A DNA stretch of 64,000 nucleotides, taken from Aerosticca soli (GTDB lineage Bacteria; Pseudomonadota; Gammaproteobacteria; Xanthomonadales; Rhodanobacteraceae). Below are positions 1-64,000 of this stretch, piece by piece. A model generated the notes under the pieces. That model had not been told where the DNA came from. It did no database searches and saw only the letters and a program-made list of their open reading frames with translations. The stretch covers positions 209,001 through 273,000 of the forward strand of contig NZ_AP018560.1 in assembly GCF_003967035.1 (NCBI RefSeq). Reading direction: 5' to 3'. How positions within the stretch are numbered: position 1 is the stretch's first letter; each line of letters starts with the position of its first letter. The position numbers and the translations under genes were made by a program.

Positions 1-573
1 GTCGTAGCCGCCGTCGGCGAGGTAGCCGCGCGCGGTGGCGAGGTCCGGCTTCTCGACGAAGCGCTCGACGCGGTACACGCCTTCGCCGATCGCCGCCCCG
101 CGGCGGATGTAGCCGAAGCCGGTCTCGGGCCGGTCCGGGCGGATGCCGAAGGTCACCAGCCAGCCCTCGCGCGCGCTGGGCAGCGCCCGCGCCACGGCAT
201 CGGCGAAGGCCTGCGGCCGGGTGATGAGGTGATCGGCCGGCAACACCAGCAGCAGCGCCTCGGCATCACGCGCGAGCGCCTCCAGCGCGCCCAGCGCGAT
301 CGCCGGCGCGGTGTTGCGCGCCAGCGGCTCGAGCACGATGGCGGCGTCGGCGACGCCGGCCTCCTGCAATTGCTCGGCGGCGAGGAAGCGATGGTCCTCG
401 CTGGCGACCACGATGGGCGCGGCGGCATCGGGCAGGCGCCGGGCGCGCGCGACGGTCTGCTGGAACAGCGTGCGCTCGCCCTTGAGGCACAGGAACTGCT
501 TGGGCAGGTTGCGGCGCGACACCGGCCACAGCCGGGTGCCGCTGCCGCCGCTGAGGACGAGGGGCGTCAACAT
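1..573 (-). CDS. xanB: Mannose-1-phosphate guanylyltransferase (partial, C-terminal part beyond the window)
   Basis: The first 191 codons of a nucleotidyltransferase, read leftward off the window edge. The N-terminus carries the pyrophosphorylase signature LVLSGGSGTRLWPVSR at residues 5-20, followed by PKQFL, LVLPADHLI and the sugar-binding FVEKPD. These are typical of ManC/XanB enzymes that make GDP-mannose from mannose-1-phosphate and GTP. In Xanthomonadales the enzyme is usually bifunctional, with a phosphomannose isomerase domain at the C-terminus; that part is outside the window, so bifunctionality is inferred. The ATG lies 4 bp after the rmlD stop, so it is probably the last visible gene of the rmlBACD operon. 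GDP-mannose would feed LPS or exopolysaccharide synthesis. Confidence 0.9.
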   Translation of the reverse strand, partial: MLTPLVLSGGSGTRLWPVSRRNLPKQFLCLKGERTLFQQTVARARRLPDAAAPIVVASEDHRFLAAEQLQEAGVADAAIVLEPLARNTAPAIALGALEALARDAEALLLVLPADHLITRPQAFADAVARALPSAREGWLVTFGIRPDRPETGFGYIRRGAAIGEGVYRVERFVEKPDLATARGYLADGGYD

Positions 574-577
574 GCGC

Positions 578-1513
578 TTAGGATACCGGATCGGCCAGGC
601 GCGTCAGCACCGCCGGCAGCTCCTCGCGCCAATCCGGCAGCGGCAGGTCGAAGCGTTCGACGAAGCCGCCGTTGTCCAGCACCGACCAGGCCGGCCGGCG
701 CGCCGGCGTCGGGAAGTCGCGGGTACGGATCGCGCTGACGCGGGGTGCGCGCGGCAGCAGGCCCCGCGCCATGGCCTCGGCCACGATGGCCTCGGCGAAG
801 CCGTGCCAGGTGGTGTGGCCGCTGCTCACCAGGTGGTGCGTGCCGGCGAGCGCCGCGCGCCGTGCCGGTGTTGCCGCGACCCAGGCATCCAGCGCGGCGA
901 GCGTGCCGCGCACGATCAGCGCGGTGCTGGTCGGCGCGCCGAACTGGTCGGCGACCACGCGCAGCTCGTCGCGCTCGGCGGCCAGGCGCAGCATGGTGCG
1001 CAGGAAGTTGTGCCCGTGCGGGGCGTAGACCCACGCCGTGCGCAGGATGAGATGCGCGGCGCCGCTTTCGCGCAGCGCGATTTCGCCGGCGAGCTTGCTG
1101 CGTCCGTAGGCGCCGAGCGGCGCCGTCGGCGCATCGACCGGATACGGCGCATGTGCACGGCCGTCGAATACATAGTCGGTGGAGTAGTGCAGCACGCGCG
1201 CGCCGTGCGCGGCCGCCCAGGCGCCGAGCACGCCGACGGCCTCGCCGTTGACGCGGGTGGCGAGGGCTTCCTCCTGCTCGGCGCGATCGACTGCGGTATA
1301 GGCGGCGGCGTTGACGATGAGCCGTGGCTGCAGGCGGTCGAGCAGCGCCGGCAGCGTGTGCGGCTGGGCGAGATCGGCCACCTCGATGCGCGCGCCGTCG
1401 AAGCGCCGGCCGTCGCGGCTGGCGGTGACGAGCTCGCCGCGTGCGGCCAGCCCGCCGTGCTCGACGAAGGCGCGGCCGAGCTGGCCGTTGGCGCCGAGCA
1501 GCAGGATTTTCAT
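578..1513 (-). CDS. rmlD: dTDP-4-dehydrorhamnose reductase
   Basis: A 311-residue short-chain dehydrogenase-like enzyme catalysing the last step of dTDP-L-rhamnose synthesis, NAD(P)H reduction of dTDP-4-dehydro-L-rhamnose. The N-terminus [16 protein letters not shown] is the Rossmann dinucleotide-binding motif. STDYVFDG and the catalytic YGRSKLAGE (YxxxK) follow. The chosen ATG overlaps the rmlC stop by 4 bp (ATGA), which decides the start against a longer upstream reading. Length and motif order match RmlD. It works with RmlA, B and C encoded immediately upstream; cytoplasmic. Confidence 0.95.
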   Translation of the reverse strand: MKILLLGANGQLGRAFVEHGGLAARGELVTASRDGRRFDGARIEVADLAQPHTLPALLDRLQPRLIVNAAAYTAVDRAEQEEALATRVNGEAVGVLGAWAAAHGARVLHYSTDYVFDGRAHAPYPVDAPTAPLGAYGRSKLAGEIALRESGAAHLILRTAWVYAPHGHNFLRTMLRLAAERDELRVVADQFGAPTSTALIVRGTLAALDAWVAATPARRAALAGTHHLVSSGHTTWHGFAEAIVAEAMARGLLPRAPRVSAIRTRDFPTPARRPAWSVLDNGGFVERFDLPLPDWREELPAVLTRLADPVS

Positions 1514-2067
1514 GGCGCGAACACGGGCAGCCGCTCGGCCGGCACCTCGGCGAGGAAGGGCGCCTGCGCGTCCTTGGGCGACAGATTGGGCGCGGCGACC
1601 GGCCAGTCGATGGCAAGCGCGGCGTCGTTCCAGCGGATCGCCGCGTCGGCGGCGGCGTCGTAGAGCGCGGTGCACTGGTAGGTGAACAGCGCATGCTCGG
1701 AGACCACGCAGAAGCCGTGCGCGTAGCCTTCCGGAATCCACAGGTGGCGGTGGTTGTCGCCGGTCAGCATGACGCCGACCCAGCGCCCGAAGGTGGGCGA
1801 GCCGCGGCGGATGTCCACGGCGACGTCGTAGACTTCGCCTTCCAGCACGCTGACCAGCTTGCCCTGCGGATTGGGCCACTGGTAATGCAGGCCGCGCAGC
1901 ACGCCGCCGGATGAGCGCGAGACGTTGGTCTGCACGAAGTCGCGCACGATGCCGGCGTCGCGGAACTTGCCGGCGTGGTAGCTCTCGTAGAAGAACCCGC
2001 GGGCGTCGCCGAACACCTTGGGCTCGATCAGCTTGACGCCGGGCAATGCGGTGTCGGTGACTTTCAT
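1510..2067 (-). CDS. rmlC: dTDP-4-dehydrorhamnose 3,5-epimerase
   Basis: A 185-residue cupin enzyme that epimerises C3 and C5 of dTDP-4-dehydro-6-deoxy-D-glucose. The sequence shows [11 protein letters not shown] near residue 20, the conserved GVLRGLHYQ (catalytic His region), [19 protein letters not shown], and [14 protein letters not shown] with the following tyrosine region. Full length for the family. The ATG overlaps the rmlA stop by 4 bp; a longer in-frame reading upstream lies inside rmlA and lacks family similarity. Third gene of the rml operon. Confidence 0.95.
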
Positions 2068-2954
2068 CGCGCCGGCCCCTGCTCGACGAGTGCGCGCAGG
2101 TAGGCGCCGTAGCCGGTCTTGGCCAGTGGCGCGGCCAGGCGCAACAGCTGCTCGGCGTCGATCCAGCCCTGCTGGAAGGCGATTTCTTCCGGGCAGCACA
2201 CCTTGAGGCCCTGGCGGTTCTCGATGGTCTGGATGAAGTTGCCCGCTTCCATCAGCGACTCGTGTGTGCCGGTGTCGAGCCAGGCATAGCCGCGACCGAG
2301 CCGTTCCAGATGCAGCGAGCCATCGTCGAGATAGCGCCGGTTGAGATCGGTGATTTCCAGCTCCCCGCGCGGCGATGGAGTGAGCGCGGCGGCGAAGTCA
2401 CAGACGCGGCCGTCGTAGAAGTACAGGCCGGTCACCGCGTAGTGCGACTTCGGCCGGGCGGGTTTTTCCTCCAGCCCGACCACGCGGCCGGCGGCGTCGA
2501 ATTCGGCCACGCCGTAGCGTTCCGGATCCTTCACCCAGTAGCCGAACACGGTGGCGCCATGCGTGCGCGCCGAGGCGCGGCGCAGGCTGTCGGTGAGGCC
2601 GTGGCCGTGGAAGATGTTGTCGCCCAGCACCAGGCAGCTCGGGCGGCCGCCGAGAAACTCGCGGCCGATCAGGAACGCCTGCGCAAGGCCATCCGGCGAG
2701 GGCTGCACCGCGTAACGAATGGCGATGCCCCATTGCGCGCCGTCGCCGAGCAAGCGCTGGAACAAGGCCTGCTCGTGCGGCGTGTTGATGATGAGGATCT
2801 CGCGGATGCCGGCCAGCATCAGGGTGGCCAGCGGATAGAAGATCATCGGCTTGTCGTACACCGGCAGCAGCTGCTTGCTCACCGCCTGGGTGATCGGGTA
2901 GAGCCGGGTGCCGGCGCCGCCGGCGAGGATGATGCCCCTGCGTGCGTCGCTCAT
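2064..2954 (-). CDS. rmlA: Glucose-1-phosphate thymidylyltransferase
   Basis: A 296-residue nucleotidyltransferase making dTDP-glucose from glucose-1-phosphate and dTTP, the first committed step towards dTDP-rhamnose. The N-terminal [16 protein letters not shown] is the nucleotide-binding loop. [27 protein letters not shown] and [20 protein letters not shown] are hallmark RmlA segments. The start overlaps the rmlB stop by 4 bp. RmlA is classically inhibited allosterically by dTDP-rhamnose (family knowledge, not visible here). Confidence 0.96.
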
Positions 2955-4000
2955 GTGCCCAGCCGCTCCAGCCGGTAGCTGCCGTCCAGCACGCGGTTCA
3001 CCCAATGCTGGTGGGCGAGGTACCAGTCCACCGTCCGCGCGAGGCCGCTCTCGAAGGTCTGCGTGGGCCGCCAGCCCAGCTCGCGCTGCAGCTTGCCCGA
3101 GTCGATGGCGTAGCGGCGGTCGTGGCCGGGGCGATCCTTGACGAAGGTGATGAGCGAGTCGTGCGGGCGACCGTCCGACCGCGGCCGGCGCTCGTCGAGC
3201 AGCGCGCAGATCGTCTTCACCACCGCGATGTTCTCGCGCTCGGCATTGCCGCCGACGTTGTAGGTCTCGCCCACGCGGCCGGCCTCCAGCACGCGGCGGA
3301 TCGCCGCGCAGTGATCGCCCACGTACAGCCAGTCGCGCACGTTGCGGCCGTCGCCGTAGACCGGCAGCGGCTCGCCGGCGAGCGCCTTCTGGATGGTGAG
3401 CGGGATCAGTTTTTCCGGGAACTGGTACGGCCCGTAGTTGTTGGAGCAGTTGGTGGTCAGCGTGGGCAGGCCGTAGGTGTGGTGGAAGGCGCGCACCAGA
3501 TGATCGGAGGCCGCCTTGGAGGCCGAGTAGGGCGAGTTCGGCGCGTAGGGCGTGGTCTCGCTGAACCTGCCCTCCGCGCCCAGCGAGCCGTAGACCTCGT
3601 CGGTGGACACGTGCAGGAAGCGGAAGGCCCCGCGCGCGGGGCCGTCGAGGCCGCGCCAGTAGTCGCGCGCGCACTCCAGCAAGGCCAGCGTGCCGACCAC
3701 GTTGGTTTCCACGAACGCGGCCGGACCGTCGATGGAGCGGTCCACGTGCGACTCGGCCGCGAAGTTGACGATGGCCTGCGGGCGGTGCTCGGCAAGCAGC
3801 CGGGCAACCAGCGCGCGATCGCCGATGTCGCCCTGCACGAACACGTGCCTTGGCTCGTCCGCGAGCGGCGCCAGGGTGTCGGGATTGCCGGCGTAGGTGA
3901 GCTTGTCGAGATTGACCACGCGCAGCCCGTCGGCCACGGCCTGCAGCACGAAATTGGCACCGATGAAGCCGGCGCCGCCGGTGACGAGCAGGGTTTTCAT
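2951..4000 (-). CDS. rmlB: dTDP-glucose 4,6-dehydratase
   Basis: A 349-residue extended short-chain dehydrogenase, NAD+-dependent, converting dTDP-glucose to dTDP-4-dehydro-6-deoxyglucose. It begins [17 protein letters not shown] (NAD-binding glycine motif), has [12 protein letters not shown] with the Thr-Asp-Glu active-site triad, then the catalytic [10 protein letters not shown] and [14 protein letters not shown]. Length is as expected. It is the first gene of the rmlBACD-xanB operon, and its start faces the divergent metB-like gene across about 200 bp, so the operon promoter should lie there. Confidence 0.96.
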
Positions 4001-4120
4001 GCGTATGAGACATCCTTGACTTGCGTTTGCGTCATCGGTTCGGCCTGAGTCTCAACGAGACATGGCCGGCCCGCTCACGAGCGGACGCATTGTGCCATGC
4101 GCAACGCGAGCATCCGATGG

Positions 4121-4151
4121 TTCAGGCAAGTCCGGCGTCGCTGGCTAGAAT
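4121..4151 (+). promoter_or_regulatory. Putative promoter of the metB-like/wzm/wzt operon
   Basis: A TAGAAT -10-like hexamer at 4146-4151 lies 45 bp before the metB-like ATG, with a weak -35 (TTCAGG at 4121-4126, 19 bp spacing). The same GCTAGAATG context appears before gcvH. The rest of the 4001-4196 divergent gap shows no MetJ box, so this transsulfuration gene is not obviously in the methionine regulon. Prediction from inspection only. Confidence 0.35.
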
Positions 4152-4196
4152 GAACGGCTCGCCTCACGGCACAGCCTTCTTACAGGATCTGCTCCC

Positions 4197-5408
4197 ATGG
4201 CAACCCGCTCGCGCGCCGCCGGCCAAGGTCTCGGCACCCGCGCCATCCATGCCGGCCAGCGGCCGGACCCGGCCACCGGCGCGATCATGACGCCGATCTA
4301 CGCCAGCTCCACCTACGTGCAGGAAAGCCCCGGCCGACACAAGGGTTATGAGTATTCGCGCACCGGCAACCCGACCCGCGCGGCCTACGAGCGCTGCGTG
4401 GCCGACCTGGAAGGCGGCGTCGCCGGTTTTGCCTTCGCCTCGGGCATGGCCGCGGCGGCCACGGTGCTGGAACTGCTCGATGCCGGCAGCCACGTGATCG
4501 CGATGGACGATCTCTACGGCGGCAGCTACCGCCTGTTCGAACGCGTGCGCCGGCGCACGGCGGGGCTGGAGATCGACTTCGTCGATCTCAACGACGGCAA
4601 GGCCCTGCGCGCGGCGCTGAAACCGAACACGCGGATGATCTGGGCCGAGACGCCGACCAACCCGATGCTGAAGCTGGTCGATCTCGCCAAGGTCGCCGCG
4701 TTCGCCAGGAAGCATGGCTTGCTGCTGGTGGTGGACAACACCTTCGCCTCGCCGATGCTGCAGCGGCCGCTCGCGCTCGGCGCCGACCTCGTGTTGCATT
4801 CGGCAACCAAGTACCTGAACGGCCATTCCGACATGGTCGGCGGCATCGTCGTGGCCGGTGATGCGGAACTGGCCGAGCGGATGGCGTTCCTGCAGAACGC
4901 GGTGGGTGCGATCGCCGGCCCGTTCGATGCCTTTCTCGCCCTGCGCGGTCTCAAGACGCTGCACCTGAGGATGCGCGCGCACTGCGCCAACGCGCTGGAA
5001 CTTGCGCAATGGCTGGAAACGCACCCGGCCGTGGAGCGAGTGATCTACCCGGGCCTCAAGAGCCACCCGCAGCACGCGCTGGCGCGCCGGCAGATGGACG
5101 GCTACGGCGGCATCGTCAGCGTCGAGCTGAAGGGCGGCCTGAAGCAGGCGCGCCGCGTGCTGGAACGCTGCCGGCTGTTCTCGCTGGCCGAGTCGCTCGG
5201 CGGCGTGGAGAGCCTGATCGAGCACCCGTCCGTCATGACCCATGCGTCGGTGCCCGCGGCCAACCGCAAGCGGCTGGGCATCAGCGACGGGCTGGTCAGG
5301 CTGTCGGTAGGCGTGGAAGACGTGGCGGACCTGCGGGCGGAATTGCAGGACGCATTGGCCGGTTCGAAGCAGCCGCATTCCGCTGGAAGAAAACAAGGAC
5401 CTGCTTGA
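4197..5408 (+). CDS. metB: Transsulfuration-family PLP enzyme (cystathionine gamma-synthase/lyase type)
   Basis: A 403-residue Cys/Met-metabolism PLP enzyme. Visible landmarks are GTRAIHAGQ near the N-terminus, YEYSRTGNPTR, the cofactor-stacking DDLYGGSYRLF, VDNTFASPMLQRPL, and the Schiff-base lysine in HSATKYLNGHSDMVGG. The family includes cystathionine gamma-synthase, gamma-lyase and beta-lyase, which cannot be separated safely by eye; synthase or gamma-lyase is most likely. A second paralogue lies at 62791. In Xanthomonas the LPS locus is bordered by such a gene on one side and etfA on the other, as here. The wzm ATG follows its stop after only 2 bp, so it probably shares a transcript with the O-antigen exporter. 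The symbol follows the Xanthomonas locus convention. Confidence 0.88.
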   Translation: MATRSRAAGQGLGTRAIHAGQRPDPATGAIMTPIYASSTYVQESPGRHKGYEYSRTGNPTRAAYERCVADLEGGVAGFAFASGMAAAATVLELLDAGSHVIAMDDLYGGSYRLFERVRRRTAGLEIDFVDLNDGKALRAALKPNTRMIWAETPTNPMLKLVDLAKVAAFARKHGLLLVVDNTFASPMLQRPLALGADLVLHSATKYLNGHSDMVGGIVVAGDAELAERMAFLQNAVGAIAGPFDAFLALRGLKTLHLRMRAHCANALELAQWLETHPAVERVIYPGLKSHPQHALARRQMDGYGGIVSVELKGGLKQARRVLERCRLFSLAESLGGVESLIEHPSVMTHASVPAANRKRLGISDGLVRLSVGVEDVADLRAELQDALAGSKQPHSAGRKQGPA

Positions 5409-5410
5409 AC

Positions 5411-6217
5411 ATGCAAAGATTGTTTGGCCCATTCTCGGCACTGTGGAAATATGGATCGCTGACGCACGAGCTGGCGCGGCGCGACATACTCGGCCGTTAT
5501 CGTGGCGCCAGTTTCGGCCTGGCCTGGTCCTTGATCAGCCCATTCCTGATGCTGTGCGTGTATACCTTCGCCTTCGGCGTGATCCTGAAGTCCAAGTGGC
5601 CGCAGGTGGCTGGAGGCGACCATCCGTTCGCGATCATTCTCTTCGTGGGCTTGATCGTGCATGGCTTCTTCTCGGAATGCCTGTCGCGTTCGCCAACGCT
5701 GATCACCGGCAATCCGGGTTTCGTCAAGAAAGTGGTCTTTCCGCTGGAGATATTTCCCTGGCAGATCGTGTTGTCGGCCCTGTTCCAGGCGGGCACCAAC
5801 CTGCTGGTCTTCATCATGCTGCGCCTGCTGCTGGAAGGCACGGTCAGCTGGACGATCGTCTTCATACCCGTGGTGTTCGTTCCGCTCGTATGTCTCAGCC
5901 TGGGTGTGTCGTGGATATTTGCCGCGCTCGGCGTTTACCTGCGGGACATCAACCAGGTGACGGGCGTACTGGCCACGGCCATGCTCTTCCTGTCCTCGGC
6001 GATGATCCCGGTACAGACCTTGCCCGAGCACTCGCGCATACTCTTCCACCTCAATCCGCTGACTTTCCTGATCGACCAGGCGCGTGCGGTCGCGCTGTGG
6101 GGTCAATACCCGGACTGGAGCGGCCTGCTGGCCTACACCCTGGGCGGGCTGGTCCTGATGTACCTGGGCTATGCATGGTTCATGGCGACCAAGAGGGGAT
6201 TTGCGGATGTCCTCTGA
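5411..6217 (+). CDS. wzm: O-antigen ABC transporter permease
   Basis: A 268-residue ABC-2 type integral membrane protein. It shows an amphipathic N-terminus with LARRDILGRYRGASFGLAW, then about six hydrophobic segments such as LISPFLMLCVYTFAFGVIL and VFVPLVCLSLGVSWIFAAL, ending with the LNPLTFLIDQARAVALWG region. With Wzt it exports undecaprenyl-linked O-polysaccharide across the inner membrane. It is 2 bp after the metB-like gene and overlaps wzt by 11 bp, so subunit synthesis is probably translationally coupled. The presence of Wzm/Wzt and absence of Wzx/Wzy nearby point to ABC-dependent O-antigen assembly. Confidence 0.93.
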   Translation: MQRLFGPFSALWKYGSLTHELARRDILGRYRGASFGLAWSLISPFLMLCVYTFAFGVILKSKWPQVAGGDHPFAIILFVGLIVHGFFSECLSRSPTLITGNPGFVKKVVFPLEIFPWQIVLSALFQAGTNLLVFIMLRLLLEGTVSWTIVFIPVVFVPLVCLSLGVSWIFAALGVYLRDINQVTGVLATAMLFLSSAMIPVQTLPEHSRILFHLNPLTFLIDQARAVALWGQYPDWSGLLAYTLGGLVLMYLGYAWFMATKRGFADVL

Positions 6218-7565
6218 GCTGGCAATCCAGGTGGTTGGGCTCTCGAAAAGTTTTCCGATCTATGCGAAGCCCCACCACCGTCTGATGCAGATGTTCTCGC
6301 CCGCGGACTCGCGGCATCGCTGGTACCGCGAGTTCGAAGCCTTGCGGGACGTCAACCTCAGCATCCGCAAGGGCGAGACGGTAGGCATCGTGGGCCGCAA
6401 CGGCTCCGGCAAGTCGACCTTGCTGCAGTTGATCTGCGGCACGCTCTCGCCCAGCACGGGCAGCGTGCACGTGAACGGCCGCATCGCGGCGCTCCTGGAG
6501 CTCGGATCCGGGTTCAATCCCGAATTCACCGGGCGCGAAAACGTCTATCTGAACGGCACGGTGCTTGGTCTTTCTCACGAGGAGATCGACGCCCGTTTCG
6601 CGGAGATCGTCGCGTTCGCCGACATCGGAGACTTCATCGAGCAGCCGGTCAAGAGCTACTCGAGCGGCATGGCGGTTAGGTTGGCCTTCGCCGTGGCGAT
6701 CAACGTGACGCCGGACATCCTGGTCGTCGACGAGGCGCTGTCCGTGGGAGACGAGGCATTCCAGCGCAAATGCTTCGCCCGCATCGAGGAGATCCGCAAT
6801 GCCGGGGCGACGGTGCTGTTCGTGTCGCACTCCGCCGGCGCGGTGATGGAACTGTGCGACCGCGCGGTACTGCTGGACCACGGTGAGCTGCTGCTGGACG
6901 GTACGCCCAAATACGTCCTCTCGCGCTATCACAAGCTGGCGTATGCGCCGGCAGCGAAGCTGGACCAGGTACGGCAGCAGCTGCGCGAGGAGATGCGTGC
7001 CCCTGAAATGCCGCGGGCCGAGCTGGAGATGCGTAGCGACGACGCCCCACCGGCGGACGATGCCTATTTCGACCAGGGCCTGCGGCCGCAAAGCACGGTG
7101 CGTTACGAGCAGCGCGGTGCGTCCATCGTCGACCCGCACGTCGAAACCCCGGATGGCCGCACTGTGAACGTCCTCAGGCCGGATGAGGAATACGTGTATA
7201 CCTACAAGGTGGACTTCCAGCGAGCCGCGGTCGCGGTGCGGCTGGGCATGCTCATCAAGACGGTCAGCGGGTTGGAGCTGGGCGGCGCGGTCACCGCACC
7301 GCAGGGGGGCAGCGAGCTCGCCGTGACCGCCGGGCAGCACGTCGAGGTCCGCTTCCATTTCAGAACCGCGCTCGCCCCGGGCGTTTACTTCATGAATGCC
7401 GGCGTTTCGGCGCACGGGGAGGAAGGCGAGATCTATCTGGACCGCCTGATCGACGCAATCATGTTTCGGGTAATGCCCGACGAGGGACGGGTGGCCACCG
7501 GCTGGGTGAATTTCGGCGTGCGGCCGAAGCTGCGGCTGCTTGAACGCGACGAACTTTCCGTATGA
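6207..7565 (+). CDS. wzt: O-antigen ABC transporter ATPase with C-terminal extension
   Basis: A 452-residue ATPase partner of Wzm. Walker A GRNGSGKS is at residues 63-70, the signature is SYSSGMAVRLA, and Walker B is ILVVDEALSVGD with a following H-loop (FVSHSAG). The ATPase part ends near residue 250. About 200 more residues form a separate domain (around 310-450, rich in beta-strand-like alternation, for example FHFRTALAPGVYFMNAGVS). In E. coli O9a/O8 such a Wzt C-terminal domain binds the modified non-reducing end of the finished glycan before export. By analogy this exporter probably recognises a capped O-chain; the cap is unknown. The start was chosen at MSSELAIQ, overlapping wzm. Confidence 0.93.
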   Translation: MSSELAIQVVGLSKSFPIYAKPHHRLMQMFSPADSRHRWYREFEALRDVNLSIRKGETVGIVGRNGSGKSTLLQLICGTLSPSTGSVHVNGRIAALLELGSGFNPEFTGRENVYLNGTVLGLSHEEIDARFAEIVAFADIGDFIEQPVKSYSSGMAVRLAFAVAINVTPDILVVDEALSVGDEAFQRKCFARIEEIRNAGATVLFVSHSAGAVMELCDRAVLLDHGELLLDGTPKYVLSRYHKLAYAPAAKLDQVRQQLREEMRAPEMPRAELEMRSDDAPPADDAYFDQGLRPQSTVRYEQRGASIVDPHVETPDGRTVNVLRPDEEYVYTYKVDFQRAAVAVRLGMLIKTVSGLELGGAVTAPQGGSELAVTAGQHVEVRFHFRTALAPGVYFMNAGVSAHGEEGEIYLDRLIDAIMFRVMPDEGRVATGWVNFGVRPKLRLLERDELSV

Positions 7566-10500
7566 GCTCGAGTGCCGATTCGAATGCGGGCATGCCCAAG
7601 GGCATTCTCGTGCTGGGGATGCATCGCAGCGGAACGTCGGCGCTGACGCGCGTGCTGAACCTTCTCGGCGCGCAGTTGAGCAGCACGCTGTGGGAGGCCA
7701 ACGAGGCGAACAGGAGGGGGTTCTGGGAGGATCCCCGCATCTTCGGCATCCATGACGAGCTGCTGCGGGCTCTTGGACGGAACTGGGACGACCTGCGGGC
7801 GCTGCCGGAGCACTGGATGGACTCGGCTGCGGCGTCCTCGGCGCGCGAGCGCCTAGTGGACCTGCTGAGGGCCGAGTTCTCCCAGTCGCGACTGTGGGTG
7901 GTCAAGGACCCGCGGATCTGCCGGCTGCTGCCGCTGTGGAAGCGCATCTTCGAGCAGCTGGATGTGCGGATGCATTGCGTGCTCGCGCTGCGTCACCCCG
8001 ACGAGGTCGCACGGTCGCTGAAGTCGCGCAACGACCACGCGCTGGCCCGGTCGAGGCTGGCATGGCTGGAGCACACCGCGGAAAGCGTGCTCGGCAGCCG
8101 CGGCTTCCCGCGCGCGGTGGTTTCCTACGACCAGCTGATGACGGACTGGGAAGCCGCGATGCGGCGCGTGTCCGCCGAACTGGAGCTCCCGTGGCCGGTG
8201 CAGCTGGAGGACGTGCGCCCTCAGGTGAACGAATTCCTCTCCCCCGGCGAGCGGCATCATCAGGTACCCTGGATGCCGGAGGAGGGGAGCCGGGAGTTGA
8301 TCGATCGTCTCTTCGTGGGGATGCTGCGGGCGTCCGAAGGGCAGGGGTGGGAGCTCGCGGAAGAGGCGGCGCGCAGCTACGTCGGCAGCCGGCACGCATT
8401 CCTGGACGCGCTGAACTCGGAGCAGGAAGCATTCGAAATGCAACAGCAGCAATGGATGTGCGAACGGCAGGCGTTGACGGAGGCGTTCGAAGGCAAGCTC
8501 CAGGCCTGCCGGCAAGCGCTGGGCGAGGAGCTGGCCGCCCAGGTGGCGGCGACCGTCGCCCGCGAGGTGGAGGCACGGCTGGCCGCGCAGGCCGATACCG
8601 TGCGCTCCCAGCTGGAGGAATTTCTCGACAGCCATACGACGGCCATGGCCACGACGCTGGAACAGATGTCGGCGAAGATGGAGTCGTTGCGTGCCGCCAT
8701 CGACGCCGTCAGGCCGGCGCAGGCGGAGATGGCCGCGCTGCAGGAGAGCCGGCGACGGCTGGAGGAGGAGGTGCGTGCGCTGCGCAGCTCCTCCTCCTGG
8801 AGGCTGACGGCGCCGCTTCGCTTGGCCGCGTCCATGCTGCGCAGGCCGCGCACGGCAATGCGCAGAGCCGGCTTTCTGGTCCGCCTGACGCTGACGTCGG
8901 TCAGACAGAATGGATTACTGAAGACGGCAGCGAAGATCGTCGCTGCTCCGCGGAAATACGGATTCAAGGCGCTGCTGGCGGGTATCCCGGACGCGGGCGT
9001 CGGGCAGATTGTCGCTGCCGCGGACGAGACGCGGATGGTCCTGCCCGAGGCCCTGCCCGCGCTGGACCGGCTCGATCTGCGCGTGCTGATGATCGCGGAA
9101 CTGGGCCTGCCGCAATGCCGGCAGTACCGGGTGGTGCAAAAGCAGCAAATGCTCGAGAAGCTGGGCATCGACAGCACCGTCGTGAGTTGGACCGACGTGG
9201 CCAAGTGCCGGAGCCTGCTGCAGACGCACTCGGTGGTGATCTTCTACAGGGTCCCGGGCTTCCCCGACCAGTTGCAGCTCATGCGCGAGGCCAAGGCGCT
9301 GGGCCTGGCGACCTTCTGGGAAGTGGACGACATCATCTTCGACGAGCAGAAGTACCGCGCCAATACCAATCTCCGCCACCTGGACGAGAAGACCCACAAG
9401 GGCATCCTGTTCGGCATCCCCCTCTACAGGGCCGCGCTGCTCGAGTGCGGCGCGGGCATCGCCTCCACCCGGGGCGTGGCCGAAGCCATGCGCGAGGCGG
9501 GCGTATCCACCGTTTTCGTGGTGGAGAACGCGCTCGACGGCGCCGCGCTGCGGGTGGCCGCCGGCATCCGCAGGGAAAAGGCCGACGACGGGCTCGTACG
9601 GATCGTGTACGGGTCGGGCAGCCGTGCCCACGACGCCGACTTCAGGGTCGCCGCGCGGGCCATACGGCGGGTGCTCAGGGCGCGGCCCAACGCGCGCCTG
9701 ACGGTAATGGGCGAGCTCAACCTGCCTGCGGCCGAATACGCGGGAGTCATGCAGCAGGTCGAGCGGCTGCCCACGTGCGACTACGAGACCTACCTGCGGC
9801 GCCTTGCCGCGTGCGACATCGCCATAGCTCCGCTCGAGGACACCTCGTTCAACGACGCGAAGTCCAACATCAAGTTCCTCGAAGCGTCCATCGTGCACCT
9901 GCCGTCGGTCTGCTCGCCGCGCGCGGCCTTCAGGTCCGCGATCGAAGATGGCGTGAGTGGCTACCTCGCCGACGACGGACAGGCCTGGGAAAAGGCCCTG
10001 CTGAGCCTGGTGGACGATGCCGCACTGCGCGAATCGATGGCGCAGCGGGCGTACCAGCACGTGATGGCCCATTATACGCTGCCGCGGCTTGCTGCCGAGC
10101 AGCTCGAACCGGTGTTCCGGGCGTATCGCGACCGCCGGCGCCCGAAGCTGCGCGTGCTGGGAGTGAACATCTTTTTCGCGCCGCGCAGCTTCGGCGGCGC
10201 AACGATCGTGGCGGAAGAGATGATGAAGCGCATCAACCGGCGCGAGGACGTCGAGTACGCCATGTTCACCACGGTGTCCACGGACAGGGCGCCCCCTTAC
10301 GAGCTGGTCCGCTACGGGGCCGCCGCCGGCGACGTATTCGCCATGGGCCTGCCGCACGAGGGAGCGCCTGCCTATGCATACGCCAACCCGCATTCCATCC
10401 ATCCGTTCCTCGAAGCGCTGCATGCCTACCGCCCGGATATCGTGCACCTGCACAGCGTGCAGGGCATAGGGGCGCGCATCGCCGAGGTATGCATCCGCGA

Positions 10501-11410
10501 GCGGATTCCGTTCGCCGTGACGCTGCACGATGCCTGGTGGATCTGCGAAAGGCAGTTCATGGTGAACGCGGGGGGGCACTACTGCTACCAGCGCAAGATC
10601 GACCTGGACATCTGCGCAGCGTGCGTGCCGGACCGCAAGGCCAACCGGACCCGACAGGCGCTGCTGCGGGACATCCTGCGGTCCGCGGTGCGGCTGTTCT
10701 CGCCCAGCGAGTTCTTCCGGCAGCTCTACCTGGACAACGGCTTCGACCCGGCACGCGTGCTGGTCAACAAGAACGGCATCGTCCCCCCGCGCCGCGCAAT
10801 CAGGCGCCCGTCACTGCATGGCAGACCCCTACGCATGGGCTTCGTGGGCGGCGAAGGGCCGATCAAGGGCGCGCCGCTGATCCGCAAGGCACTGCGCAGC
10901 CTGCCGTACACGCATTACGAATTGCAGCTGGTCGACAATGAGCTGAACCTCGGCCGGCGCTCGGTCGATCCCGCGACGTGGGATATCCCGGGGCAGCTCA
11001 AGGTCGTGCCGGCCTATACGCAGGACTCCATCGACGATTTCTTCGAGGGCATCGACGTGCTGCTGTTCCCCACGCAATGGAAGGAGAGCTTCGGCTTGAC
11101 CGTGCGCGAAGCGCTCGTCCGCGACGTGTGGGTCATTGCCACGGATGCCGGCGGCGTGGTCGAGGACATCGTCAGCGGTGAGAACGGCGACGTCATTCCC
11201 TTCGGCGACGACGGAACGCAATTGGCCCTCGCCATTGGCCGGCTGCTCGAAGACCCTACGCGCCTGGAAGGACATCGCAACCCCCACGCCGACCGGATCC
11301 GCTTCTTCGACGAGCAGGCCGAGGAAATATGCCGCTACTTTTTCGACATCGTGGCCGAGCGGCAGACGGAAGCCGCGGCCGGACTGACCCTTGCGGACCC
11401 GGCGGCCTGA
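7562..11410 (+). CDS. Multidomain sulfotransferase-like / coiled-coil / double glycosyltransferase protein
   Basis: A 1282-residue cytoplasmic protein overlapping wzt by 4 bp. Residues about 15-250 resemble a PAPS-dependent sulfotransferase: P-loop LGMHRSGTSALTRVL and a later ALRHPDEVARSLKSRN. Residues about 270-405 are Glu/Gln/Ala-rich and coiled-coil-like, ending in the SSSWRLTAPLR motif often seen in glycan-assembly proteins. Residues about 500-850 form one glycosyltransferase-like region (FWEVDDIIFDE, FLEASIVHLPSVCS). Residues about 875-1260 form a GT4/GT-B domain with FGGATIVAEEMM, VTLHDAWWICERQF, and the ESFGLTVRE (EX7E) motif before TDAGGVVEDIVSG. It probably adds sugars to the O-chain. 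The sulfotransferase-like part could modify the chain terminus, which is inference; sulfation itself is not shown. Confidence 0.8.
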   Translation: MSSSADSNAGMPKGILVLGMHRSGTSALTRVLNLLGAQLSSTLWEANEANRRGFWEDPRIFGIHDELLRALGRNWDDLRALPEHWMDSAAASSARERLVDLLRAEFSQSRLWVVKDPRICRLLPLWKRIFEQLDVRMHCVLALRHPDEVARSLKSRNDHALARSRLAWLEHTAESVLGSRGFPRAVVSYDQLMTDWEAAMRRVSAELELPWPVQLEDVRPQVNEFLSPGERHHQVPWMPEEGSRELIDRLFVGMLRASEGQGWELAEEAARSYVGSRHAFLDALNSEQEAFEMQQQQWMCERQALTEAFEGKLQACRQALGEELAAQVAATVAREVEARLAAQADTVRSQLEEFLDSHTTAMATTLEQMSAKMESLRAAIDAVRPAQAEMAALQESRRRLEEEVRALRSSSSWRLTAPLRLAASMLRRPRTAMRRAGFLVRLTLTSVRQNGLLKTAAKIVAAPRKYGFKALLAGIPDAGVGQIVAAADETRMVLPEALPALDRLDLRVLMIAELGLPQCRQYRVVQKQQMLEKLGIDSTVVSWTDVAKCRSLLQTHSVVIFYRVPGFPDQLQLMREAKALGLATFWEVDDIIFDEQKYRANTNLRHLDEKTHKGILFGIPLYRAALLECGAGIASTRGVAEAMREAGVSTVFVVENALDGAALRVAAGIRREKADDGLVRIVYGSGSRAHDADFRVAARAIRRVLRARPNARLTVMGELNLPAAEYAGVMQQVERLPTCDYETYLRRLAACDIAIAPLEDTSFNDAKSNIKFLEASIVHLPSVCSPRAAFRSAIEDGVSGYLADDGQAWEKALLSLVDDAALRESMAQRAYQHVMAHYTLPRLAAEQLEPVFRAYRDRRRPKLRVLGVNIFFAPRSFGGATIVAEEMMKRINRREDVEYAMFTTVSTDRAPPYELVRYGAAAGDVFAMGLPHEGAPAYAYANPHSIHPFLEALHAYRPDIVHLHSVQGIGARIAEVCIRERIPFAVTLHDAWWICERQFMVNAGGHYCYQRKIDLDICAACVPDRKANRTRQALLRDILRSAVRLFSPSEFFRQLYLDNGFDPARVLVNKNGIVPPRRAIRRPSLHGRPLRMGFVGGEGPIKGAPLIRKALRSLPYTHYELQLVDNELNLGRRSVDPATWDIPGQLKVVPAYTQDSIDDFFEGIDVLLFPTQWKESFGLTVREALVRDVWVIATDAGGVVEDIVSGENGDVIPFGDDGTQLALAIGRLLEDPTRLEGHRNPHADRIRFFDEQAEEICRYFFDIVAERQTEAAAGLTLADPAA

Positions 11411-11534
11411 TGGGCGGCCACGGAGATGCGGGCCGTTGGTGACCGCCTGCTGATGCCCATGCAGCCGCGCTTGCTGGCAGTTCGCCGCGGCGTGTCTGCG
11501 GCAGGCGGGCACGGACGCGGCGGGGAACCGTTGC

Positions 11535-13388
11535 ATGCGTGATCTCCTCCACGCGAGCTGGCAGAGGTGGCGCTATGGACGCTGGCGGTCGTTGTACCGC
11601 CAGCAAACCGAGCGGGATCTGCAGCGGTTGGCGCGGGCAGTGGAGCAACTGCCATGGCAGCCGCGCATCTCGGTGGTCGTGCCGATATTCAACCCCCAGT
11701 CCGACCATCTGGTCGCGATGATCGAGTCTGTGCGCCGGCAGGTTTATGCCCGTTGGGAGCTGTGCCTGGTGGACGACGCCTCCGACGCGCGCCACGTGCG
11801 TGAGATTCTTCGGCGCTATGCGGACTTGGACGAGCGGATCCTGCGGGTCTCGCGACCGGTCAACGGCCACATCTGCGCTGCGAGCAACAGCGGACTGGCG
11901 CTGGCCTCGGGCGAATACCTCGCGTTGCTGGACCATGACGACCTGCTGGCCCCGCATGCGCTCGCCATGGTGGTCAAGTACCTGAACCGCCATCCGCAAA
12001 CCCGCCTCCTGTACAGCGACGAAGACAAGGTATCCGTCAGTGGCAGCTTCCATTCGCCGCACTTCAAGCCTGACTGGGATCCGGAGCTGATCCTGCAGAC
12101 CAACTACTTCAGCCACCTGGGCGTGTTCGAGACGGACCTGGTGCGGGAAGTGGGCGGCTTCAGGGAGGGCCTCGAGGGCAGCCAGGACCACGACCTCGTG
12201 CTTAGATGCGTGCGCAGGGCGGGAGAGCAGGCCGTGACGCACATACCGCACGTGCTCTATCACTGGCGCACGACGCCGCAAAGCACGGCCGGGGCAGCGG
12301 ATCGGAAGCCCTACGCACCGGCAGCGGGGCTCACGGCGGTCGGCGAGCATCTTGCCGCGCTGGGCCGAGCGGCGACGGTGCGACCTGCGCGGGCCGGGTT
12401 CCCCTTCATGTCGTTGGAGTACCCGTTGCCGGCGCCGGCGCCGCCCGTTTTGGTTTTGATCGACGCCTACGAGGACGAGAAGGAACTGGCAGCATGCGCG
12501 CTTCACCTGCTGGAACGCACCGCCTATCCCCGCTACCGGATCGTGGGGCTGGGGCGGCACGGTTGCCGGACGCGCTTGCCGGCTCCCGGGCGGGTGGATT
12601 TTTTCGAGGTGAACGGTCGCGTCGCGCTGGCCGCCATGATGAACGAGGCCGTCGCGCGATCCGATGAAGCCTTCGTCTGCCTTCTCGACACGCGGACGCG
12701 CGTCGGCGAGCCAAATTGGCTGGCGCGGCTGGTAAGCCATGCGGCCATCGGCGAGACCGGACTGGCCGGCGCGCGGCTATGCGGACCCCGAGGCCGGATC
12801 ATCGCAGCCGGCATGGTAGGCACGGGATCGGGGGATGCTGTGATGGCCCGGCCTGGCCGCAAGGCGGAAGGGCTGGGCTATTTTGGATTGAACCGGCTCA
12901 CGCGCCAGGTGACGTTCTTGCCCGGTCTCGGGGTGGTGGCCAGTCGTTCCGCATTCCTGCAGGCAGGCGGCATCCCGGAGCACGCCGACGGCTGGATCGC
13001 GAGGGGCCTGGGGTTGTCCGCACGCATGAACGATCGCGGCTTGCGCAACCTGCTGGTCGGCGCTTCCACCCTGACCCTGCTGGGCCATCCGCGCGGACGC
13101 GTCGCCAAGCCGCAGGGACGAGCCGCCTGCGCCAGTACCGCGGACCGCTTCTACAATCCCAATCTCGCCCTGGACGCCAGGGACGCGTCGTTCAGACTGG
13201 GGTTCCCCCCCGGATCGGCCCGTTCGACTAGCCGCGGCCCTGCCGCATGCCGCGTCGTACGTGGCGGAATCGGCGTACATCGTGCGCATCATGGAGACGG
13301 GCAGCCTGCGGTGAGCAGATCGCGGTCGTCTCGCGTGTGCAGGGACATGCACTCCACGACCAGGCCCGAGCCGGTGCGCGATTCGTAG
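11535..13388 (+). CDS. GT2-family glycosyltransferase, probable frameshift near the 3' end
   Basis: A 617-residue reading with a GT-A glycosyltransferase domain at about residues 45-270: ISVVVPIFNP, LCLVDDASDA, the DxD-like LLDHDDLLAPHAL, and EGSQDHDLVLRC. A less conserved second half may be a further GT-like or accessory domain. The last 60 codons look non-natural and run 100 bp into the opposite-strand gene. At 13205-13211 there is a C7 run; with one C fewer the frame continues as PPDRPVRLAAALPHAASYV and stops at 13312-13314, giving about 592 residues and only 26 bp of convergent overlap. This could be a sequencing or real frameshift. It follows the multidomain protein after 124 bp and probably takes part in O-antigen assembly; the sugar is unknown. 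Confidence 0.8.
   Translation: MRDLLHASWQRWRYGRWRSLYRQQTERDLQRLARAVEQLPWQPRISVVVPIFNPQSDHLVAMIESVRRQVYARWELCLVDDASDARHVREILRRYADLDERILRVSRPVNGHICAASNSGLALASGEYLALLDHDDLLAPHALAMVVKYLNRHPQTRLLYSDEDKVSVSGSFHSPHFKPDWDPELILQTNYFSHLGVFETDLVREVGGFREGLEGSQDHDLVLRCVRRAGEQAVTHIPHVLYHWRTTPQSTAGAADRKPYAPAAGLTAVGEHLAALGRAATVRPARAGFPFMSLEYPLPAPAPPVLVLIDAYEDEKELAACALHLLERTAYPRYRIVGLGRHGCRTRLPAPGRVDFFEVNGRVALAAMMNEAVARSDEAFVCLLDTRTRVGEPNWLARLVSHAAIGETGLAGARLCGPRGRIIAAGMVGTGSGDAVMARPGRKAEGLGYFGLNRLTRQVTFLPGLGVVASRSAFLQAGGIPEHADGWIARGLGLSARMNDRGLRNLLVGASTLTLLGHPRGRVAKPQGRAACASTADRFYNPNLALDARDASFRLGFPPGSARSTSRGPAACRVVRGGIGVHRAHHGDGQPAVSRSRSSRVCRDMHSTTRPEPVRDS
13205..13211 (+). other. C7 homopolymer, candidate frameshift site
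   Basis: Seven consecutive C residues inside the GT2 gene. Upstream codons read as a normal protein. Downstream, the annotated frame becomes Ser/Arg/Gly-rich, whereas the alternative frame gives an ordinary hydrophobic helix-like ending and an earlier stop. Confidence 0.55.
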
Positions 13389-15088
13389 GTGCTGACGCCT
13401 TCGCCACCCTGCGAAAGTATCTCGCCACCGTTATAGGGCTTGCCATCCAGCGGAAAGGTCCGGTACGCGTTGTCGACCAGGTCTGCAAGGTCGAAAGGCA
13501 GCGTGATGATCTCGCCCTTGCCGGTCCACAGGCGCAACGCGGCCTTGCCCGGGTGCGAGGTCATATAGGTGCCGAAACGCAGGCTGAGTGCGTCCAGGCC
13601 CGCCGGGTGTGCGACCTGCGCGGGATCGAAGTGAAGCTGGATGGGCCGGTCCTTGCTGAGTGGCGCAGAGGGCGACAGGATGATGTCCGCTTCTTCCGGC
13701 TGCCGCGCCGCCGTGTGGTACCTGGCCACCAGCGCCATGACGGAGTAGTGCGTAGAGATCGCCAGGATCAGTGCGGCCAGCACCGAGCGCGCAAGTTCGC
13801 CGACACCTGCCAGCGGCCGGGGCTCGCCCAGCAGGGCGTAGGCCAGAATCAATACCGGAATGGTGAAATATCGCCCCTGCACGCCGTCTACCTTGGTGGC
13901 CGGTCCGATGGTCCATTGCACCAGCAGGGCCAGGAAGATCAGCAGGACCGCCGCCAGGGCGCACAGCGCGAGCAGGCCGCGCCAGCGCCAGCCCGTTTTC
14001 AGGGTGTTCCAGGACAGCGAGCAGGCCAGGGTCAGGGCGAGCAGGATGCCGAATGCGTGATACACGCCGTTGGAGAACGGCGTATCGAGCCAGCCCAGCA
14101 CGCCCACGAACGAGTCGGCGTAGAACGAGACGAGGGCGGAGTCGGACACGGTCGCATAGACGACCTGGAGGAACTGCCATGGATGGAACACGTAGGAAAG
14201 CAGCCGCCCCAGGTGATCGATGTCGCGCGCCCCGGGTGGATAGACCGTGTATTTGACGGTCCACGCGGTCCATCCCAGTACCAGCACGCTGGCCACCGTG
14301 GCCCAGATGAGCAGGCTGCGCCTGCGCAACAGCAGCCAGGTCGCGAAAGGCAGCAGCAGCAAGGGCAGCAGGTTCGCGCGGCAGGAAGCGACCAGGGCAA
14401 TGCTGATCACCAGCACCTGCGTCACGCGCGCGGGCGTCCTCTCCCTGTCGGCCCATGTCCGCATGAATGCCGACAGCGCAAGCACCGCAACCGAGGTTGC
14501 CATGCCGTCCAGCACGGGAGCCGACAGAAGGAAGAGATTCATCGGCAAGGCAAGTACCGCCAGCACGAAGGTCGGTGGCGGGTACAGCCGGAACGCGAAG
14601 AACAGGGTCGCCACGCAGGCCAGCAGGGTGAACAGCCTGGCCAGGCGGTAGGACTGACTCACCGTGAGGCCGAGCGTCTCGCCAGCCTTCAGGCCAATGG
14701 CGGAGGGCAGATACAGCGCCGGGAAATAATAGGCCGTACCGGTCGGCGTCTCGAAGCGCGATTGGCTCCCCGACCAGTGGATCGTGCTCGCGCCGGTCAG
14801 CTCCTGCGCCGAGATCTTGCGGTTGGCATTGCCCTTCACGGGCTCGAAGTGCGCCATGTACTCCAGCAGTCCCTGATCCACCTGGCCGCCGGAGGGAGAT
14901 CCGTTGACCGACTCGAGCAGCAGCTGGCCTCGACCGAGCATGTACGCGCGCTTGACGTGGTCGAATTCGTCCGGCGCCTGGAACGGCGGGACGATGGCCG
15001 AGAAGATGTATGCGACCAGCAGATAGCCGAGCAGGAACAGATGCCAGCGGCGCGGCGCGGGAGGAATCGTGACGACGGCGATGCTCAT
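13289..15088 (-). CDS. DUF2142-like multi-pass membrane protein, possible GT-C type glycosyltransferase
   Basis: A 599-residue polytopic protein. After a short N-terminus it has a membrane segment (LFLLGYLLVAYIFSAI), then the family hallmark PPFQAPDEFDHVKRAYML in a periplasmic-loop-like position. At least ten more hydrophobic segments follow, then a soluble C-terminal domain of about 150 residues. The Asp-Glu after the first membrane span resembles the acidic motif of GT-C glycosyltransferases that use polyprenyl-phosphate sugars. It overlaps the small transporter gene by 4 bp. With the next two genes it looks like a Gtr/Arn-type modification cassette: sugar-lipid synthase, flippase, transferase. 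That role is inferred; the substrate is unknown. Confidence 0.75.
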   Translation of the reverse strand: MSIAVVTIPPAPRRWHLFLLGYLLVAYIFSAIVPPFQAPDEFDHVKRAYMLGRGQLLLESVNGSPSGGQVDQGLLEYMAHFEPVKGNANRKISAQELTGASTIHWSGSQSRFETPTGTAYYFPALYLPSAIGLKAGETLGLTVSQSYRLARLFTLLACVATLFFAFRLYPPPTFVLAVLALPMNLFLLSAPVLDGMATSVAVLALSAFMRTWADRERTPARVTQVLVISIALVASCRANLLPLLLLPFATWLLLRRRSLLIWATVASVLVLGWTAWTVKYTVYPPGARDIDHLGRLLSYVFHPWQFLQVVYATVSDSALVSFYADSFVGVLGWLDTPFSNGVYHAFGILLALTLACSLSWNTLKTGWRWRGLLALCALAAVLLIFLALLVQWTIGPATKVDGVQGRYFTIPVLILAYALLGEPRPLAGVGELARSVLAALILAISTHYSVMALVARYHTAARQPEEADIILSPSAPLSKDRPIQLHFDPAQVAHPAGLDALSLRFGTYMTSHPGKAALRLWTGKGEIITLPFDLADLVDNAYRTFPLDGKPYNGGEILSQGGEGVSTYESRTGSGLVVECMSLHTRDDRDLLTAGCPSP

Positions 15089-15426
15089 GCGGATCTCACT
15101 GCGATGACGATGCCGGCCATGATGAGGGCCACGCCCGCGAAGTATTGGGGCTGAAAGCGCTCGCCGAAAACGAAGTGGCTGGCTACCGGCACGATGACGA
15201 AGGCCAGCGCCATCAGCGGATACACCTTGCCGAGATCGGCCTTCTGCAGCACCCAGATCCAAGCGATGGTCATGAAGCCGTAAAGCGCGAACGAGGACGC
15301 CAGCAGCAGCAGCGTGTGGGGGGCGAAGAGGCTGCCGGTCTGCCTGAGGCTGGTGGCGCTGATCTTGAACAGGACCTGCCCCATGGCGATACCGCAAACG
15401 CAAACAAGGGCGACGATGTAGGTCAC
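15085..15426 (-). CDS. Small SMR/EamA-like transporter (ArnE/ArnF-like)
   Basis: A 113-residue protein with four hydrophobic segments. The N-terminal helix contains MGQVLFKISATSL, characteristic of half-length EamA/SMR proteins, and the last helix is QYFAGVALIMAGIVIAV. Family members of this size include ArnE/ArnF, which flip undecaprenyl-phosphate-aminoarabinose. Its start overlaps the upstream GT2 stop by 4 bp and its stop overlaps the DUF2142 gene by 4 bp, so the three genes are one transcriptional unit. A role as a polyprenyl-phosphate-sugar flippase is inferred from context. Confidence 0.75.
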   Translation of the reverse strand: MTYIVALVCVCGIAMGQVLFKISATSLRQTGSLFAPHTLLLLASSFALYGFMTIAWIWVLQKADLGKVYPLMALAFVIVPVASHFVFGERFQPQYFAGVALIMAGIVIAVRSA

Positions 15427-16415
15427 GGCTTTTCCGTCCGCAGCAGGGGTGAGTGTTCGAGCCTGGCATGAATGGGGTACTTCGGCACCGAGCTGATGTC
15501 GTGGCCGATGAAGGCGAGCACCAGTTGCATGCCAAGCAATATGGGGAGTGCGGCCAGCATCACGGTGCCGCTGTTGGAGGCCGTGCCCGAGATTTTCCCC
15601 TCGATCCAGTGGAAGGAACCGAAGCCCGCCCCGAACAGCATGAGCAGCAGGCCCAGCGGCAATTCCAGCGAAGCCAGGGACATGTCGCGCAGGTAGTAGT
15701 TGTAGAAGATGCGCTTGACGAAATTGCGCATGTTCTTCACGAAGAATTCGCCGATGACCCTGGATATCTTGAGGTTGCTCACCTCGTCACCGTATTTGGC
15801 GTGCATGGGTATGTCCATGGCGACGGCGCGCAGCGTGTTGAGCCGGAACAGCATGTCCGTCTCGAAGAAATAGCGCCGGCTGATCTTGTCGAAAGGCAGG
15901 TGCCTAGCGACGTCCCGATGAATCGCCGTGTATCCGTTGGTGGGATCGAACAGATCCCAGTAGCCCGACGAGATCTTGGTGAGGAAGGACAGCCCCGCAT
16001 TGCCGAACAGGCGGATCTTCGGCATGGAATGGATCTGCTCCAAGTCGAAAAAGCGGTTGCCCTTGGTGTAGTCGGCGTTGCCCGCAGCGATGGGCGCGAC
16101 GAAATCGGGGATGAGCGCCGGATCCATCTGGCCGTCGCCGTCCACCTTCACGATGATGTCCACGTTGTCAGCGATCGCCGCTCGATAGCCGGTCAACACC
16201 GCGCCGCCCACACCCTGATTCTGCTCGTGGCGCAGCACCGTGACCCGCGGATCGTTGCATTCGGACTCGACGAAGTCGCCGCTGTGGTCGGGACAGCGGT
16301 CGTCCACGACGTAGATGTGCTGAACTTCCGGCCCCATGGCGGCGATGACCTGAAGTATGTGGTTGCGAACCTTGTAGCTCGGGATCACGACTCCAATGCG
16401 TTTCGTCATGTTCAT
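15423..16415 (-). CDS. GT2 glycosyltransferase with C-terminal membrane segments (polyprenyl-phosphate sugar synthase type)
   Basis: A 330-residue dolichyl-phosphate-mannose-synthase-like GT2. It has IGVVIPSYKVRNHI, IYVVDDRCPD, NQGVGGAVLTGYRAA, and the DxD-type KVDGDGQMDP, then GNRFF and DPTNGYTAIHRD. Two hydrophobic segments near the C-terminus (LPLGLLLMLFGAGFG and TVMLAALPILLGMQLVLA) anchor it in the membrane. Such enzymes load a sugar onto a polyprenyl phosphate. The start is MNMTKR; the internal ATG two codons later is equally possible because no clear ribosome site decides. First gene of the three-gene cassette. Confidence 0.82.
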   Translation of the reverse strand: MNMTKRIGVVIPSYKVRNHILQVIAAMGPEVQHIYVVDDRCPDHSGDFVESECNDPRVTVLRHEQNQGVGGAVLTGYRAAIADNVDIIVKVDGDGQMDPALIPDFVAPIAAGNADYTKGNRFFDLEQIHSMPKIRLFGNAGLSFLTKISSGYWDLFDPTNGYTAIHRDVARHLPFDKISRRYFFETDMLFRLNTLRAVAMDIPMHAKYGDEVSNLKISRVIGEFFVKNMRNFVKRIFYNYYLRDMSLASLELPLGLLLMLFGAGFGSFHWIEGKISGTASNSGTVMLAALPILLGMQLVLAFIGHDISSVPKYPIHARLEHSPLLRTEKP

Positions 16416-16842
16416 GATGGTCTTGATGAATGGGATCCGGCTGGGGTCGCAGCAGACCGGACTCGGGCCAGGGCCGCTTGCCGGTTCTGACGGGTGGGGG
16501 CGAGGGTTTGCGAATCCCGCGTCCATGTCGTTTGGCCGCCGGATCGGTTCCGGCCGTGCTCCACGGGCGAGCTCGTCGTGCGCCGCCTGCCGGATCGCGC
16601 GGCTTCTGCGAGGCTCGGCGCCTGCCCTGTGCCGCACGGCGGGGCTTTGCCCATCCGGCTGGCCCGACCGATACGGAGCTGGTGCGCCCACCGGCGTCCT
16701 CTCCCTTCGGCCGCGGCGGCCACGGATAGCACAGGCACCGGAGCAAATCCAGAGCCATGATGCCGGCGCCGTTGCCGGCGGGCGGGGGATGCCTGCCGCG
16801 CATGCGCCGGCCCCTGCGGCGAGGAGAGGCGGCGGATGGCGT
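16416..16842. other. 427-bp non-coding gap between the LPS locus and etfA
   Basis: Very GC-rich. Several open readings exist on both strands but are Arg/Ala/Pro-rich shadows without recognisable start signals or domains. The stretch should hold the promoter of the leftward GT2 cassette and the end of the etf transcript. No strong terminator, operator or RNA gene was recognised. Confidence 0.5.
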
Positions 16843-17787
16843 TCAGCCCAGCGCCTGCTCCAGCTCCGGAATGATCTTGAACAGGTCGCCCACCAGCCCG
16901 ATGTCCGCGACCTCGAAGATCGGCGCCTCGGCGTCCTTGTTGATCGCCACGATGGTGCCCGCGTCCTTGATGCCGGTGAGGTGCTGGATGGCGCCGGAGA
17001 TGCCGATGGCGATGTACAGCTCCGGCGCGATGATCTTGCCGGTCTGGCCCACCTGCAGCTCGTTGGGCACGTAGCCGGCGTCCACCGCCGCGCGCGAGGC
17101 GCCCACCGCGGCGCCGATCCGGTCGGCCAGCTTGTAGATGATCTCGAAGTTCTCCTTCGAGCCCACGCCGCGGCCGCCGGAGACCACCTTGCTGGCGCTC
17201 TGCAGATCCGGGCGATCGCTCTTGCCCTGCTTCAGCTCCACGAAGCGGGTGTGCGAGGGCAGGGCGACGTCCAGGCCGAGCGACTCGACCGGCGCGGCGG
17301 CCGCGCCGGTCGCGGCGGCCGGCCAGGAGGCGGTGCGGATGGTGGCGACCACCGCGTGCGCCGGGTCGGCCTCGACGGTGACGATGGCGTTGCCGGCGTA
17401 GATCGGGCGCTTGAAGGCATGGCTGCCCTCCACGCTCATCACGTCGCTGACCTGGGCCACGCCGAGCAGGGCGGCCACGCGGGGGGCGACGTCCTTGCCG
17501 AAGGTGGTGGAGGGCAGGAACACGTGGCTGTAGCCGGCGGCGGCCTTGGCGATCTGCGGCGCCAGCACGGCGGCCAGCGGGTGTGCGTTCTCCGCGCGGG
17601 CGACGGTCAGCACGCGGCTGACGCCGGCGATCTTCGCTGCCTCCGCGGCGATCGCGTCGGCGTTGTCGGCCAGCACCAGCACGTCGATGGCCTCGGGCTT
17701 GACCGCGGCGGCGGCGCTCACGGCGCGCGCGGTGGAGGGGTTCAGCTTGCCGTCCAGGTGTTCGGCGATGATCAGGACTTTGGACAT
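16843..17787 (-). CDS. etfA: Electron transfer flavoprotein alpha subunit
   Basis: A 314-residue FAD-binding subunit. N-terminal domain begins [19 protein letters not shown]. The C-terminal FAD domain shows [58 protein letters not shown], and [21 protein letters not shown], all diagnostic of EtfA. With EtfB it accepts electrons from acyl-CoA dehydrogenases and passes them to ETF-quinone oxidoreductase (encoded at 20861). It is 98 bp downstream of etfB on the same strand. In Xanthomonas etfA marks the far border of the LPS locus. Confidence 0.97.
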
Positions 17788-17808
17788 GTTCGATTCCTCG
17801 TGCCGTCG

Positions 17809-17826
17809 TTCCGGCGTGCGCCGGAA
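17809..17826. repeat. REP-like intergenic palindrome
   Basis: A perfect palindrome with arms TTCCGGCG and CGCCGGAA around a 2-nt loop, followed by TCCGG, in the short etfB-etfA spacer. This resembles the small dispersed palindromes (TTCCGGC...GCCGGAA) common in intergenic DNA of Xanthomonadales. It could form a hairpin in the etf transcript and uncouple the two genes or stabilise upstream mRNA. No second copy was noticed in the window. Confidence 0.5.
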
Positions 17827-17885
17827 TCCGGTGTCTTGATGGGACGAAGTCGCCGGATCGTCCGCTTGCGCGGGCCGGCGGGCGA

Positions 17886-18632
17886 TCAGAGCAGACCCTT
17901 CTGCCTCAGCATCGCGACCAGCTCGGCCGCGTCCTTGACCATCACGCCGCGGCTGCGCTTGGGCGGCGCGGCGTAGTGCGTGGTCTTCAGATGGTCGTTG
18001 GCCTCCACGCCCAGCGAGGCGAGCTCGATCGTATCGATCGGCTTGGACTTGGCCTTCATGATGTCCGGCAGCTTGATGAAGCGCGGCTCGTTGAGGCGCA
18101 GGTCGGTGGTGACGACGGCGGGCAGCTCCGCCTCGATCACTTCCAGGCCGGCGTCCACCTCGCGGGTCACCGTGGCCTTGCCGCCGGCGATCTCGACCTT
18201 GCTGGCGAAGGTGGCCTGCGGGCGGTCCCACAGCGCGGCGAGCATCTGGCCGGTCTGGTTGGCGTCGTCGTCGATCGCCTGCTTGCCGAGGATGACCAGC
18301 CCCGGCTGCTCCTTCTCCACCAGCTTGAGGAACACGCGGGCGGCGGTGAGCGGCTGCACCGCGTCGGGCGTGACCACGTGGATGGCGCGGTTGGCGCCCA
18401 TCGCCAGGCCGTTGCGCAGGTGCGCGGTGAGGTCGGCCGGGCCGATGCCCACCGCCACCACTTCCTCGGCCACGCCCTTCTCGCGCAGGCGCAGCGCCTC
18501 CTCCAGCGCGATGTCGTCGAACGGGTTGGCGGAAAGCTTCACGCCGTCGGTCACCACGCCGGTGCCGTCGGGCTTGACCTGGATGCGCACGTTGTAGTCC
18601 ACGACGCGCTTGTAGCCGACCAGAATCTTCAT
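17886..18632 (-). CDS. etfB: Electron transfer flavoprotein beta subunit
   Basis: A 248-residue AMP-binding subunit. It starts MKILVGYKRVVDYNVRIQVK and contains NPFDDIALEEALRLREKG. The family signature VEAELPAVVTTDLRLNEPRF is followed by KLPDIMKAKSKPIDTI. Length matches EtfB. The longer upstream reading adds unrelated sequence, and the ATG at MKILV is conserved in the family. First gene of the etfBA pair; its promoter must lie in the 287-bp divergent gap shared with a GT2 gene. Confidence 0.97.
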   Translation of the reverse strand: MKILVGYKRVVDYNVRIQVKPDGTGVVTDGVKLSANPFDDIALEEALRLREKGVAEEVVAVGIGPADLTAHLRNGLAMGANRAIHVVTPDAVQPLTAARVFLKLVEKEQPGLVILGKQAIDDDANQTGQMLAALWDRPQATFASKVEIAGGKATVTREVDAGLEVIEAELPAVVTTDLRLNEPRFIKLPDIMKAKSKPIDTIELASLGVEANDHLKTTHYAAPPKRSRGVMVKDAAELVAMLRQKGLL

Positions 18633-18919
18633 CTGCGGTTCCTTGAGGTTGCCGGGCCCCATGGGGCTAGAACGGTCCGCCATTGTAGCCTGACGGCAGC
18701 TTCCATGCGTCTGCGTATGGTGCCGGTCGGCTATGATGTCGTCCGAACATGCAGGAGTGAACATGAAGGCGTTGGGCTGCGGGAGGGCGGGCTTCGTGGG
18801 CCCCCACGAGGGCCGCCACCTGCGGGCACGCACACCGGGCGGTGGGCCTGCGACGACCCTGGCCGGACATCGCGCTGCGGCCGGCGGCACGAGGCCCGCG
18901 GACGACAGGCCGTTTGACC

Positions 18920-19942
18920 ATGGAAAGGCATAGTCCTGGTCCGAGCCCGCGCCGCGGGGACGAGGCGGGACCGGAGCTTTCCGTGGTGCTGTGTACCTAC
19001 GAGGGGGAGAGGTTCCTGCGCGCCCAGCTCGACAGCCTGCTGGCGCAGACCTTCCTGCCGCACGAAATCGTGCTCAGCGACGACGCGTCGCGCGACGGCA
19101 CCTGGGGCATCCTGGAGGAATTCGCCGCGAGCGCCCGGGCCCTCGGCATGCGGGTTCGTCTGCTGCGCCACGAGCGCAATCTCGGCTTCGTGGGAAACTT
19201 CGAGCAGGCACTGCGGCTGGCCACGGGCGAGATCGTTTTCCTGTGCGACCAGGACGACGTATGGCATGCCGAGAAGGTCGCCCTCGTGCGCCGCCGCTTT
19301 CTGGACGACCCGGCGCTCTGGCTGCTTTGCAGCGACGCGCGCCTCATCGATGCGCAGGACAACGATCTCGGGCACAGCCTGTTCCAGGCGCTGGAACTGG
19401 CCGCGTGGGAGCGGCAGGCCTTGCACCGCGGACGCGCGCTGGACGTGCTGCTGAGGCGCAGCATGGTGACCGGCGCCACCGCCGCCTTCCGCAGGCGCCT
19501 GCTGGATCGCGCCCTGCCGGTGGCGGAGGGCTGGATCCACGACGAATGGCTGGCCATCGTTGCAGCGGTGCTGGGCACGGTCGACGCTCTGGAGGCGCCG
19601 CTCATCGGCTACCGCCAGCACGGCGGCAACCAGATCGGCATGGCCAGACGCGGCCTGGCGGACAAATGGCGCGACCTGAGGCGTCCGCGTGCGGTGCAGT
19701 TCCGTTCGGAGATCGCGCGCATGCGCGCGCTGGAGGCCCGCCTGGCCGACTGGCCCGGGGCCGCGCCATGTGCGGCGCTGGTGGCCCGCAGGCGGGAGCA
19801 CTTCGAGCGCCGCGTCGCCATCGGCCGGCTCCGGCGGCTGGCCCGGCTGCCGGCCGTCCTGCGCGAGGCCCGGCGCGGCGGCTACCACCGCTACGGCACG
19901 GGCGCGCGCTCCATGCTGAGGGATCTGCTGCGCCATGACTGA
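18920..19942 (+). CDS. GT2-family glycosyltransferase
   Basis: A 340-residue enzyme with a GT-A fold start: LSVVLCTYEGERFLRAQLDS, LSDDASRDGTW, HERNLGFVGNFEQAL, and FLCDQDDVWHAEK (the DxD equivalent). WIHDEWLAIVAA and an IGYRQHGGNQIG motif follow, common in rhamnosyl- and related transferases. The C-terminal 90 residues are Arg/Ala-rich. MERHSPG was chosen as start; an in-frame ATG 26 codons upstream is possible. Its 3' end overlaps the next GT2 gene by 8 bp, so the two are an operon. They lie between etfB and the ETF oxidoreductase, outside the main LPS block; the acceptor is unknown. Confidence 0.85.
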   Translation: MERHSPGPSPRRGDEAGPELSVVLCTYEGERFLRAQLDSLLAQTFLPHEIVLSDDASRDGTWGILEEFAASARALGMRVRLLRHERNLGFVGNFEQALRLATGEIVFLCDQDDVWHAEKVALVRRRFLDDPALWLLCSDARLIDAQDNDLGHSLFQALELAAWERQALHRGRALDVLLRRSMVTGATAAFRRRLLDRALPVAEGWIHDEWLAIVAAVLGTVDALEAPLIGYRQHGGNQIGMARRGLADKWRDLRRPRAVQFRSEIARMRALEARLADWPGAAPCAALVARRREHFERRVAIGRLRRLARLPAVLREARRGGYHRYGTGARSMLRDLLRHD

Positions 19943-20840
19943 GAAGCAGCAGACGGTCTGCGCCGTGATCGTCACCTATCACCCGCAGCGCGGCTTCCTC
20001 GAGGAGCTCTTGCAAGCGGTGGCGCCGCAGGTGGGCGGCGTGGTCGTGGTCGACAACACCGGCGGCGAGCCCATGCCGCCGCCCACGGAGGTGGCCGGCG
20101 TCGAGGTGGTGAGCCTGCCCTCCAACGCGGGCCTGGCCGCGGCGCAGAACATCGGCATCGCATGGGCCCGACGCCGCGGCTTCGACCACGTGCTGCTGCT
20201 CGACCAGGACAGCCTTCCCGCGGAAGGCATGGTGGCCGCCCTGCTCGGGGCCCTGTCCTTGCTCGGTCCCCGCACGGCAGCGGTGGGGCCGCGCTTCCAC
20301 GAGCTGCGGGAAGGACGCGACGCGCCCTTCGTGCGCATAGGCTTTCCGTTCAACCGCAAGCTCCACTGTTCGCCCGGCCGGGAAACCGTTCCCTGCGATT
20401 TCCTCATCAGCTCGGGCACGCTGGTGCCGATGGCGGTGCTCGACCGCGTCGGCGTGATGGATCCGGAGCTGTTCATCGACAACGTCGACCTGGAGTGGTG
20501 CTTCCGCGCCAGGGCCATAGGCTACGAGTTGCATGGCGTGTGTGCGGCGCGGATGGATCATCGGCTCGGTGACGCGCGCCTCGCGCTCCCGCTGAGGCTC
20601 GGCCACGTCGTGGTGCACGGTCCCCGGCGCCTCTACTACATGATGCGCAACCGGGTCCGGCTGTACCGCCTGCCCCATACGCCGCGCACCTGGGTGGCGC
20701 AGGACCTGCCGCGCGTGCTGGTCAAGCTGTTCCTGTTCGGCGTGCTCGTGGCGCCGCGCATGCGCAACCTGCGCTGCATGCTGCGCGGCCTGTGGGACGG
20801 CCTGCGCGGCCGCGGCGGCACCGGCCCCTATGCTGCCTGA
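19935..20840 (+). CDS. GT2-family glycosyltransferase, rhamnosyltransferase-like
   Basis: A 301-residue GT-A enzyme: VCAVIVTYHPQRGFLEELL, VVVVDNTGG, LPSNAGLAAAQNIGIAWAR, and LLLDQDSLPAEGM. SSGTLVPMAVLDRVGVMDPE and FIDNVDLEWCFRARAIGYEL follow. This motif series matches RfbF/WbbL-like rhamnosyltransferases that use dTDP-L-rhamnose, which the rmlBACD genes of this window would supply. The donor is inferred. It overlaps the preceding GT2 by 8 bp. Convergent with the ETF oxidoreductase gene 20 bp away. Confidence 0.85.
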   Translation: MTEKQQTVCAVIVTYHPQRGFLEELLQAVAPQVGGVVVVDNTGGEPMPPPTEVAGVEVVSLPSNAGLAAAQNIGIAWARRRGFDHVLLLDQDSLPAEGMVAALLGALSLLGPRTAAVGPRFHELREGRDAPFVRIGFPFNRKLHCSPGRETVPCDFLISSGTLVPMAVLDRVGVMDPELFIDNVDLEWCFRARAIGYELHGVCAARMDHRLGDARLALPLRLGHVVVHGPRRLYYMMRNRVRLYRLPHTPRTWVAQDLPRVLVKLFLFGVLVAPRMRNLRCMLRGLWDGLRGRGGTGPYAA

Positions 20841-20860
20841 AGGCCTCGCCGGCGGGCCCG

Positions 20861-22462
20861 CTACAGGTTCTGGTAGTTCGGCCCCGAACCGCCCTCCGGC
20901 GGCACCCAGTCGATGATCTGGTACGGGTCCTTGATGTCGCAGGTCTTGCAGTGCACGCAATTGGCGGCGTTGATCTGCAGGCGCTTGCCGGCGCCGTCGT
21001 CGACGATCTCGTACACCGCCGCCGGGCAGAAGCGGGTACAGGGGTTGCCGTATTCGGTCGTGCAGCGTTCGATGCACACGCGGGTGTCGGCCACGTGCAG
21101 ATGCACCGGCTGGTCCTCGTCGTGCTCGGTGGCGGCGAAGTACACGCCGGCCAGGCGATCGCGCGGCGGCAGTTCGCGGGTCACGTAGTCGCGCCGGGGT
21201 TCCTCGTACTGACCGAGCCGGTGCAGCGCGGACCAGTCCGGCGTGTTGTGCAGCGTCCACGGCGAGGCGCCGCCGGTGGCGGTCTCCCAGGCCGCGTTGA
21301 GCATGCCGAACCACAGGCCCTTCTTGAAGCCGGGCTTGATGTTGCGCACCTTCTTGAGTTCCGCCATCACCGCCGAGCCGCGCAGCCGCGCGTCGAAGCC
21401 GGCCGGATCGAGGCCGTGCGCGGCCAGGTGTTCGGCGGCCAGCATGCCCGAGCGGATCGCCTGGTGCGTGCCCTTGATCTTGGGCACGTTGAGCAGGCCG
21501 GCGGTGTCGCCGATCAGCAGCGCGCCGGGCATCTCCACCTTCGGTAGCGACTGCCAGCCGCCGGTGACGATGGCGCGCGCGCCGGCCGAGAGAATGCTGC
21601 CGCCTTCGAGCAGCGGGCGGATCAGCGGATGGTGCTTCCACTGCTGGAAGGCTTCCCACGGCTGGTAGTTGGGATCGCTGTAGTCCAGCCCGCTGACGTA
21701 GCCGAGCGCGATGCGGTCGCCGTCCAGGTGATAGAGAAAGCCGCCGCCGTAGGTGCGGTTGTCGGCCGGCCAGCCCAGGCTGTGCAGGATGCGTCCGGGC
21801 CGGGCCCGACCGGCGGGCACCTGCCAGAGTTCCTTGATGCCGATCGAATAGGTTTGCGGATCGCACTGCGCGTCGAGGCCGAAGCGCTTGATGAGCTGCT
21901 TGGTGAGGCTGCCGCGCGCGCCCTCGGCGAGCACGGTGACGCGGGTCTTGATGTCCACGCCCGGCGTGTAGTTGCTCTTGTGCGAGCCGTCGCGCGCCAC
22001 GCCCATGTCGCCGATGCGCACGCCGACGACCGCGCCCTGGGCGTCGTGCAGGGTGTCCGCGGCGGCGAAGCCGGGAAACACGTCCACGCCCAGCGCCTCG
22101 GCCTGCGGTGCGAGCCAGGCGCACAGCGCGCCCAGCGAGACGATGAGGTTGCCGTGGTTCTTGAGCATCGGCGGCACCGGCAGCCGGCGTCCGCCGGTCT
22201 TGCTCAACAGCCAGAACTCATCCTCGCCGGCCGGCACGCAGATCGGCGGCGGATTCTCGCGCCAGCCCGGCAGCAGCGCATCGAGCGGTGCCGGTTCGAT
22301 CACCGCGCCGGAGAGGATGTGCGCGCCGATCGTGGAGGCCTTCTCGATCACGCACACGCTGACGTTTGGCTCGAGCTGCTTGAGGCGGATCGCGAATGCG
22401 AGCCCGGCTGGCCCGGCGCCGACCACCGCCACGTCGTATTCCATCGTCTCGTGTTCGCTCAT
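20861..22462 (-). CDS. Electron transfer flavoprotein-ubiquinone oxidoreductase
   Basis: A 533-residue membrane-associated FAD/4Fe-4S enzyme that passes electrons from EtfAB to ubiquinone. FAD-binding N-terminus YDVAVVGAGPAGLAFAIRLK, then IGAHILSGAVIEP, GVDIKTRVTVLAEGARGSLT, GGGFLYHLDGDRIALGYVSG, LIGDTAGLLNVPKIKGTHQA, and a C-terminal ferredoxin-like region with NCVHCKTCDIKDPYQIIDW plus upstream Cys residues. Length matches ETF-QO. Start at MSEHETMEYDV. Functionally paired with etfAB and fadE (44023) in beta-oxidation. Confidence 0.96.
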   Translation of the reverse strand: MSEHETMEYDVAVVGAGPAGLAFAIRLKQLEPNVSVCVIEKASTIGAHILSGAVIEPAPLDALLPGWRENPPPICVPAGEDEFWLLSKTGGRRLPVPPMLKNHGNLIVSLGALCAWLAPQAEALGVDVFPGFAAADTLHDAQGAVVGVRIGDMGVARDGSHKSNYTPGVDIKTRVTVLAEGARGSLTKQLIKRFGLDAQCDPQTYSIGIKELWQVPAGRARPGRILHSLGWPADNRTYGGGFLYHLDGDRIALGYVSGLDYSDPNYQPWEAFQQWKHHPLIRPLLEGGSILSAGARAIVTGGWQSLPKVEMPGALLIGDTAGLLNVPKIKGTHQAIRSGMLAAEHLAAHGLDPAGFDARLRGSAVMAELKKVRNIKPGFKKGLWFGMLNAAWETATGGASPWTLHNTPDWSALHRLGQYEEPRRDYVTRELPPRDRLAGVYFAATEHDEDQPVHLHVADTRVCIERCTTEYGNPCTRFCPAAVYEIVDDGAGKRLQINAANCVHCKTCDIKDPYQIIDWVPPEGGSGPNYQNL

Positions 22463-22703
22463 GGCTCTTAAGGCTCCGTGGAAAACTTGGCGCGGCTGGC
22501 CTGGCAACCAACCTGGGGGGACCGGCCTGGAATGCCTTTTCCGGGCATTTCCAGACGCGGGGAAAAGGTCCGCGGCGTGGGCCGGGGATGCGCCCGCGTG
22601 GGCGGCGATGTCCGGCGCCTTAAAGCGTCGTCTTGCCCGGACATCGGCGCCGCTCGCGCCGGCGGCTCCTTGACCGGGCATTGTCCGCAAACCTTTCGCG
22701 GGC

Positions 22704-22747
22704 GGCAAACGCTCGTTTGCCAGGCCGGCCCGGTCGGGGGTGATAAT
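22704..22747 (+). promoter_or_regulatory. Putative promoter with overlapping inverted repeat upstream of the amidase
   Basis: The inverted repeat GGCAAAC-GCTC-GTTTGCC (22704-22721) overlaps a TTGCCA -35-like hexamer at 22717-22722. A GATAAT -10-like hexamer is at 22742-22747 (19 bp spacing), 30 bp before the amidase ATG. Placement suggests a repressor site or a hairpin. Within the rest of the 315-bp gap, a second long inverted repeat pairs 22607-22615 with 22637-22645 (arms GATGTCCGG / CCGGACATC). No gene is seen in the gap. Confidence 0.4.
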
Positions 22748-22777
22748 CGCGGTTTGCCCGTGCCTGGGAGGGCATCC

Positions 22778-24178
22778 ATGCTGCCTGCATCGCCGCCGCT
22801 TTCCGATCTCGACCTGCGCCGCGCCTCGGTCTGTCAGCTGCTGCACTGGCTGGCGGCCGGTCGCATCGGTCCCGAGCGCCTGGCCGAGGTGCACCTGGAG
22901 GCGATCGAGCGCATCGACCCGGCGCTCAACGCCTATGTCGACCTGCGCCCCGCGCTGGTGGCCGAGCAGGCGCGCGCGGCCGCGCAACGCCGGCGTGCGG
23001 GCGTGATCGGCCGGCTCGACGGCATCCCCATCGCGCTCAAGGACAACATCGACGTGGCCGGCGTGCCGACCCGCGCCGGTCTGCCCGGCCGCACCCGCCC
23101 GGCAGCGGCCGATGCCCGCGTGGTCGAGCGCCTGCGCGCCTGCGGCGCGGTGCTGCTCGGCAAGACCAACATGGACGAGGGCGCGCTCGGCGCGGCCACC
23201 GACAACCCGCACTTCGGCGCCACGCACAATCCCTGGCGCGCCGGTTACAGCGCCGGCGGTTCCTCCGGCGGCGCCGCGGCGGCGGTGGCGGCGGGGCTGG
23301 CCGCGGCGGCGATCGGCTCGGACAGCTTGGGTTCGATCCGCATCCCGGCGAGCTACTGCGGCGTGTATGCGCTCAAGCCCACGCACGGGGAGATTTCCAC
23401 CTGCGGCCTGGTGCCGGCGGCGCGGCGGCTGGACAGCATCGGCCTGATCGCGCGCAGCGCGGACGATCTCACCGTGCTGCTGCAGACGCTGGCCGGCTAC
23501 GACGCCGACGATCCGCGCTCGCGCCATCGCCGGGTGGCGTTCGCGCCGCCGGACTGGGAGCCCGGCCGCCTGCGCTACGGCGTGTTGCCGGACCTTGCCG
23601 CGCGCGGCGTCGAGGCGGCGGTGGTCGACGTGTTCGAGCGCGCGCTGGCGAAGCTGCCGGAAGATCTCGGCGAACGGTGCCGCGTGGATTTCACCGACTG
23701 GGATTTCGCGCGCACGCGCCGCGCCGGCTTCCTGTTGATGGAGGCGGAGATGCTCGACACCTTCGCCGCCGACCTCGCCGACGCGCGCCATCCGGTGTCG
23801 GCGCGGTTTCGCGCGCTGCTGGACTACGCCGCTGGTAAGAGTGCGGTCGACTACGTGCGCGCCGACCGCGTGCTCGATGCGGCCACCTTGAAGATGCGCC
23901 GCCTGTTCGCGCAGGTGGACGTGCTGATGCTGCCGACCACGCCGCGCGGCGCCTTTCCGCTCGGCGGCATCGAGCCGTCCGATCATGCCGACTTGACCGC
24001 CTTCGCCAGTCTGGCCGGTTGTCCGGCGGTGAGCCTGCCGATGGGCACCTTGCCCGACGGGCTGCCGGTCGGTCTGCAGCTGGTCGGCGCGCGCGGCGCG
24101 GACCTGCGGCTGCTGGAGCTGGCCGCGGTGTGTGCGTCGGTGCTGGACGCGGAGCCGGCCTACCCGGCGCGGGCGTGA
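22778..24178 (+). CDS. Amidase-signature family hydrolase
   Basis: A 466-residue amidase-signature enzyme with the Ser-cisSer-Lys triad visible: Lys88 in PIALKDNIDVAG, Ser163 in SAGGSSGGAAAA, and Ser187 in GSDSLGSIRIPASYCGVY. KTNMDEGALG and LPMGTLPDGLPVGLQLVG are further family landmarks. Members hydrolyse diverse amides, including GatA, allophanate hydrolase and indole-acetamide hydrolase; it is not GatA by context because no gatB or gatC is nearby. The substrate is unknown. Its TGA overlaps the start region of the AlkB-like gene (TGAATG), so the two are probably cotranscribed. Confidence 0.88.
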   Translation: MLPASPPLSDLDLRRASVCQLLHWLAAGRIGPERLAEVHLEAIERIDPALNAYVDLRPALVAEQARAAAQRRRAGVIGRLDGIPIALKDNIDVAGVPTRAGLPGRTRPAAADARVVERLRACGAVLLGKTNMDEGALGAATDNPHFGATHNPWRAGYSAGGSSGGAAAAVAAGLAAAAIGSDSLGSIRIPASYCGVYALKPTHGEISTCGLVPAARRLDSIGLIARSADDLTVLLQTLAGYDADDPRSRHRRVAFAPPDWEPGRLRYGVLPDLAARGVEAAVVDVFERALAKLPEDLGERCRVDFTDWDFARTRRAGFLLMEAEMLDTFAADLADARHPVSARFRALLDYAAGKSAVDYVRADRVLDAATLKMRRLFAQVDVLMLPTTPRGAFPLGGIEPSDHADLTAFASLAGCPAVSLPMGTLPDGLPVGLQLVGARGADLRLLELAAVCASVLDAEPAYPARA

Positions 24179-24838
24179 ATGCGCGCGGGGACGCCCTCGT
24201 CCGCCGGCCTGCCCGAGCACCCGTGCTGGCAGCGCCTGGCGCTGGCCGATGCGCGGCTGTGCCTGGCGCCGGCGTGGCTGCCCGCGGCGCGGGCCGATGC
24301 CCTGTTCGCCGAGCTGCACGCGACGTTGCCGTGGACGGTGCACTCGCTGCGCCTGTTCGGCCGCGAGGTCGCCGCGCCGCGCCTGAGCGCCTGGATCGGC
24401 GATGCCGACGCGCACTATGCCTACTCCGGCACGCGCTTTGCGCCGCAGCCGTGGACGCCGGCGCTGGCCAGTCTGCGCGATGCGTTGCAGAGGATTTGCG
24501 GCGCGCGCTTCAACAGCGTGCTCGCCAATCTCTATCGCGACGGCCGCGACGCGATGGGCTGGCACAGCGACGACGAACCCGAGCTCGGCCCGCGGCCGCT
24601 GATCGCCTCGGTGAGTCTCGGGGCGCCGCGTAGGTTCCTGCTGCGGCGCCGACGCCCGCGCGGCGAGCCGGCGCAACCTGCCGACACGCTGGCGCTGGTG
24701 TTGCCGCACGGCAGCCTGCTGCTGATGGCCGGCGACACCCAGCGTCATTACCGCCATGCGCTGCCGCGCACACGCGCGGCGGTCGGCGCACGGATCAATC
24801 TGACCTTTCGCCTGATCCTGCCGTCTGCACTGCGCTGA
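24179..24838 (+). CDS. AlkB-like Fe(II)/2-oxoglutarate dioxygenase
   Basis: A 219-residue dioxygenase of the AlkB/ALKBH2-3-like class, which oxidatively removes alkyl lesions from DNA or RNA bases. Visible are NLYRDGRDAMGWHSDDE with iron ligands His129 and Asp131, the second His in HYRHALPR (about residue 193), and the 2-oxoglutarate-binding arginines in GARINLTFR (205, 211). Substrate-lid residues in FNSVLANLYRDG fit the family. It starts directly at the amidase stop. Its last 44 bp overlap the convergent lipoprotein gene. Confidence 0.9.
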   Translation: MRAGTPSSAGLPEHPCWQRLALADARLCLAPAWLPAARADALFAELHATLPWTVHSLRLFGREVAAPRLSAWIGDADAHYAYSGTRFAPQPWTPALASLRDALQRICGARFNSVLANLYRDGRDAMGWHSDDEPELGPRPLIASVSLGAPRRFLLRRRRPRGEPAQPADTLALVLPHGSLLLMAGDTQRHYRHALPRTRAAVGARINLTFRLILPSALR

Positions 24839-25424
24839 AGGTCCACGGCAGCACCTGCGCGGCCAGCGCGTCGGCCGCCGCGCCGAAGGCGGCGACCACC
24901 TGCGGCACCTCCTTGCCTTGAGCCGGTACGCGCGATTCGAAGCGGCGCATGGCGAGGATGCGCTGGGCGCCGGGACGGATCAGCTGGGCGTCGTAGCGGA
25001 TCACCGCGACCGGCCGACCCTGCTCGTACTCGGCCTGGAAGGCGCGCAGGTTGCCGGTGAGCACATAGTCGGCCTGCAGGGCGTTCTCATCGAGGCTGAG
25101 CGCACGGATGCGCCCGTCGGCCTGGAAGGCGTCGAACAGGCGGTCGCGCAACAGCACCGGCATGCGTTCGTTCCAGCGCGCGCCGCGGTAGACGTTGAGT
25201 TCCTCGGCGGTGGGCAGCACCACGATGCGTGCGCCATCCAGACTGCTGCCGGCCTGCGGCGTATCCACCTGCAGCGACCAGGCCACCGGCGCGGCGGCCG
25301 TGGCGGTCCGCGTGGGGCCGCCGGGCAGGCGGTACACGGTCGGCGTCTCCGGCCTGGGCAGCACCGAACAGGCGCCGAGCAGCAGGGCGAGGGCGAGGAC
25401 GGCGTGACGCGGCAGTGCGCTCAT
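24795..25424 (-). CDS. ABC-type transport auxiliary lipoprotein (PqiC/DUF330-like)
   Basis: A 209-residue lipoprotein with signal sequence and lipobox LLLGACSVLPRPETP (lipidated Cys near residue 20). The mature part has IVVLPTAEELNVYRGARWNE, RIRALSLDENALQADYVLTG and ILAMRRFESRVPA, typical of the auxiliary lipoproteins encoded with MCE-type transporters. It is the last gene of the Mla-like operon; its ATG overlaps the MCE gene stop by 4 bp. Likely in the periplasm, anchored to the outer membrane, helping lipid transfer. Confidence 0.85.
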   Translation of the reverse strand: MSALPRHAVLALALLLGACSVLPRPETPTVYRLPGGPTRTATAAAPVAWSLQVDTPQAGSSLDGARIVVLPTAEELNVYRGARWNERMPVLLRDRLFDAFQADGRIRALSLDENALQADYVLTGNLRAFQAEYEQGRPVAVIRYDAQLIRPGAQRILAMRRFESRVPAQGKEVPQVVAAFGAAADALAAQVLPWTFSAVQTAGSGERSD

Positions 25425-26338
25425 GGGACGAACTCCTTGGCCGGATCGCGGCCGAGCAGGTAGCCGGTCGGGTTCTCGTCGAGCCGGCGGGCGATGCCGC
25501 GCAGCGACTCGAGCGTGGCGCGCAGTTCGCGGATGGCCGGGCCGAGGTCGCCCATGCCCTTGATGCTGCCATCGAGCGCCTGATGGTTTTCCGCGAGCAG
25601 CGCATCGAGCCGGTTGGCCACGCGGTCCACCGCCGCCATCGCCGAGCGCGCGCTCTCCAGGGTGTCGCGGCCCTGCTGATCGAGCAGCCGGCTGGCGCGG
25701 GCGAGCGTGTCGTTGGCGGTGCGGCTGGCCTGGCCGAGATCGTGGATCAGCTGGACGATCGCCTCGCGCTCGCCGGCGACCGCCCCGGTGGCCTGATCCA
25801 GATGGTCGAGCGTGCGGCTGACGCGATCGACGTTCTCCGTCGAGAGCAGGTCGCCCAGCCGATCGACCACGTCGTTGATGTTGGAGAGGATGTCCTCGCC
25901 GTTGGCGAGCAGCTTGGACAGCGGCGAGGGCTCGGCGACGATCACCGGCGGGCGGCCGTCGCGCGAGACGAGCGGCGGCGCTTGGGGCGAGCCGCCGCTC
26001 AGCTGGATCACCGCCAGCCCGGTGATGCCGGTCAGCGCCAGCTTGGCGCGGGTGTCGGTACGCACCGGCGTGCCGGCGTCCAGGCGCACGCGCGCCAGCA
26101 CGCGGCGCGGGTCCTGGGTGTCGAGCTTGAGCTGGGTGACGGTGCCGACGCGGATGCCGTTGTACTGCACCGCCGCGCCCTGCGAGAGTCCGCTCACCGG
26201 CTCGTTGAAGACGACCACATATTCCTGATAGGCGTCCTCGCTGCTGGACTTGGCCAGCCACAGCGCGAACAGCAGCGCGGCGACCGCGGTGGCCACCGTG
26301 AGCAGGCCGATCAGCACGTGATGCGCGCGGGTTTCCAT
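25421..26338 (-). CDS. MCE-family (MlaD-like) lipid-transport substrate-binding protein
   Basis: A 305-residue protein with one N-terminal membrane anchor (HHVLIGLLTVATAVAALLFAL). An MCE domain at about residues 40-115 contains GLSQGAAVQYNGIRVGTV and ALTGITGLAVIQLSGG. The remainder is a long helical region with heptad-like Ala/Leu spacing, ending in GYLLGRDPAKEFVP. MCE proteins form rings or tubes shuttling phospholipids between membranes. A 7-bp gap separates its start from the ATPase gene. METRAHHV was taken as start because upstream sequence codes the ATPase in another frame. Confidence 0.9.
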   Translation of the reverse strand: METRAHHVLIGLLTVATAVAALLFALWLAKSSSEDAYQEYVVVFNEPVSGLSQGAAVQYNGIRVGTVTQLKLDTQDPRRVLARVRLDAGTPVRTDTRAKLALTGITGLAVIQLSGGSPQAPPLVSRDGRPPVIVAEPSPLSKLLANGEDILSNINDVVDRLGDLLSTENVDRVSRTLDHLDQATGAVAGEREAIVQLIHDLGQASRTANDTLARASRLLDQQGRDTLESARSAMAAVDRVANRLDALLAENHQALDGSIKGMGDLGPAIRELRATLESLRGIARRLDENPTGYLLGRDPAKEFVP

Positions 26339-26345
26339 GATGGGG

Positions 26346-27158
26346 TCAGCTCCTCGCCTCGTGGGTCGCCGCCGCGGCACGGCCGCGCGGTCCGTGAAAG
26401 TATTCCCGCACCCAGGGATCGTCGGCCCGTTCCACCTCGGCGAGCGTGCCGACCACCAGCACCTTCTTCTGCGCCAGCACGGCGACGCGGTCGCAGATGG
26501 TGTAGAGCGTGTCCAGATCGTGGGTGACCAGGAACACGGTGAGGTCGAGCGCATCGCGCAGGGTGAGCACCAGCTGGTCGAAGCCGGCCGCGCCGATCGG
26601 ATCGAGCCCGGCGGTGGGCTCGTCCAGGAACAGGATCTCCGGATCGAGCGCCAGCGCGCGGGCGAGTGCGGCGCGCTTGACCATGCCGCCGGAAAGCTCG
26701 GCCGGAAGTTTTTCCGCGCTGTCGGCCGGCAGCCCGGTGAGGGCGAGCTTCACCGCGGCGAGCCCACGCGCCTCCTCGCGGTCGAGACCGGCGTGTTCGA
26801 CCAGCGGTGTCTCCACGTTCTCGGCCACCGTCTGCGAGGAGAACAGCGCGCCGCGCTGGAACAGCACGCCGAAGCGCCGTTCGATCGCCGCGCGCCGCGC
26901 GCTCGGCAGCTCGAGCAGGTGCTCGCCGAACACGCGGATGTGGCCGGCGTTGGGCCGGCGCAGGCCGACGATGCTGCGCAGGAGCACCGACTTGCCGGTG
27001 CCCGAACCGCCGACCACGCCGAGAATCTCGCCGCGGCGCACGTCGAGGTCGAGATCCTGATGCACTACCTGGGCACCGAAGCGGTTGACCAGGCCGCGCA
27101 CCTCGATCACCGGCGCCTGGTCACTCCGCGATGCGGGCTGGGCGTTCGCGGCGCTCAC
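26346..27158 (-). CDS. MlaF-like ABC transporter ATPase
   Basis: A 270-residue ATPase: Walker A VVGGSGTGKSVLLRSI, a Q-loop in FGVLFQRGALFSS, signature ELSGGMVKRAALARAL, Walker B ILFLDEPTAGLDP and VTHDLDTLYTICDR. The pattern is that of Mla/Ttg2A ATPases powering MCE lipid transporters. The start is a GTG (VSAANAQP) overlapping the permease stop by 4 bp; no better ATG is present. Works with the STAS-MlaE permease upstream. Confidence 0.92.
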   Translation of the reverse strand: MSAANAQPASRSDQAPVIEVRGLVNRFGAQVVHQDLDLDVRRGEILGVVGGSGTGKSVLLRSIVGLRRPNAGHIRVFGEHLLELPSARRAAIERRFGVLFQRGALFSSQTVAENVETPLVEHAGLDREEARGLAAVKLALTGLPADSAEKLPAELSGGMVKRAALARALALDPEILFLDEPTAGLDPIGAAGFDQLVLTLRDALDLTVFLVTHDLDTLYTICDRVAVLAQKKVLVVGTLAEVERADDPWVREYFHGPRGRAAAATHEARS

Positions 27159-28300
27159 CAGTCCATCTCCATGTAGAACAGCGCGGCCAGCGCATCGAGC
27201 AGGATCACCATGAAGATCGACTGCACCACGCTCGATGTCGTGTGTTCGCCCACCGACTGCGCGCTGCCGCCGACCTTGAAGCCCTCCAGACAGCCGATCA
27301 CCGCGATCACCACCGCGAACACCGGCGCCTTGACCAGGCCCAGGATGAAATGCCGCACGCTGACGTCCTGCTTGAACAGCTCCAGGAACATGCTCGGCGG
27401 AATGTCCAGCGATAGCGCGCACACCAGCATGCCGCCCAGGATGCCGGTCAGCATGCCGATGAAGGTGAGCATCGGCAGCGCCACCAGCAGCGCCAGCACG
27501 CGCGGCAGCACCAAGAGTTCCATCGGATCGAGGCCGAGCGCGCGGATCGCGTCGATCTCCTCGTTGGCCTTCATCGAGCCGATCTGCGCGGTGAAGGAGC
27601 TCGCGGTGCGGCCGGCGAGCAGGATCGCGGCGAGCAGCACGCCGAACTCGCGCAGGAACGAGAAGGTGACCAGGTCCACGGTGTACAGGGTGGCGCCGAA
27701 GTCCTTGAGCACGGTGGCACCGAGGAAGGCCACCACCGCGCCGACCATGAAGGTGAGCAAGGCCACGATCGGGATCGCGTCCATGCCGGTCTGCTCGATG
27801 TGGGCGGCCAGCGGCGTGATGCGCCAGCGCCGCGGACGCGGCAGCGTGCGCGCCCAGGTTTCCAGAGTCAGGCCCAGGAAACCGAGCAAGAGCCACAGCT
27901 GATGCCAGATCGCCTCCATCGCGCGGCCGATCTGCGCCAGCAGGGCGAGCCAGGCCGGCGGCTCGCGCCGCGGCGTGGCCGAGGCCCGCCACTGGCCGAG
28001 CGCCTGGCCGACGGTACCGAGCAGCGCGCGCTTGGCTGCGGGCAGGCGGGTGTCGGCGCTCGTCGACTCACCACCCAGCAGCCGGGCGAGCAGCGCCGCC
28101 CCGGCGGTGTCCAGCCGACCCAGCGCGGCGGTATCCAGCGTGAGCGGCGCGGGCAGCGGCTGCGGCAGGCGCTCGATCAAGGCACGCAGATCACGGTAAT
28201 GCGCGAGCGTCCAGTCGCCCGCGATGCGCAGAGTCGGCGGCGCGGTCGCGGTATCGAGGGTGGCGTTGCCGGCGCGCTCTGCGGAATCCATGCCCGCCAT
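27155..28300 (-). CDS. STAS-MlaE fusion: lipid ABC transporter permease
   Basis: A 381-residue protein. The N-terminal 100 residues form a STAS-like domain ([40 protein letters not shown]), comparable to stand-alone MlaB. The rest is an MlaE permease ([57 protein letters not shown]) with about five to six membrane spans. The natural fusion explains the absence of a separate mlaB. MAGMDSAE is taken as start; an ATG three codons later is equally possible. First gene of the Mla-like operon; divergent from gcvT across 112 bp. Confidence 0.92.
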
Positions 28301-28351
28301 TCTAGGCCGGTGCGGTCGCCGGCATGTGCACGGGCCGCGCCGCGCCGCGGC

Positions 28352-28381
28352 TTGGATTGCCCGCGGGGCGACGGCGATAAT
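28352..28381 (+). promoter_or_regulatory. Putative gcvT promoter
   Basis: TTGGAT at 28352-28357 and GATAAT at 28376-28381 with 18 bp spacing form a good sigma70-like promoter, about 30 bp before the gcvT ATG. No glycine riboswitch was recognised in the short leader. Confidence 0.5.
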
Positions 28382-28412
28382 GCGCGCCTGCCCGAGGCTT
28401 TCCGGACCGCCG

Positions 28413-29510
28413 ATGACCGCGCAACACACCGCACTCCACGCCACCCACCTCGCGCAGGGCGCGCGCATGATCGACTTCGGCGGCTGGGACATGCCGATCC
28501 ACTACGGCTCGCAGATCGAGGAGCACCACGCGGTGCGCCGCGACGCCGGCATGTTCGACGTCTCGCACATGACCGTGATCGACCTGCACGGCCCGCGCAC
28601 CCGCGAATTCCTGCGCCACCTGCTCGCCAACAGCGTGGACAAGCTGAAGACCGCCGGCAAGGCGCTCTACAGCTGCATGTTGAACGAACAGGGCGGCGTG
28701 ATCGACGACCTCATCGTCTACTACTTCGACGATGCGCATTACCGGCTGGTGGTCAATGCCGCCACCCGCGCCAAGGACCTGGACTGGATCACCCGCCAGG
28801 CCGCGCCCTTCGGCGTGGAAGTGAAGGCACGGCCGGATCTGGCCATGATCGCGGTACAGGGGCCGAACGCGCGCGCCAAGGTACTCGGCCTGCTGCATGA
28901 GGGCGACCGCGCACGCATCGAAAAGCTCGCCCGCTTCAGCGCCGCCGCCGCGCAGGGGCCGCACGGCATGCCGCTGTTCATCGCCCGCACCGGTTACACC
29001 GGCGAGGACGGCTTCGAGATCATGCTGCCGAACGAACACGCCGCCGCGCTGTGGCAGGCGCTCACCGCGGCCGGCGTGCGTCCCTGCGGGCTCGGCGCGC
29101 GCGACACCCTGCGCCTGGAGGCCGGCATGAATCTGTACGGCCAGGACATGGACGAGTCGGTGACCCCGCTCGAGGCCGGGCTCGCCTGGACGGTGAGCTT
29201 CGACGAAGGCCGCGACTTCATCGGCCGCCGCGCGCTGGAGGCGCAGCGCGACGCCGGCGTGCCGCGCGTGACCGTCGGCCTGGTGCTGGACGACAAGGGC
29301 GTGCTGCGCCACGGCCAGAAAGTGTTTTCCGCCGCCGGCGAGGGCGAGATCCTGTCCGGCACCTTTTCGCCCACGCTCGGCAAGTCGATCGCGCTGGCGC
29401 GACTGCCGGCGGGCGATCCTGGCCCGGTCACGGTCGACCTGCGCGGCCGACGCGTGCCGGTGCGGGTGGTCAAGCCGCCGTTCGTGCGCGAGGGCCGCCC
29501 CGCGGTTTAG
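28413..29510 (+). CDS. gcvT: Glycine cleavage system T protein (aminomethyltransferase)
   Basis: A 365-residue tetrahydrofolate-dependent aminomethyltransferase. It begins [20 protein letters not shown], then [20 protein letters not shown] and [11 protein letters not shown], with [15 protein letters not shown] and [20 protein letters not shown] in the middle, and a C-terminal GcvT domain ([20 protein letters not shown]). It releases NH3 and transfers the methylene to H4-folate in glycine cleavage. gcvH follows 82 bp downstream with its own -10-like TAGAAT. gcvP is not in the window. Confidence 0.97.
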
Positions 29511-29592
29511 TTCTTGCCTGCCAACGCGTTGTCGCATCGCCGTGGCTAGAATGCGCGGCCTCTTTGCAGCTCCCAACCATCGGACCATACCC

Positions 29593-29988
29593 ATGAGCGA
29601 GATTCCCGGCGACCTCAAGTTCCTCAAGTCCCACGAATGGGCCCGTCTCGAAGACGACGGCATCGTGCGCGTGGGCATTTCCGAGCATGCCCAGGAGCAG
29701 CTCGGCGATCTGGTCTACGTCGAGCTGCCCGCGCTCGGCACCGCAGTGAAGGCTGGCCACGCGGTGGCCGTGGTCGAGTCGGTGAAGGCCGCCTCGGACA
29801 TCTATACGCCCGTCAGCGGCGAGGTGATCGAGGTCAACGAGCTGCTCGCCGACCGTCCGGAGCTCATCAACGAGGATCCCTACGGCGAGGGTTGGATCTT
29901 CGCGGTGCGCATCGCCGATCGCGGCGAGCTGGACGAGCTGCTCGACGCGGACGCCTACGCCGAACAGCTCGAGCAGGACGCGCATTGA
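29593..29988 (+). CDS. gcvH: Glycine cleavage system H protein
   Basis: A 131-residue lipoyl carrier. The segment [20 protein letters not shown] places the lipoylated lysine at residue 65. [20 protein letters not shown] and [13 protein letters not shown] complete the lipoyl fold. It shuttles the aminomethyl group between GcvP and GcvT. A TAGAAT -10-like hexamer at 29547-29552 suggests separate transcription as well as read-through from gcvT. A strong hairpin follows its stop. Confidence 0.97.
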
Positions 29989-30002
29989 GCGCATGAACGG
30001 CG

Positions 30003-30029
30003 TGCGGCATGCGCGAAGCGCGTGCCGCA
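30003..30029 (+). terminator. Strong hairpin after gcvH
   Basis: A 12-bp stem (TGCGGCATGCGC paired with GCGCGTGCCGCA, one G-T pair) with a 3-nt loop, 15 bp after the gcvH stop. No T-tract follows, so it may be an attenuating or mRNA-stabilising hairpin rather than a classical intrinsic terminator. Confidence 0.5.
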
Positions 30030-30203
30030 TCGTGCCGTCGGTCGAGCTTCGTTCATCTGCCGAACGCGCAGCCTCTGGTTGCGTTCCACGCAGGCGTCCG
30101 CGCCCGTGGATGGGCTGTGCGGTTTTGCCGCCATGCACGCCTTGAAGCCGCATGGCTGTGCGCTTTGCGCCGTCCGGGGAGTGATTGGCCCGTATTCCCT
30201 TTT

Positions 30204-30219
30204 GGACGTCTAGACGTCC
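30204..30219 (+). promoter_or_regulatory. MetJ operator: two tandem met boxes
   Basis: GGACGTCT followed directly by AGACGTCC, each one mismatch from the met-box consensus AGACGTCT. Tandem 8-bp boxes are the MetJ binding unit. It lies 160 bp before the metJ start and about 95 bp before the best metJ -35, so it may act on a further upstream promoter. The stretch 29989-30378 otherwise contains the gcvH hairpin and the metJ promoter, and no gene. Confidence 0.85.
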
Positions 30220-30315
30220 TGTGTGGAAGTCTCCCCGGGGCGCCTTGAGTCCATCCGTGCAGCCGCCTTTGAGGCCTAAGGTGGCGCGCGTGGACGATTT
30301 TTTTACCGCAATCAA

Positions 30316-30344
30316 TTGACAGTGGAAATATTCGGGAATAGCTT
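30316..30344 (+). promoter_or_regulatory. Putative metJ promoter
   Basis: A perfect TTGACA -35 at 30316-30321 and a weak TAGCTT -10 at 30339-30344 with 17 bp spacing, in a locally AT-rich stretch, 35 bp before the metJ ATG. Confidence 0.5.
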
Positions 30345-30378
30345 TCGCTTCGAATCGCGGGGACTAAAAAGAAACGTC

Positions 30379-30888
30379 ATGTCGGCAAACAAATACATCG
30401 AGCCGTATGTCGAGCATGGGGAAAAAGCCAGTGCAGTACGCAAGATCACGGTGTCGATTCCCTTGCACGTGCTGCGTCTGCTTTCCGACGAACGCACGCG
30501 TCGTCAGGTGAATAATCTCAGGCATGCCACCAACAGCGATCTCTTGGTCGAGGCATTCCTGCATGCTTTTACTGGGCAACCACTGCCAACCGATGAGGAG
30601 CTGAGACGAACCATGGCCACTGCCAAGAAAGCCACTGTCAAGAAACCCGCGGCCAAAAAGGTCGCCAAGAAAACCACCGTCAAGAAGGCTGCCGTCAAGA
30701 AGCCGGTAGCCAAGAAACCGGCCGCCAAGAAGGCCGCCGTGAAGAAGACCGCCACCCCCGCCAAGAAGGCTGCCGCCAAGAAGCCGGCCGCCGCCAAGAA
30801 AAGCGTGGTCAAGAAGGTCGCCGTAAAGAAACTCCCCGCCAAGAAGACGGCGGCCAAGGCGGGCAAATCCGCCGCCGCGGCGAAATAA
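30379..30888 (+). CDS. metJ: MetJ methionine repressor with histone-H1-like Lys/Ala C-terminal tail
   Basis: A 169-residue composite. Residues 1-78 are Met[21 protein letters not shown], including the ribbon that reads met boxes, then [20 protein letters not shown] and [13 protein letters not shown], nearly identical to the E. coli repressor core with its SAM-binding helices. The C-terminal part of E. coli MetJ is missing. Instead residues 79-169 are a Lys/Ala/Val/Pro tail with repeated AAKK, VKK and PAKK units, like AlgP or histone H1. The ATG at MSANKYIE is used because upstream in-frame sequence overlaps the promoter. An internal ATG at 30613 with GAGGAG 12 bp upstream could yield the tail alone. 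It is preceded by met boxes and followed by a terminator, so autoregulation is likely. Confidence 0.93.
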
Positions 30889-30980
30889 TCCGTTCCACTG
30901 CTCGTCCACCATCAGGTTCCCCGGGCTTTCGCGGTGCCCAGCGCGCAAGCTTTCGAAGGGGCCATGCAAAGGCGTCCATT

Positions 30981-31009
30981 CGTCCCGGTTCATCCGGGAC
31001 GTTTCATTT
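30981..31009 (+). terminator. Intrinsic terminator after metJ
   Basis: An 8-bp perfect stem CGTCCCGG / CCGGGACG with loop TTCAT, followed by TTTCATTT. It lies about 90 bp after the metJ stop. The intervening sequence shows no gene. Confidence 0.7.
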
Positions 31010-31169
31010 CAATGGACCTTTGAGCGTACGCTGGGGCCTGATTTGCCCGCTGGCCCGGATGCGGTAACCTTGGCGCCGCCTGCGCCGCGACGGTCATGGG
31101 GAACGTCGCCTCCTCAAAAGCACCGGGGGAATGGCGCGGAATCGCTCGTCCCATTCGACGGTGGGGTCC

Positions 31170-32186
31170 ATGCATAGCCGATATCTTCCAGCGCGCGCCA
31201 GGTCGCAAGGCGCCATCCGGCCCATGACCCTGGCGGTCCTGGGCGTGCTCGTCGTCCTGGCGCTGGCGGCCTGGCTCCTGATCATCCGTCCGCACCAGGA
31301 CCTGCTCGGCAGCGACGAGGGCGGTCGCGGCACGTCCGTACTTGCCGGCAAGGCCAAGGCCGGCCAGGCCGACAACGCCGGCGCCATGGACCTCGACCAG
31401 CTCCTGAGCGAGGCGCGCCGGGCGATGAACGAGCAGCGCTATCTTGCTCCGGCCGGCAACAACGCCTTCGAGTTCTATCTGAAGGCGCTCGAGCAACAGC
31501 CCAACAATGCCGTCGCGCTCGATGCCCTGCGCGAAACCTTTCCCTTTGCCGCCGGCATGGCCGAGCAGGCGATCAATGCGCGTGATTTCAACGAGGCCCA
31601 GCGTGAGATCGACCTGCTCGCCAAGGCCGATCCGACCAACTACACGGTGACCATCCTGCGTTCCAAGCTCGATGCGCAGCGTCGGCTGCAGGACAAGGAG
31701 CAGCAGGACGCCCAGGAACGCCAGCGTCAGCAGCAGCTGGCGGCGCAGAAGGCGGCGGAAGAGCGCGCGGCGGCGGAGCAGCAGGCGCAGCAGCCGAAAA
31801 CCGCGCAGGAAACGCCACGCGCGCCCGAGGCGTCGCGGCCGCAGCCGACACGCGCCCCGGCGCCGGCGCCGGCCGAGGTCGCACAGACCGGCACCGCCGC
31901 TGCCAGCGCGCCCAGCGCCACCGAGGCGGTGCTGGAACGCTACGTGCCGCCACGCTATCCGACGCAGGCGCGGCGCGCCAACCAGGAAGGCTGGGTGGAT
32001 GTCGAATACGACATCGATGCCGAGGGCAACGTCACCGATACCCGGGTGCTGGCCTCGCAGCCCAGGCACATGTTCGACCGCGAGGCGACCGAGGCCGTGC
32101 GGCGCTGGAAGTTCAAGCCTGCCACGCGCGACGGCACGCCGGTGGCGAGCCAGGGTCGGCGGCGGATCGAGTTCAAGCTGCAATGA
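31170..32186 (+). CDS. TonB-family energy transducer-like protein
   Basis: A 338-residue protein. An N-terminal membrane anchor (MTLAVLGVLVVLALAAWLLI, preceded by basic residues) puts the rest in the periplasm. Residues about 80-170 contain a helical repeat-like region (LSEARRAMNEQRYLA, ALEQQPNNAVALDALRETF). Residues about 170-255 are a Gln/Ala-rich coiled coil and Pro/Ala linker. The C-terminal 80 residues are a TonB domain (RYVPPRYPTQARRANQEGWV, VEYDIDAEGNVTD, AVRRWKFKPATRDG). No exbB or exbD is nearby. MHSRYLPA is taken as start; a slightly longer N-terminus is possible. Confidence 0.85.
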   Translation: MHSRYLPARARSQGAIRPMTLAVLGVLVVLALAAWLLIIRPHQDLLGSDEGGRGTSVLAGKAKAGQADNAGAMDLDQLLSEARRAMNEQRYLAPAGNNAFEFYLKALEQQPNNAVALDALRETFPFAAGMAEQAINARDFNEAQREIDLLAKADPTNYTVTILRSKLDAQRRLQDKEQQDAQERQRQQQLAAQKAAEERAAAEQQAQQPKTAQETPRAPEASRPQPTRAPAPAPAEVAQTGTAAASAPSATEAVLERYVPPRYPTQARRANQEGWVDVEYDIDAEGNVTDTRVLASQPRHMFDREATEAVRRWKFKPATRDGTPVASQGRRRIEFKLQ

Positions 32187-32190
32187 ACCG

Positions 32191-32213
32191 TCGCCGCGGC
32201 GGCGGCGCTTTTT
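32191..32213. terminator. Possible bidirectional terminator between convergent genes
   Basis: A GC-rich imperfect palindrome (TCGCCGCGGC GGCGGCG) followed by a T5 run, in the 26-bp gap between the TonB-like gene and the converging serine hydrolase gene. Weakly supported. Confidence 0.3.
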
Positions 32214-33529
32214 CAGGAACGGTGCCGGCGGGCGCGATGGCTTGATGGTTTTTTCGCCGGCGCGGACTTTTTCTTTTTCGGCGGCGCCACCAGTGCGGGG
32301 GCATCGCTTTCCACGCCGGCCCAGTCCACGTGCGGCAGATCGAGCAGGCTGTCGAACACCATCGGCATCAAGCCCGAGGGGACCGGTCCGGCCGAGTTCC
32401 ACAGCGTGACCACGCCGACGTGGTATTTGGGGAAGAAGCCGATCATGGTGCGGTAGCCTTCCACCGCGCCGGCATGGAAGATCAGCGTCTCGCCGCCGTA
32501 TTCGAAGACACGCCAGCCGAGCGCGTAATGCGCGGCGGTGAGTCGCGCGCGGCGCCAGGGCGTGGAGTGCAATTCCACCGGCGTCGCCACGCCGGGTTTG
32601 TGCAGGGTTTCCAGCATCTCCGGCGTCAGCACGTCCGGTCGCCCGCCCATCTGCGCGATCAGCCATTGTTCCATGTCGCGCAGACTGGCATTGACGCCGG
32701 CCGCGGGCGCCACCCGGTAGTAGTTTTCCTTCGGCTCGAACGGCACCCAGCTGTGTCCGTAGGCTTTGTGCGGCCGCGCCCAGCTCGCGCTCGATTCCAG
32801 CGCGTCGCGGCCGTAGCTCGCGTTTTTCATGCCGAGCGGATAGAAGATGCGCTTGGCCACTTCGCGATAGAAGAAATCGCCGGTCATCGCGTAGACCACG
32901 TCGCCGATCAGGCTGAAGGCGATGTTCTGGTAGCCGTAGCACTGGCCGACGCCGCAGGAGAGATCGACCTCGTCCAGCCGGCGCACCAGCTCCTCGTAGG
33001 GGACGTCCTCCTCCAGCATGTTGTCGTAGGTGTTGCGCGGCAGGCCGATGCGCTGGCCGAGGATGTCGGCGACGGTGGCCTGCTCGGTGTCCGGCAGGCT
33101 CTTGAGCTTGAAGAACGGTACCGCGTCGACCAGTTTGGTATCCCAGCGCAGCTTGCCGTCGGCGACCAGGATCGCGGCGAGCCCGGTGGCGAAGGCCTTG
33201 GACAGCGAGGCCAGGCGGAACACCGTCTCGGGCGTGACCTTCTCGCCGCGGCCGGCATCGGCGTAGCCCAGCGTATGTTCGAAGGCGACCTTGTCGTCCA
33301 CCACCACCGCGGTGGCCAGGCCCGCCACGGCATGCCGCGCGTCGAGGCGGTCCAGCCATTGCCGGTAGGCGGCAAGCGTGGCGGCCACGCGCGCGGCCGG
33401 CAGCTCGGCATGGCCGGGATGGGGCGTGGTATGTGCGCTGGCGGGCGTTGCGGCCCGCGCCGGGAGGGGGCACGACAGCCAGCCGCCGACCAGGCCGGCG
33501 ATGAGCAAGAGCAGGGTACGAAACGGCAT
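32213..33529 (-). CDS. Serine beta-lactamase-family protein (class C / penicillin-binding-like), secreted
   Basis: A 438-residue protein with a signal peptide (FRTLLLLIAGLVGGWLS, then LPARA). The three serine-hydrolase motifs are SLSK (FRLASLSKAFATG), YQN (GYQNIAFSLIGD) and HAG (LIFHAGAVEGYRTM). This set is common to class C beta-lactamases, DD-peptidases and esterases of Pfam Beta-lactamase. The C-terminus is a Lys/Pro/Arg-rich tail (PKKKKSAPAKKPSSHRARR). Whether it hydrolyses beta-lactams, peptidoglycan or esters cannot be told. MPFRTLL is chosen because it begins the signal peptide. The 244-bp gap to the next gene shows no other feature. Confidence 0.87.
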   Translation of the reverse strand: MPFRTLLLLIAGLVGGWLSCPLPARAATPASAHTTPHPGHAELPAARVAATLAAYRQWLDRLDARHAVAGLATAVVVDDKVAFEHTLGYADAGRGEKVTPETVFRLASLSKAFATGLAAILVADGKLRWDTKLVDAVPFFKLKSLPDTEQATVADILGQRIGLPRNTYDNMLEEDVPYEELVRRLDEVDLSCGVGQCYGYQNIAFSLIGDVVYAMTGDFFYREVAKRIFYPLGMKNASYGRDALESSASWARPHKAYGHSWVPFEPKENYYRVAPAAGVNASLRDMEQWLIAQMGGRPDVLTPEMLETLHKPGVATPVELHSTPWRRARLTAAHYALGWRVFEYGGETLIFHAGAVEGYRTMIGFFPKYHVGVVTLWNSAGPVPSGLMPMVFDSLLDLPHVDWAGVESDAPALVAPPKKKKSAPAKKPSSHRARRHRS

Positions 33530-33773
33530 GAGGCGGGCGTGACCTGAAAAAGCGGGGCTCTCGGCACGCGGCACGTGCGTGTCCTTTGAGGCTGCGATTG
33601 TCCCGTACGCGCCGGCGCAGCGACAAGTTTTGCAAGACCCGCGCGCACCCTCATGTCGCGCGGCGCTGAGTGCGGAAGATCGGGCCGGCGTGCGCGGGCT
33701 GCTAGGCTTGCCCGCTGGCATCCCCGCCAGCCACGGGTCTTCGAGGGTGAGTGTCGTATCTGCCCACAGTGCC

Positions 33774-35036
33774 ATGAAGCGCACGACCGCCATCGCGGCG
33801 CTCGCGTTCTTCTTCCTGATGACCTCGTACTACATGATCCGGCCGGTGCGCGATCAGCTGAGCGGCGCGCTCGGTTCGCGGCCGCTGCCGCTGTTCTATG
33901 GCGCCACCTTCCTGGTCATGCTGCTGCTGACGCCGCTGTTCGGCGGGCTGGTCGCCAGGTATCCGCGCAAGCGCCTGCTGGCCTCGAGCTACAGCTTTTT
34001 CATTGTCTGCCTGATCGCCTTCGTGCCGGCTTTCATGGTGCAGGACGAGATCGGCGCGCTGGCGCTGGGGCTGGTGTTCTATGTCTGGGTCAGCGTGTTC
34101 AACCTGTTCGTGGTCTCGCTGTTCTGGAGCTTCATGGCCGACGTGTTCGACAGCCATGCGGCGCGCGAGCGGTTCTCGCTGATCGCGCTGGGCGGCATGG
34201 GCGGGGCGATCTTCGGGCCGTTGCTGACGCGCCTCTTGGTGCATGCGCTCGGTGTCGCGCCGCTGCTGCTGGTCTCCGCCGCGGCGCTGCTCACGGCCTT
34301 GCTGCTGCTGCTTCGGCTGGCCGAGGACGGCGCGCAGCGCGCCCGCAACGCCGAGGTGATCGGCGGTTCGCTCTGGGCCGGGGTGAAGGAGCTCTGGACG
34401 CGTCCGTTCCTGCGCGCGATGGCCGTGCTGATGGTGCTGGGCGATGGCATCGGCACGCTGATCTATGCCCTGCTCGCCGACTACGCCAAGGCGCATTACG
34501 CCGACCGCGTGGCGCGCACGGATTTCTACAACAGCCTGGACCTGGCGACCAACCTGCTCGGCGCGGCGCTGCAGCTCACCCTCACGCGCTGGGTGCTGGT
34601 CCGCCGCGGTCCCGGCTGGGGGCTGGTGGTGCCGGCGCTGGTCAACGTGGCGCTGCTGATCCTGCTCGCCGTGCTCGGCAGCGGGACTGTCACCCTGGCC
34701 GGCGTCGCGGTGCCGGTGCTCGCCATCGTCATGGTCGGTTCGCGCGGTTTCGCCTACGGCATGACCAAGCCGGCGGCCGATGCGCTCTACACCCGCGTGC
34801 CGCGCGAGACCCGCTACAAGGGCAAGAACTTCGTCGAGACGGCGATCTGGCGTTTCGGCGACGTGGTGGTCACCAGCGCCGTCAACCTGCTCGCCGCCCT
34901 CGGCGTCGCTGTCACCGGCATGGCGGTGACGGGCGTCGGCGTGTCGGCCTTGAGCGCGTGGGTGGCGCGCCGCGCCGCCCACGCACCCGACCTGTCGCCC
35001 GAGCCGCCGGTGGCGCCGGCGCCGATGGCGCGTTGA
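33774..35036 (+). CDS. MFS-type / ATP:ADP-antiporter-like (NTT) transporter
   Basis: A 420-residue protein with about twelve hydrophobic segments. The N-terminus FFFLMTSYYMIRPVRDQLSG is the hallmark of the bacterial NTP/NDP exchange-like (AAA family) MFS proteins. RFSLIALGGMGGAIFGPLL and TRYKGKNFVETAIWRFGDVV are further conserved pieces. In free-living proteobacteria the substrate of these proteins is not established, so nucleotide transport should not be assumed. It converges on the CBS gene with a 9-bp gap. Confidence 0.8.
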   Translation: MKRTTAIAALAFFFLMTSYYMIRPVRDQLSGALGSRPLPLFYGATFLVMLLLTPLFGGLVARYPRKRLLASSYSFFIVCLIAFVPAFMVQDEIGALALGLVFYVWVSVFNLFVVSLFWSFMADVFDSHAARERFSLIALGGMGGAIFGPLLTRLLVHALGVAPLLLVSAAALLTALLLLLRLAEDGAQRARNAEVIGGSLWAGVKELWTRPFLRAMAVLMVLGDGIGTLIYALLADYAKAHYADRVARTDFYNSLDLATNLLGAALQLTLTRWVLVRRGPGWGLVVPALVNVALLILLAVLGSGTVTLAGVAVPVLAIVMVGSRGFAYGMTKPAADALYTRVPRETRYKGKNFVETAIWRFGDVVVTSAVNLLAALGVAVTGMAVTGVGVSALSAWVARRAAHAPDLSPEPPVAPAPMAR

Positions 35037-35045
35037 CGCGCGGGT

Positions 35046-35474
35046 TCAGCCGGTGATGTAGCGCTGCAGGGTGTCGATCTGCTCGGCCTGCTCATCGATC
35101 ACCGCCTTGACCAGATCGCCGATCGAGACCACACCGACCACGCGCCCGTTCTCCACCACCGGCAGATGGCGGATACGGCTGTCGGTGCAAAGACGCATGC
35201 ATTCCAGGACGTCGTATTCGGGCGTCACCGTGACCGGCGGGCTGCTCATGATCTCGTTGACCGGTGTCTGCGCCGAGGCGCGGCCCTTCAAGATCACCTT
35301 GCGCGCATAGTCGCGTTCGGAGATGACGCCGACCAGGGTCTCGCCGCGCATGACCAGCAGCGCGCCGACCCCGGCCTCGGCCATGTGCCTGAGCGCTTCC
35401 AGCACCGGCGTTTCCGGGGCGACCGCATAGACCGCGTTGCCCTTGCTTTGCAGTAGATGCCTCACCTGACGCAT
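35046..35474 (-). CDS. CBS-domain protein
   Basis: A 142-residue protein made of two CBS motifs: residues about 5-65 (VYAVAPETPVLEALRHMAEA, GALLVMRGETLVGVISERDY) and 70-130 (VTPEYDVLECMRLCTDSRIR, HLPVVENGRVVGVVSIGDLV). Tandem CBS pairs bind adenine nucleotides or SAM-like ligands. The start at MRQVRHLL is favoured because GGGAG lies 12 bp upstream of it; an ATG five codons earlier is also in frame. The role is unknown. Confidence 0.85.
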   Translation of the reverse strand: MRQVRHLLQSKGNAVYAVAPETPVLEALRHMAEAGVGALLVMRGETLVGVISERDYARKVILKGRASAQTPVNEIMSSPPVTVTPEYDVLECMRLCTDSRIRHLPVVENGRVVGVVSIGDLVKAVIDEQAEQIDTLQRYITG

Positions 35475-35642
35475 AGTCGTTGCTCCCATTCACCGCGGCT
35501 TGGGCGCCGCCCCTTTAAGGGCGAGTCTAGCGCCGTCCTTAAGGCTGTGGGCATGCAGGATCGCCGTGCTTTGCCGGGTCCATCGCATGCGCCAGGCCAC
35601 ATCCTTGCGATGGGCCGCGGACCGCAAGGGCGGTGCGGCTGT

Positions 35643-36578
35643 TCAGCGCGGCGGACGCGATTCCTCGATGAAATACAGCGGCCGGCGCTTGCTTTCGGCA
35701 TAGTTGCGGCCCAGGTATTCGCCGATCACGCCCAGGGCGAAGAGCTGCATGCCGCCCAGGAACAGGATGACCAGCATCAGGGTCGGGTAGCCGCGCACCG
35801 GGTCGCCGTAGAGCAGCGCCTTGGTCAGCACCCACAGCCCGTAGACGAAAGCCAGCAGCGCGGCGGCCAAGCCCGCCCAGGTGGCGAGCCTGAGCGGCGC
35901 GGTGGAAAACGACGTGATGCCCTCGACCGCCAGATGCAGCAGGCGCCAGTAGTTCCACTGGCTGCGGCCGGCCTCGCGCGGGGCGCGGTCGTAGTACACC
36001 GCGCTCTGCCGGTAGCCGATCCAGGCGAACAGGCCCTTCATGAAGCGCTGGCGTTCGCGCAGCTGGGCGAGCGCGTCCAGCGCGCGTCGCGAGAGCAGGC
36101 GGAAATCGCCGGTGTCGCGCGGCATCGGCGTCTCGGCGAGGCGCTCCATCAGCCGGTAGAACGCCGCCGCGGTGAAGCGCTTGAACCAGCTCTCGCCGGC
36201 GCGGGCGCGACGCGTGGCGTAGACCACGTCGTCGCCGGCCTGCCAGCGCGCGACGAGCTCGGGGATGAGTTCGGGCGGATCCTGCAGGTCGGCGTCGATC
36301 ACCACCGCCGCGCCCTCGCGGACCTGGTCGAGGCCGGCGGTGAGCGCGGCCTCCTTGCCGAAGTTGCGCGAGAGCCGGATCGCGCCGACCCGCGCATCGT
36401 GCGCGGCGAGCGTGGCGATCACCGCCCAGCTCGCATCCGTGCTGCCGTCGTCGACGTAGAGCACGGTGCAGGCGAGCGGCAGACGGTCGAGCACCGCGGC
36501 GAGCCGGCGATGGAAACGTTCGAGCACGGCCGCCTCGTTGTAGGCGGGGACGACGATGGTCAGTTGCGTCATGCGCAC
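35643..36578 (-). CDS. GT2 polyprenyl-phosphate glycosyltransferase (GtrB/DPM1-like)
   Basis: A 311-residue enzyme. The GT-A domain shows LTIVVPAYNEAAVLERFHRR, VLYVDDGSTDASW, LSRNFGKEAALTAGLDQVR and the metal-binding VIDADLQDPPELIPE. It then has two C-terminal membrane segments (LAAALLAFVYGLWVLTKALL and TLMLVILFLGGMQLFALGVI) and GEYLGRNYAESKRRPLY. This is the bactoprenol-glucosyltransferase architecture. No flippase or transferase partner is adjacent. It is downstream of mtgA with a 52-bp gap. Confidence 0.88.
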   Translation of the reverse strand: MRMTQLTIVVPAYNEAAVLERFHRRLAAVLDRLPLACTVLYVDDGSTDASWAVIATLAAHDARVGAIRLSRNFGKEAALTAGLDQVREGAAVVIDADLQDPPELIPELVARWQAGDDVVYATRRARAGESWFKRFTAAAFYRLMERLAETPMPRDTGDFRLLSRRALDALAQLRERQRFMKGLFAWIGYRQSAVYYDRAPREAGRSQWNYWRLLHLAVEGITSFSTAPLRLATWAGLAAALLAFVYGLWVLTKALLYGDPVRGYPTLMLVILFLGGMQLFALGVIGEYLGRNYAESKRRPLYFIEESRPPR

Positions 36579-36630
36579 TCCCGAGGCAAGGCTCGCGGCA
36601 TGCTAGCCAAAAGCGGCCGCGCGCTTGCGA

Positions 36631-37341
36631 TCAATGGTCCAGACGCGCGAGGTAGGCCGGGCCGCCGAGGTGCTGCATCTGGCGCAGGATCCAGGCGCTA
36701 CGCCGCAGCACGTAGGGGCTCGGCCGGTCGGCATGCAGCCGGCGCGGATTGGGCAGCACCGCGGCCAGCCGGGCCGCCTGTTCGGGACCGAGCTGGCCGG
36801 GCGGGACGCGGAAGAACGCCGCGCTGGCCGCGCCGGTGCCGTAGATGCCGTCGCCCAGCTCGGCGATGTTGCAGTACACCTCCAGAATGCGCCGCTTGGG
36901 CCACAGCGTCTCGATCAGGACGGCGAAGTACGCTTCCAGGCCCTTGCGCACGAAGCTGCGCCCGTTCCACAGGAAGAGGTTCTTGGCCACCTGCTGGCTG
37001 ATCGTGCTGGCGCCGCGCAGCCGGCGGCCTTCGTCGGCGGCATCCAGCGCATCCTGGATGGCGTCGAAGTCGAAGCCGTGGTGGAACGGGAACTTCTGGT
37101 CCTCCCCCGCCATCATGGCGAGCGGCACCCACGGCGAGAGCTCGTTCCAAGGCGTCCAGCGGTAGTGCAGGGTGAAGTCGTGCTCGCCGTGCAGCACCGC
37201 GGCCACGCGCCGTTCCATCATCATCGCCGAGGTCCATGGCGGCACGAAGCGCAGCACCAGCACGACGAGCACCGACACGCCGAACCATGCCGCGATCAGC
37301 ACGATGAAAGTACGCAGCAGACGGCGTGGCAACGAAGGCAT
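36631..37341 (-). CDS. mtgA: Monofunctional biosynthetic peptidoglycan transglycosylase
   Basis: A 236-residue GT51 enzyme polymerising lipid II into glycan strands. An N-terminal membrane anchor (TFIVLIAAWFGVSVLVVLVL) is followed by the catalytic MAGEDQKFPFHHGFD with the conserved Glu, RGASTISQQVAKNLFLWNGR, and KRRILEVYCNIAELGDGIYG. Length fits MtgA, with no transpeptidase domain. MPSLPRR is taken as start. Divergent from hslO. Confidence 0.95.
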   Translation of the reverse strand: MPSLPRRLLRTFIVLIAAWFGVSVLVVLVLRFVPPWTSAMMMERRVAAVLHGEHDFTLHYRWTPWNELSPWVPLAMMAGEDQKFPFHHGFDFDAIQDALDAADEGRRLRGASTISQQVAKNLFLWNGRSFVRKGLEAYFAVLIETLWPKRRILEVYCNIAELGDGIYGTGAASAAFFRVPPGQLGPEQAARLAAVLPNPRRLHADRPSPYVLRRSAWILRQMQHLGGPAYLARLDH

Positions 37342-37441
37342 GGCATACCGGTCAGGGGAAGATGGCGGCCAGCATAGCCATTGCGGCGGACACGGACAGG
37401 CCCCATCTATCAGCACCTGCAAGCATGAGGATGGACAAGCC

Positions 37442-38335
37442 TTGAAAACGACTTTGGGCGAAGACGTACTGCACCGTTTCCTGCTGGAGCGCGCCGGCGT
37501 GCGTGGTGCGCTGGTGCGACTGGGGTCGGCCTGGCATGCGGTGGCCGGCCGTGCCGGTTATCCGGAGGCGTTGCGCGAGCTGCTCGGCCAGTCGCTGGCC
37601 GCCAGCGCGCTGCTCACCGGCAACATCAAGTTCGAAGGCGCGCTGTCGATCGAACTCAAGAGCGGCGGCCCGCTGCGGCTGCTGTTCGCCGAGTGCACCG
37701 AGCGCGGCCGTCTGCGCGGTCTTGCCCGCTGGGACGAGCCGCTGCCGGCGGCGCTCGATCTTTCCGCGCTGCCCGAGGCGGTGATGGCGATCACCATCGG
37801 CCATGCCGAGCGCGGTCAGCGGTACCAGGGCCTGATCGACCTGCGTGGCGCGGACCTGGGCGGTGCCCTGGAAGGCTATTTCGCCCAGTCCGAGCAGCTG
37901 CCCTCGCGGCTGCTGCTGGCTGCGGACGATGCGCATGCGGTGGGCTTGCTGCTGCAACAGCTGCCGGGCGAGGGCGGCCATGACGTGCCGGTCGACGAGG
38001 ACGGCTGGAACCGCGTGCTGCAGCTCACCGCCACCCTGGGCGATGCGGAGCTGTTGGCGACCACGCCCGAGCAACTGCTCTATCGCCTCTACCACGAGGA
38101 ATCGGTGCGCCTGTTCGAGCCGCGGCCGCTGGCCTTCGGCTGCAGCTGCAGCCGCGAACGGGTAGAGGCAGTGCTGCGCGCGCTAGGGCCGGCAGAGGTG
38201 GAGGCCGCGCTCGCCGCCAACGACGGCGAGATCGAGGTGACGTGCGAGTTCTGCGCCACGCGCTACCACTTCGACCGCATCGATGCCGAGCACCTCTTGA
38301 GCGGCGGCGCCGAGGGCAGCGATACGCTGCAGTGA
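37442..38335 (+). CDS. hslO: Redox-regulated chaperone Hsp33, TTG start
   Basis: A 297-residue Hsp33. The zinc/redox switch is intact: Cys234 and Cys236 (FGCSCSRERV) and Cys268 and Cys271 (VTCEFCATRY), spaced as in the family. HRFLLERAGVRGALVRL and LLGQSLAASALLTGNIKFEG mark the N-terminal domain. No ATG is in frame near the expected N-terminus. A TTG (LKTTLGEDV) preceded by GAGGA about 10 bp upstream gives the normal length, so TTG is chosen. In oxidative stress the cysteines form disulfides and activate holdase function. Confidence 0.94.
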   Translation: MKTTLGEDVLHRFLLERAGVRGALVRLGSAWHAVAGRAGYPEALRELLGQSLAASALLTGNIKFEGALSIELKSGGPLRLLFAECTERGRLRGLARWDEPLPAALDLSALPEAVMAITIGHAERGQRYQGLIDLRGADLGGALEGYFAQSEQLPSRLLLAADDAHAVGLLLQQLPGEGGHDVPVDEDGWNRVLQLTATLGDAELLATTPEQLLYRLYHEESVRLFEPRPLAFGCSCSRERVEAVLRALGPAEVEAALAANDGEIEVTCEFCATRYHFDRIDAEHLLSGGAEGSDTLQ

Positions 38336-38365
38336 CGGCGACCGCCCGACCGCCCGACCGGTCGC

Positions 38366-41266
38366 TCAGGGCGCGCCTTCGAGCCAGACTTCGGCCGGCT
38401 GCGGGCGCGCGAACAGAAAACCCTGCGCATAGCGGCAGCCGAGTTCCAGGAGGCGCCTGCGCTGGTGCTCGTTCTCGATGCCCTCGGCGATCACCTGCAT
38501 GCGCATGGAGTCGGCCAGCACCTGGATCGCGCGCACCACCGCCACCGACTGGTTCTCGCCGTGATCGGGCAGACCGTTGATGAAGGAGCGGTCGATCTTG
38601 AGCGTGTCGAACGGATACTGGTGCAGATAGCTCAGCGACGAGTAGCCGGTGCCGAAATCGTCCAGCGCGATGCCCACGCCGTGCGTGCGCAGGTTCTCCA
38701 GGATGCGTTTGACCTGCGCGGGGTTGTCGAGCAGCGCGTTCTCGGTCACCTCCACGCGCAGGCTGCGCGGCGCCACGCCGTGGCGGCGCAAGAGGTCGAG
38801 CAGACGGCTGTCCAAGTCCGGCAGGCGGAAATGCCGGGCGGACACGTTGATGCTGACGAAACCGTTCGCGCCGGCCAGCGCCGGCAGCTTCGTCATCACC
38901 TGGGTGAACATCTGCCGGTCGATGCTCTCCGCGCAACCGCTTTCCTCGGCCACCGCCAGGAATTCGCCGGGCGCGAGCAGGCCGCGTTCGGGATGGTTCC
39001 AGCGCAGCAGCGCCTCGTAGCCGACCACGCGGCCGTCGGCGAGCGCCACCACCGGCTGGTAGAACGGCACGAACTCGTTGCGTGCCAGCGCGCGGCGCAG
39101 ATCGCCTTCCATCTCCAGCAGCGACAGCGCCTCGCGGCGCAGGCGGTCGTCGAACAGGGCGGCGCGGTGGCGGCCCTGGTCCTTGGCGTTGTACATCGCC
39201 GCATCGGCGTCGCGCAGCAGCTCCTCGGCGCGCTGGTAGTGCGGGCTGGGCAGGGCGATGCCGATCGAGGCCGAAGTGAAGATCTCCTTGGCGCCGAGCC
39301 GGAACGGCACCTGCAGCTCGCCGATGATGCGCTCGGCGACCTGGCGCGCATTGCCGGCGTCGCGGATGCCTTCCAGCAGCACGGCGAACTCGTCGCCGCC
39401 CAGGCGCGCGACCACGTCGCGGGTCTTGAGGCACGCACGTACGCGGCCGCCGACCTGGAACAGCAGGTCGTCGCCGACCAGATGGCCGACCGAATCGTTG
39501 ATGACCTTGAAACGGTCGAGGTCGATGAACAGCACCGCGAACAGCTCCAGCGGGTTGGCCTGGTAGCGCTGCAGCGCCTGTTCGAGCCGCTGCAGCAGCA
39601 GGGTGCGGTTGGGCAGGCCGGTCAGCGAATCGTGCAGGGTTTCGTATTTGAGCCGGCGTTCCACGCGCTCGCGTTCGGCGATCTGCTCGCGCAGGTCGCG
39701 GTTGGCCAGCGCCAGCGCGCGGGTGCGCTCGGCGACGCGGCGTTCCAGGCTGGTGTAGGCCTGCTTGAGCGATTCGGCGCTGTGTTTGCGCTGCAGGGCG
39801 TTGGCGACGTGGTAGCCGACGAAGGTCAGCAGTTCCTGGTCGCGGGTGTTGTAGGTGTGTTCGGAACTGTAGCTTTGCACCGCGAGCACGCCGACCGAAC
39901 GGCCGCCGGCCTTGAGCGGCACGCCGAGCCAGCACACCGCAGTGGCGCCGACATGCGCGATCTCGCCCTGGGCGACCAGCTGCTCGATGTCCGCGGGCGC
40001 GGCCAGCAGGGGCTTGCCGTGGCGCAGCACGTATTCGGTCACGCCGCGGCCGTGGCGGCGCGGCGCGCGGTTGCTGTCGATCTCGTCCACCGAGTAGGGG
40101 AAAGTCAGCAGCTGGGTGGCCTCGTCGAGCAGCGCGATATAGAAGTTGCGCGCATACAGCAGCCCGCCGATGACGCGATGCACCTCGGCGTAGAAGTCGT
40201 CCAGGCTCTCGGAATGGTTGGCCAGCTCGGCGATGCGGAACAGTGCCGCCTGCAGCCGCTCGCCGCGCTGGCGCTGCAGCACCTGCTGGCGCAGCACGCG
40301 GTTGGTCTCGCGCAGCGCCGCGGTGCGCTCGGCCACGCGGCGCTCCAGTTCCGTCTGCGCCTGGCGGCGTTCCAGCGCGGCCTGGATGTGCTGCGCCACG
40401 TAATTGAGCAGCTCGCCGTCCTGCGCCGTATAGAACGTGTCGGCGCGGTAGCTCTGCACCACGATGGCGCCCACGGTGCGCTGGTCGCGCAGCAGCGGTA
40501 CGCCCAGCCAATAGGTGCAGGCCGGTCCGATCGGCTGGAAACGCTCCTCCAGCTGTGCGGCGAGTTCCTCGAAGGAGCCCATCAGCGGCTGGGTGCGCCT
40601 CAGCAGGTGCCAGGTCAGGCTGTGTTCGAGCTCCTTGAGCGGAATGCGCACGTCCGGCGCCGGCGGGGCGGTGTCCACGGTGTCCACGTAGTACGGAAAG
40701 CGCACGCTGTCGTGGGCTTCGTCGTACAGGGCGATGTAGAAGTTTTCTGCATACATCAGGCTGCCGACGATGCCGTGCAGTTCGCGCAGCATCTGCGCCA
40801 TGTCGGTGTGCACGTTGGCGGCCTGTTCGGCGATCGCGTACAGCGCCCGTTGCAGGCGCTCGGCCAGGGCCAGGCGCGAGATCGCCTCGTACAGCCGGCT
40901 GGTCTCGCTCTGCTGGCGCAGGCGCACGCTGGCGAGGCGTCCGAACCAGGTGAGGAGCTCGCGCACGGCCGGGTGCGGGGGCTCGCCCTCCCAGTGCAGG
41001 CTGAGCACCCGCAGACCGTGCGCGTCTTCGGCCAGATCCAGCCCCTGCGCGGGCGGCGCCTCGTCCGGCATGCGCCAGTCCAGGCGGCCGGCGATGCCGC
41101 ATTCGGCCACCATCGCCTCGCAGATCTCCACCACGCTGGCGGCGTCCGGCGCGGCAAAGAGCTGCTCCACGGCATCGCGCAGCACGGTCGGCTGCCAGCC
41201 TGCACTGACCGGGCGAAGCAGACTCACGGGCGGCGCGGGACCTGTCGGCAAGATGGCGTTCCCCAT
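38366..41266 (-). CDS. GAF-GAF-GGDEF-EAL cyclic-di-GMP signalling protein
   Basis: A 966-residue cytoplasmic protein without membrane segments. Two GAF-like sensor domains (about residues 145-300 and 330-510) share the paralogous pieces LMYAENFYIALYDEA / LLYARNFYIALLDEA and CTYWLGVPL / AVCWLGVPL, indicating an internal duplication. Each is followed by an ERRVAERT(A/R)AL coiled linker. A GGDEF domain (ARLGGDEFAVLLEG) is intact, but the inhibitory RxxD site reads KTRD. The EAL domain has GYEALLRWNHPERG, INVSARHFR, DDFGTGYSSLSYLHQYPFD and AEGIENEHQ, so it looks catalytically competent. MGNAILP is favoured as start over a more upstream ATG. Probably both makes and degrades c-di-GMP, with the balance set by GAF ligands (inference). 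Confidence 0.92.
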   Translation of the reverse strand: MGNAILPTGPAPPVSLLRPVSAGWQPTVLRDAVEQLFAAPDAASVVEICEAMVAECGIAGRLDWRMPDEAPPAQGLDLAEDAHGLRVLSLHWEGEPPHPAVRELLTWFGRLASVRLRQQSETSRLYEAISRLALAERLQRALYAIAEQAANVHTDMAQMLRELHGIVGSLMYAENFYIALYDEAHDSVRFPYYVDTVDTAPPAPDVRIPLKELEHSLTWHLLRRTQPLMGSFEELAAQLEERFQPIGPACTYWLGVPLLRDQRTVGAIVVQSYRADTFYTAQDGELLNYVAQHIQAALERRQAQTELERRVAERTAALRETNRVLRQQVLQRQRGERLQAALFRIAELANHSESLDDFYAEVHRVIGGLLYARNFYIALLDEATQLLTFPYSVDEIDSNRAPRRHGRGVTEYVLRHGKPLLAAPADIEQLVAQGEIAHVGATAVCWLGVPLKAGGRSVGVLAVQSYSSEHTYNTRDQELLTFVGYHVANALQRKHSAESLKQAYTSLERRVAERTRALALANRDLREQIAERERVERRLKYETLHDSLTGLPNRTLLLQRLEQALQRYQANPLELFAVLFIDLDRFKVINDSVGHLVGDDLLFQVGGRVRACLKTRDVVARLGGDEFAVLLEGIRDAGNARQVAERIIGELQVPFRLGAKEIFTSASIGIALPSPHYQRAEELLRDADAAMYNAKDQGRHRAALFDDRLRREALSLLEMEGDLRRALARNEFVPFYQPVVALADGRVVGYEALLRWNHPERGLLAPGEFLAVAEESGCAESIDRQMFTQVMTKLPALAGANGFVSINVSARHFRLPDLDSRLLDLLRRHGVAPRSLRVEVTENALLDNPAQVKRILENLRTHGVGIALDDFGTGYSSLSYLHQYPFDTLKIDRSFINGLPDHGENQSVAVVRAIQVLADSMRMQVIAEGIENEHQRRRLLELGCRYAQGFLFARPQPAEVWLEGAP

Positions 41267-41365
41267 TGGCAATGGCGCGTGACTATAGCCAAGCCGGGCC
41301 CTTGCCGATAGCGCGGTGGGAACGGACGGCGCCGCCGGCGGTCGAAGCAGGCGCGGCATCTTGTC

Positions 41366-41394
41366 TTGCGCCGGTCATCGACCGTTGTTATATA
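41366..41394 (+). promoter_or_regulatory. Putative promoter with an inverted repeat between -35 and -10
   Basis: TTGCGC at 41366-41371 and TATATA at 41389-41394 with 17 bp spacing, in an AT-rich island unusual for this DNA. The spacer holds the small palindrome CGGTC-ATC-GACCG (41372-41384). It points at the secreted-protein gene 70 bp downstream. Confidence 0.45.
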
Positions 41395-41464
41395 AAAGTA
41401 AAATGCGTTACGATGCCGGAATGTTAGGAAGTCGTTTGCCGCCGGAGTACTGCGGGTAGCTCGT

Positions 41465-42382
41465 ATGCGTCGTCTTGGGCCCTTCATTGCGTTGACCTGC
41501 GTGTCGCTCGCCGCGGCAGGGCCCGTCATGGCCGCGCGTCCGCGCTCGGCGGCCCATCCGCCGGCCCAGGTCGCGCTGCAGACGACCCCCGCGCCGACGC
41601 CCGCCCTGGCCGGCGGCTACGCCGAGCCGCTGTGGCAGAGCGCCGGCGGACAAAGCTTCAGCCTGACCGCCAATCAATACGATGCCGGCGATGCCTTCGA
41701 GCGCGCCCGCCAGCCCTTGCCGCTCGGCGTGGTCGGCATGGGTCCGGCGACCGTCACCAGCCTCAACTACGGCCTGGACAACCATCTGCAGCTGCATGCC
41801 GGCGTCGGCCGCCAGCAGTGGATCGGCTCGCCACTCACGCTCTACAGCAACGACGTCGGCGCCACCTATCACGGCGACGGCTACAGCATGGACCTCTCCG
41901 TGAGCACCACCGACGCGCCGCGCGTGCCGGTCCTGCCGCGCGTGCTGCCGGGTGTGCCGGGCGTCGGCGGACTGAGCGAATTCGACGGCAGCACCCATTT
42001 CAACGCCCAGGGTCGCTTCGCCCTGGATGCCCGCAGCGGCATCGACTTGGGGGCCAGCGTGGGCCGCATCCGGCTGCTGCCCGGCAATCTGCTCGGCACC
42101 AACGTGCTCGATCAGAAGACGGTGAGCTTCGGCGTGGACCACGGTCCCTTGAGCGGCGCCATCGTCGGGCGCACGCTGCGTCCGAGCATTCCCGGCAACG
42201 GCAGCATCGACCGGCGCTGGAACAGCATCGATCTCGGCGTGACCGTGCGCCTGCCCTGGCAGGGCGAGATCAGCATCGGCGCGCAGAACCTGTGGTCCTC
42301 CGGTAGCCCGGCCAACGGTCCGGTGGGCGCCGAGCCGGATCAATCGCGCACGCCCTACGTGCAGTATCACCAGGATCTTTAG
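41465..42382 (+). CDS. Secreted/outer-membrane protein of unknown function
   Basis: A 305-residue protein not recognised. It starts with a signal peptide (LGPFIALTCVSLAAAGPVMA). The mature part has alternating hydrophobic/polar stretches (SLNYGLDNHLQLHAGVG, YSMDLSVSTTDAPRVPV, SIDLGVTVRLPWQGEISIGA), as in beta-barrels or beta-rich outer-membrane proteins. A proline-rich loop with a PVLPRVLPGVPGVGG motif sits in the middle. There is no C-terminal aromatic residue: it ends HQDL. The function is unknown. It has its own promoter and converges on the TetR gene 47 bp away. Confidence 0.75.
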   Translation: MRRLGPFIALTCVSLAAAGPVMAARPRSAAHPPAQVALQTTPAPTPALAGGYAEPLWQSAGGQSFSLTANQYDAGDAFERARQPLPLGVVGMGPATVTSLNYGLDNHLQLHAGVGRQQWIGSPLTLYSNDVGATYHGDGYSMDLSVSTTDAPRVPVLPRVLPGVPGVGGLSEFDGSTHFNAQGRFALDARSGIDLGASVGRIRLLPGNLLGTNVLDQKTVSFGVDHGPLSGAIVGRTLRPSIPGNGSIDRRWNSIDLGVTVRLPWQGEISIGAQNLWSSGSPANGPVGAEPDQSRTPYVQYHQDL

Positions 42383-42429
42383 AGCACCCATCGCCGGCCT
42401 TGACCTGCGACCTGGGCCGCCACGGTTTT

Positions 42430-43008
42430 TCAGGCCGGAATCAGCGTGCCGATCATGTGCTCGACGTAGGCCTCGAAGTCCTCGTGGCTCATGCGCGGCA
42501 GCCCCAGGGTGAAATGGAGCTGCAGGAAGCCGACATAGGCGGCATAGGTGAGCCGCGCGCGGTTGAGCGCCTCCTTGGGCGGCAGCCCCGCCTCGCGGAA
42601 GGCGGTGGTGAGGAACTCGGTGCGCCGCTGCGAGACCCGCGCCATCACCGGCACCACCAGCGGATGGTCCAGCGCCTTGAGCAGCGCCGCGTACACCTTG
42701 TGCGGCTGCACCTCGTGGGCGACGCGGCGGAACAGTTCGACCAGACGCACGCGCGGGTCGGCGATGGTTTCGATCTGGGCGATCACCTCGCGTTCGCCGT
42801 ATTGCTCCCAGCGCTCCAGCGCGGCCTTGAGCAGGGCCTCGCGGGTGCGGAAATGCCAGTAGAAACTGCCCTTGGTGACGCCCAGACGCCGGGCCAGCGC
42901 CTCCACCGCGAGCGCGCCCACGCCCTGTTCGGCCATGAGTTCCAGCGCGGCGTCTTCCCAATTTTCGGCGGACAGGCGGCTGCGTTCGGGTTTGGCGCTC
43001 GCGTTCAT
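42430..43008 (-). CDS. TetR-family transcriptional regulator
   Basis: A 192-residue regulator. The N-terminal helix-turn-helix contains VEALARRLGVTKGSFYWHFR, preceded by WEDAALELMAEQGVGAL. The C-terminal ligand domain is of the TetR type without a recognisable ligand signature. Divergent from a hydrolase-fadE gene pair across 111 bp containing an inverted repeat, so local control of those genes is likely. Ligand unknown; an acyl-CoA would fit the context (inference). Confidence 0.9.
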   Translation of the reverse strand: MNASAKPERSRLSAENWEDAALELMAEQGVGALAVEALARRLGVTKGSFYWHFRTREALLKAALERWEQYGEREVIAQIETIADPRVRLVELFRRVAHEVQPHKVYAALLKALDHPLVVPVMARVSQRRTEFLTTAFREAGLPPKEALNRARLTYAAYVGFLQLHFTLGLPRMSHEDFEAYVEHMIGTLIPA

Positions 43009-43082
43009 GCCGGCATGGTAGTCCCGGCGCGCGGCTTTGCAATCGGTGCGCAGCGAGGCGTGGTGATCGCGGGCCGTGTTGG

Positions 43083-43123
43083 TTGACGCCGCCTTCGCAG
43101 CCAATCCATACTCAAGCGTATGG
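43083..43123 (+). promoter_or_regulatory. Hydrolase-fadE promoter with inverted-repeat operator
   Basis: TTGACG at 43083-43088 and CATACT at 43107-43112 (18 bp) form a plausible promoter. The palindrome CCATAC-N6-GTATGG (43106-43123) covers the -10 and the hydrolase start codon, a placement typical of a TetR operator. The adjacent TetR gene is the obvious candidate binder. Confidence 0.45.
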
Positions 43124-43986
43124 TGCATCTTGCGTCCGAACCTTTCATGGAGACCGCCGCCGACGGCCTGCCGCTGGCGGGCGAGATCTGGCAGCCGCAT
43201 GGCGCGCCGGCCGTGCTGTTCGCGCACGGGTTGGGACAGACGCGTCTGGCCTGGCGCGGTGCGGCGGCGGCCCTGGCCGCGCGCGGCCATCGCTGCGTGA
43301 GCTTCGACAGCCGCGGCCACGGCGAAAGCGGCCGCGTCGCTGGCGGCGGCTACGCGCTCGAGCAGTTCGCCGCCGACCTCAGGCAGATCGCGGGGCGGCA
43401 GCCGCAGCCGCCGATCCTGATCGGCGCCTCCATGGGCGGCCTGCTCGGCCTGCTCCTGGCCGGCGAGCTGCGGCCAGCGCCGTTTCGCGCGCTGGTGCTG
43501 GTGGATATCACCCCGCGCTGGGAGAGCAGCGGCGTGGCGCGCATCCTCGACTTCATGCAGGCCCACGCGGACGGTTTCGCCGATTACGCCGAGGCGGCCG
43601 ACCGCATCGCCGCCTATCTGCCGCAGCGGCGCGAACGCAAGCGCGAGGATCAGCTCAGGCCGCTCCTGCGCCGGGGCGAGGACGGCCGCCTGCGCTGGCA
43701 TTGGGATCCGGCCCTGCTGTCCGGCCTGGCGCAGGAAAGCGCGCGGCACCAGCCGCGGCTGCTCGCCGCCGCCGCGCGGGTGGCGGTGCCGGTGCTGCTG
43801 CTCTCCGGTTCGCGCAGCGACGTGGTCTCGCGCGCCACGGTGGCGGAGTTCCTGGCGCTGGTGCCGCATGCGCGGCACGTCGAGGTGCCCGGCGCCACGC
43901 ACATGCTGGCGGGTGATGCCAACGACGACTTCACCGCGGCGATCGGCGCCTTCATCGATACGCTCGACGGGGCCGCCCGGCCCTGA
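43120..43986 (+). CDS. Alpha/beta-hydrolase
   Basis: A 288-residue alpha/beta-hydrolase: oxyanion-loop VLFAHGLGQTRLAW, nucleophile elbow LIGASMGGLLGLL (Ser), an acid in LLLSGSRSDVVSRATV, and the final histidine in PGATHMLAGDANDDF. The VDITPRWESSG segment is typical of esterase or epoxide-hydrolase-like members. Substrate unknown. fadE follows 36 bp downstream on the same strand, suggesting an operon under the divergent TetR protein. Confidence 0.88.
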   Translation: MVHLASEPFMETAADGLPLAGEIWQPHGAPAVLFAHGLGQTRLAWRGAAAALAARGHRCVSFDSRGHGESGRVAGGGYALEQFAADLRQIAGRQPQPPILIGASMGGLLGLLLAGELRPAPFRALVLVDITPRWESSGVARILDFMQAHADGFADYAEAADRIAAYLPQRRERKREDQLRPLLRRGEDGRLRWHWDPALLSGLAQESARHQPRLLAAAARVAVPVLLLSGSRSDVVSRATVAEFLALVPHARHVEVPGATHMLAGDANDDFTAAIGAFIDTLDGAARP

Positions 43987-44022
43987 TCGCTTCTCCGACT
44001 GACCCTGCGAGGAAAACTGCCG

Positions 44023-46473
44023 ATGTCCGTGCTGCTGCTGGTGTCGATCCTGGTGCTGGTCGTGGCGCTGTGCGCCTATCACCGGTGGCCTCTTGCCGTG
44101 GGCGTCGCCGCTGTGATGCTCGCCACGCTGGCGGCGGGCGCGCTGGTCCACGCGCAAGCGCCGACCCTGATCCTGCTCGGCCTCGAGGCCTTGGCGGCCG
44201 TGCTGCTGCTGTGGCCGCTCGCGCGGCAGCGGCTCGTCAGTGCGCCGCTGCTCAAGCTCTTCGCGCGTGCGATGCCGCGGCTTTCGGCGACCGAGCAGAC
44301 CGCGCTCGAGGCCGGCACGGTGGGCTTCGAGGGACAGCTCTTTTCCGGCCGGCCCGATTGGCGCGCGCTGCTCGGCCAGCCCGCGCCCGCGCTCAGCGCC
44401 GAGGAGCAGGCCTTCCTGGACGGGCCGGTGGAGCGGCTCGGCGCGATGATCGACGACTGGCAGATCACCCACGAGCTCGCCGACCTGCCGCCGGAGGTGT
44501 GGGCCTTCCTGAAGCGCGAGCGCTTCTTCGGCATGATCATTCCCAAGGCCTACGGCGGCCTCGGTTTCTCGGCGCTGGCCCATTCGGCGGTGCTGCAGAA
44601 GCTGGCCGGCATGTCCTGCACGCTGGCCTCCACCGTCGCTGTGCCCAACTCGCTGGGACCGGCCGAGCTGCTGCTGCATTACGGCACCGAGGCGCAGAAG
44701 AACCATTACCTGCCGCGCCTGGCCGTGGGCGAGGAGATCCCGTGTTTCGCGCTGACCGGCCCGCAGGCCGGCTCCGACGCCACCTCGATTCCCGATGTGG
44801 GCATCGTCTGCCGGCAGCGCGTCGATGGCGTGGACACCCTCGGCATGCGGCTCACCTTCGACAAGCGCTACATCACCCTGGCGCCGGTGGCCACGCTGAT
44901 CGGCCTGGCCTTCAGGCTGTACGACCCGGACCACCTGCTCGGCGAGACGGAGGATCTCGGCATCACCCTTGCGCTGATCCCGCGCGACACGCCGGGGCTG
45001 GTCATCGGGCGGCGCCATTTTCCGCTCAACATCCCGTTCCAGAACGGTCCGCTGCACGGCAAGGACGTGTTCGTGCCGCTGTCCGCCCTGATCGGCGGCC
45101 CGGCCATGGCCGGTCACGGCTGGCGCATGCTGGTCGAGTGCCTGTCGGTGGGACGCGCCATTTCGCTGCCGTCCTCGGCCACCGGCTCGATGCGGCTGGC
45201 CTGCGCGGCCACCGGCGCCTACGCCCGCCTGCGCAAGCAGTTCGGGCTGTCCATCGCTCGCTTCGAAGGCGTGGAGGAAGCACTCGCCCGCATCGGTGGA
45301 CTCACCTATGCCGGCATCGCGCTCGCCCGCGCCACCGCGGCGGCGGTGGACCGCGGCGAGAAGCCGGCGGTGTCCTCGGCGATCGCCAAATACCACGCCA
45401 CCGAATGGGCGCGCGTGGTCGCCGGCTGCATGATGGACGTGCACGGCGGCAAGGCCGTGCAGCTCGGCCCGAAGAACTACGCCGGGCGCGGCTGGCAGAG
45501 CGTGCCGATCGCGATCACCGTGGAAGGGGCCAACATCATGACCCGCAGCCTGATGATCTTCGGCCAGGGGGCGATCCGCTGCCATCCTTACGTGCTCGAC
45601 GAAATCGCCGCGCTCGACATCGCCGAGCCCGGTCGCCGCCTGCAAGCCTTCGACCGCGCACTGTTCGGCCATCTGGGTTTCGTCCTTTCCAACGCCGTGC
45701 GCAGCTTCGTCATGGGCCTGGCCGGTGGCCGTCTGGGCGCGGCGGCGGGCGATGCCTACACCCGCCGCTATTTCAGGAAACTCAACCGCTACAGCGCCGC
45801 GCTCGCGCTGACCGCCGATGTCTTCATGGCCGTGCTCGGCGGTCGGCTCAAGTTCAAGGAAAAACTCTCCGCCCGCCTGGGCGACGTGCTGAGCCATCTC
45901 TTCATCGCCAGCGCCATGCTCAAGCGCTACGAGGACGCCGGCCGGCCGGAGGCCGAGCGGCCCCTGCTGGCCTGGGCCTTCCACGAAAGCATGTGGCTGA
46001 CCCAGAACGCGCTGGACGGGGCCATCCGCAACTTCCCGGTACGTCCGGTGGCCTGGCTGCTGCGCGTGCTGGTGTTTCCGCTCGGCCGTCGCGAGGTGCC
46101 GCCGTCGGACCGCCTGGGTCGGCGCGTGGCGGCGCTGCTCACCGCCCCCAACGAGGCGCGGGACCGGTTGCTCGACTGGCTGTACCTGACGCCCACGCCC
46201 AACAACACCGTGGGCCGCCTGAACGCACTGCTGCCCGACGTGATCGCCGCCGAGCCGGTCGAACGCAAGCTCGTCAAGGCCGTCAAGAGTGGCGTCATCG
46301 ACACCCACGACGCCGACCGGCAACTGGCCGCGGCGCTCGACCGCGGCCTCATCGATCGCACCGAATACGACCTGCTGCAGCGCGTCCGCGAAACCGGCGG
46401 CGAGTTCATCGCAGTGGATGATTTCGACACCGAGGATTTGCGGGCAGGAAAACCGCGCGGCGAGGCGGCGTAG
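44023..46473 (+). CDS. fadE: Acyl-CoA dehydrogenase, FadE type
   Basis: An 816-residue long-form acyl-CoA dehydrogenase, the same size as E. coli FadE (814). Two N-terminal hydrophobic segments (VSILVLVVALCAYHRWPLAV and TLILLGLEALAAVLLLWPL) are characteristic. The catalytic core shows FGMIIPKAYGGLGFSALAHS, CFALTGPQAGSDATSIPD, LPSSATGSMRLACAATGAYA and VEGANIMTRSLMIFGQGAIR. The C-terminal extension unique to FadE ends in GEFIAVDDFDTEDLRAGKP. It performs the first oxidation of fatty-acyl-CoA and passes electrons to EtfAB. Its TAG stop adjoins the decayed terminal CRISPR repeat. Confidence 0.96.
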   Translation: MSVLLLVSILVLVVALCAYHRWPLAVGVAAVMLATLAAGALVHAQAPTLILLGLEALAAVLLLWPLARQRLVSAPLLKLFARAMPRLSATEQTALEAGTVGFEGQLFSGRPDWRALLGQPAPALSAEEQAFLDGPVERLGAMIDDWQITHELADLPPEVWAFLKRERFFGMIIPKAYGGLGFSALAHSAVLQKLAGMSCTLASTVAVPNSLGPAELLLHYGTEAQKNHYLPRLAVGEEIPCFALTGPQAGSDATSIPDVGIVCRQRVDGVDTLGMRLTFDKRYITLAPVATLIGLAFRLYDPDHLLGETEDLGITLALIPRDTPGLVIGRRHFPLNIPFQNGPLHGKDVFVPLSALIGGPAMAGHGWRMLVECLSVGRAISLPSSATGSMRLACAATGAYARLRKQFGLSIARFEGVEEALARIGGLTYAGIALARATAAAVDRGEKPAVSSAIAKYHATEWARVVAGCMMDVHGGKAVQLGPKNYAGRGWQSVPIAITVEGANIMTRSLMIFGQGAIRCHPYVLDEIAALDIAEPGRRLQAFDRALFGHLGFVLSNAVRSFVMGLAGGRLGAAAGDAYTRRYFRKLNRYSAALALTADVFMAVLGGRLKFKEKLSARLGDVLSHLFIASAMLKRYEDAGRPEAERPLLAWAFHESMWLTQNALDGAIRNFPVRPVAWLLRVLVFPLGRREVPPSDRLGRRVAALLTAPNEARDRLLDWLYLTPTPNNTVGRLNALLPDVIAAEPVERKLVKAVKSGVIDTHDADRQLAAALDRGLIDRTEYDLLQRVRETGGEFIAVDDFDTEDLRAGKPRGEAA

Positions 46474-46493
46474 GGCGAAATGCCCCAGATAAC
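46473..46493 (-). CRISPR. Degenerate leader-distal CRISPR repeat remnant
   Basis: On the plus strand, GGGCGAAATGCCCCAGATAAC matches the end of the CRISPR repeat with one change (A for G), directly after the fadE stop. The other part of the repeat is not recognisable because that sequence is the end of fadE. A 39-bp spacer-like stretch separates it from the first full repeat. It marks the old end of the array. Confidence 0.8.
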
Positions 46494-46532
46494 GGCCGCG
46501 ATCGCCGCAGCCGCCGATGCGTCCGATTCCGC

Positions 46533-48742
46533 GCTTCAATGAGGCTGGGGCGAAATGCCCCGGATAACGTGTGTGTCATCTGGACATGTCACGGTTTGGG
46601 AGGGGGCTTCAATGAGGCCGGGGCGAAATGCCCCGGATAACGAGCTGACGGTCCCCATGGACGTCTTCGCCCGATTAGCTTCAATGAGGCCGGGGCGAAA
46701 TGCCCCGGATAACGGCGGTAAGGCTACGAACAAGAAGCAGGGGCAGGAAGAGCTTCAATGAGGCCGGGGCGAAATGCCCCGGATAACACCGCCTCGGTGC
46801 CGGTCGGCGTGTAGCGCGTCTTGGCTTCAATGAGGCCGGGGCGAAATGCCCCGGATAACTAGACGGCCGTTGATGTGGCGGGCGATTTTGCAGCGGCTTC
46901 AATGAGGCCGGGGCGAAATGCCCCGGATAACTGCGGCGGCCCGACCGAAGGAGTGACAACAATGTCTTTGCTTCAATGAGGCCGGGGCGAAATGCCCCGG
47001 ATAACATCAGAGACCGTGGACATCGCCGACGAACTGACGGCGCTTCAATGAGGCCGGGGCGAAATGCCCCGGATAACGACGTCTCGCGCGTCGCAGGAGG
47101 TGACGGCCGCGCGGCTTCAATGAGGCCGGGGCGAAATGCCCCGGATAACGACGCCGCGCGCCAGCGGGGGCGCGGTGCTCCCCTGCTTCAATGAGGCCGG
47201 GGCGAAATGCCCCGGATAACCCGGCATAGGGGCAGCGGGCCATGCGTCAGAACCCATGCTTCAATGAGGCCGGGGCGAAATGCCCCGGATAACCTTGGAG
47301 CACATCATAGGGCCGATGGCCTAGAATGTGCTTCAATGAGGCCGGGGCGAAATGCCCCGGATAACCCGAAGGGCGGGCGCACACTCACAACTGGAGAACA
47401 TGCTTCAATGAGGCCGGGGCGAAATGCCCCGGATAACTTGGCGGACATGGCGATGCTCCAAAGTTAGAACTCAGCTTCAATGAGGCCGGGGCGAAATGCC
47501 CCGGATAACCAGGCGTGCCAGCGGTTCGGCATCAGCGTGGGGGTGCTGTAGCTTCAATGAGGCCGGGGCGAAATGCCCCGGATAACCTGGAGTCGCATTC
47601 TAGGGCCATCGGCCTAGGGTGTGCTTCAATGAGGCCGGGGCGAAATGCCCCGGATAACCTGACCGGTCTGGTCCTCCATCTCGGTCAGCGCGTCGCTTCA
47701 ATGAGGCCGGGGCGAAATGCCCCGGATAACCTCCGAAGCGGCGCGCGGAGATGCAGCGGCTACGCGCTTCAATGAGGCCGGGGCGAAATGCCCCGGATAA
47801 CCGCCGCGCGCCACCTCGGCCTCAAGACGCGGCCGAGGCTTCAATGAGGCCGGGGCGAAATGCCCCGGATAACCCGGGCTCTGAATTTCTGGACTGAGGG
47901 CACGAACATGCTTCAATGAGGCCGGGGCGAAATGCCCCGGATAACGGTGACGGTCGCGCGCAAAGCGTGTGCCGACTACGTGCTTCAATGAGGCCGGGGC
48001 GAAATGCCCCGGATAACTGCGTGCCGGACGGGCAGGGCGCGCGCGTCGAAGTTGCTTCAATGAGGCCGGGGCGAAATGCCCCGGATAACGGCCGTATGCC
48101 ATCGCCTCCTGGAACATCTCGGCAGCGCTTCAATGAGGCCGGGGCGAAATGCCCCGGATAACGAAAGCTAATCCATTCTAAAGATTCTAATGGATATGAA
48201 GCTTCAATGAGGCCGGGGCGAAATGCCCCGGATAACAGCGGCGGCCTACCACGACCGCCGGCGCGCCGAGCGGCTTCAATGAGGCCGGGGCGAAATGCCC
48301 CGGATAATTCGCACGGCCGCAAATGCTTGGTAGTTAGCGGGCCTGGCTTCAATGAGGCCGGGGCGAAATGCCCCGGATAATGTTGGTCGGCGGGAACGGG
48401 CGTGCCGCCCGTGATCGGCTTCAATGAGGCCGGGGCGAAATGCCCCGGATAATGCCGATGCCTGGCGTGTTGCTCCGAGATGACGTCACGGCTTCAATGA
48501 GGCCGGGGCGAAATGCCCCGGATAATGGCGAGTTTGGGCTGGAGACTGACACGGGCCGCGTAGCTTCAATGAGGCCGGGGCGAAATGCCCCGGATAATGA
48601 GACCGGGTGGATGGATCGGCCGCAATGGCCGCAGGCTTCAATGAGGCCGGGGCGAAATGCCCCGGATAATTTTGCATTTGATGGCGGTGTCGCGGCCCGA
48701 TGGGTCGCTTCAATGAGGCCGGGGCGAAATGCCCCGGATAAT
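46533..48742 (-). CRISPR. CRISPR array, type I-G, 31 full repeats
   Basis: 31 direct repeats of 36 bp separated by 30 spacers of 35-41 bp, mostly 36 (one of 41 at 47510-47550). In the likely transcribed (minus) orientation the repeat begins GTTATCCGGGGC, forms a hairpin with arms CCGGGGC/GCCCCGG around ATTTC, and ends ATTGAAGC, the expected 8-nt crRNA handle. Repeat starts on the plus strand include 46533, 46606, 46678 and so on to 48707. The repeat at 46533 has one internal change. The seven repeats from 48273 onward differ from all others at their first base (minus-strand A instead of G). The decayed end at 46473 and the cas2-side leader indicate growth at the 48742 side. Confidence 0.98.
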
Positions 48743-48964
48743 AGCCACATGTGAGAGGCCTTACACCAGGCCGTATCCGCCGAGCCGTTGCGAGCGCTCC
48801 GCCAGATGGACGGACGGGTGGCCTTCTCCAATGGCCAAGGATTTCATCCAAGATCATTATAAGCTTGTTTTTCAATGAGCTACATCGTGCGAGCGGTCCC
48901 CGGCAATCTTCTCATCACCGCAGTGCTCGCGTTGCTGCGGCAAGATGGTGTCCTCAATACCCCA
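48743..48964 (-). promoter_or_regulatory. Probable CRISPR leader
   Basis: The 222-bp stretch between cas2 and the newest repeat has no convincing gene. It is more AT-rich near 48850-48875. On the minus strand a perfect TATAAT is at 48861-48856, which would start transcription about 105 bp before the first repeat. No good -35 at 16-18 bp was found; a TTGAAA lies too close. Location and the decayed opposite end support its being the leader. Confidence 0.65.
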
Positions 48965-49254
48965 TCATATGATCAATGGCACTTTGTCTATGGCTTGGAA
49001 ATTTTTGCCCAAGCTCACCACGCGTGGATCGACTTTGTCCGCGGGCCCAAGATTCATCAGCAGGACATGATCCTGCCGGTGATTGATGGCGCCGGTGAGC
49101 AGTTCGATCAGCTCGGCATGGCGCCGCGGTGACAGACGGCATTGGAATACTGACAGCTGCAGCCATTCACCGTAGCCCTTCATGATCTTGAACACCGCGC
49201 GCCAGCGTTTTTCGTCGGCGATGTCGTAGGTGACGATGTACAGGTGCTCGTCCA

Positions 49255-49255
<1 letters not shown>
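48965..49255 (-). CDS. cas2: CRISPR-associated endoribonuclease/adaptation protein Cas2
   Basis: A 96-residue ferredoxin-fold Cas2. The N-terminus [20 protein letters not shown] carries the conserved Asp after the first strand, and [19 protein letters not shown] follows. Cas2 bridges two Cas1 dimers in spacer integration. The ATG overlaps the cas4-cas1 stop by one base, so the two are translationally coupled. It is the cas gene nearest the array. Confidence 0.96.
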
Positions 49256-51000
<1,745 letters not shown>

Positions 51001-51021
51001 AGCGGTTCACCGTAGTGGGAA

Positions 51022-51072
51022 TTGCCGCGTGCACGATGACCGCGATATCGTTATCGTCTTTTTTGGATATCC
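51022..51072 (+). promoter_or_regulatory. vapBC promoter and paired palindromic operators
   Basis: TTGCCG (51022-51027) and TATCGT (51046-51051) with 18 bp spacing form a plausible promoter. Two palindromes centred on GATATC, CGATATCG (51043-51050) and GGATATCC (51065-51072), are 22 bp apart, two helical turns. One covers the -10 and the other lies 8 bp before the vapB ATG. This is the arrangement expected for autoregulation by a ribbon-helix-helix antitoxin. Confidence 0.55.
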
Positions 51073-51079
51073 TAAAGCC

Positions 51080-51325
51080 ATGCCAAAAACCCTCGTCAAC
51101 CTGGACCCGGAAGACAAAGCCTGGCTCGACCAGGAAGCCCGCCGGCGCAAGCAGCCGATGACCGAGCTGGTGCGACAGGCGGTGCGCAGCTTTCGCCTGC
51201 GCGAGCAAAACCGCGGCCGGCCGGATCTGGCGGACGTGCTGCAACGCACCGCCGGACTGTGGCGTCAGGGCGATGGGCTCGCCTGGCAACGACGCCTGCG
51301 CGACGAATGGAACCGGACGGAGTGA
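51080..51325 (+). CDS. VapB-like ribbon-helix-helix antitoxin
   Basis: An 81-residue protein. The N-terminal half PKTLVNLDPEDKAWLDQEAR followed by KQPMTELVRQAVRSFRL is a ribbon-helix-helix/CopG-type DNA-binding domain; the C-terminal half (LADVLQRTAGLW) probably wraps the toxin. A longer upstream reading exists but lies inside cas4-cas1 on the other strand, so this ATG is preferred. The toxin start overlaps its stop (GTGA). It sits opposite in strand between the Cas adaptation and effector genes. Confidence 0.85.
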   Translation: MPKTLVNLDPEDKAWLDQEARRRKQPMTELVRQAVRSFRLREQNRGRPDLADVLQRTAGLWRQGDGLAWQRRLRDEWNRTE

Positions 51326-51690
51326 AGTACCTGCTCGATTCGGTCATCGTCATCGACCACCTGAACGGCATTGCGCCGGCAACGCGCTTTTTGGCCGAAC
51401 ATGCCAGCGCCTGCGCGGTGTCGGTCATCACGCGCGCCGAGGTGCTGGCCGGCTTCGACGACGCGGACGTGCCGCTGGCCAGGGAACTGCTGGACCTGTT
51501 CCCGGCGCTGCCGATCACGGCCGACACCGCAGACCTCGCCGCGCGGCTGCGCCGACGCCTGCACCTGAAACTGCCCGACGCCCTGCAGGCCGCACTGGCC
51601 GCCGGCCACGAGCTCACGCTGGTGACGCGCAACACGCGCGACTTTCGCAGCGGGCCGGACTTCAAGGTGCAGGTGCCGTACACGGTATGA
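51322..51690 (+). CDS. VapC-like PIN-domain toxin ribonuclease
   Basis: A 122-residue PIN-domain protein: VKYLLDSVIVIDHLNG (Asp6), ITRAEVLAGFDD (Glu40), LKLPDALQAALAAGHELTLV (Asp86) and TRNTRDFR (Asn104/Asp107) give the four-residue metal-binding centre. VapC toxins cleave tRNA or rRNA. The GTG start overlaps the antitoxin TGA; an ATG five codons earlier (MEPDGVKYLL) is an alternative. The gene ends 3 bp before the convergent csb2 stop. It is probably not a Cas protein but a stabilising or transferred module. Confidence 0.88.
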   Translation: MKYLLDSVIVIDHLNGIAPATRFLAEHASACAVSVITRAEVLAGFDDADVPLARELLDLFPALPITADTADLAARLRRRLHLKLPDALQAALAAGHELTLVTRNTRDFRSGPDFKVQVPYTV

Positions 51691-51693
51691 GGC

Positions 51694-53301
51694 TCAGTCA
51701 GGAACGGCCGCGAACACGCCCAGGCCAAAGTGGCAGCCATAACCCAGTGCGAGCGGGCCGCGCACCGGTTGAGCAAATCCCAGCTCCAGGACGAAACCCA
51801 CGTCCTGTGGGGGTGGCGGACCGCCGGCACGAACCCGTTTGAAGTGCCGGGCGCGGCGAGCCTGCTCGTCCTGATGGGGATCGAGCACGCTGACCTCGAT
51901 CGCTGGCGGCAGGCCGCGCGCGGCAAGCTCCGCGTTCACCTGCCCCGCCAGCGTGTTGCGTCCGCGGGGTTTCAGGTAGCGCGGCGGAACGAAGGGCGTG
52001 AACGAGCGCCAGCGCAGCGCTCCCGCGCCACCTGACAATGCCTCGATTGCCGCGTCAAACGGCGCCGGCAGCCGGGCGAAATCGTCGAGCTCACCCAGGC
52101 CCGCCAGCGTCAGCCGCAATTCGCCGGCGCCGCCTTTCATGAAGCTGCGGCGGGTTGCGCGCACGGCCGCCTGGGCTTCGGCATCGAGTCCCATCGGCGC
52201 CCAGATCAAGACGTGGTCGAGGTGCCCATCGGCGTCGAGATCGAGATGGATCAGGTGCGCATGCTGGTGCGGCATGGTGAGCGGCTGACGATGTTCGTCA
52301 CAGCCGCTGAGCACCCTGGAATGACCGGACAGGCGCGCAGCCTGCGCTACCAGCAAGCGGTGCAGCCGCTCGCCTTGCGGCAACGCGCGCTCGATGCGCG
52401 GCAAGCTGCCGCGGCTGGTGCTGGACGTGGACAGGCCAAGCAGCATGCAGGACACCGCCGGCGCCTTGCGCGCCGAGGGGCGTGGTTTGGGCGCACCGGC
52501 TTCGAGGCAGGTGGTCGGCCGCCAATAAAACAGCTTGCAGGTGCCCGGCGGTTGACTCCAGCCCAGGCGCCGCAACCAAGCGGTATCCACCTGCAGGCAG
52601 GCGATGAGGTCCTTTGGCAGGCTCTGCTCCACTTCGGCGAGTGTTTTCTTCTCTTTGGCGGCCAGCTTGGGTTTGTGCGGATCGATGCCGGCGTCGGCAC
52701 ACGCCGTTGCCAGTGCCCCAATGCGCCACTGGGCATACTCGGCGGCCGGCTGCAGGCCCAGCAGGGGCACCTGTTCCCAGCCGCGGCCGGGGCAGTCGGC
52801 TGCTTCGCCGGCAAAGACCGGGAACGTCTGCGCATCGCCGGCGTCCGCGAGCTGCGCTTCTACCCAGCTTTCCGACCGGCCAAGGTAGCCGAGCGCGTGC
52901 GCCAGCTCCTGCAGCACCGCCGTCTCATCGGCTGTCAGCTCAACCGGCCAATGCACGGCCAGTTCGCCCGCATCCACCTGCGCCCAGGTGTCGAACACCA
53001 GCGTGGTGTCTTCGCGGCCGTTCTTGAAGCGCGCCAGCGGCATGTAATGCCGGCTGTGGGTGCCGACGGCGTTCGGCAAGCGATAGCGCGGCGGTACGGA
53101 CGCCAATTTTTCGACGAGCGCGCGTGCCACCGGTGGCGGTCCGTCGGCCGGCCAGTGCAGCCTGGCATAGCCGGTGGCCAGCAGGGCGCGCAGCAGCCGC
53201 CAGGGTGACGGCGGCCATTCCACCAACCCTTCGTTGACGTGGTGCCCCCACGGCGTGGCGTGGTAACGCCGCCCGGGAAAGCGCAAGCACAGGGTGGGCA
53301 C
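51694..53301 (-). CDS. csb2: Type I-G Csb2 protein (Cas5-Cas6-like fusion)
   Basis: A 535-residue protein. The N-terminus LCLRFPGRRYHATPWGHHVN and GLVEWPPSPWRLLRALLATG is diagnostic of Csb2 (GSU0054 family), the type I-G Cas5 fused to a Cas6-like crRNA endonuclease. The C-terminal half carries His-rich PHQHAHLIHLDLDADGHLDH and a glycine-rich loop GPLALGYGCHFGLGVF typical of Cas6 RAMP folds. It should process the array transcript and cap the crRNA 5' handle in Cascade. The start is GTG, 3 bp after the csb1 stop. Confidence 0.93.
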   Translation of the reverse strand: MPTLCLRFPGRRYHATPWGHHVNEGLVEWPPSPWRLLRALLATGYARLHWPADGPPPVARALVEKLASVPPRYRLPNAVGTHSRHYMPLARFKNGREDTTLVFDTWAQVDAGELAVHWPVELTADETAVLQELAHALGYLGRSESWVEAQLADAGDAQTFPVFAGEAADCPGRGWEQVPLLGLQPAAEYAQWRIGALATACADAGIDPHKPKLAAKEKKTLAEVEQSLPKDLIACLQVDTAWLRRLGWSQPPGTCKLFYWRPTTCLEAGAPKPRPSARKAPAVSCMLLGLSTSSTSRGSLPRIERALPQGERLHRLLVAQAARLSGHSRVLSGCDEHRQPLTMPHQHAHLIHLDLDADGHLDHVLIWAPMGLDAEAQAAVRATRRSFMKGGAGELRLTLAGLGELDDFARLPAPFDAAIEALSGGAGALRWRSFTPFVPPRYLKPRGRNTLAGQVNAELAARGLPPAIEVSVLDPHQDEQARRARHFKRVRAGGPPPPQDVGFVLELGFAQPVRGPLALGYGCHFGLGVFAAVPD

Positions 53302-53304
53302 GGC

Positions 53305-54309
53305 TCAGTCCCCGTTGTCATCTGAACCGGCGTCGTCATCGGCGTCGGATGTGTCTTTACTTTTTTTCAGTTCATCGTCGTAGCGGACCTCGGTGACCGT
53401 CATGAGGTGCGCGCAGGCCTCGATGGCAGGCCGCAGCGCGTTGGCGAGCGTCGCGGCGTCCGGCAGCACAAAACCCGTCGGCCGGCGCGCCTCGACACGG
53501 TCGCTGGCCGGCTCCAGATCGCAGGCGGTCCGCAGGCGCAGTGAGCCGTCGAGCAGTGCCCGCAGCTTGTACAACGCCAGCAGGACGAGCAGCCGCTCGG
53601 CATCCGCCCCCAGGCCGTAGCCGCGGATCTGGCCGAGGTCCAGGTTCACGTACAGGGTGATGCGATCGGCGGTGAATTCGTCGCGTGCAAACGGCACGTT
53701 GCCAAAGCCGGCCTTGGTGTCGCCGCTCGGGTTGACGTGATCGTTCTTGACACCGCCGGAAGCGGCGACACGCACCCCGTCCGCCTCGATGAAGGCCGAC
53801 AAGGCGCGCGCCACGCGCAGACGCCCGCCGGCGAGTTCTTTCTTGGCCAGAAAAACGCCATGCAGCAGGGAACCGACATCGAATTTCAGCAGCGTAGTCG
53901 CCAGCTTCTTGCGGTCGATGGGACCTGCCTCCAGCCCGCCGAGGTCGGCTTTCAGTGTTTCGAAAAAGCTCTTGTCCCTGCCTTCGAGTAGGTAAGGGCT
54001 GTTCAGGCGGTGCGCTTCCAAAACCGTGTCGGTCAGGAAGGCGTCGTGGCGAAGTACCCGCACGTGAGACAAACCGGACGCCGTTGGGGTGAGGTCGTTA
54101 TTGGCGGCATCCCAAACGGTCAGCTCGAGCCGGTTGGCCATGCTTTGCGCGCTTTCCACCAGCAAACTTTGGCCACTGGCGGTTTGAAACGTGGCGGCGC
54201 CCAGGCCCGGAAAGCCGGTGGGCTGAAAACGCTGCCCCTGCAGCGGGCGCAAGGGCACCTCGAACAGAAGGCGTGGCACGTTGGCGATGGAGGCGAGATC
54301 GAGATTCAT
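53305..54309 (-). CDS. csb1: Type I-G Csb1 protein (Cas7 backbone)
   Basis: A 334-residue Cas7-group protein (GSU0053 family): PTGFPGLGAATFQTASGQSL, LVESAQSMANRLE, DRKKLATTLLKFDVGSLLHG, VFLAKKELAGGRLRVARALS and FIEADGVRVAASGGVKNDHV. Multiple copies bind the crRNA spacer along the Cascade backbone. The last 24 residues are an Asp/Lys/Ser-rich tail (KKSKDTSDADDDAGSDDNGD), probably disordered. Its ATG overlaps the csx17 stop by 4 bp. Confidence 0.95.
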   Translation of the reverse strand: MNLDLASIANVPRLLFEVPLRPLQGQRFQPTGFPGLGAATFQTASGQSLLVESAQSMANRLELTVWDAANNDLTPTASGLSHVRVLRHDAFLTDTVLEAHRLNSPYLLEGRDKSFFETLKADLGGLEAGPIDRKKLATTLLKFDVGSLLHGVFLAKKELAGGRLRVARALSAFIEADGVRVAASGGVKNDHVNPSGDTKAGFGNVPFARDEFTADRITLYVNLDLGQIRGYGLGADAERLLVLLALYKLRALLDGSLRLRTACDLEPASDRVEARRPTGFVLPDAATLANALRPAIEACAHLMTVTEVRYDDELKKSKDTSDADDDAGSDDNGD

Positions 54310-56567
54310 GCGGCGTGCTCCTGGTTGGCGAACGGTGACAGGCGTTGGGCAAACTGCGCCGCCGTGCGGCGGCTGATGGGGAAGGCAAGCGCCACCGCAT
54401 AGCGGCGCGCCAATTCGGGCGCTGCGGCGGCGACACGCACGGCGCAGGGAATGTCGGCTGCGCGCAGCCGACGGATGGCAATCGTCACCGCGGATGCCGC
54501 ATCACCGGCTTCCAGGCGGCGCACGATGGCCGGGTCCACGCCGGCATGGCGTCCATCCGGCAACGGCCACGGCAACAGGGCGAGCCGGATTGCCAACCAG
54601 GCATCATCCGGCCAGTCAGCCGGTACGGCGGGCGTCAACCTCGGCCGGTGCGCCGTCAGGTCGTTGCGGTCGAGCGCCATCAGGGCACGCGCCAGCCGCA
54701 GGCACCGATCGATGTCCAACTCGCCGGCGAGCAGGCGGGCGAGGTCGTGCCGGCTGGCCGACACGTCAAAACCGGGTTCCAGCGGCAACCGGCGCTCGCC
54801 GCGCTGCGCGGCTTCGACCAGGCGACGCGACAGCATGGCCAAGGCGTCCGCCTCACCACTGCGTCCCTGCATCACGCGATCGGCATCCGGCGCCAGACGT
54901 TGTGCGCCGCCGGTGCCGGCGGTCTTGAAGCGGCCTTTGCTCAGGGTGAGCCAGTGCCGCCGTACGCCGTCATGCGAGGGGCGGTCGGCATCACTACATT
55001 GCAGCGCAAACGCGGCTGCTAGGCGAAATTCCGCGCTGCCGTCGTCCGCAGCCTCGAGCCACTGCGCGCGCAGACGCGGAATCGGACCCGCCTTGATGCC
55101 GACACCGTGTATCTGGATCGCCTCGATGTCGGCCAGTCGCTCCAGCACCAGCTGCCAGCGCAGCGCTTCGTCGGGATGCTGGGTGAGGGCGAACAGCGCA
55201 TCGGCGAGGCATCGCTCGGCCAGGGTGAAACGGGCAGGCGCCTTGTCCCCACGGGCTTCACGCCGCAGCCGCACCAGCCAGGCATCGAGATCGTCCAGGC
55301 AGGCCATAGCCGGAATGATCCGGTCCGGCACCACGAATCGACCCAACGGGACGGCGAGATTGGATTGCCCGTTGCGCTCGATATAGCCATAACGCTCGAA
55401 GGCCGTGATGCCGCGGGCAACGCCCAGACGGGCAACGGCGCGGGCAAGATCGAGGGGTTCGGACACCGCCTTTGCGCTCAGCTGCGCCCGTCCCTCGGCC
55501 AGGAGTCGCTGCAACTCGGCGCAGGTGATCGGCTGCGACCACAGGGGCATCCACTGCTCGCCGCGGGCGCCCTCGTCGCTTGCTGCGGCGCTGGCGTAGC
55601 CTGCGCCTTGGGCACCCACGGCAAACGGTGCCGCCGCCCGTGCGCCTCTGTGCGTGTTCATCCGCTGGGTGCTTGCGGCAGCAAACAAAATCGCCCCTTC
55701 GAGCATGAGCACGAAATCCCAGGGATTCAGTTGACTGGCGCCATCGACACCAACGGAAGCATTGGCTCCACCGGCTCCGCCCGGTGCGAATTGACCCACG
55801 GCGATGCCGGCGACTTGGCTGCGCGTGGGGTGTCCGAACAGCGCTTCGCGCAGTGCGGCATCGGCATGCGGGCGCGCCCTTCCTTGAGGGTCTGAGAGGT
55901 CAAAAAGCGCTCCCAGGCGCTGGTAATAATTGTTGGTGAAATCGAGCCGGCCATCGTTGCCGCCCGTACCCAGCAGCGCCGGAAAACGTGCGTCACCATC
56001 AGCATCGACAACCAGTGCGGCGTCCATCCATCGCCTATGGGATGCACGCCAATCACGCCTCAAGGCCGGAAACAGACCCCCCTTGAGAGCCTTGAAGTGT
56101 CTTTCCGCTTCGGCGAGTCGCTTTTTGTAGTCGTCGGATTGCCGCAACAGATCGCGTTGCGATTTTGTCAGCCCTGGATTTTTAGCCTCGGCTTTGATCG
56201 CGCGCACGCGTTGGTCAGCCTGCGCCATGGCGTCGAGCTTTTCCCGGGCGGCGCGAATACCTTGCCTGAGCGGCTCAAAACGCGCGGCAGTGCTTGCCTC
56301 CAATGGCGCCAGGCCAGGATCGCCCGCATAAAAGAATCCCGAGCCTTTGTTCCATGGCGACACGATTGCTGCCGGTGCGTACCGCTGAAGAAAGAACTCC
56401 ACCAGCTCGCCCTCATCCTTTTCGCTCGCCAGCAAAAACCGCTCGCCCTCCCACCAGCCGCGCGCCTTGGGGTCGAGCTGTTCGGCCACCACGCGCAAAA
56501 TGCCGAGCGCTTTCAGGTAATGCGCCAGCGGTGCCGGGGCGCAGCCGTCGAGGTGATGGACGATCAT
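54306..56567 (-). CDS. csx17: Type I-G large subunit Csx17 (Cas8u2)
   Basis: A 753-residue protein recognised as Csx17 by the N-terminal HHLDGCAPAPLAHYLKALGI, LRVVAEQLDPKARGWWEGER, ASEKDEGELVEFFLQRYAPA, SPWNKGSGFF and FDFTNNYYQ-like LDFTNNYYQRLGALF. QLNPWDFVLMLEGAILFAAA, GYIERNGQSNLAVPLGRF and AFPISRRTAAQFAQRL follow. It is the presumed PAM-sensing large subunit of the I-G effector. The start at MIVHHLDG overlaps the cas3 stop by 4 bp; the longer reading upstream is inside cas3. Confidence 0.94.
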   Translation of the reverse strand: MIVHHLDGCAPAPLAHYLKALGILRVVAEQLDPKARGWWEGERFLLASEKDEGELVEFFLQRYAPAAIVSPWNKGSGFFYAGDPGLAPLEASTAARFEPLRQGIRAAREKLDAMAQADQRVRAIKAEAKNPGLTKSQRDLLRQSDDYKKRLAEAERHFKALKGGLFPALRRDWRASHRRWMDAALVVDADGDARFPALLGTGGNDGRLDFTNNYYQRLGALFDLSDPQGRARPHADAALREALFGHPTRSQVAGIAVGQFAPGGAGGANASVGVDGASQLNPWDFVLMLEGAILFAAASTQRMNTHRGARAAAPFAVGAQGAGYASAAASDEGARGEQWMPLWSQPITCAELQRLLAEGRAQLSAKAVSEPLDLARAVARLGVARGITAFERYGYIERNGQSNLAVPLGRFVVPDRIIPAMACLDDLDAWLVRLRREARGDKAPARFTLAERCLADALFALTQHPDEALRWQLVLERLADIEAIQIHGVGIKAGPIPRLRAQWLEAADDGSAEFRLAAAFALQCSDADRPSHDGVRRHWLTLSKGRFKTAGTGGAQRLAPDADRVMQGRSGEADALAMLSRRLVEAAQRGERRLPLEPGFDVSASRHDLARLLAGELDIDRCLRLARALMALDRNDLTAHRPRLTPAVPADWPDDAWLAIRLALLPWPLPDGRHAGVDPAIVRRLEAGDAASAVTIAIRRLRAADIPCAVRVAAAAPELARRYAVALAFPISRRTAAQFAQRLSPFANQEHAA

Positions 56568-59287
56568 GCGAGGTCTCCGTGGGCTGCCGTAGTCACCGCG
56601 GGATCGGTGCCGATCGGTGTCGCGTCGCCATTGCCTGCGATGAACGGGTCGGGCACGGGGCTGCGCGAGGCGCGCCAATCGGCCGCGCGCAGCAGGGCTT
56701 CGAGGTAGGCGAGCGCGAAGGGGCCGTGGCGTTCGAGCAGGTCGAGCACGCGCTCGGTCCAGCCCCGGCCGGTGCGCGAATTCAGGCCGGCGGCGGCGGC
56801 GTCCAGGTGCAGCTCGCTCGGCGGCAGGACCAGGTATTCGCCCTGCGCGGTGGCGAGCGTGAGCGCCGGCAGGGTTTCGCCATCACGTATGCCGCGAATG
56901 CGCAGCCCGCCCTCGGCAGCCTGCTGGTCGGCCGGTGCGGCATGCCAGGCCATGCGCACCTTGCCGTGATGACTGCAAACCAGATACGCCAGCAGGTCGA
57001 AGGCGTGGGCGTCCAGGGCAAGGATTTCCTGCTCCAGCGCGTTCGGTGGATCACCCGCCGGCGGCGCCATGGCGAGCGGCCTGCCGGCGGCCGCCAGCAA
57101 TTCCTTCCAAGGCCCGAGCAGCGCGGGGTGGTCCGGGCGATGCCGCATCAGCACGGCGAACAGCGCCAGCGTGCTGGCCAGTTCGTGGCGCAGACCGCGG
57201 CGGCGCGGATGGGGCGGGTCCGGGTACAGCTGGCGCGGCGGTAACCACGCCGATGACGGGGCCTTGGCGATGTCCGCCCGTGCGGGCCGCCCCGTGCCGA
57301 CGATGGAATGCTGAAACGGCGCGAGCGCCTTGCCGGCGTCGTGCCAGCGGCCGGCAAGGTGCAGGAGCGCGGCGTAATCGAGCCCTGCCCGGCGCGCGGC
57401 CGCCTCGGCCTGCGCTGCCACCTGGGCACCGTGCACGGCGATGGTCTGCCAGACTGGCACGGCGCTCAGGCTTTCGTCGTCTTCGCTGGCGTCGGCCTGT
57501 TCTTGCGCGCTGGGCGGCGCGACCGGGACGGGTGGCACTGCGGCGTCACCGACACCGGTCCAGCCGCGCGCCGGATCGTAGCCACCGCTGGATGAGGCAA
57601 CCAGCACCGTCTGGCCGGGGTAGAGATCCTTGCGCTCGGCCAGGCGCCAGCAGCCATCCAGGTAGCTCCACACCCAGGCGCGCTTGCCTTCCCGCAGGCG
57701 CGGCGCCTTGCGGTCCGCCGTCTCCTTGCCGCAAAGCCAGTCGCGGGCGGCGAGAAAGGGAACGCTGCACAAGGCTTCGCGGGCGGGTCGCACGGCGCGA
57801 TCGGGCGTGGCGCGCGGCGCCACCTCGACCCAGAACACCTGCAGGTCACGTTCGTCACCCGAACGGATGAAGCGCGACACGTCCACATCGGCGCCGGTGA
57901 GGTCCGGCGTGGTGTCGAACAGCTCGTCGAGTTCGTGACGCAACAACACATGGCGCGGCACGTAGGGATAAAGCGTGGCCAGCAGTTCGGGATGGTTCTC
58001 CTCGAAGGCTTCGAGATCGCGTGGGGCAACGGCATCGAGCCGACCGAGCGCCGTTCGCGCCGCGGCAAGTTCCTCCAGCGTGTACGGCAGGGCGGCTTTC
58101 GGGTCGCGGGCCTCGACATCGACCACCACCACCTGCGCCCTGCCGCCCCAGCGCGCCGCACGGCCGAAACGCTGGACCAGCGAGGCCCATGGCGCGAGCT
58201 GCGTGAACAGCAGCGCGGCCGAGATATCCACCCCGGCCTCGATGACCTGAGTGGCGACGATGAGGCGATCCGTCCCCGGCGCGCAGGCGTGGCGATTGAG
58301 AAAATCTTCGCGCCAGGTGGCGCGCTCGGCGCCGCGGAAACGGCTGTGCACCAGCCGCAGGTCGGTGCCCGCCAACCGAGGGTCGCGCGCGAGGCGCTCG
58401 TGCAGCTGGACCGCCGCGGCCACGGTGTTGAGCACCACCAGCGTAGGCCCGGCGGCGCCTGCGCCATGCTCGACGTGCGCGCCGGCGACCTGATCGGCGA
58501 GTGCCGCCATATCGGTCATCGTCACCAGCCGGCAGGGCTTACCGACCTCATCCCACAGCGGCCCCAGGCGCTGCTCCGGCGGGATGCGCAACTGCCCGGT
58601 GTCCAGCGCGGGCCCGAGCTCGCTCATCTCCGGCGAGGTGCGCAGCCAGGCCGGCTGCAACGTGGCGCTCATCCACCAGGTACGGCACGGGCGCAGCGTC
58701 TTGCCGCTCTGTGTGTCCTGCTGCCGGAACGCCTGCAGTTGTCCTGACGTGGCCAGCCCCACGTCCATGAGCTGCACCTCGTCCATCACCCACAGGCAGT
58801 CCTGATTGAGTAGGCCGAATTCCATGGGCCAGCGCCCGCGCGGGGCACCATAGCCGCGGTTGAGTGCGCGCGACAGCAGCATGTCCTGCGTGCCGATGAG
58901 CACCGCGCAGTGTTCTGGATAAAGCGCCCAGTCGCCGGCCTCGCTGCCACCCATGAGCACATGCACGCCGACCTTGCCGGCGTGATCGCCGACGCCGTCC
59001 CAGCGCAAGGCGCAGCGCTCGAGGACGCCCTCGACCTCGGCGGCGACCTGCTCCACCAGCACCCGCATGGGCAGGCACCACACCAGGCGGCGCGGCCAGC
59101 GGGCGTCGTCACGCACGCCGCGGTGCCACAGCCAGGCGGTGAGCACCCCCAGGGTCTTGCCAAAGCCGGTCGGGATGCGGATCAGCCGGTCGACGCAATC
59201 ACCCGCTTGCGCAAGCTCGGCCTGCCAGGGGTGTGGCATGAAGTTATTGGCTACGCTGGCGAATAGCTCAGCATAATCTTTGCTCAT
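56564..59287 (-). CDS. cas3: Cas3 helicase-nuclease with C-terminal HD domain
   Basis: A 907-residue protein in the type I-G order helicase then HD. Helicase motifs: Walker A IRIPTGFGKT (residues 36-45), DEVQ at 169-172 in place of DEAH, SAT at 207-209, VIEAGVDIS, and motif VI QRFGRAAR at 372-379. The HD nuclease part begins around residue 615: His619 (AVHG), His649-Asp650 (RWHDAGK), RHELAST and CSHHGKVRMAWH. Cas3 unwinds and degrades DNA once Cascade is bound. First gene of cas3-csx17-csb1-csb2, all spaced by -4 to +3 bp. Confidence 0.96.
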   Translation of the reverse strand: MSKDYAELFASVANNFMPHPWQAELAQAGDCVDRLIRIPTGFGKTLGVLTAWLWHRGVRDDARWPRRLVWCLPMRVLVEQVAAEVEGVLERCALRWDGVGDHAGKVGVHVLMGGSEAGDWALYPEHCAVLIGTQDMLLSRALNRGYGAPRGRWPMEFGLLNQDCLWVMDEVQLMDVGLATSGQLQAFRQQDTQSGKTLRPCRTWWMSATLQPAWLRTSPEMSELGPALDTGQLRIPPEQRLGPLWDEVGKPCRLVTMTDMAALADQVAGAHVEHGAGAAGPTLVVLNTVAAAVQLHERLARDPRLAGTDLRLVHSRFRGAERATWREDFLNRHACAPGTDRLIVATQVIEAGVDISAALLFTQLAPWASLVQRFGRAARWGGRAQVVVVDVEARDPKAALPYTLEELAAARTALGRLDAVAPRDLEAFEENHPELLATLYPYVPRHVLLRHELDELFDTTPDLTGADVDVSRFIRSGDERDLQVFWVEVAPRATPDRAVRPAREALCSVPFLAARDWLCGKETADRKAPRLREGKRAWVWSYLDGCWRLAERKDLYPGQTVLVASSSGGYDPARGWTGVGDAAVPPVPVAPPSAQEQADASEDDESLSAVPVWQTIAVHGAQVAAQAEAAARRAGLDYAALLHLAGRWHDAGKALAPFQHSIVGTGRPARADIAKAPSSAWLPPRQLYPDPPHPRRRGLRHELASTLALFAVLMRHRPDHPALLGPWKELLAAAGRPLAMAPPAGDPPNALEQEILALDAHAFDLLAYLVCSHHGKVRMAWHAAPADQQAAEGGLRIRGIRDGETLPALTLATAQGEYLVLPPSELHLDAAAAGLNSRTGRGWTERVLDLLERHGPFALAYLEALLRAADWRASRSPVPDPFIAGNGDATPIGTDPAVTTAAHGDLA

Positions 59288-59702
59288 GGCCGATTCCTAA
59301 TGAAGAAGATTGGCGCTCGTGACGGAATATCGTTCTTGCTCGTCTCAGATGACGAGACCAGAACGGGTCGACTCGACCATTGAACGAAACTGGTGCATGT
59401 CGTCGAAGTAACAGTTTCAGACCGCGCAGCCACCGTTACGCCACCGCTGTACCGGTGCGCGATGTGGGCCAGTGGCTTTTCCCCTTGTGGCATGGCGTCT
59501 CTCCCGCCTGGCGATGCGGCGGCCTGGGCCGCGGGCATCCTTGCGCCATGCTACTGCGATGCCTTGGAGGCGAGCGCGGCGGATCGAAACGATTCCATCC
59601 GTGCCGTCGGCGCATGCCGGGCACGGGTCGTCGGGCCGGAGCGGCAGCGACGTGGCAGCCTTCGTGGTAAGCCTTCAGGCGGCGCGTATGCGCTGCGGGC
59701 TT
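59288..59702. other. 415-bp gap between cas3 and prfC
   Basis: No convincing gene. It should contain the cas operon promoter, but no clear -35/-10 pair was found. Near the cas3 side is a palindrome CTCGTC-TCAGAT-GACGAG (59339-59356), a possible operator or hairpin. Open readings across the gap are short and unlike known proteins. Confidence 0.5.
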
Positions 59703-61304
59703 TTACACCACCACCGAAGCGGCGTGTTCGCGGGTGGCGGCGAAGCGGATCTGCGGCCAGCGTTCCTGGGTGAGCTGCAGGTTGACGCGCGAGGGGGCGA
59801 GATAGACCAGCGCGCCGGCGGCGTCGAGGGCGAGGTGCAGTGCGTTTTTGTCGCGGAACTCTTCGAGCTTCTTCGCATCCTCGCAGTGCACCCAGCGCGC
59901 GGTGACCACGCCCACCGGCTCGAACGCGGCATCGACGCCGTACTCGTCCTTGAGCCGGTAGGCGACCACGTCGAACTGCAGCACGCCGACTGCACCGAGA
60001 ATGAGCTCGTTGCTGGTGAGCGGGCGGAAGAACTGCGTGGCGCCTTCCTCGGAAAGTTGCGCCAGGCCCTTCTGCAGCGCCTTCATCTTCAACGGATCGC
60101 GCAGGCGCGCGCGGCGGAACAGCTCCGGCGCGAAGTTGGGAATGCCGGTGAAGGTCAGCATCTCGCCTTCGGTGAAGGTGTCGCCGATGGCGATGGTGCC
60201 GTGGTTGTGCAGGCCGATCACGTCGCCGGGATAGGCGCGTTCCACGATCTCGCGGTCGCTGGCCATGAAGGTGAGCGCGTTGGCGATGCGCACTTCCTTG
60301 CCGGTGCGCGTCTGCACCATCTTCATGCCGGCGCTGTAGGTGCCCGAGCACACGCGCATGAAGGCGACGCGGTCGCGGTGCGCCGGGTCCATGTTGGCCT
60401 GGATCTTGAACACGAAGCCGGTGAGCTGGTCTTCCTCCGGGTGCACCTGGCGCGTGGTGGTGGCGCGCGGGCGCGGGCCGGGCGCGTGCTCGACGAAGAA
60501 GTCCAGCAGCAGCTGCACGCCGAAGTTGTTGACTGCCGAGCCGAAGAACACCGGGGTCAGCTTGCCGGCGAGGTATGGGTCGAGGTCGAACGGATGCGAG
60601 GCGCCTTGCACCAGCGCCAGTTCCTCGCGCAGTTCGGCCAGCGCCTCGCTGCCGATCGCCTCCGCCAGGCCCGGCGCGTCGAGCCCGTTGATGATGGTCG
60701 AGTCCTGGCGGGTGAAGTTGCGGCCGGGCTCGAACAGGTGCACTTCGTCCAGCAGCAGGTGATAGACGCCCTTCAAGCGCTTGCCCATGCCGATCGGCCA
60801 GGTCACCGGCGCGCAGGCGATGCCGAGCACCGATTCCACCTCGTCCAGCAATTCGATCGGCGACTTGCCCTCGCGGTCGAGCTTGTTGATGAAGCTCATG
60901 ATCGGTGTGTCGCGCAGGCGGCACACTTCCATCAATTTGATGGTGCGTTCCTCCACGCCCTTGGCGCAGTCGATCACCATCAGCGCCGAATCCACCGCGG
61001 TGAGCACGCGGTAGGTGTCCTCGGAGAAGTCCGCGTGGCCGGGCGTGTCGAGCAGGTTGACGATCTTGCCGGCGTAGGGGAACTGCATCACCGAGCTGGT
61101 TACCGAGATGCCGCGTTCCTTTTCCAGCGCCATCCAGTCGGACGTCGCATGCCGCGCGGCCTTGCGGCCCTTCACCGAGCCGGCCATCTGGATCGCGCCG
61201 CCGAACAGCAGCAGCTTTTCGGTCAACGTGGTCTTGCCCGCGTCCGGGTGGCTGATGATGGCGAAGGTGCGGCGACGGCGGGTTTCGTCGAGATGGGTGG
61301 ACAT
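59703..61304 (-). CDS. prfC: Peptide chain release factor 3
   Basis: A 533-residue translational GTPase. G1 [20 protein letters not shown], the switch region [14 protein letters not shown]3 [17 protein letters not shown]4 [11 protein letters not shown], and RF3-specific [20 protein letters not shown] are all present. It recycles RF1/RF2 from the ribosome after peptide release. [12 protein letters not shown] is taken as start; the longer frame upstream covers the divergent met regulatory region. Divergent from the metX operon. Confidence 0.97.
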
Positions 61305-61461
61305 GGCGATCGGCAAGAAAAGCAACCGCCAATGATAGCTCGAAAGGCGCCAGGCCGGGCTTTTCCCCATCGGGCTCCGCTTGGGCCGCGGCGAGGCCTG
61401 GCTGGCGGGCCGGCAAGGTGCGGCGCGGCATGTCATCGCGCCGAAACACGGGTGAATGATT

Positions 61462-61485
61462 GGACGTCCGGACGTATAGACGTCT
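61462..61485 (+). promoter_or_regulatory. MetJ operator: three tandem met boxes
   Basis: GGACGTCC, GGACGTAT and AGACGTCT lie head to tail without spacing; the third is a perfect met-box consensus. They end one base before the -35 of the metX promoter. MetJ dimers bind such arrays cooperatively with SAM, so repression of metX-metB in methionine sufficiency is expected. The MetJ gene is at 30379. Confidence 0.9.
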
Positions 61486-61486
61486 G

Positions 61487-61516
61487 TTGACTTTGCTGCC
61501 GGGCTGCCACTAGAGT
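61487..61516 (+). promoter_or_regulatory. Putative metX promoter
   Basis: TTGACT at 61487-61492 and TAGAGT at 61511-61516, 18 bp apart. Transcription would begin near 61523, just at the 5' side of the riboswitch P1 helix. The MetJ boxes abut the -35. Confidence 0.65.
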
Positions 61517-61522
61517 CGCTGC

Positions 61523-61635
61523 CACTCATCGAGACCGGCGGAGGGATGGGCCCTTTGAAGCCGGGGCAACCTGCGGGGCGACCCGCAACGGTGCCAATTC
61601 CTGCGGGGCGCCCGGCGCCACCGAGAGATGGGGTG
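61523..61635 (+). promoter_or_regulatory. SAM-I (S-box) riboswitch upstream of metX-metB
   Basis: The conserved core is plain: GGCGGAGGGATGGGCCC, then TTTGAAGCCGGGGCAACC, then a P3 hairpin TGCGGG-GCGA-CCCGCA, then GGTGCCAATTCCTGC. A closing P1 helix pairs CTCATC (61525-61530) with GATGGG (61627-61632). All are hallmarks of the SAM-I aptamer. SAM binding should lower expression. No T-tract terminator follows; the downstream hairpin at 61678-61716 that covers the ribosome site suggests translational control. Confidence 0.93.
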
Positions 61636-61677
61636 TCATCTGCACCGGCCGATGCCGCGTGCGGAGCGGCGACCTTC

Positions 61678-61716
61678 CTCCGGCGAGTCCTGCAGGGCGA
61701 TGTCCTTGAGCCGGAG
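61678..61716 (+). promoter_or_regulatory. Possible riboswitch expression platform sequestering the metX ribosome site
   Basis: CTCCGGC (61678-61684) is complementary to GCCGGAG (61710-61716). The latter contains the GGAG ribosome-binding site placed 7 bp before the metX ATG. A SAM-dependent switch could expose or hide it. Confidence 0.55.
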
Positions 61717-61723
61717 CCTTCCC

Positions 61724-62758
61724 ATGACTGGTCAGCCGCAAGCCGTGCATACCCGCCTTCCCGTCCCATCCCGTATCGATGCCGCCAGCGGCGAGGCGCG
61801 CCGCGCCCAGCTCACCGTGCAGCGCAGCGCGCGCCGGGTCACGCTGCATCCCAAGTACGGCCGCGGGCCGGTCGCGGTGGACGTGCGCTACCTGTGGACC
61901 GGCGCGCCGGATGCGCCGACCGTGGTGGTGCAGGGCGGCATCTCGGCCGATCGCGACGTGGTGACCAGCCCCGCCGCCGCCACGCCCGGCTGGTGGCAGG
62001 GCCTGGTCGGTGAGGGGCGCGCGATCGACCTTCGCCAGTGGCGCGTGCTCGCCATCGACTGGCTGGAAAGCGCCGAGCTCGACGCACCCTCGGTGTCCAG
62101 CGAGGACCAGGCCGATGCCATCGCCGCGCTGCTCGGCGAGCTCGGCATCCATCGCGTGCAGGCTTTCGTCGGCGCCTCCTATGGCGCGATGGTGGCGCTG
62201 GCCTTCGCCGCGCGGCATCCGCAGGCGGTGGCGCGTCTGGTGCTGCTGGCCGGCGCGCATCGTCCGCATCCGCTGGCCACCGCGCAGCGCAGCGTGCAGC
62301 GCAACATCGTGCGGCTGGGGCAGGCGTCCGGACGGGTCGAGGAAGCGCTGGCACTGGCGCGGCAGCTGGCCATGACCACCTACCGCGGCAGCGAGGAGTT
62401 CGCCCGCCGGTTCGATGCCCCGCCCGTGCAGGTCGACGGCCGTTTCCGTTTTCCAGTGGAGGACTACCTGGAACAGGCCGGCCGGCGTTTCGTCCAGCGT
62501 TTCGATGCCGGGCGTTTTCTCGCCCTCTCCGAATCCATCGACCTGCATGAGGTCCGCCCCGAGGCGGTGACGGTGCCGGCCACGCTGATCGGCTTCGCCT
62601 CGGATCGGCTGGTGCCGCTGACCGACCTGTGCGAGCTGCAGCGCCGTCTGGGCGGCGGCGGCACGCTGGCGGTGCTGGATTCGCCTTACGGCCACGACGC
62701 CTTCCTCAAGGAAACCGAGCAACTCGCGCCCTTGCTGCGCGATGCGTTGTGCGCGTGA
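61724..62758 (+). CDS. metX: Homoserine O-acyltransferase, MetX-like
   Basis: A 344-residue alpha/beta-hydrolase-fold acyltransferase: [14 protein letters not shown], a nucleophile elbow [13 protein letters not shown] with Ser152, a later Asp ([10 protein letters not shown]), and the terminal His in [11 protein letters not shown]. MetX enzymes acylate homoserine for methionine synthesis; Xanthomonadales members are described as succinyl-CoA users, which cannot be read by eye here. The start is decided by GGAG 7 bp upstream. It sits in a MetJ- and SAM-riboswitch-controlled leader and is followed by metB after 32 bp. Confidence 0.88.
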
Positions 62759-62790
62759 CCTTGCCCATCGATGCCCTGCGGAAATTACCC

Positions 62791-63978
62791 ATGAGCGACC
62801 AGGCCCCCTGTACCCGCGCGGTGCGCGCCGGTATCGACACCGATACCCAGCACGGCGCGGTGGTGCCGCCGCTGCACCTGTCGACCAACTACAGCTTCGC
62901 CGGCCTGGGCGGCAAGCGCGCCTATGATTATTCGCGCAGCGGCAACCCCACCCGCGACCTGCTCGCCGAGGCACTGGCCGAGCTGGAACAGGGCGCCGGC
63001 GCGGTGATCACCGCCAGCGGCATGGCCGCGGTCGCGCTGACGCTGGAGCTGCTGCCGGCCGGCGCCGTGGTGCTGGCCGCGCACGACTGCTACGGCGGGA
63101 CCTGGCGGCTGTTCGACGCCTGGGCCAGGAAGGGGCGCCTTGCGGTGCATTTCGTCGATCTCACCGATCCGGCCGCGCTGGCCGCCGGGCTGGCGCTGCG
63201 GCCTGCGCTGGTGTGGGTAGAGACGCCGTCCAACCCGCTGCTGCGCATCACCGACATCCGTCACGTGGTGCAGGCCGCGCAGGCCGTCGGCGCCTGGGTG
63301 GCAGTGGACAACACCTTCCTCTCGCCGGCCTTGCAGCAGCCGCTCGCCCTGGGCGCGGACCTGGTGGTGCATTCGACCACCAAGTACATCAACGGTCACA
63401 GCGACGTGGTCGGCGGCGCGGTGGTGGCGCGCACGCCGGAACTGGCCGAGCGGCTCAAATGGTGGGCCAATTGCAACGGCCTGACCGGCGCGCCATTCGA
63501 CAGCTACCTCACCCTGCGCGGCCTGCGCACGCTCGGCGTGCGGCTGCGCCAGCACCAGCACAATGCCGAAAGGATCGCCACGCTGCTCGATGCCCATCCG
63601 GCCGTGCGCCGGGTGTACTACCCGGGCCTGTCCAGTCACCCGCAACACGCGCTCGCCGCACGCCAGCAGCAGGGTTTCGGCGCCATGCTCAGTTTCGAGC
63701 TCGACGGTGGCGAGGCGGAAGTGGGCGCTTTCGTCGACGGACTGGGTTGCTTCACGCTGGCCGAATCGCTCGGCGGCGTGGAAAGCCTGGTCGCCCATCC
63801 GGCCAGCATGACCCATGCCGCGATGGCGCCGGAGGCACGCCGCGCCGCCGGCATCGGCGACACCCTGCTGCGGCTGTCGGTCGGCATCGAGGACGGCGAC
63901 GACCTGGTGCGCGACATCGGCGCCGCGCTCGAACGCGTGCTCGCCGCGCAGACCGCCAAACGCCGGGCCCGCGCATGA
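62791..63978 (+). CDS. metB: Cystathionine gamma-synthase (O-acylhomoserine sulfhydrylase-type PLP enzyme)
   Basis: A 395-residue PLP enzyme: GIDTDTQHGAVVPPLHLSTN, YDYSRSGNPTRDLLAEALAE, AHDCYGGTWRLFD, VDNTFLSPALQQPLALGADL and the Schiff-base lysine in HSTTKYINGHSDVVGG. LAESLGGVESLVAHPASMTH ends the family core. Downstream of metX in the same operon, it most likely condenses O-acylhomoserine with cysteine to cystathionine. It is a clear paralogue of the enzyme at 4197, but only this one has methionine-regulon control signals. A likely further gene starts inside its last codons. Confidence 0.92.
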   Translation: MSDQAPCTRAVRAGIDTDTQHGAVVPPLHLSTNYSFAGLGGKRAYDYSRSGNPTRDLLAEALAELEQGAGAVITASGMAAVALTLELLPAGAVVLAAHDCYGGTWRLFDAWARKGRLAVHFVDLTDPAALAAGLALRPALVWVETPSNPLLRITDIRHVVQAAQAVGAWVAVDNTFLSPALQQPLALGADLVVHSTTKYINGHSDVVGGAVVARTPELAERLKWWANCNGLTGAPFDSYLTLRGLRTLGVRLRQHQHNAERIATLLDAHPAVRRVYYPGLSSHPQHALAARQQQGFGAMLSFELDGGEAEVGAFVDGLGCFTLAESLGGVESLVAHPASMTHAAMAPEARRAAGIGDTLLRLSVGIEDGDDLVRDIGAALERVLAAQTAKRRARA

Positions 63979-64000
63979 GTGCGCTACCGACGGCGGGCGC
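63975..64000 (+). CDS. Start of the next operon gene (partial)
   Basis: An ATGA overlap with the metB stop opens a new frame (MSALPTAG...) that runs off the window. Only eight codons are visible, so no function can be read. In related genomes a homoserine dehydrogenase/aspartokinase often follows metX-metB; that is only an expectation. Confidence 0.4.

Follow-up and report, generated by a model that had tools for sequence, protein, structure and literature searches.

The methionine repressor MetJ of the Rhodanobacteraceae carries, where its usual C-terminal part would stand, a long lysine/alanine-rich tail of histone H1-like composition, and at the joint between core and tail the DNA letters themselves are held fixed, beyond the protein sequence. 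On balance, it seems probable that an ancestor within the family acquired an in-frame fusion of MetJ with an H1-like Lys/Ala protein and that the gene makes two products, the tailed repressor and, from an internal start, the free tail. The fusion is secure as far as it can be read from the sequence, and the two-product reading is the best of several explanations; the internal start is the more important part of the finding, more so than the fusion alone.

A MetJ core joined to a lysine/alanine tail

In the window, i.e. the whole stretch of 64,000 nucleotides of Aerosticca soli DNA that was analysed, metJ is a single frame on the forward strand, like all the features described below, at 30379..30888, with a predicted product of 169 aa and 18.07 kDa. 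An earlier note on this DNA had described an almost complete MetJ core in the first 78 residues and about 90 residues of Lys/Ala repeats replacing the C-terminal part, and both descriptions are borne out. The core (residues 1-78, 30379..30612) lies above the cut-offs of two curated profiles, with 130.5 bits against 25 for PF01340 and 134.3 bits against 110 for NF003622, and its residues 4-77 align to the E. coli MetJ chains (PDB 1cma and 1mj2) with an E-value of 5.4e-34. Besides these core residues, the two proteins have in common the KxTxS beta-strand motif, the residues E39 and R42, and met boxes at metJ and metX. They differ in that the PF01340 match ends at model position 88 of 97 and that the canonical C-terminal part of MetJ, whose full length is about 105 aa, is missing from the window protein, the Lys/Ala tail standing instead. 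By the curated models, the window protein thus stays a MetJ, as a variant. Its tail (residues 79-169, 30613..30888, also a candidate for a separate H1-like frame that would begin at the internal ATG) counts 91 residues, M79 to K169, among them 33 Lys and 30 Ala and neither Arg nor Asp/Glu, with a predicted mass of 9.14 kDa and a pI of 11.5. The genome (2.87 Mb, one contig) holds this one MetJ match only. The gene is preceded by gcvT and gcvH and followed by a TonB-family gene, and in the family a gcvH match is found upstream in 116 of 128 loci and a TonB-family match downstream in 109.

The family of the window was identified as the Rhodanobacteraceae, to which Dyella belongs, and 131 of its metJ loci were read, the metJ genes of four Dyella loci and one Rhodanobacter locus being identical to members of the family set. 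Left out were one locus with a TGA inside the MetJ core (L205, genome G759), which represents either a broken gene or a sequencing error, and L070 and L244, a single gene split over two contig ends. The resulting set comprises 128 complete, distinct metJ genes that encode 125 distinct proteins. The Lys/Ala tail is present in all 128, a count that, like the others given here, is inflated by kinship among the genomes, the control columns sharing the same tree. Counted from the end of the core motif, the tails measure 43 to 312 aa (median 104), their share of Lys plus Ala is 55-82% and their net charge lies between +20 and +104. A stop between core and tail in related genomes, named beforehand as speaking against the fusion, was looked for and found in 0 of the 128 complete genes. 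Chance or an annotation artefact as the origin of the fusion was also considered and rejected, the tail being present in 128/128 complete family genes. Despite the varying tail length, a short C-terminal motif resembling AKVVKATK occurs within the last 30 residues of 91 of the 128 tails.

Outside the family, the tail is absent from 20 MetJs of three other Xanthomonadales families, which are 79-97 aa long, and from 73 MetJs of other gammaproteobacteria, where the canonical C-terminus is found. The earlier note had pointed to the Xanthomonadales in general, which is too broad: in this order, no family other than that of the window was seen to have the tail. At the same time, the finding is wider than the single gene of the earlier note, being a family trait. 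As to MetJ itself, one draw of 61 relatives gave a match in 37/37 family genomes (26 genera) and in 2 of 24 genomes from other families of the order, the remaining 22 of these 24 having no match; draws over the order and over the class gave MetJ in 145/398 genomes, 125 of them from the window's family, and in 5/369 genomes, respectively.

Met boxes and the repressor role

MetJ is a textbook metabolite-sensing repressor, and it is very probable that the tailed protein serves the family as its functional methionine repressor, as indicated by met boxes (up to 3 mismatches) before metX in all 20 close family orthologues examined (L263-L282) and in none of the nine loci of other families (L283-L291), in which the best sites have 6 to 8 mismatches. 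A more distant metX homologue of the family (L292, 47% identity) has a 3-mismatch site as well. This sample consists of the 30 metX-like loci that were fetched; G004 and G008, family genomes whose best match was likewise distant, were left out.

In the window, two double met boxes are found with 2 mismatches each to AGACGTCTAGACGTCT, compared to a shuffle mean of 0.09. One of them, GGACGTCTAGACGTCC, stands upstream of metJ (30204..30219), and the other, GGACGTATAGACGTCT, before metX-metB (61470..61485). The candidate target metX (61628..62758, its exact start being uncertain) reaches 387.6 bits with NF006449 (cut-off 296), and the following metB-like cystathionine gamma-synthase gene (62791..63978, with a start inferred from the frame) reaches 596.3 bits with TIGR02080 (cut-off 504.55). 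When the whole genome was scanned at up to 3 mismatches, 22 sites were obtained versus 6 in the control. Upstream of metJ, a met-box-like site within 3 mismatches is present in 36 of the 128 family genes, at a distance of 165-194 nt from the start, and 72 genes have one if 4 mismatches are allowed, compared to 0 and 1 of 128 in shuffles and 0 and 2 of 127 in a control region; in the other 56 genes, no site within 4 mismatches was found in the 400 nt upstream. An alignment of the 128 loci also reveals a conserved non-coding block with a TTGACA (30309..30352), a candidate metJ promoter, in which a sigma-70 scan gave no site above threshold. This block directly precedes metJ, some 100 nt downstream of the met boxes.

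Three further sites of the window's genome deserve mention in their own right. At L031 (G000:C1:2560433-2560456), the genome has its single perfect double met box, with a partial third box behind it; the flanking frames seem to converge on this site, which has no clear position ahead of a methionine gene. In addition, two 2-mismatch sites (L033 and L036) are found just before frames that resemble purH and aspartate kinase by eye.

The core residues that repression would call upon are kept to different degrees. The Lys, Thr and Ser of the beta-strand KxTxS motif are kept in 128/128 family genes, Lys23 and Thr25 being DNA-contact residues of this strand. Glu39 and Arg42, identified in a simulation study as crucial partners of SAM (PMC2775130), are present in the window protein and kept together in 82 of the 128 genes. 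In 45 others (L041, L043 and L045 among them), Glu39 is replaced by Leu and Arg42 by His, Tyr, Glu or Ser (E. coli numbering), so that the SAM response of these MetJs may differ; members of this group, e.g. G003, retain good met boxes at metX.

In the literature, Leyn et al. listed MetJ in 62 genomes of six groups, and Table 1 of this survey of methionine regulons gives none for its 4 Xanthomonadales genomes (PMC4239095); in the text of Augustus and Spicer, the words Xanthomonas, Xylella and Stenotrophomonas do not appear (PMC3228920). For one Rhodanobacter strain, an increase of MetJ (described as a "putative repressor") and a decrease of four methionine enzymes are mentioned in another report (PMC12146267). 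Searches of open-licence papers listed no title or abstract that described a MetJ-H1 fusion.

The core-tail joint and the candidate internal start

A stretch that runs from the last core codons across the junction to the internal start (30565..30618) is frozen at the nucleotide level, as seen from synonymous entropy, the codon table and the sequences themselves. Over the last 13 core codons and two junction codons of the 128 family genes, synonymous entropy amounts to 0.19 of expectation, with a lowest window of 0.13, compared to 0.75 in the rest of the core and to a lowest window of 0.71 in the control gene gcvH (96 of the same loci). The same codons reach 0.91 in 73 metJ genes of other gammaproteobacteria and 0.92 in 20 from other Xanthomonadales families. 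In the same line, third-position pairwise identity is 0.934 inside the frozen stretch versus 0.537 outside, and GC3 is 0.33 inside versus 0.68 outside. The consensus reads GCTTTTACTGGGCAACCACTGCCAACYGAYGAGGAGCTRAGACG, usually followed by 1 or 4 bases and then by ATGGC. Among 99 relatives drawn, this pattern was present in 58 of the 59 family genomes, the extra matches being a 3-mismatch one in a single genome of another family and a second such match in one family genome, and the reversed control pattern gave one match.

Within this stretch lies the feature to which the earlier note had drawn attention, an internal ATG (30613..30615) behind a GAGGAG (30595..30600, 12 nt before the ATG), both of which are present. 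The ATG is kept in 127 of the 128 family genes, and Met beyond the first eight tail residues accounts for only 12 of 12694 residues. The two Glu codons of the GAGGAG are GAG in 127/127 and 128/128 cases, versus 211 of 442 Glu codons elsewhere in the core. The duplex energy of this internal Shine-Dalgarno sequence with the 16S end averages -10.5 kcal/mol over the 128 genes, compared to -5.7 at the main metJ start. Control positions average -3.4, and 0.2% of them attain the median of the internal site. Taken together, the frozen synonymous codons, the strong Shine-Dalgarno sequence and the near-universal ATG support internal initiation as a predicted event, and a conserved inner Shine-Dalgarno sequence and start codon under nucleotide-level constraint, one of the marks of an in-frame dual-product gene, are found here. 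What counts against it is the spacing between GAGGAG and ATG, which is long, with 12 nt in 119 genes and 9 nt in 8. In the single exception, L028, the internal start is GTG and the frozen sequence is lost as well, and this joint loss indicates that the two are tied to each other. On the other hand, the Ala that follows the internal Met is kept as often as the Met itself (127/128), so that constraint at the protein level may contribute.

Separate H1-like genes of three family genomes begin with MATTRK or MAMTRK and have an AGGAG upstream with a 9-nt spacer. The leader of one separate H1-like gene (L259, genome G013), AGGAGTGAAGACGC-ATGGC, resembles the inner metJ start, AGGAGCTGAGACGAACC-ATGGC, which reflects either a shared origin or chance.

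The frozen stretch exceeds a ribosome-binding site by about 30 nt on its upstream side, and internal initiation alone is therefore insufficient to explain it. This excess may involve antisense coding, a promoter of unusual type, or a site for a regulator or a small RNA, and one could go further and suppose that only the fusion protein is made, the frozen stretch being an internal promoter or the site of a DNA- or RNA-binding regulator or of a small RNA, with the nearness of the ATG incidental. This would suit the upstream excess, as well as the single occurrence of the pattern in the window's own genome at up to 3 mismatches and an antisense frame that is open across the element in 127/128 family genes, which would allow for antisense transcription or coding. 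Nevertheless, a sigma-70 scan inside the element returned no promoter, Rfam over the metJ gene itself returned no family at E-values up to 1 (two sub-threshold microRNA matches lie elsewhere), and the RNA folds of the element are not better than those of shuffles, a small hairpin being broken in some lineages, as judged by eye. Moreover, ATG and GAGGAG belong to the frozen set and disappear along with it in L028. A fusion-only gene with an incidental ATG is an unlikely account.

Two other ideas about the element were set aside. An overlapping sense gene was rejected, since the other two sense frames are open only about 16-17 codons upstream (median) and meet a stop in or shortly after the element, at one fixed place in 122/128 and 117/128 genes. 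Resemblances to hammerhead and kink-turn motifs were dropped as judgements by eye only.

The tail, comparable systems and what the fusion may mean

The tail is H1-like in composition, and its scores keep it below membership of the curated families: NF038053 (hist_H1_lk_Burk) gives 30.9 or 42.9 bits (cut-off 80), aligning from model position 1 at the internal ATG, and PF07382 (HC2) gives 25.4 bits (cut-off 40). Contrary to the proteins of these two families, which it resembles in composition, it is encoded inside metJ. H1-like matches occur in 26 of the 28 genomes searched, none above cut-off, so that the search for a compensating stand-alone H1 gene in G006, in which the element is lost, was uninformative. 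One long frame of the window's own genome (L247, G000:C1:187697-187981) ends in a Lys/Ala tail and resembles topoisomerase I by eye, and many of the relatives searched likewise have frames of about 820-1070 aa that contain an H1-like stretch.

A close architectural parallel is offered by AlgP (AlgR3) and PhaF of Pseudomonas, which likewise combine a folded N-terminal part with a disordered H1-like tail rich in Lys, Ala and Pro (PMC9239181). The metJ-H1 gene is distinct in that the partner domain is a metabolite-responsive repressor, that the repeats are AAKK-like with a KK every 4-5 residues, and that a conserved in-frame start lies at the joint. It might be asked whether the tail, either within the fusion or as a free protein, has polyphosphate or RNA as its main ligand, in the manner of an AlgP-like granule or nucleoid protein, rather than acting at met operators. 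In the same study, AlgP, which has a KPAA tail, is associated with polyphosphate granules, whose spacing needs its C-terminus, but AlgP tail fragments and KPAA peptides bind DNA too (PMC9239181). This reading, improbable in our view, borrows its evidence from AlgP, and it is from the same protein, together with the charge of the tail, that a strengthening of DNA binding by the tail is suggested.

The frozen codons could also be seen as a slow-codon cluster, at which ribosomes would pause at the domain joint to allow folding, with no internal start. Several of the kept codons are rare in the remaining core (AGA 4%, GCT 6%, GGG 10% and ACT 14%), and conserved rare-codon clusters have been described (PMC5438181). 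However, it is the identity of the codons that is kept rather than their rarity, with ACT in 128/128, AGA in 122/122 and GGG in 127/128 cases; the common codons GAG and CTG are kept likewise, and all 8 codons that stand in for the usual CCA, in genes with another residue at the Pro of GQPLP, retain its final A. Pausing is a very improbable explanation. The least probable view takes the tail for low-complexity sequence that drifts without having a function, for although the length range of 43 to 312 aa and the further K/A-rich frames in the own genome and most of the 28 compared would fit it, the tail is lost in none of the 128 genes, its net charge is always at least +20 and the frozen DNA is left unexplained.

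The two-product reading can be set beside infB, cheA, mcrB and clpB, known in-frame dual-product bacterial genes with internal starts. There too, one frame contains a nested start, which in metJ would yield an N-terminally shortened product. Unlike in these genes, no part of the repressor domain would recur in the putative short metJ product, and in 26 genera about 50 nt of leader ahead of the inner start are frozen. The earlier note had presented a tailed repressor and a separately released tail as alternatives. Its internal start finds support in the sequence; the exclusivity does not, since nothing in the sequence blocks full-length synthesis and the met boxes at metX show the repressor in use, so that both products together fit better than one or the other. 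The compaction or bridging of DNA and the higher affinity that the note envisaged for the tailed protein are hypothetical effects.

According to the two-product reading, the full-length MetJ-H1 would bind met boxes via its ribbon-helix-helix core, while the disordered tail, with a charge of +33 per subunit, would bind any nearby nucleic acid and thereby raise occupancy and slow release at the met boxes. The GAGGAG near the core end would also recruit ribosomes, with initiation at the ATG at 30613 giving rise to a free H1-like protein of 91 residues. The simplest history would be the fusion of a short MetJ, as present in other families of the order, with an H1-like gene whose original start was retained. 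In this context, a link between methionine status and H1 dose is plausible, given the met-box-like sites upstream of metJ in 72/128 genes. A bolder proposal, which we advance tentatively and regard as possible rather than probable, is that the frozen element in the repressor gene drives translation of the free H1-like tail, so that methionine would set the dose of a chromatin-like protein, and that its upstream leader would be of an undescribed regulatory kind.

For the biology of the group, a family within the Xanthomonadales appears to use a MetJ whose C-terminal part has been swapped for an H1-like polycation, and MetJ-H1 offers a natural test of the effect of a non-specific tail on a well-understood repressor. 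If the inner start works, the frozen leader would constitute a short and well-bounded target for finding the mechanism, and a single gene would link the sensing of a metabolite with how much of a nucleoid-type protein is made.
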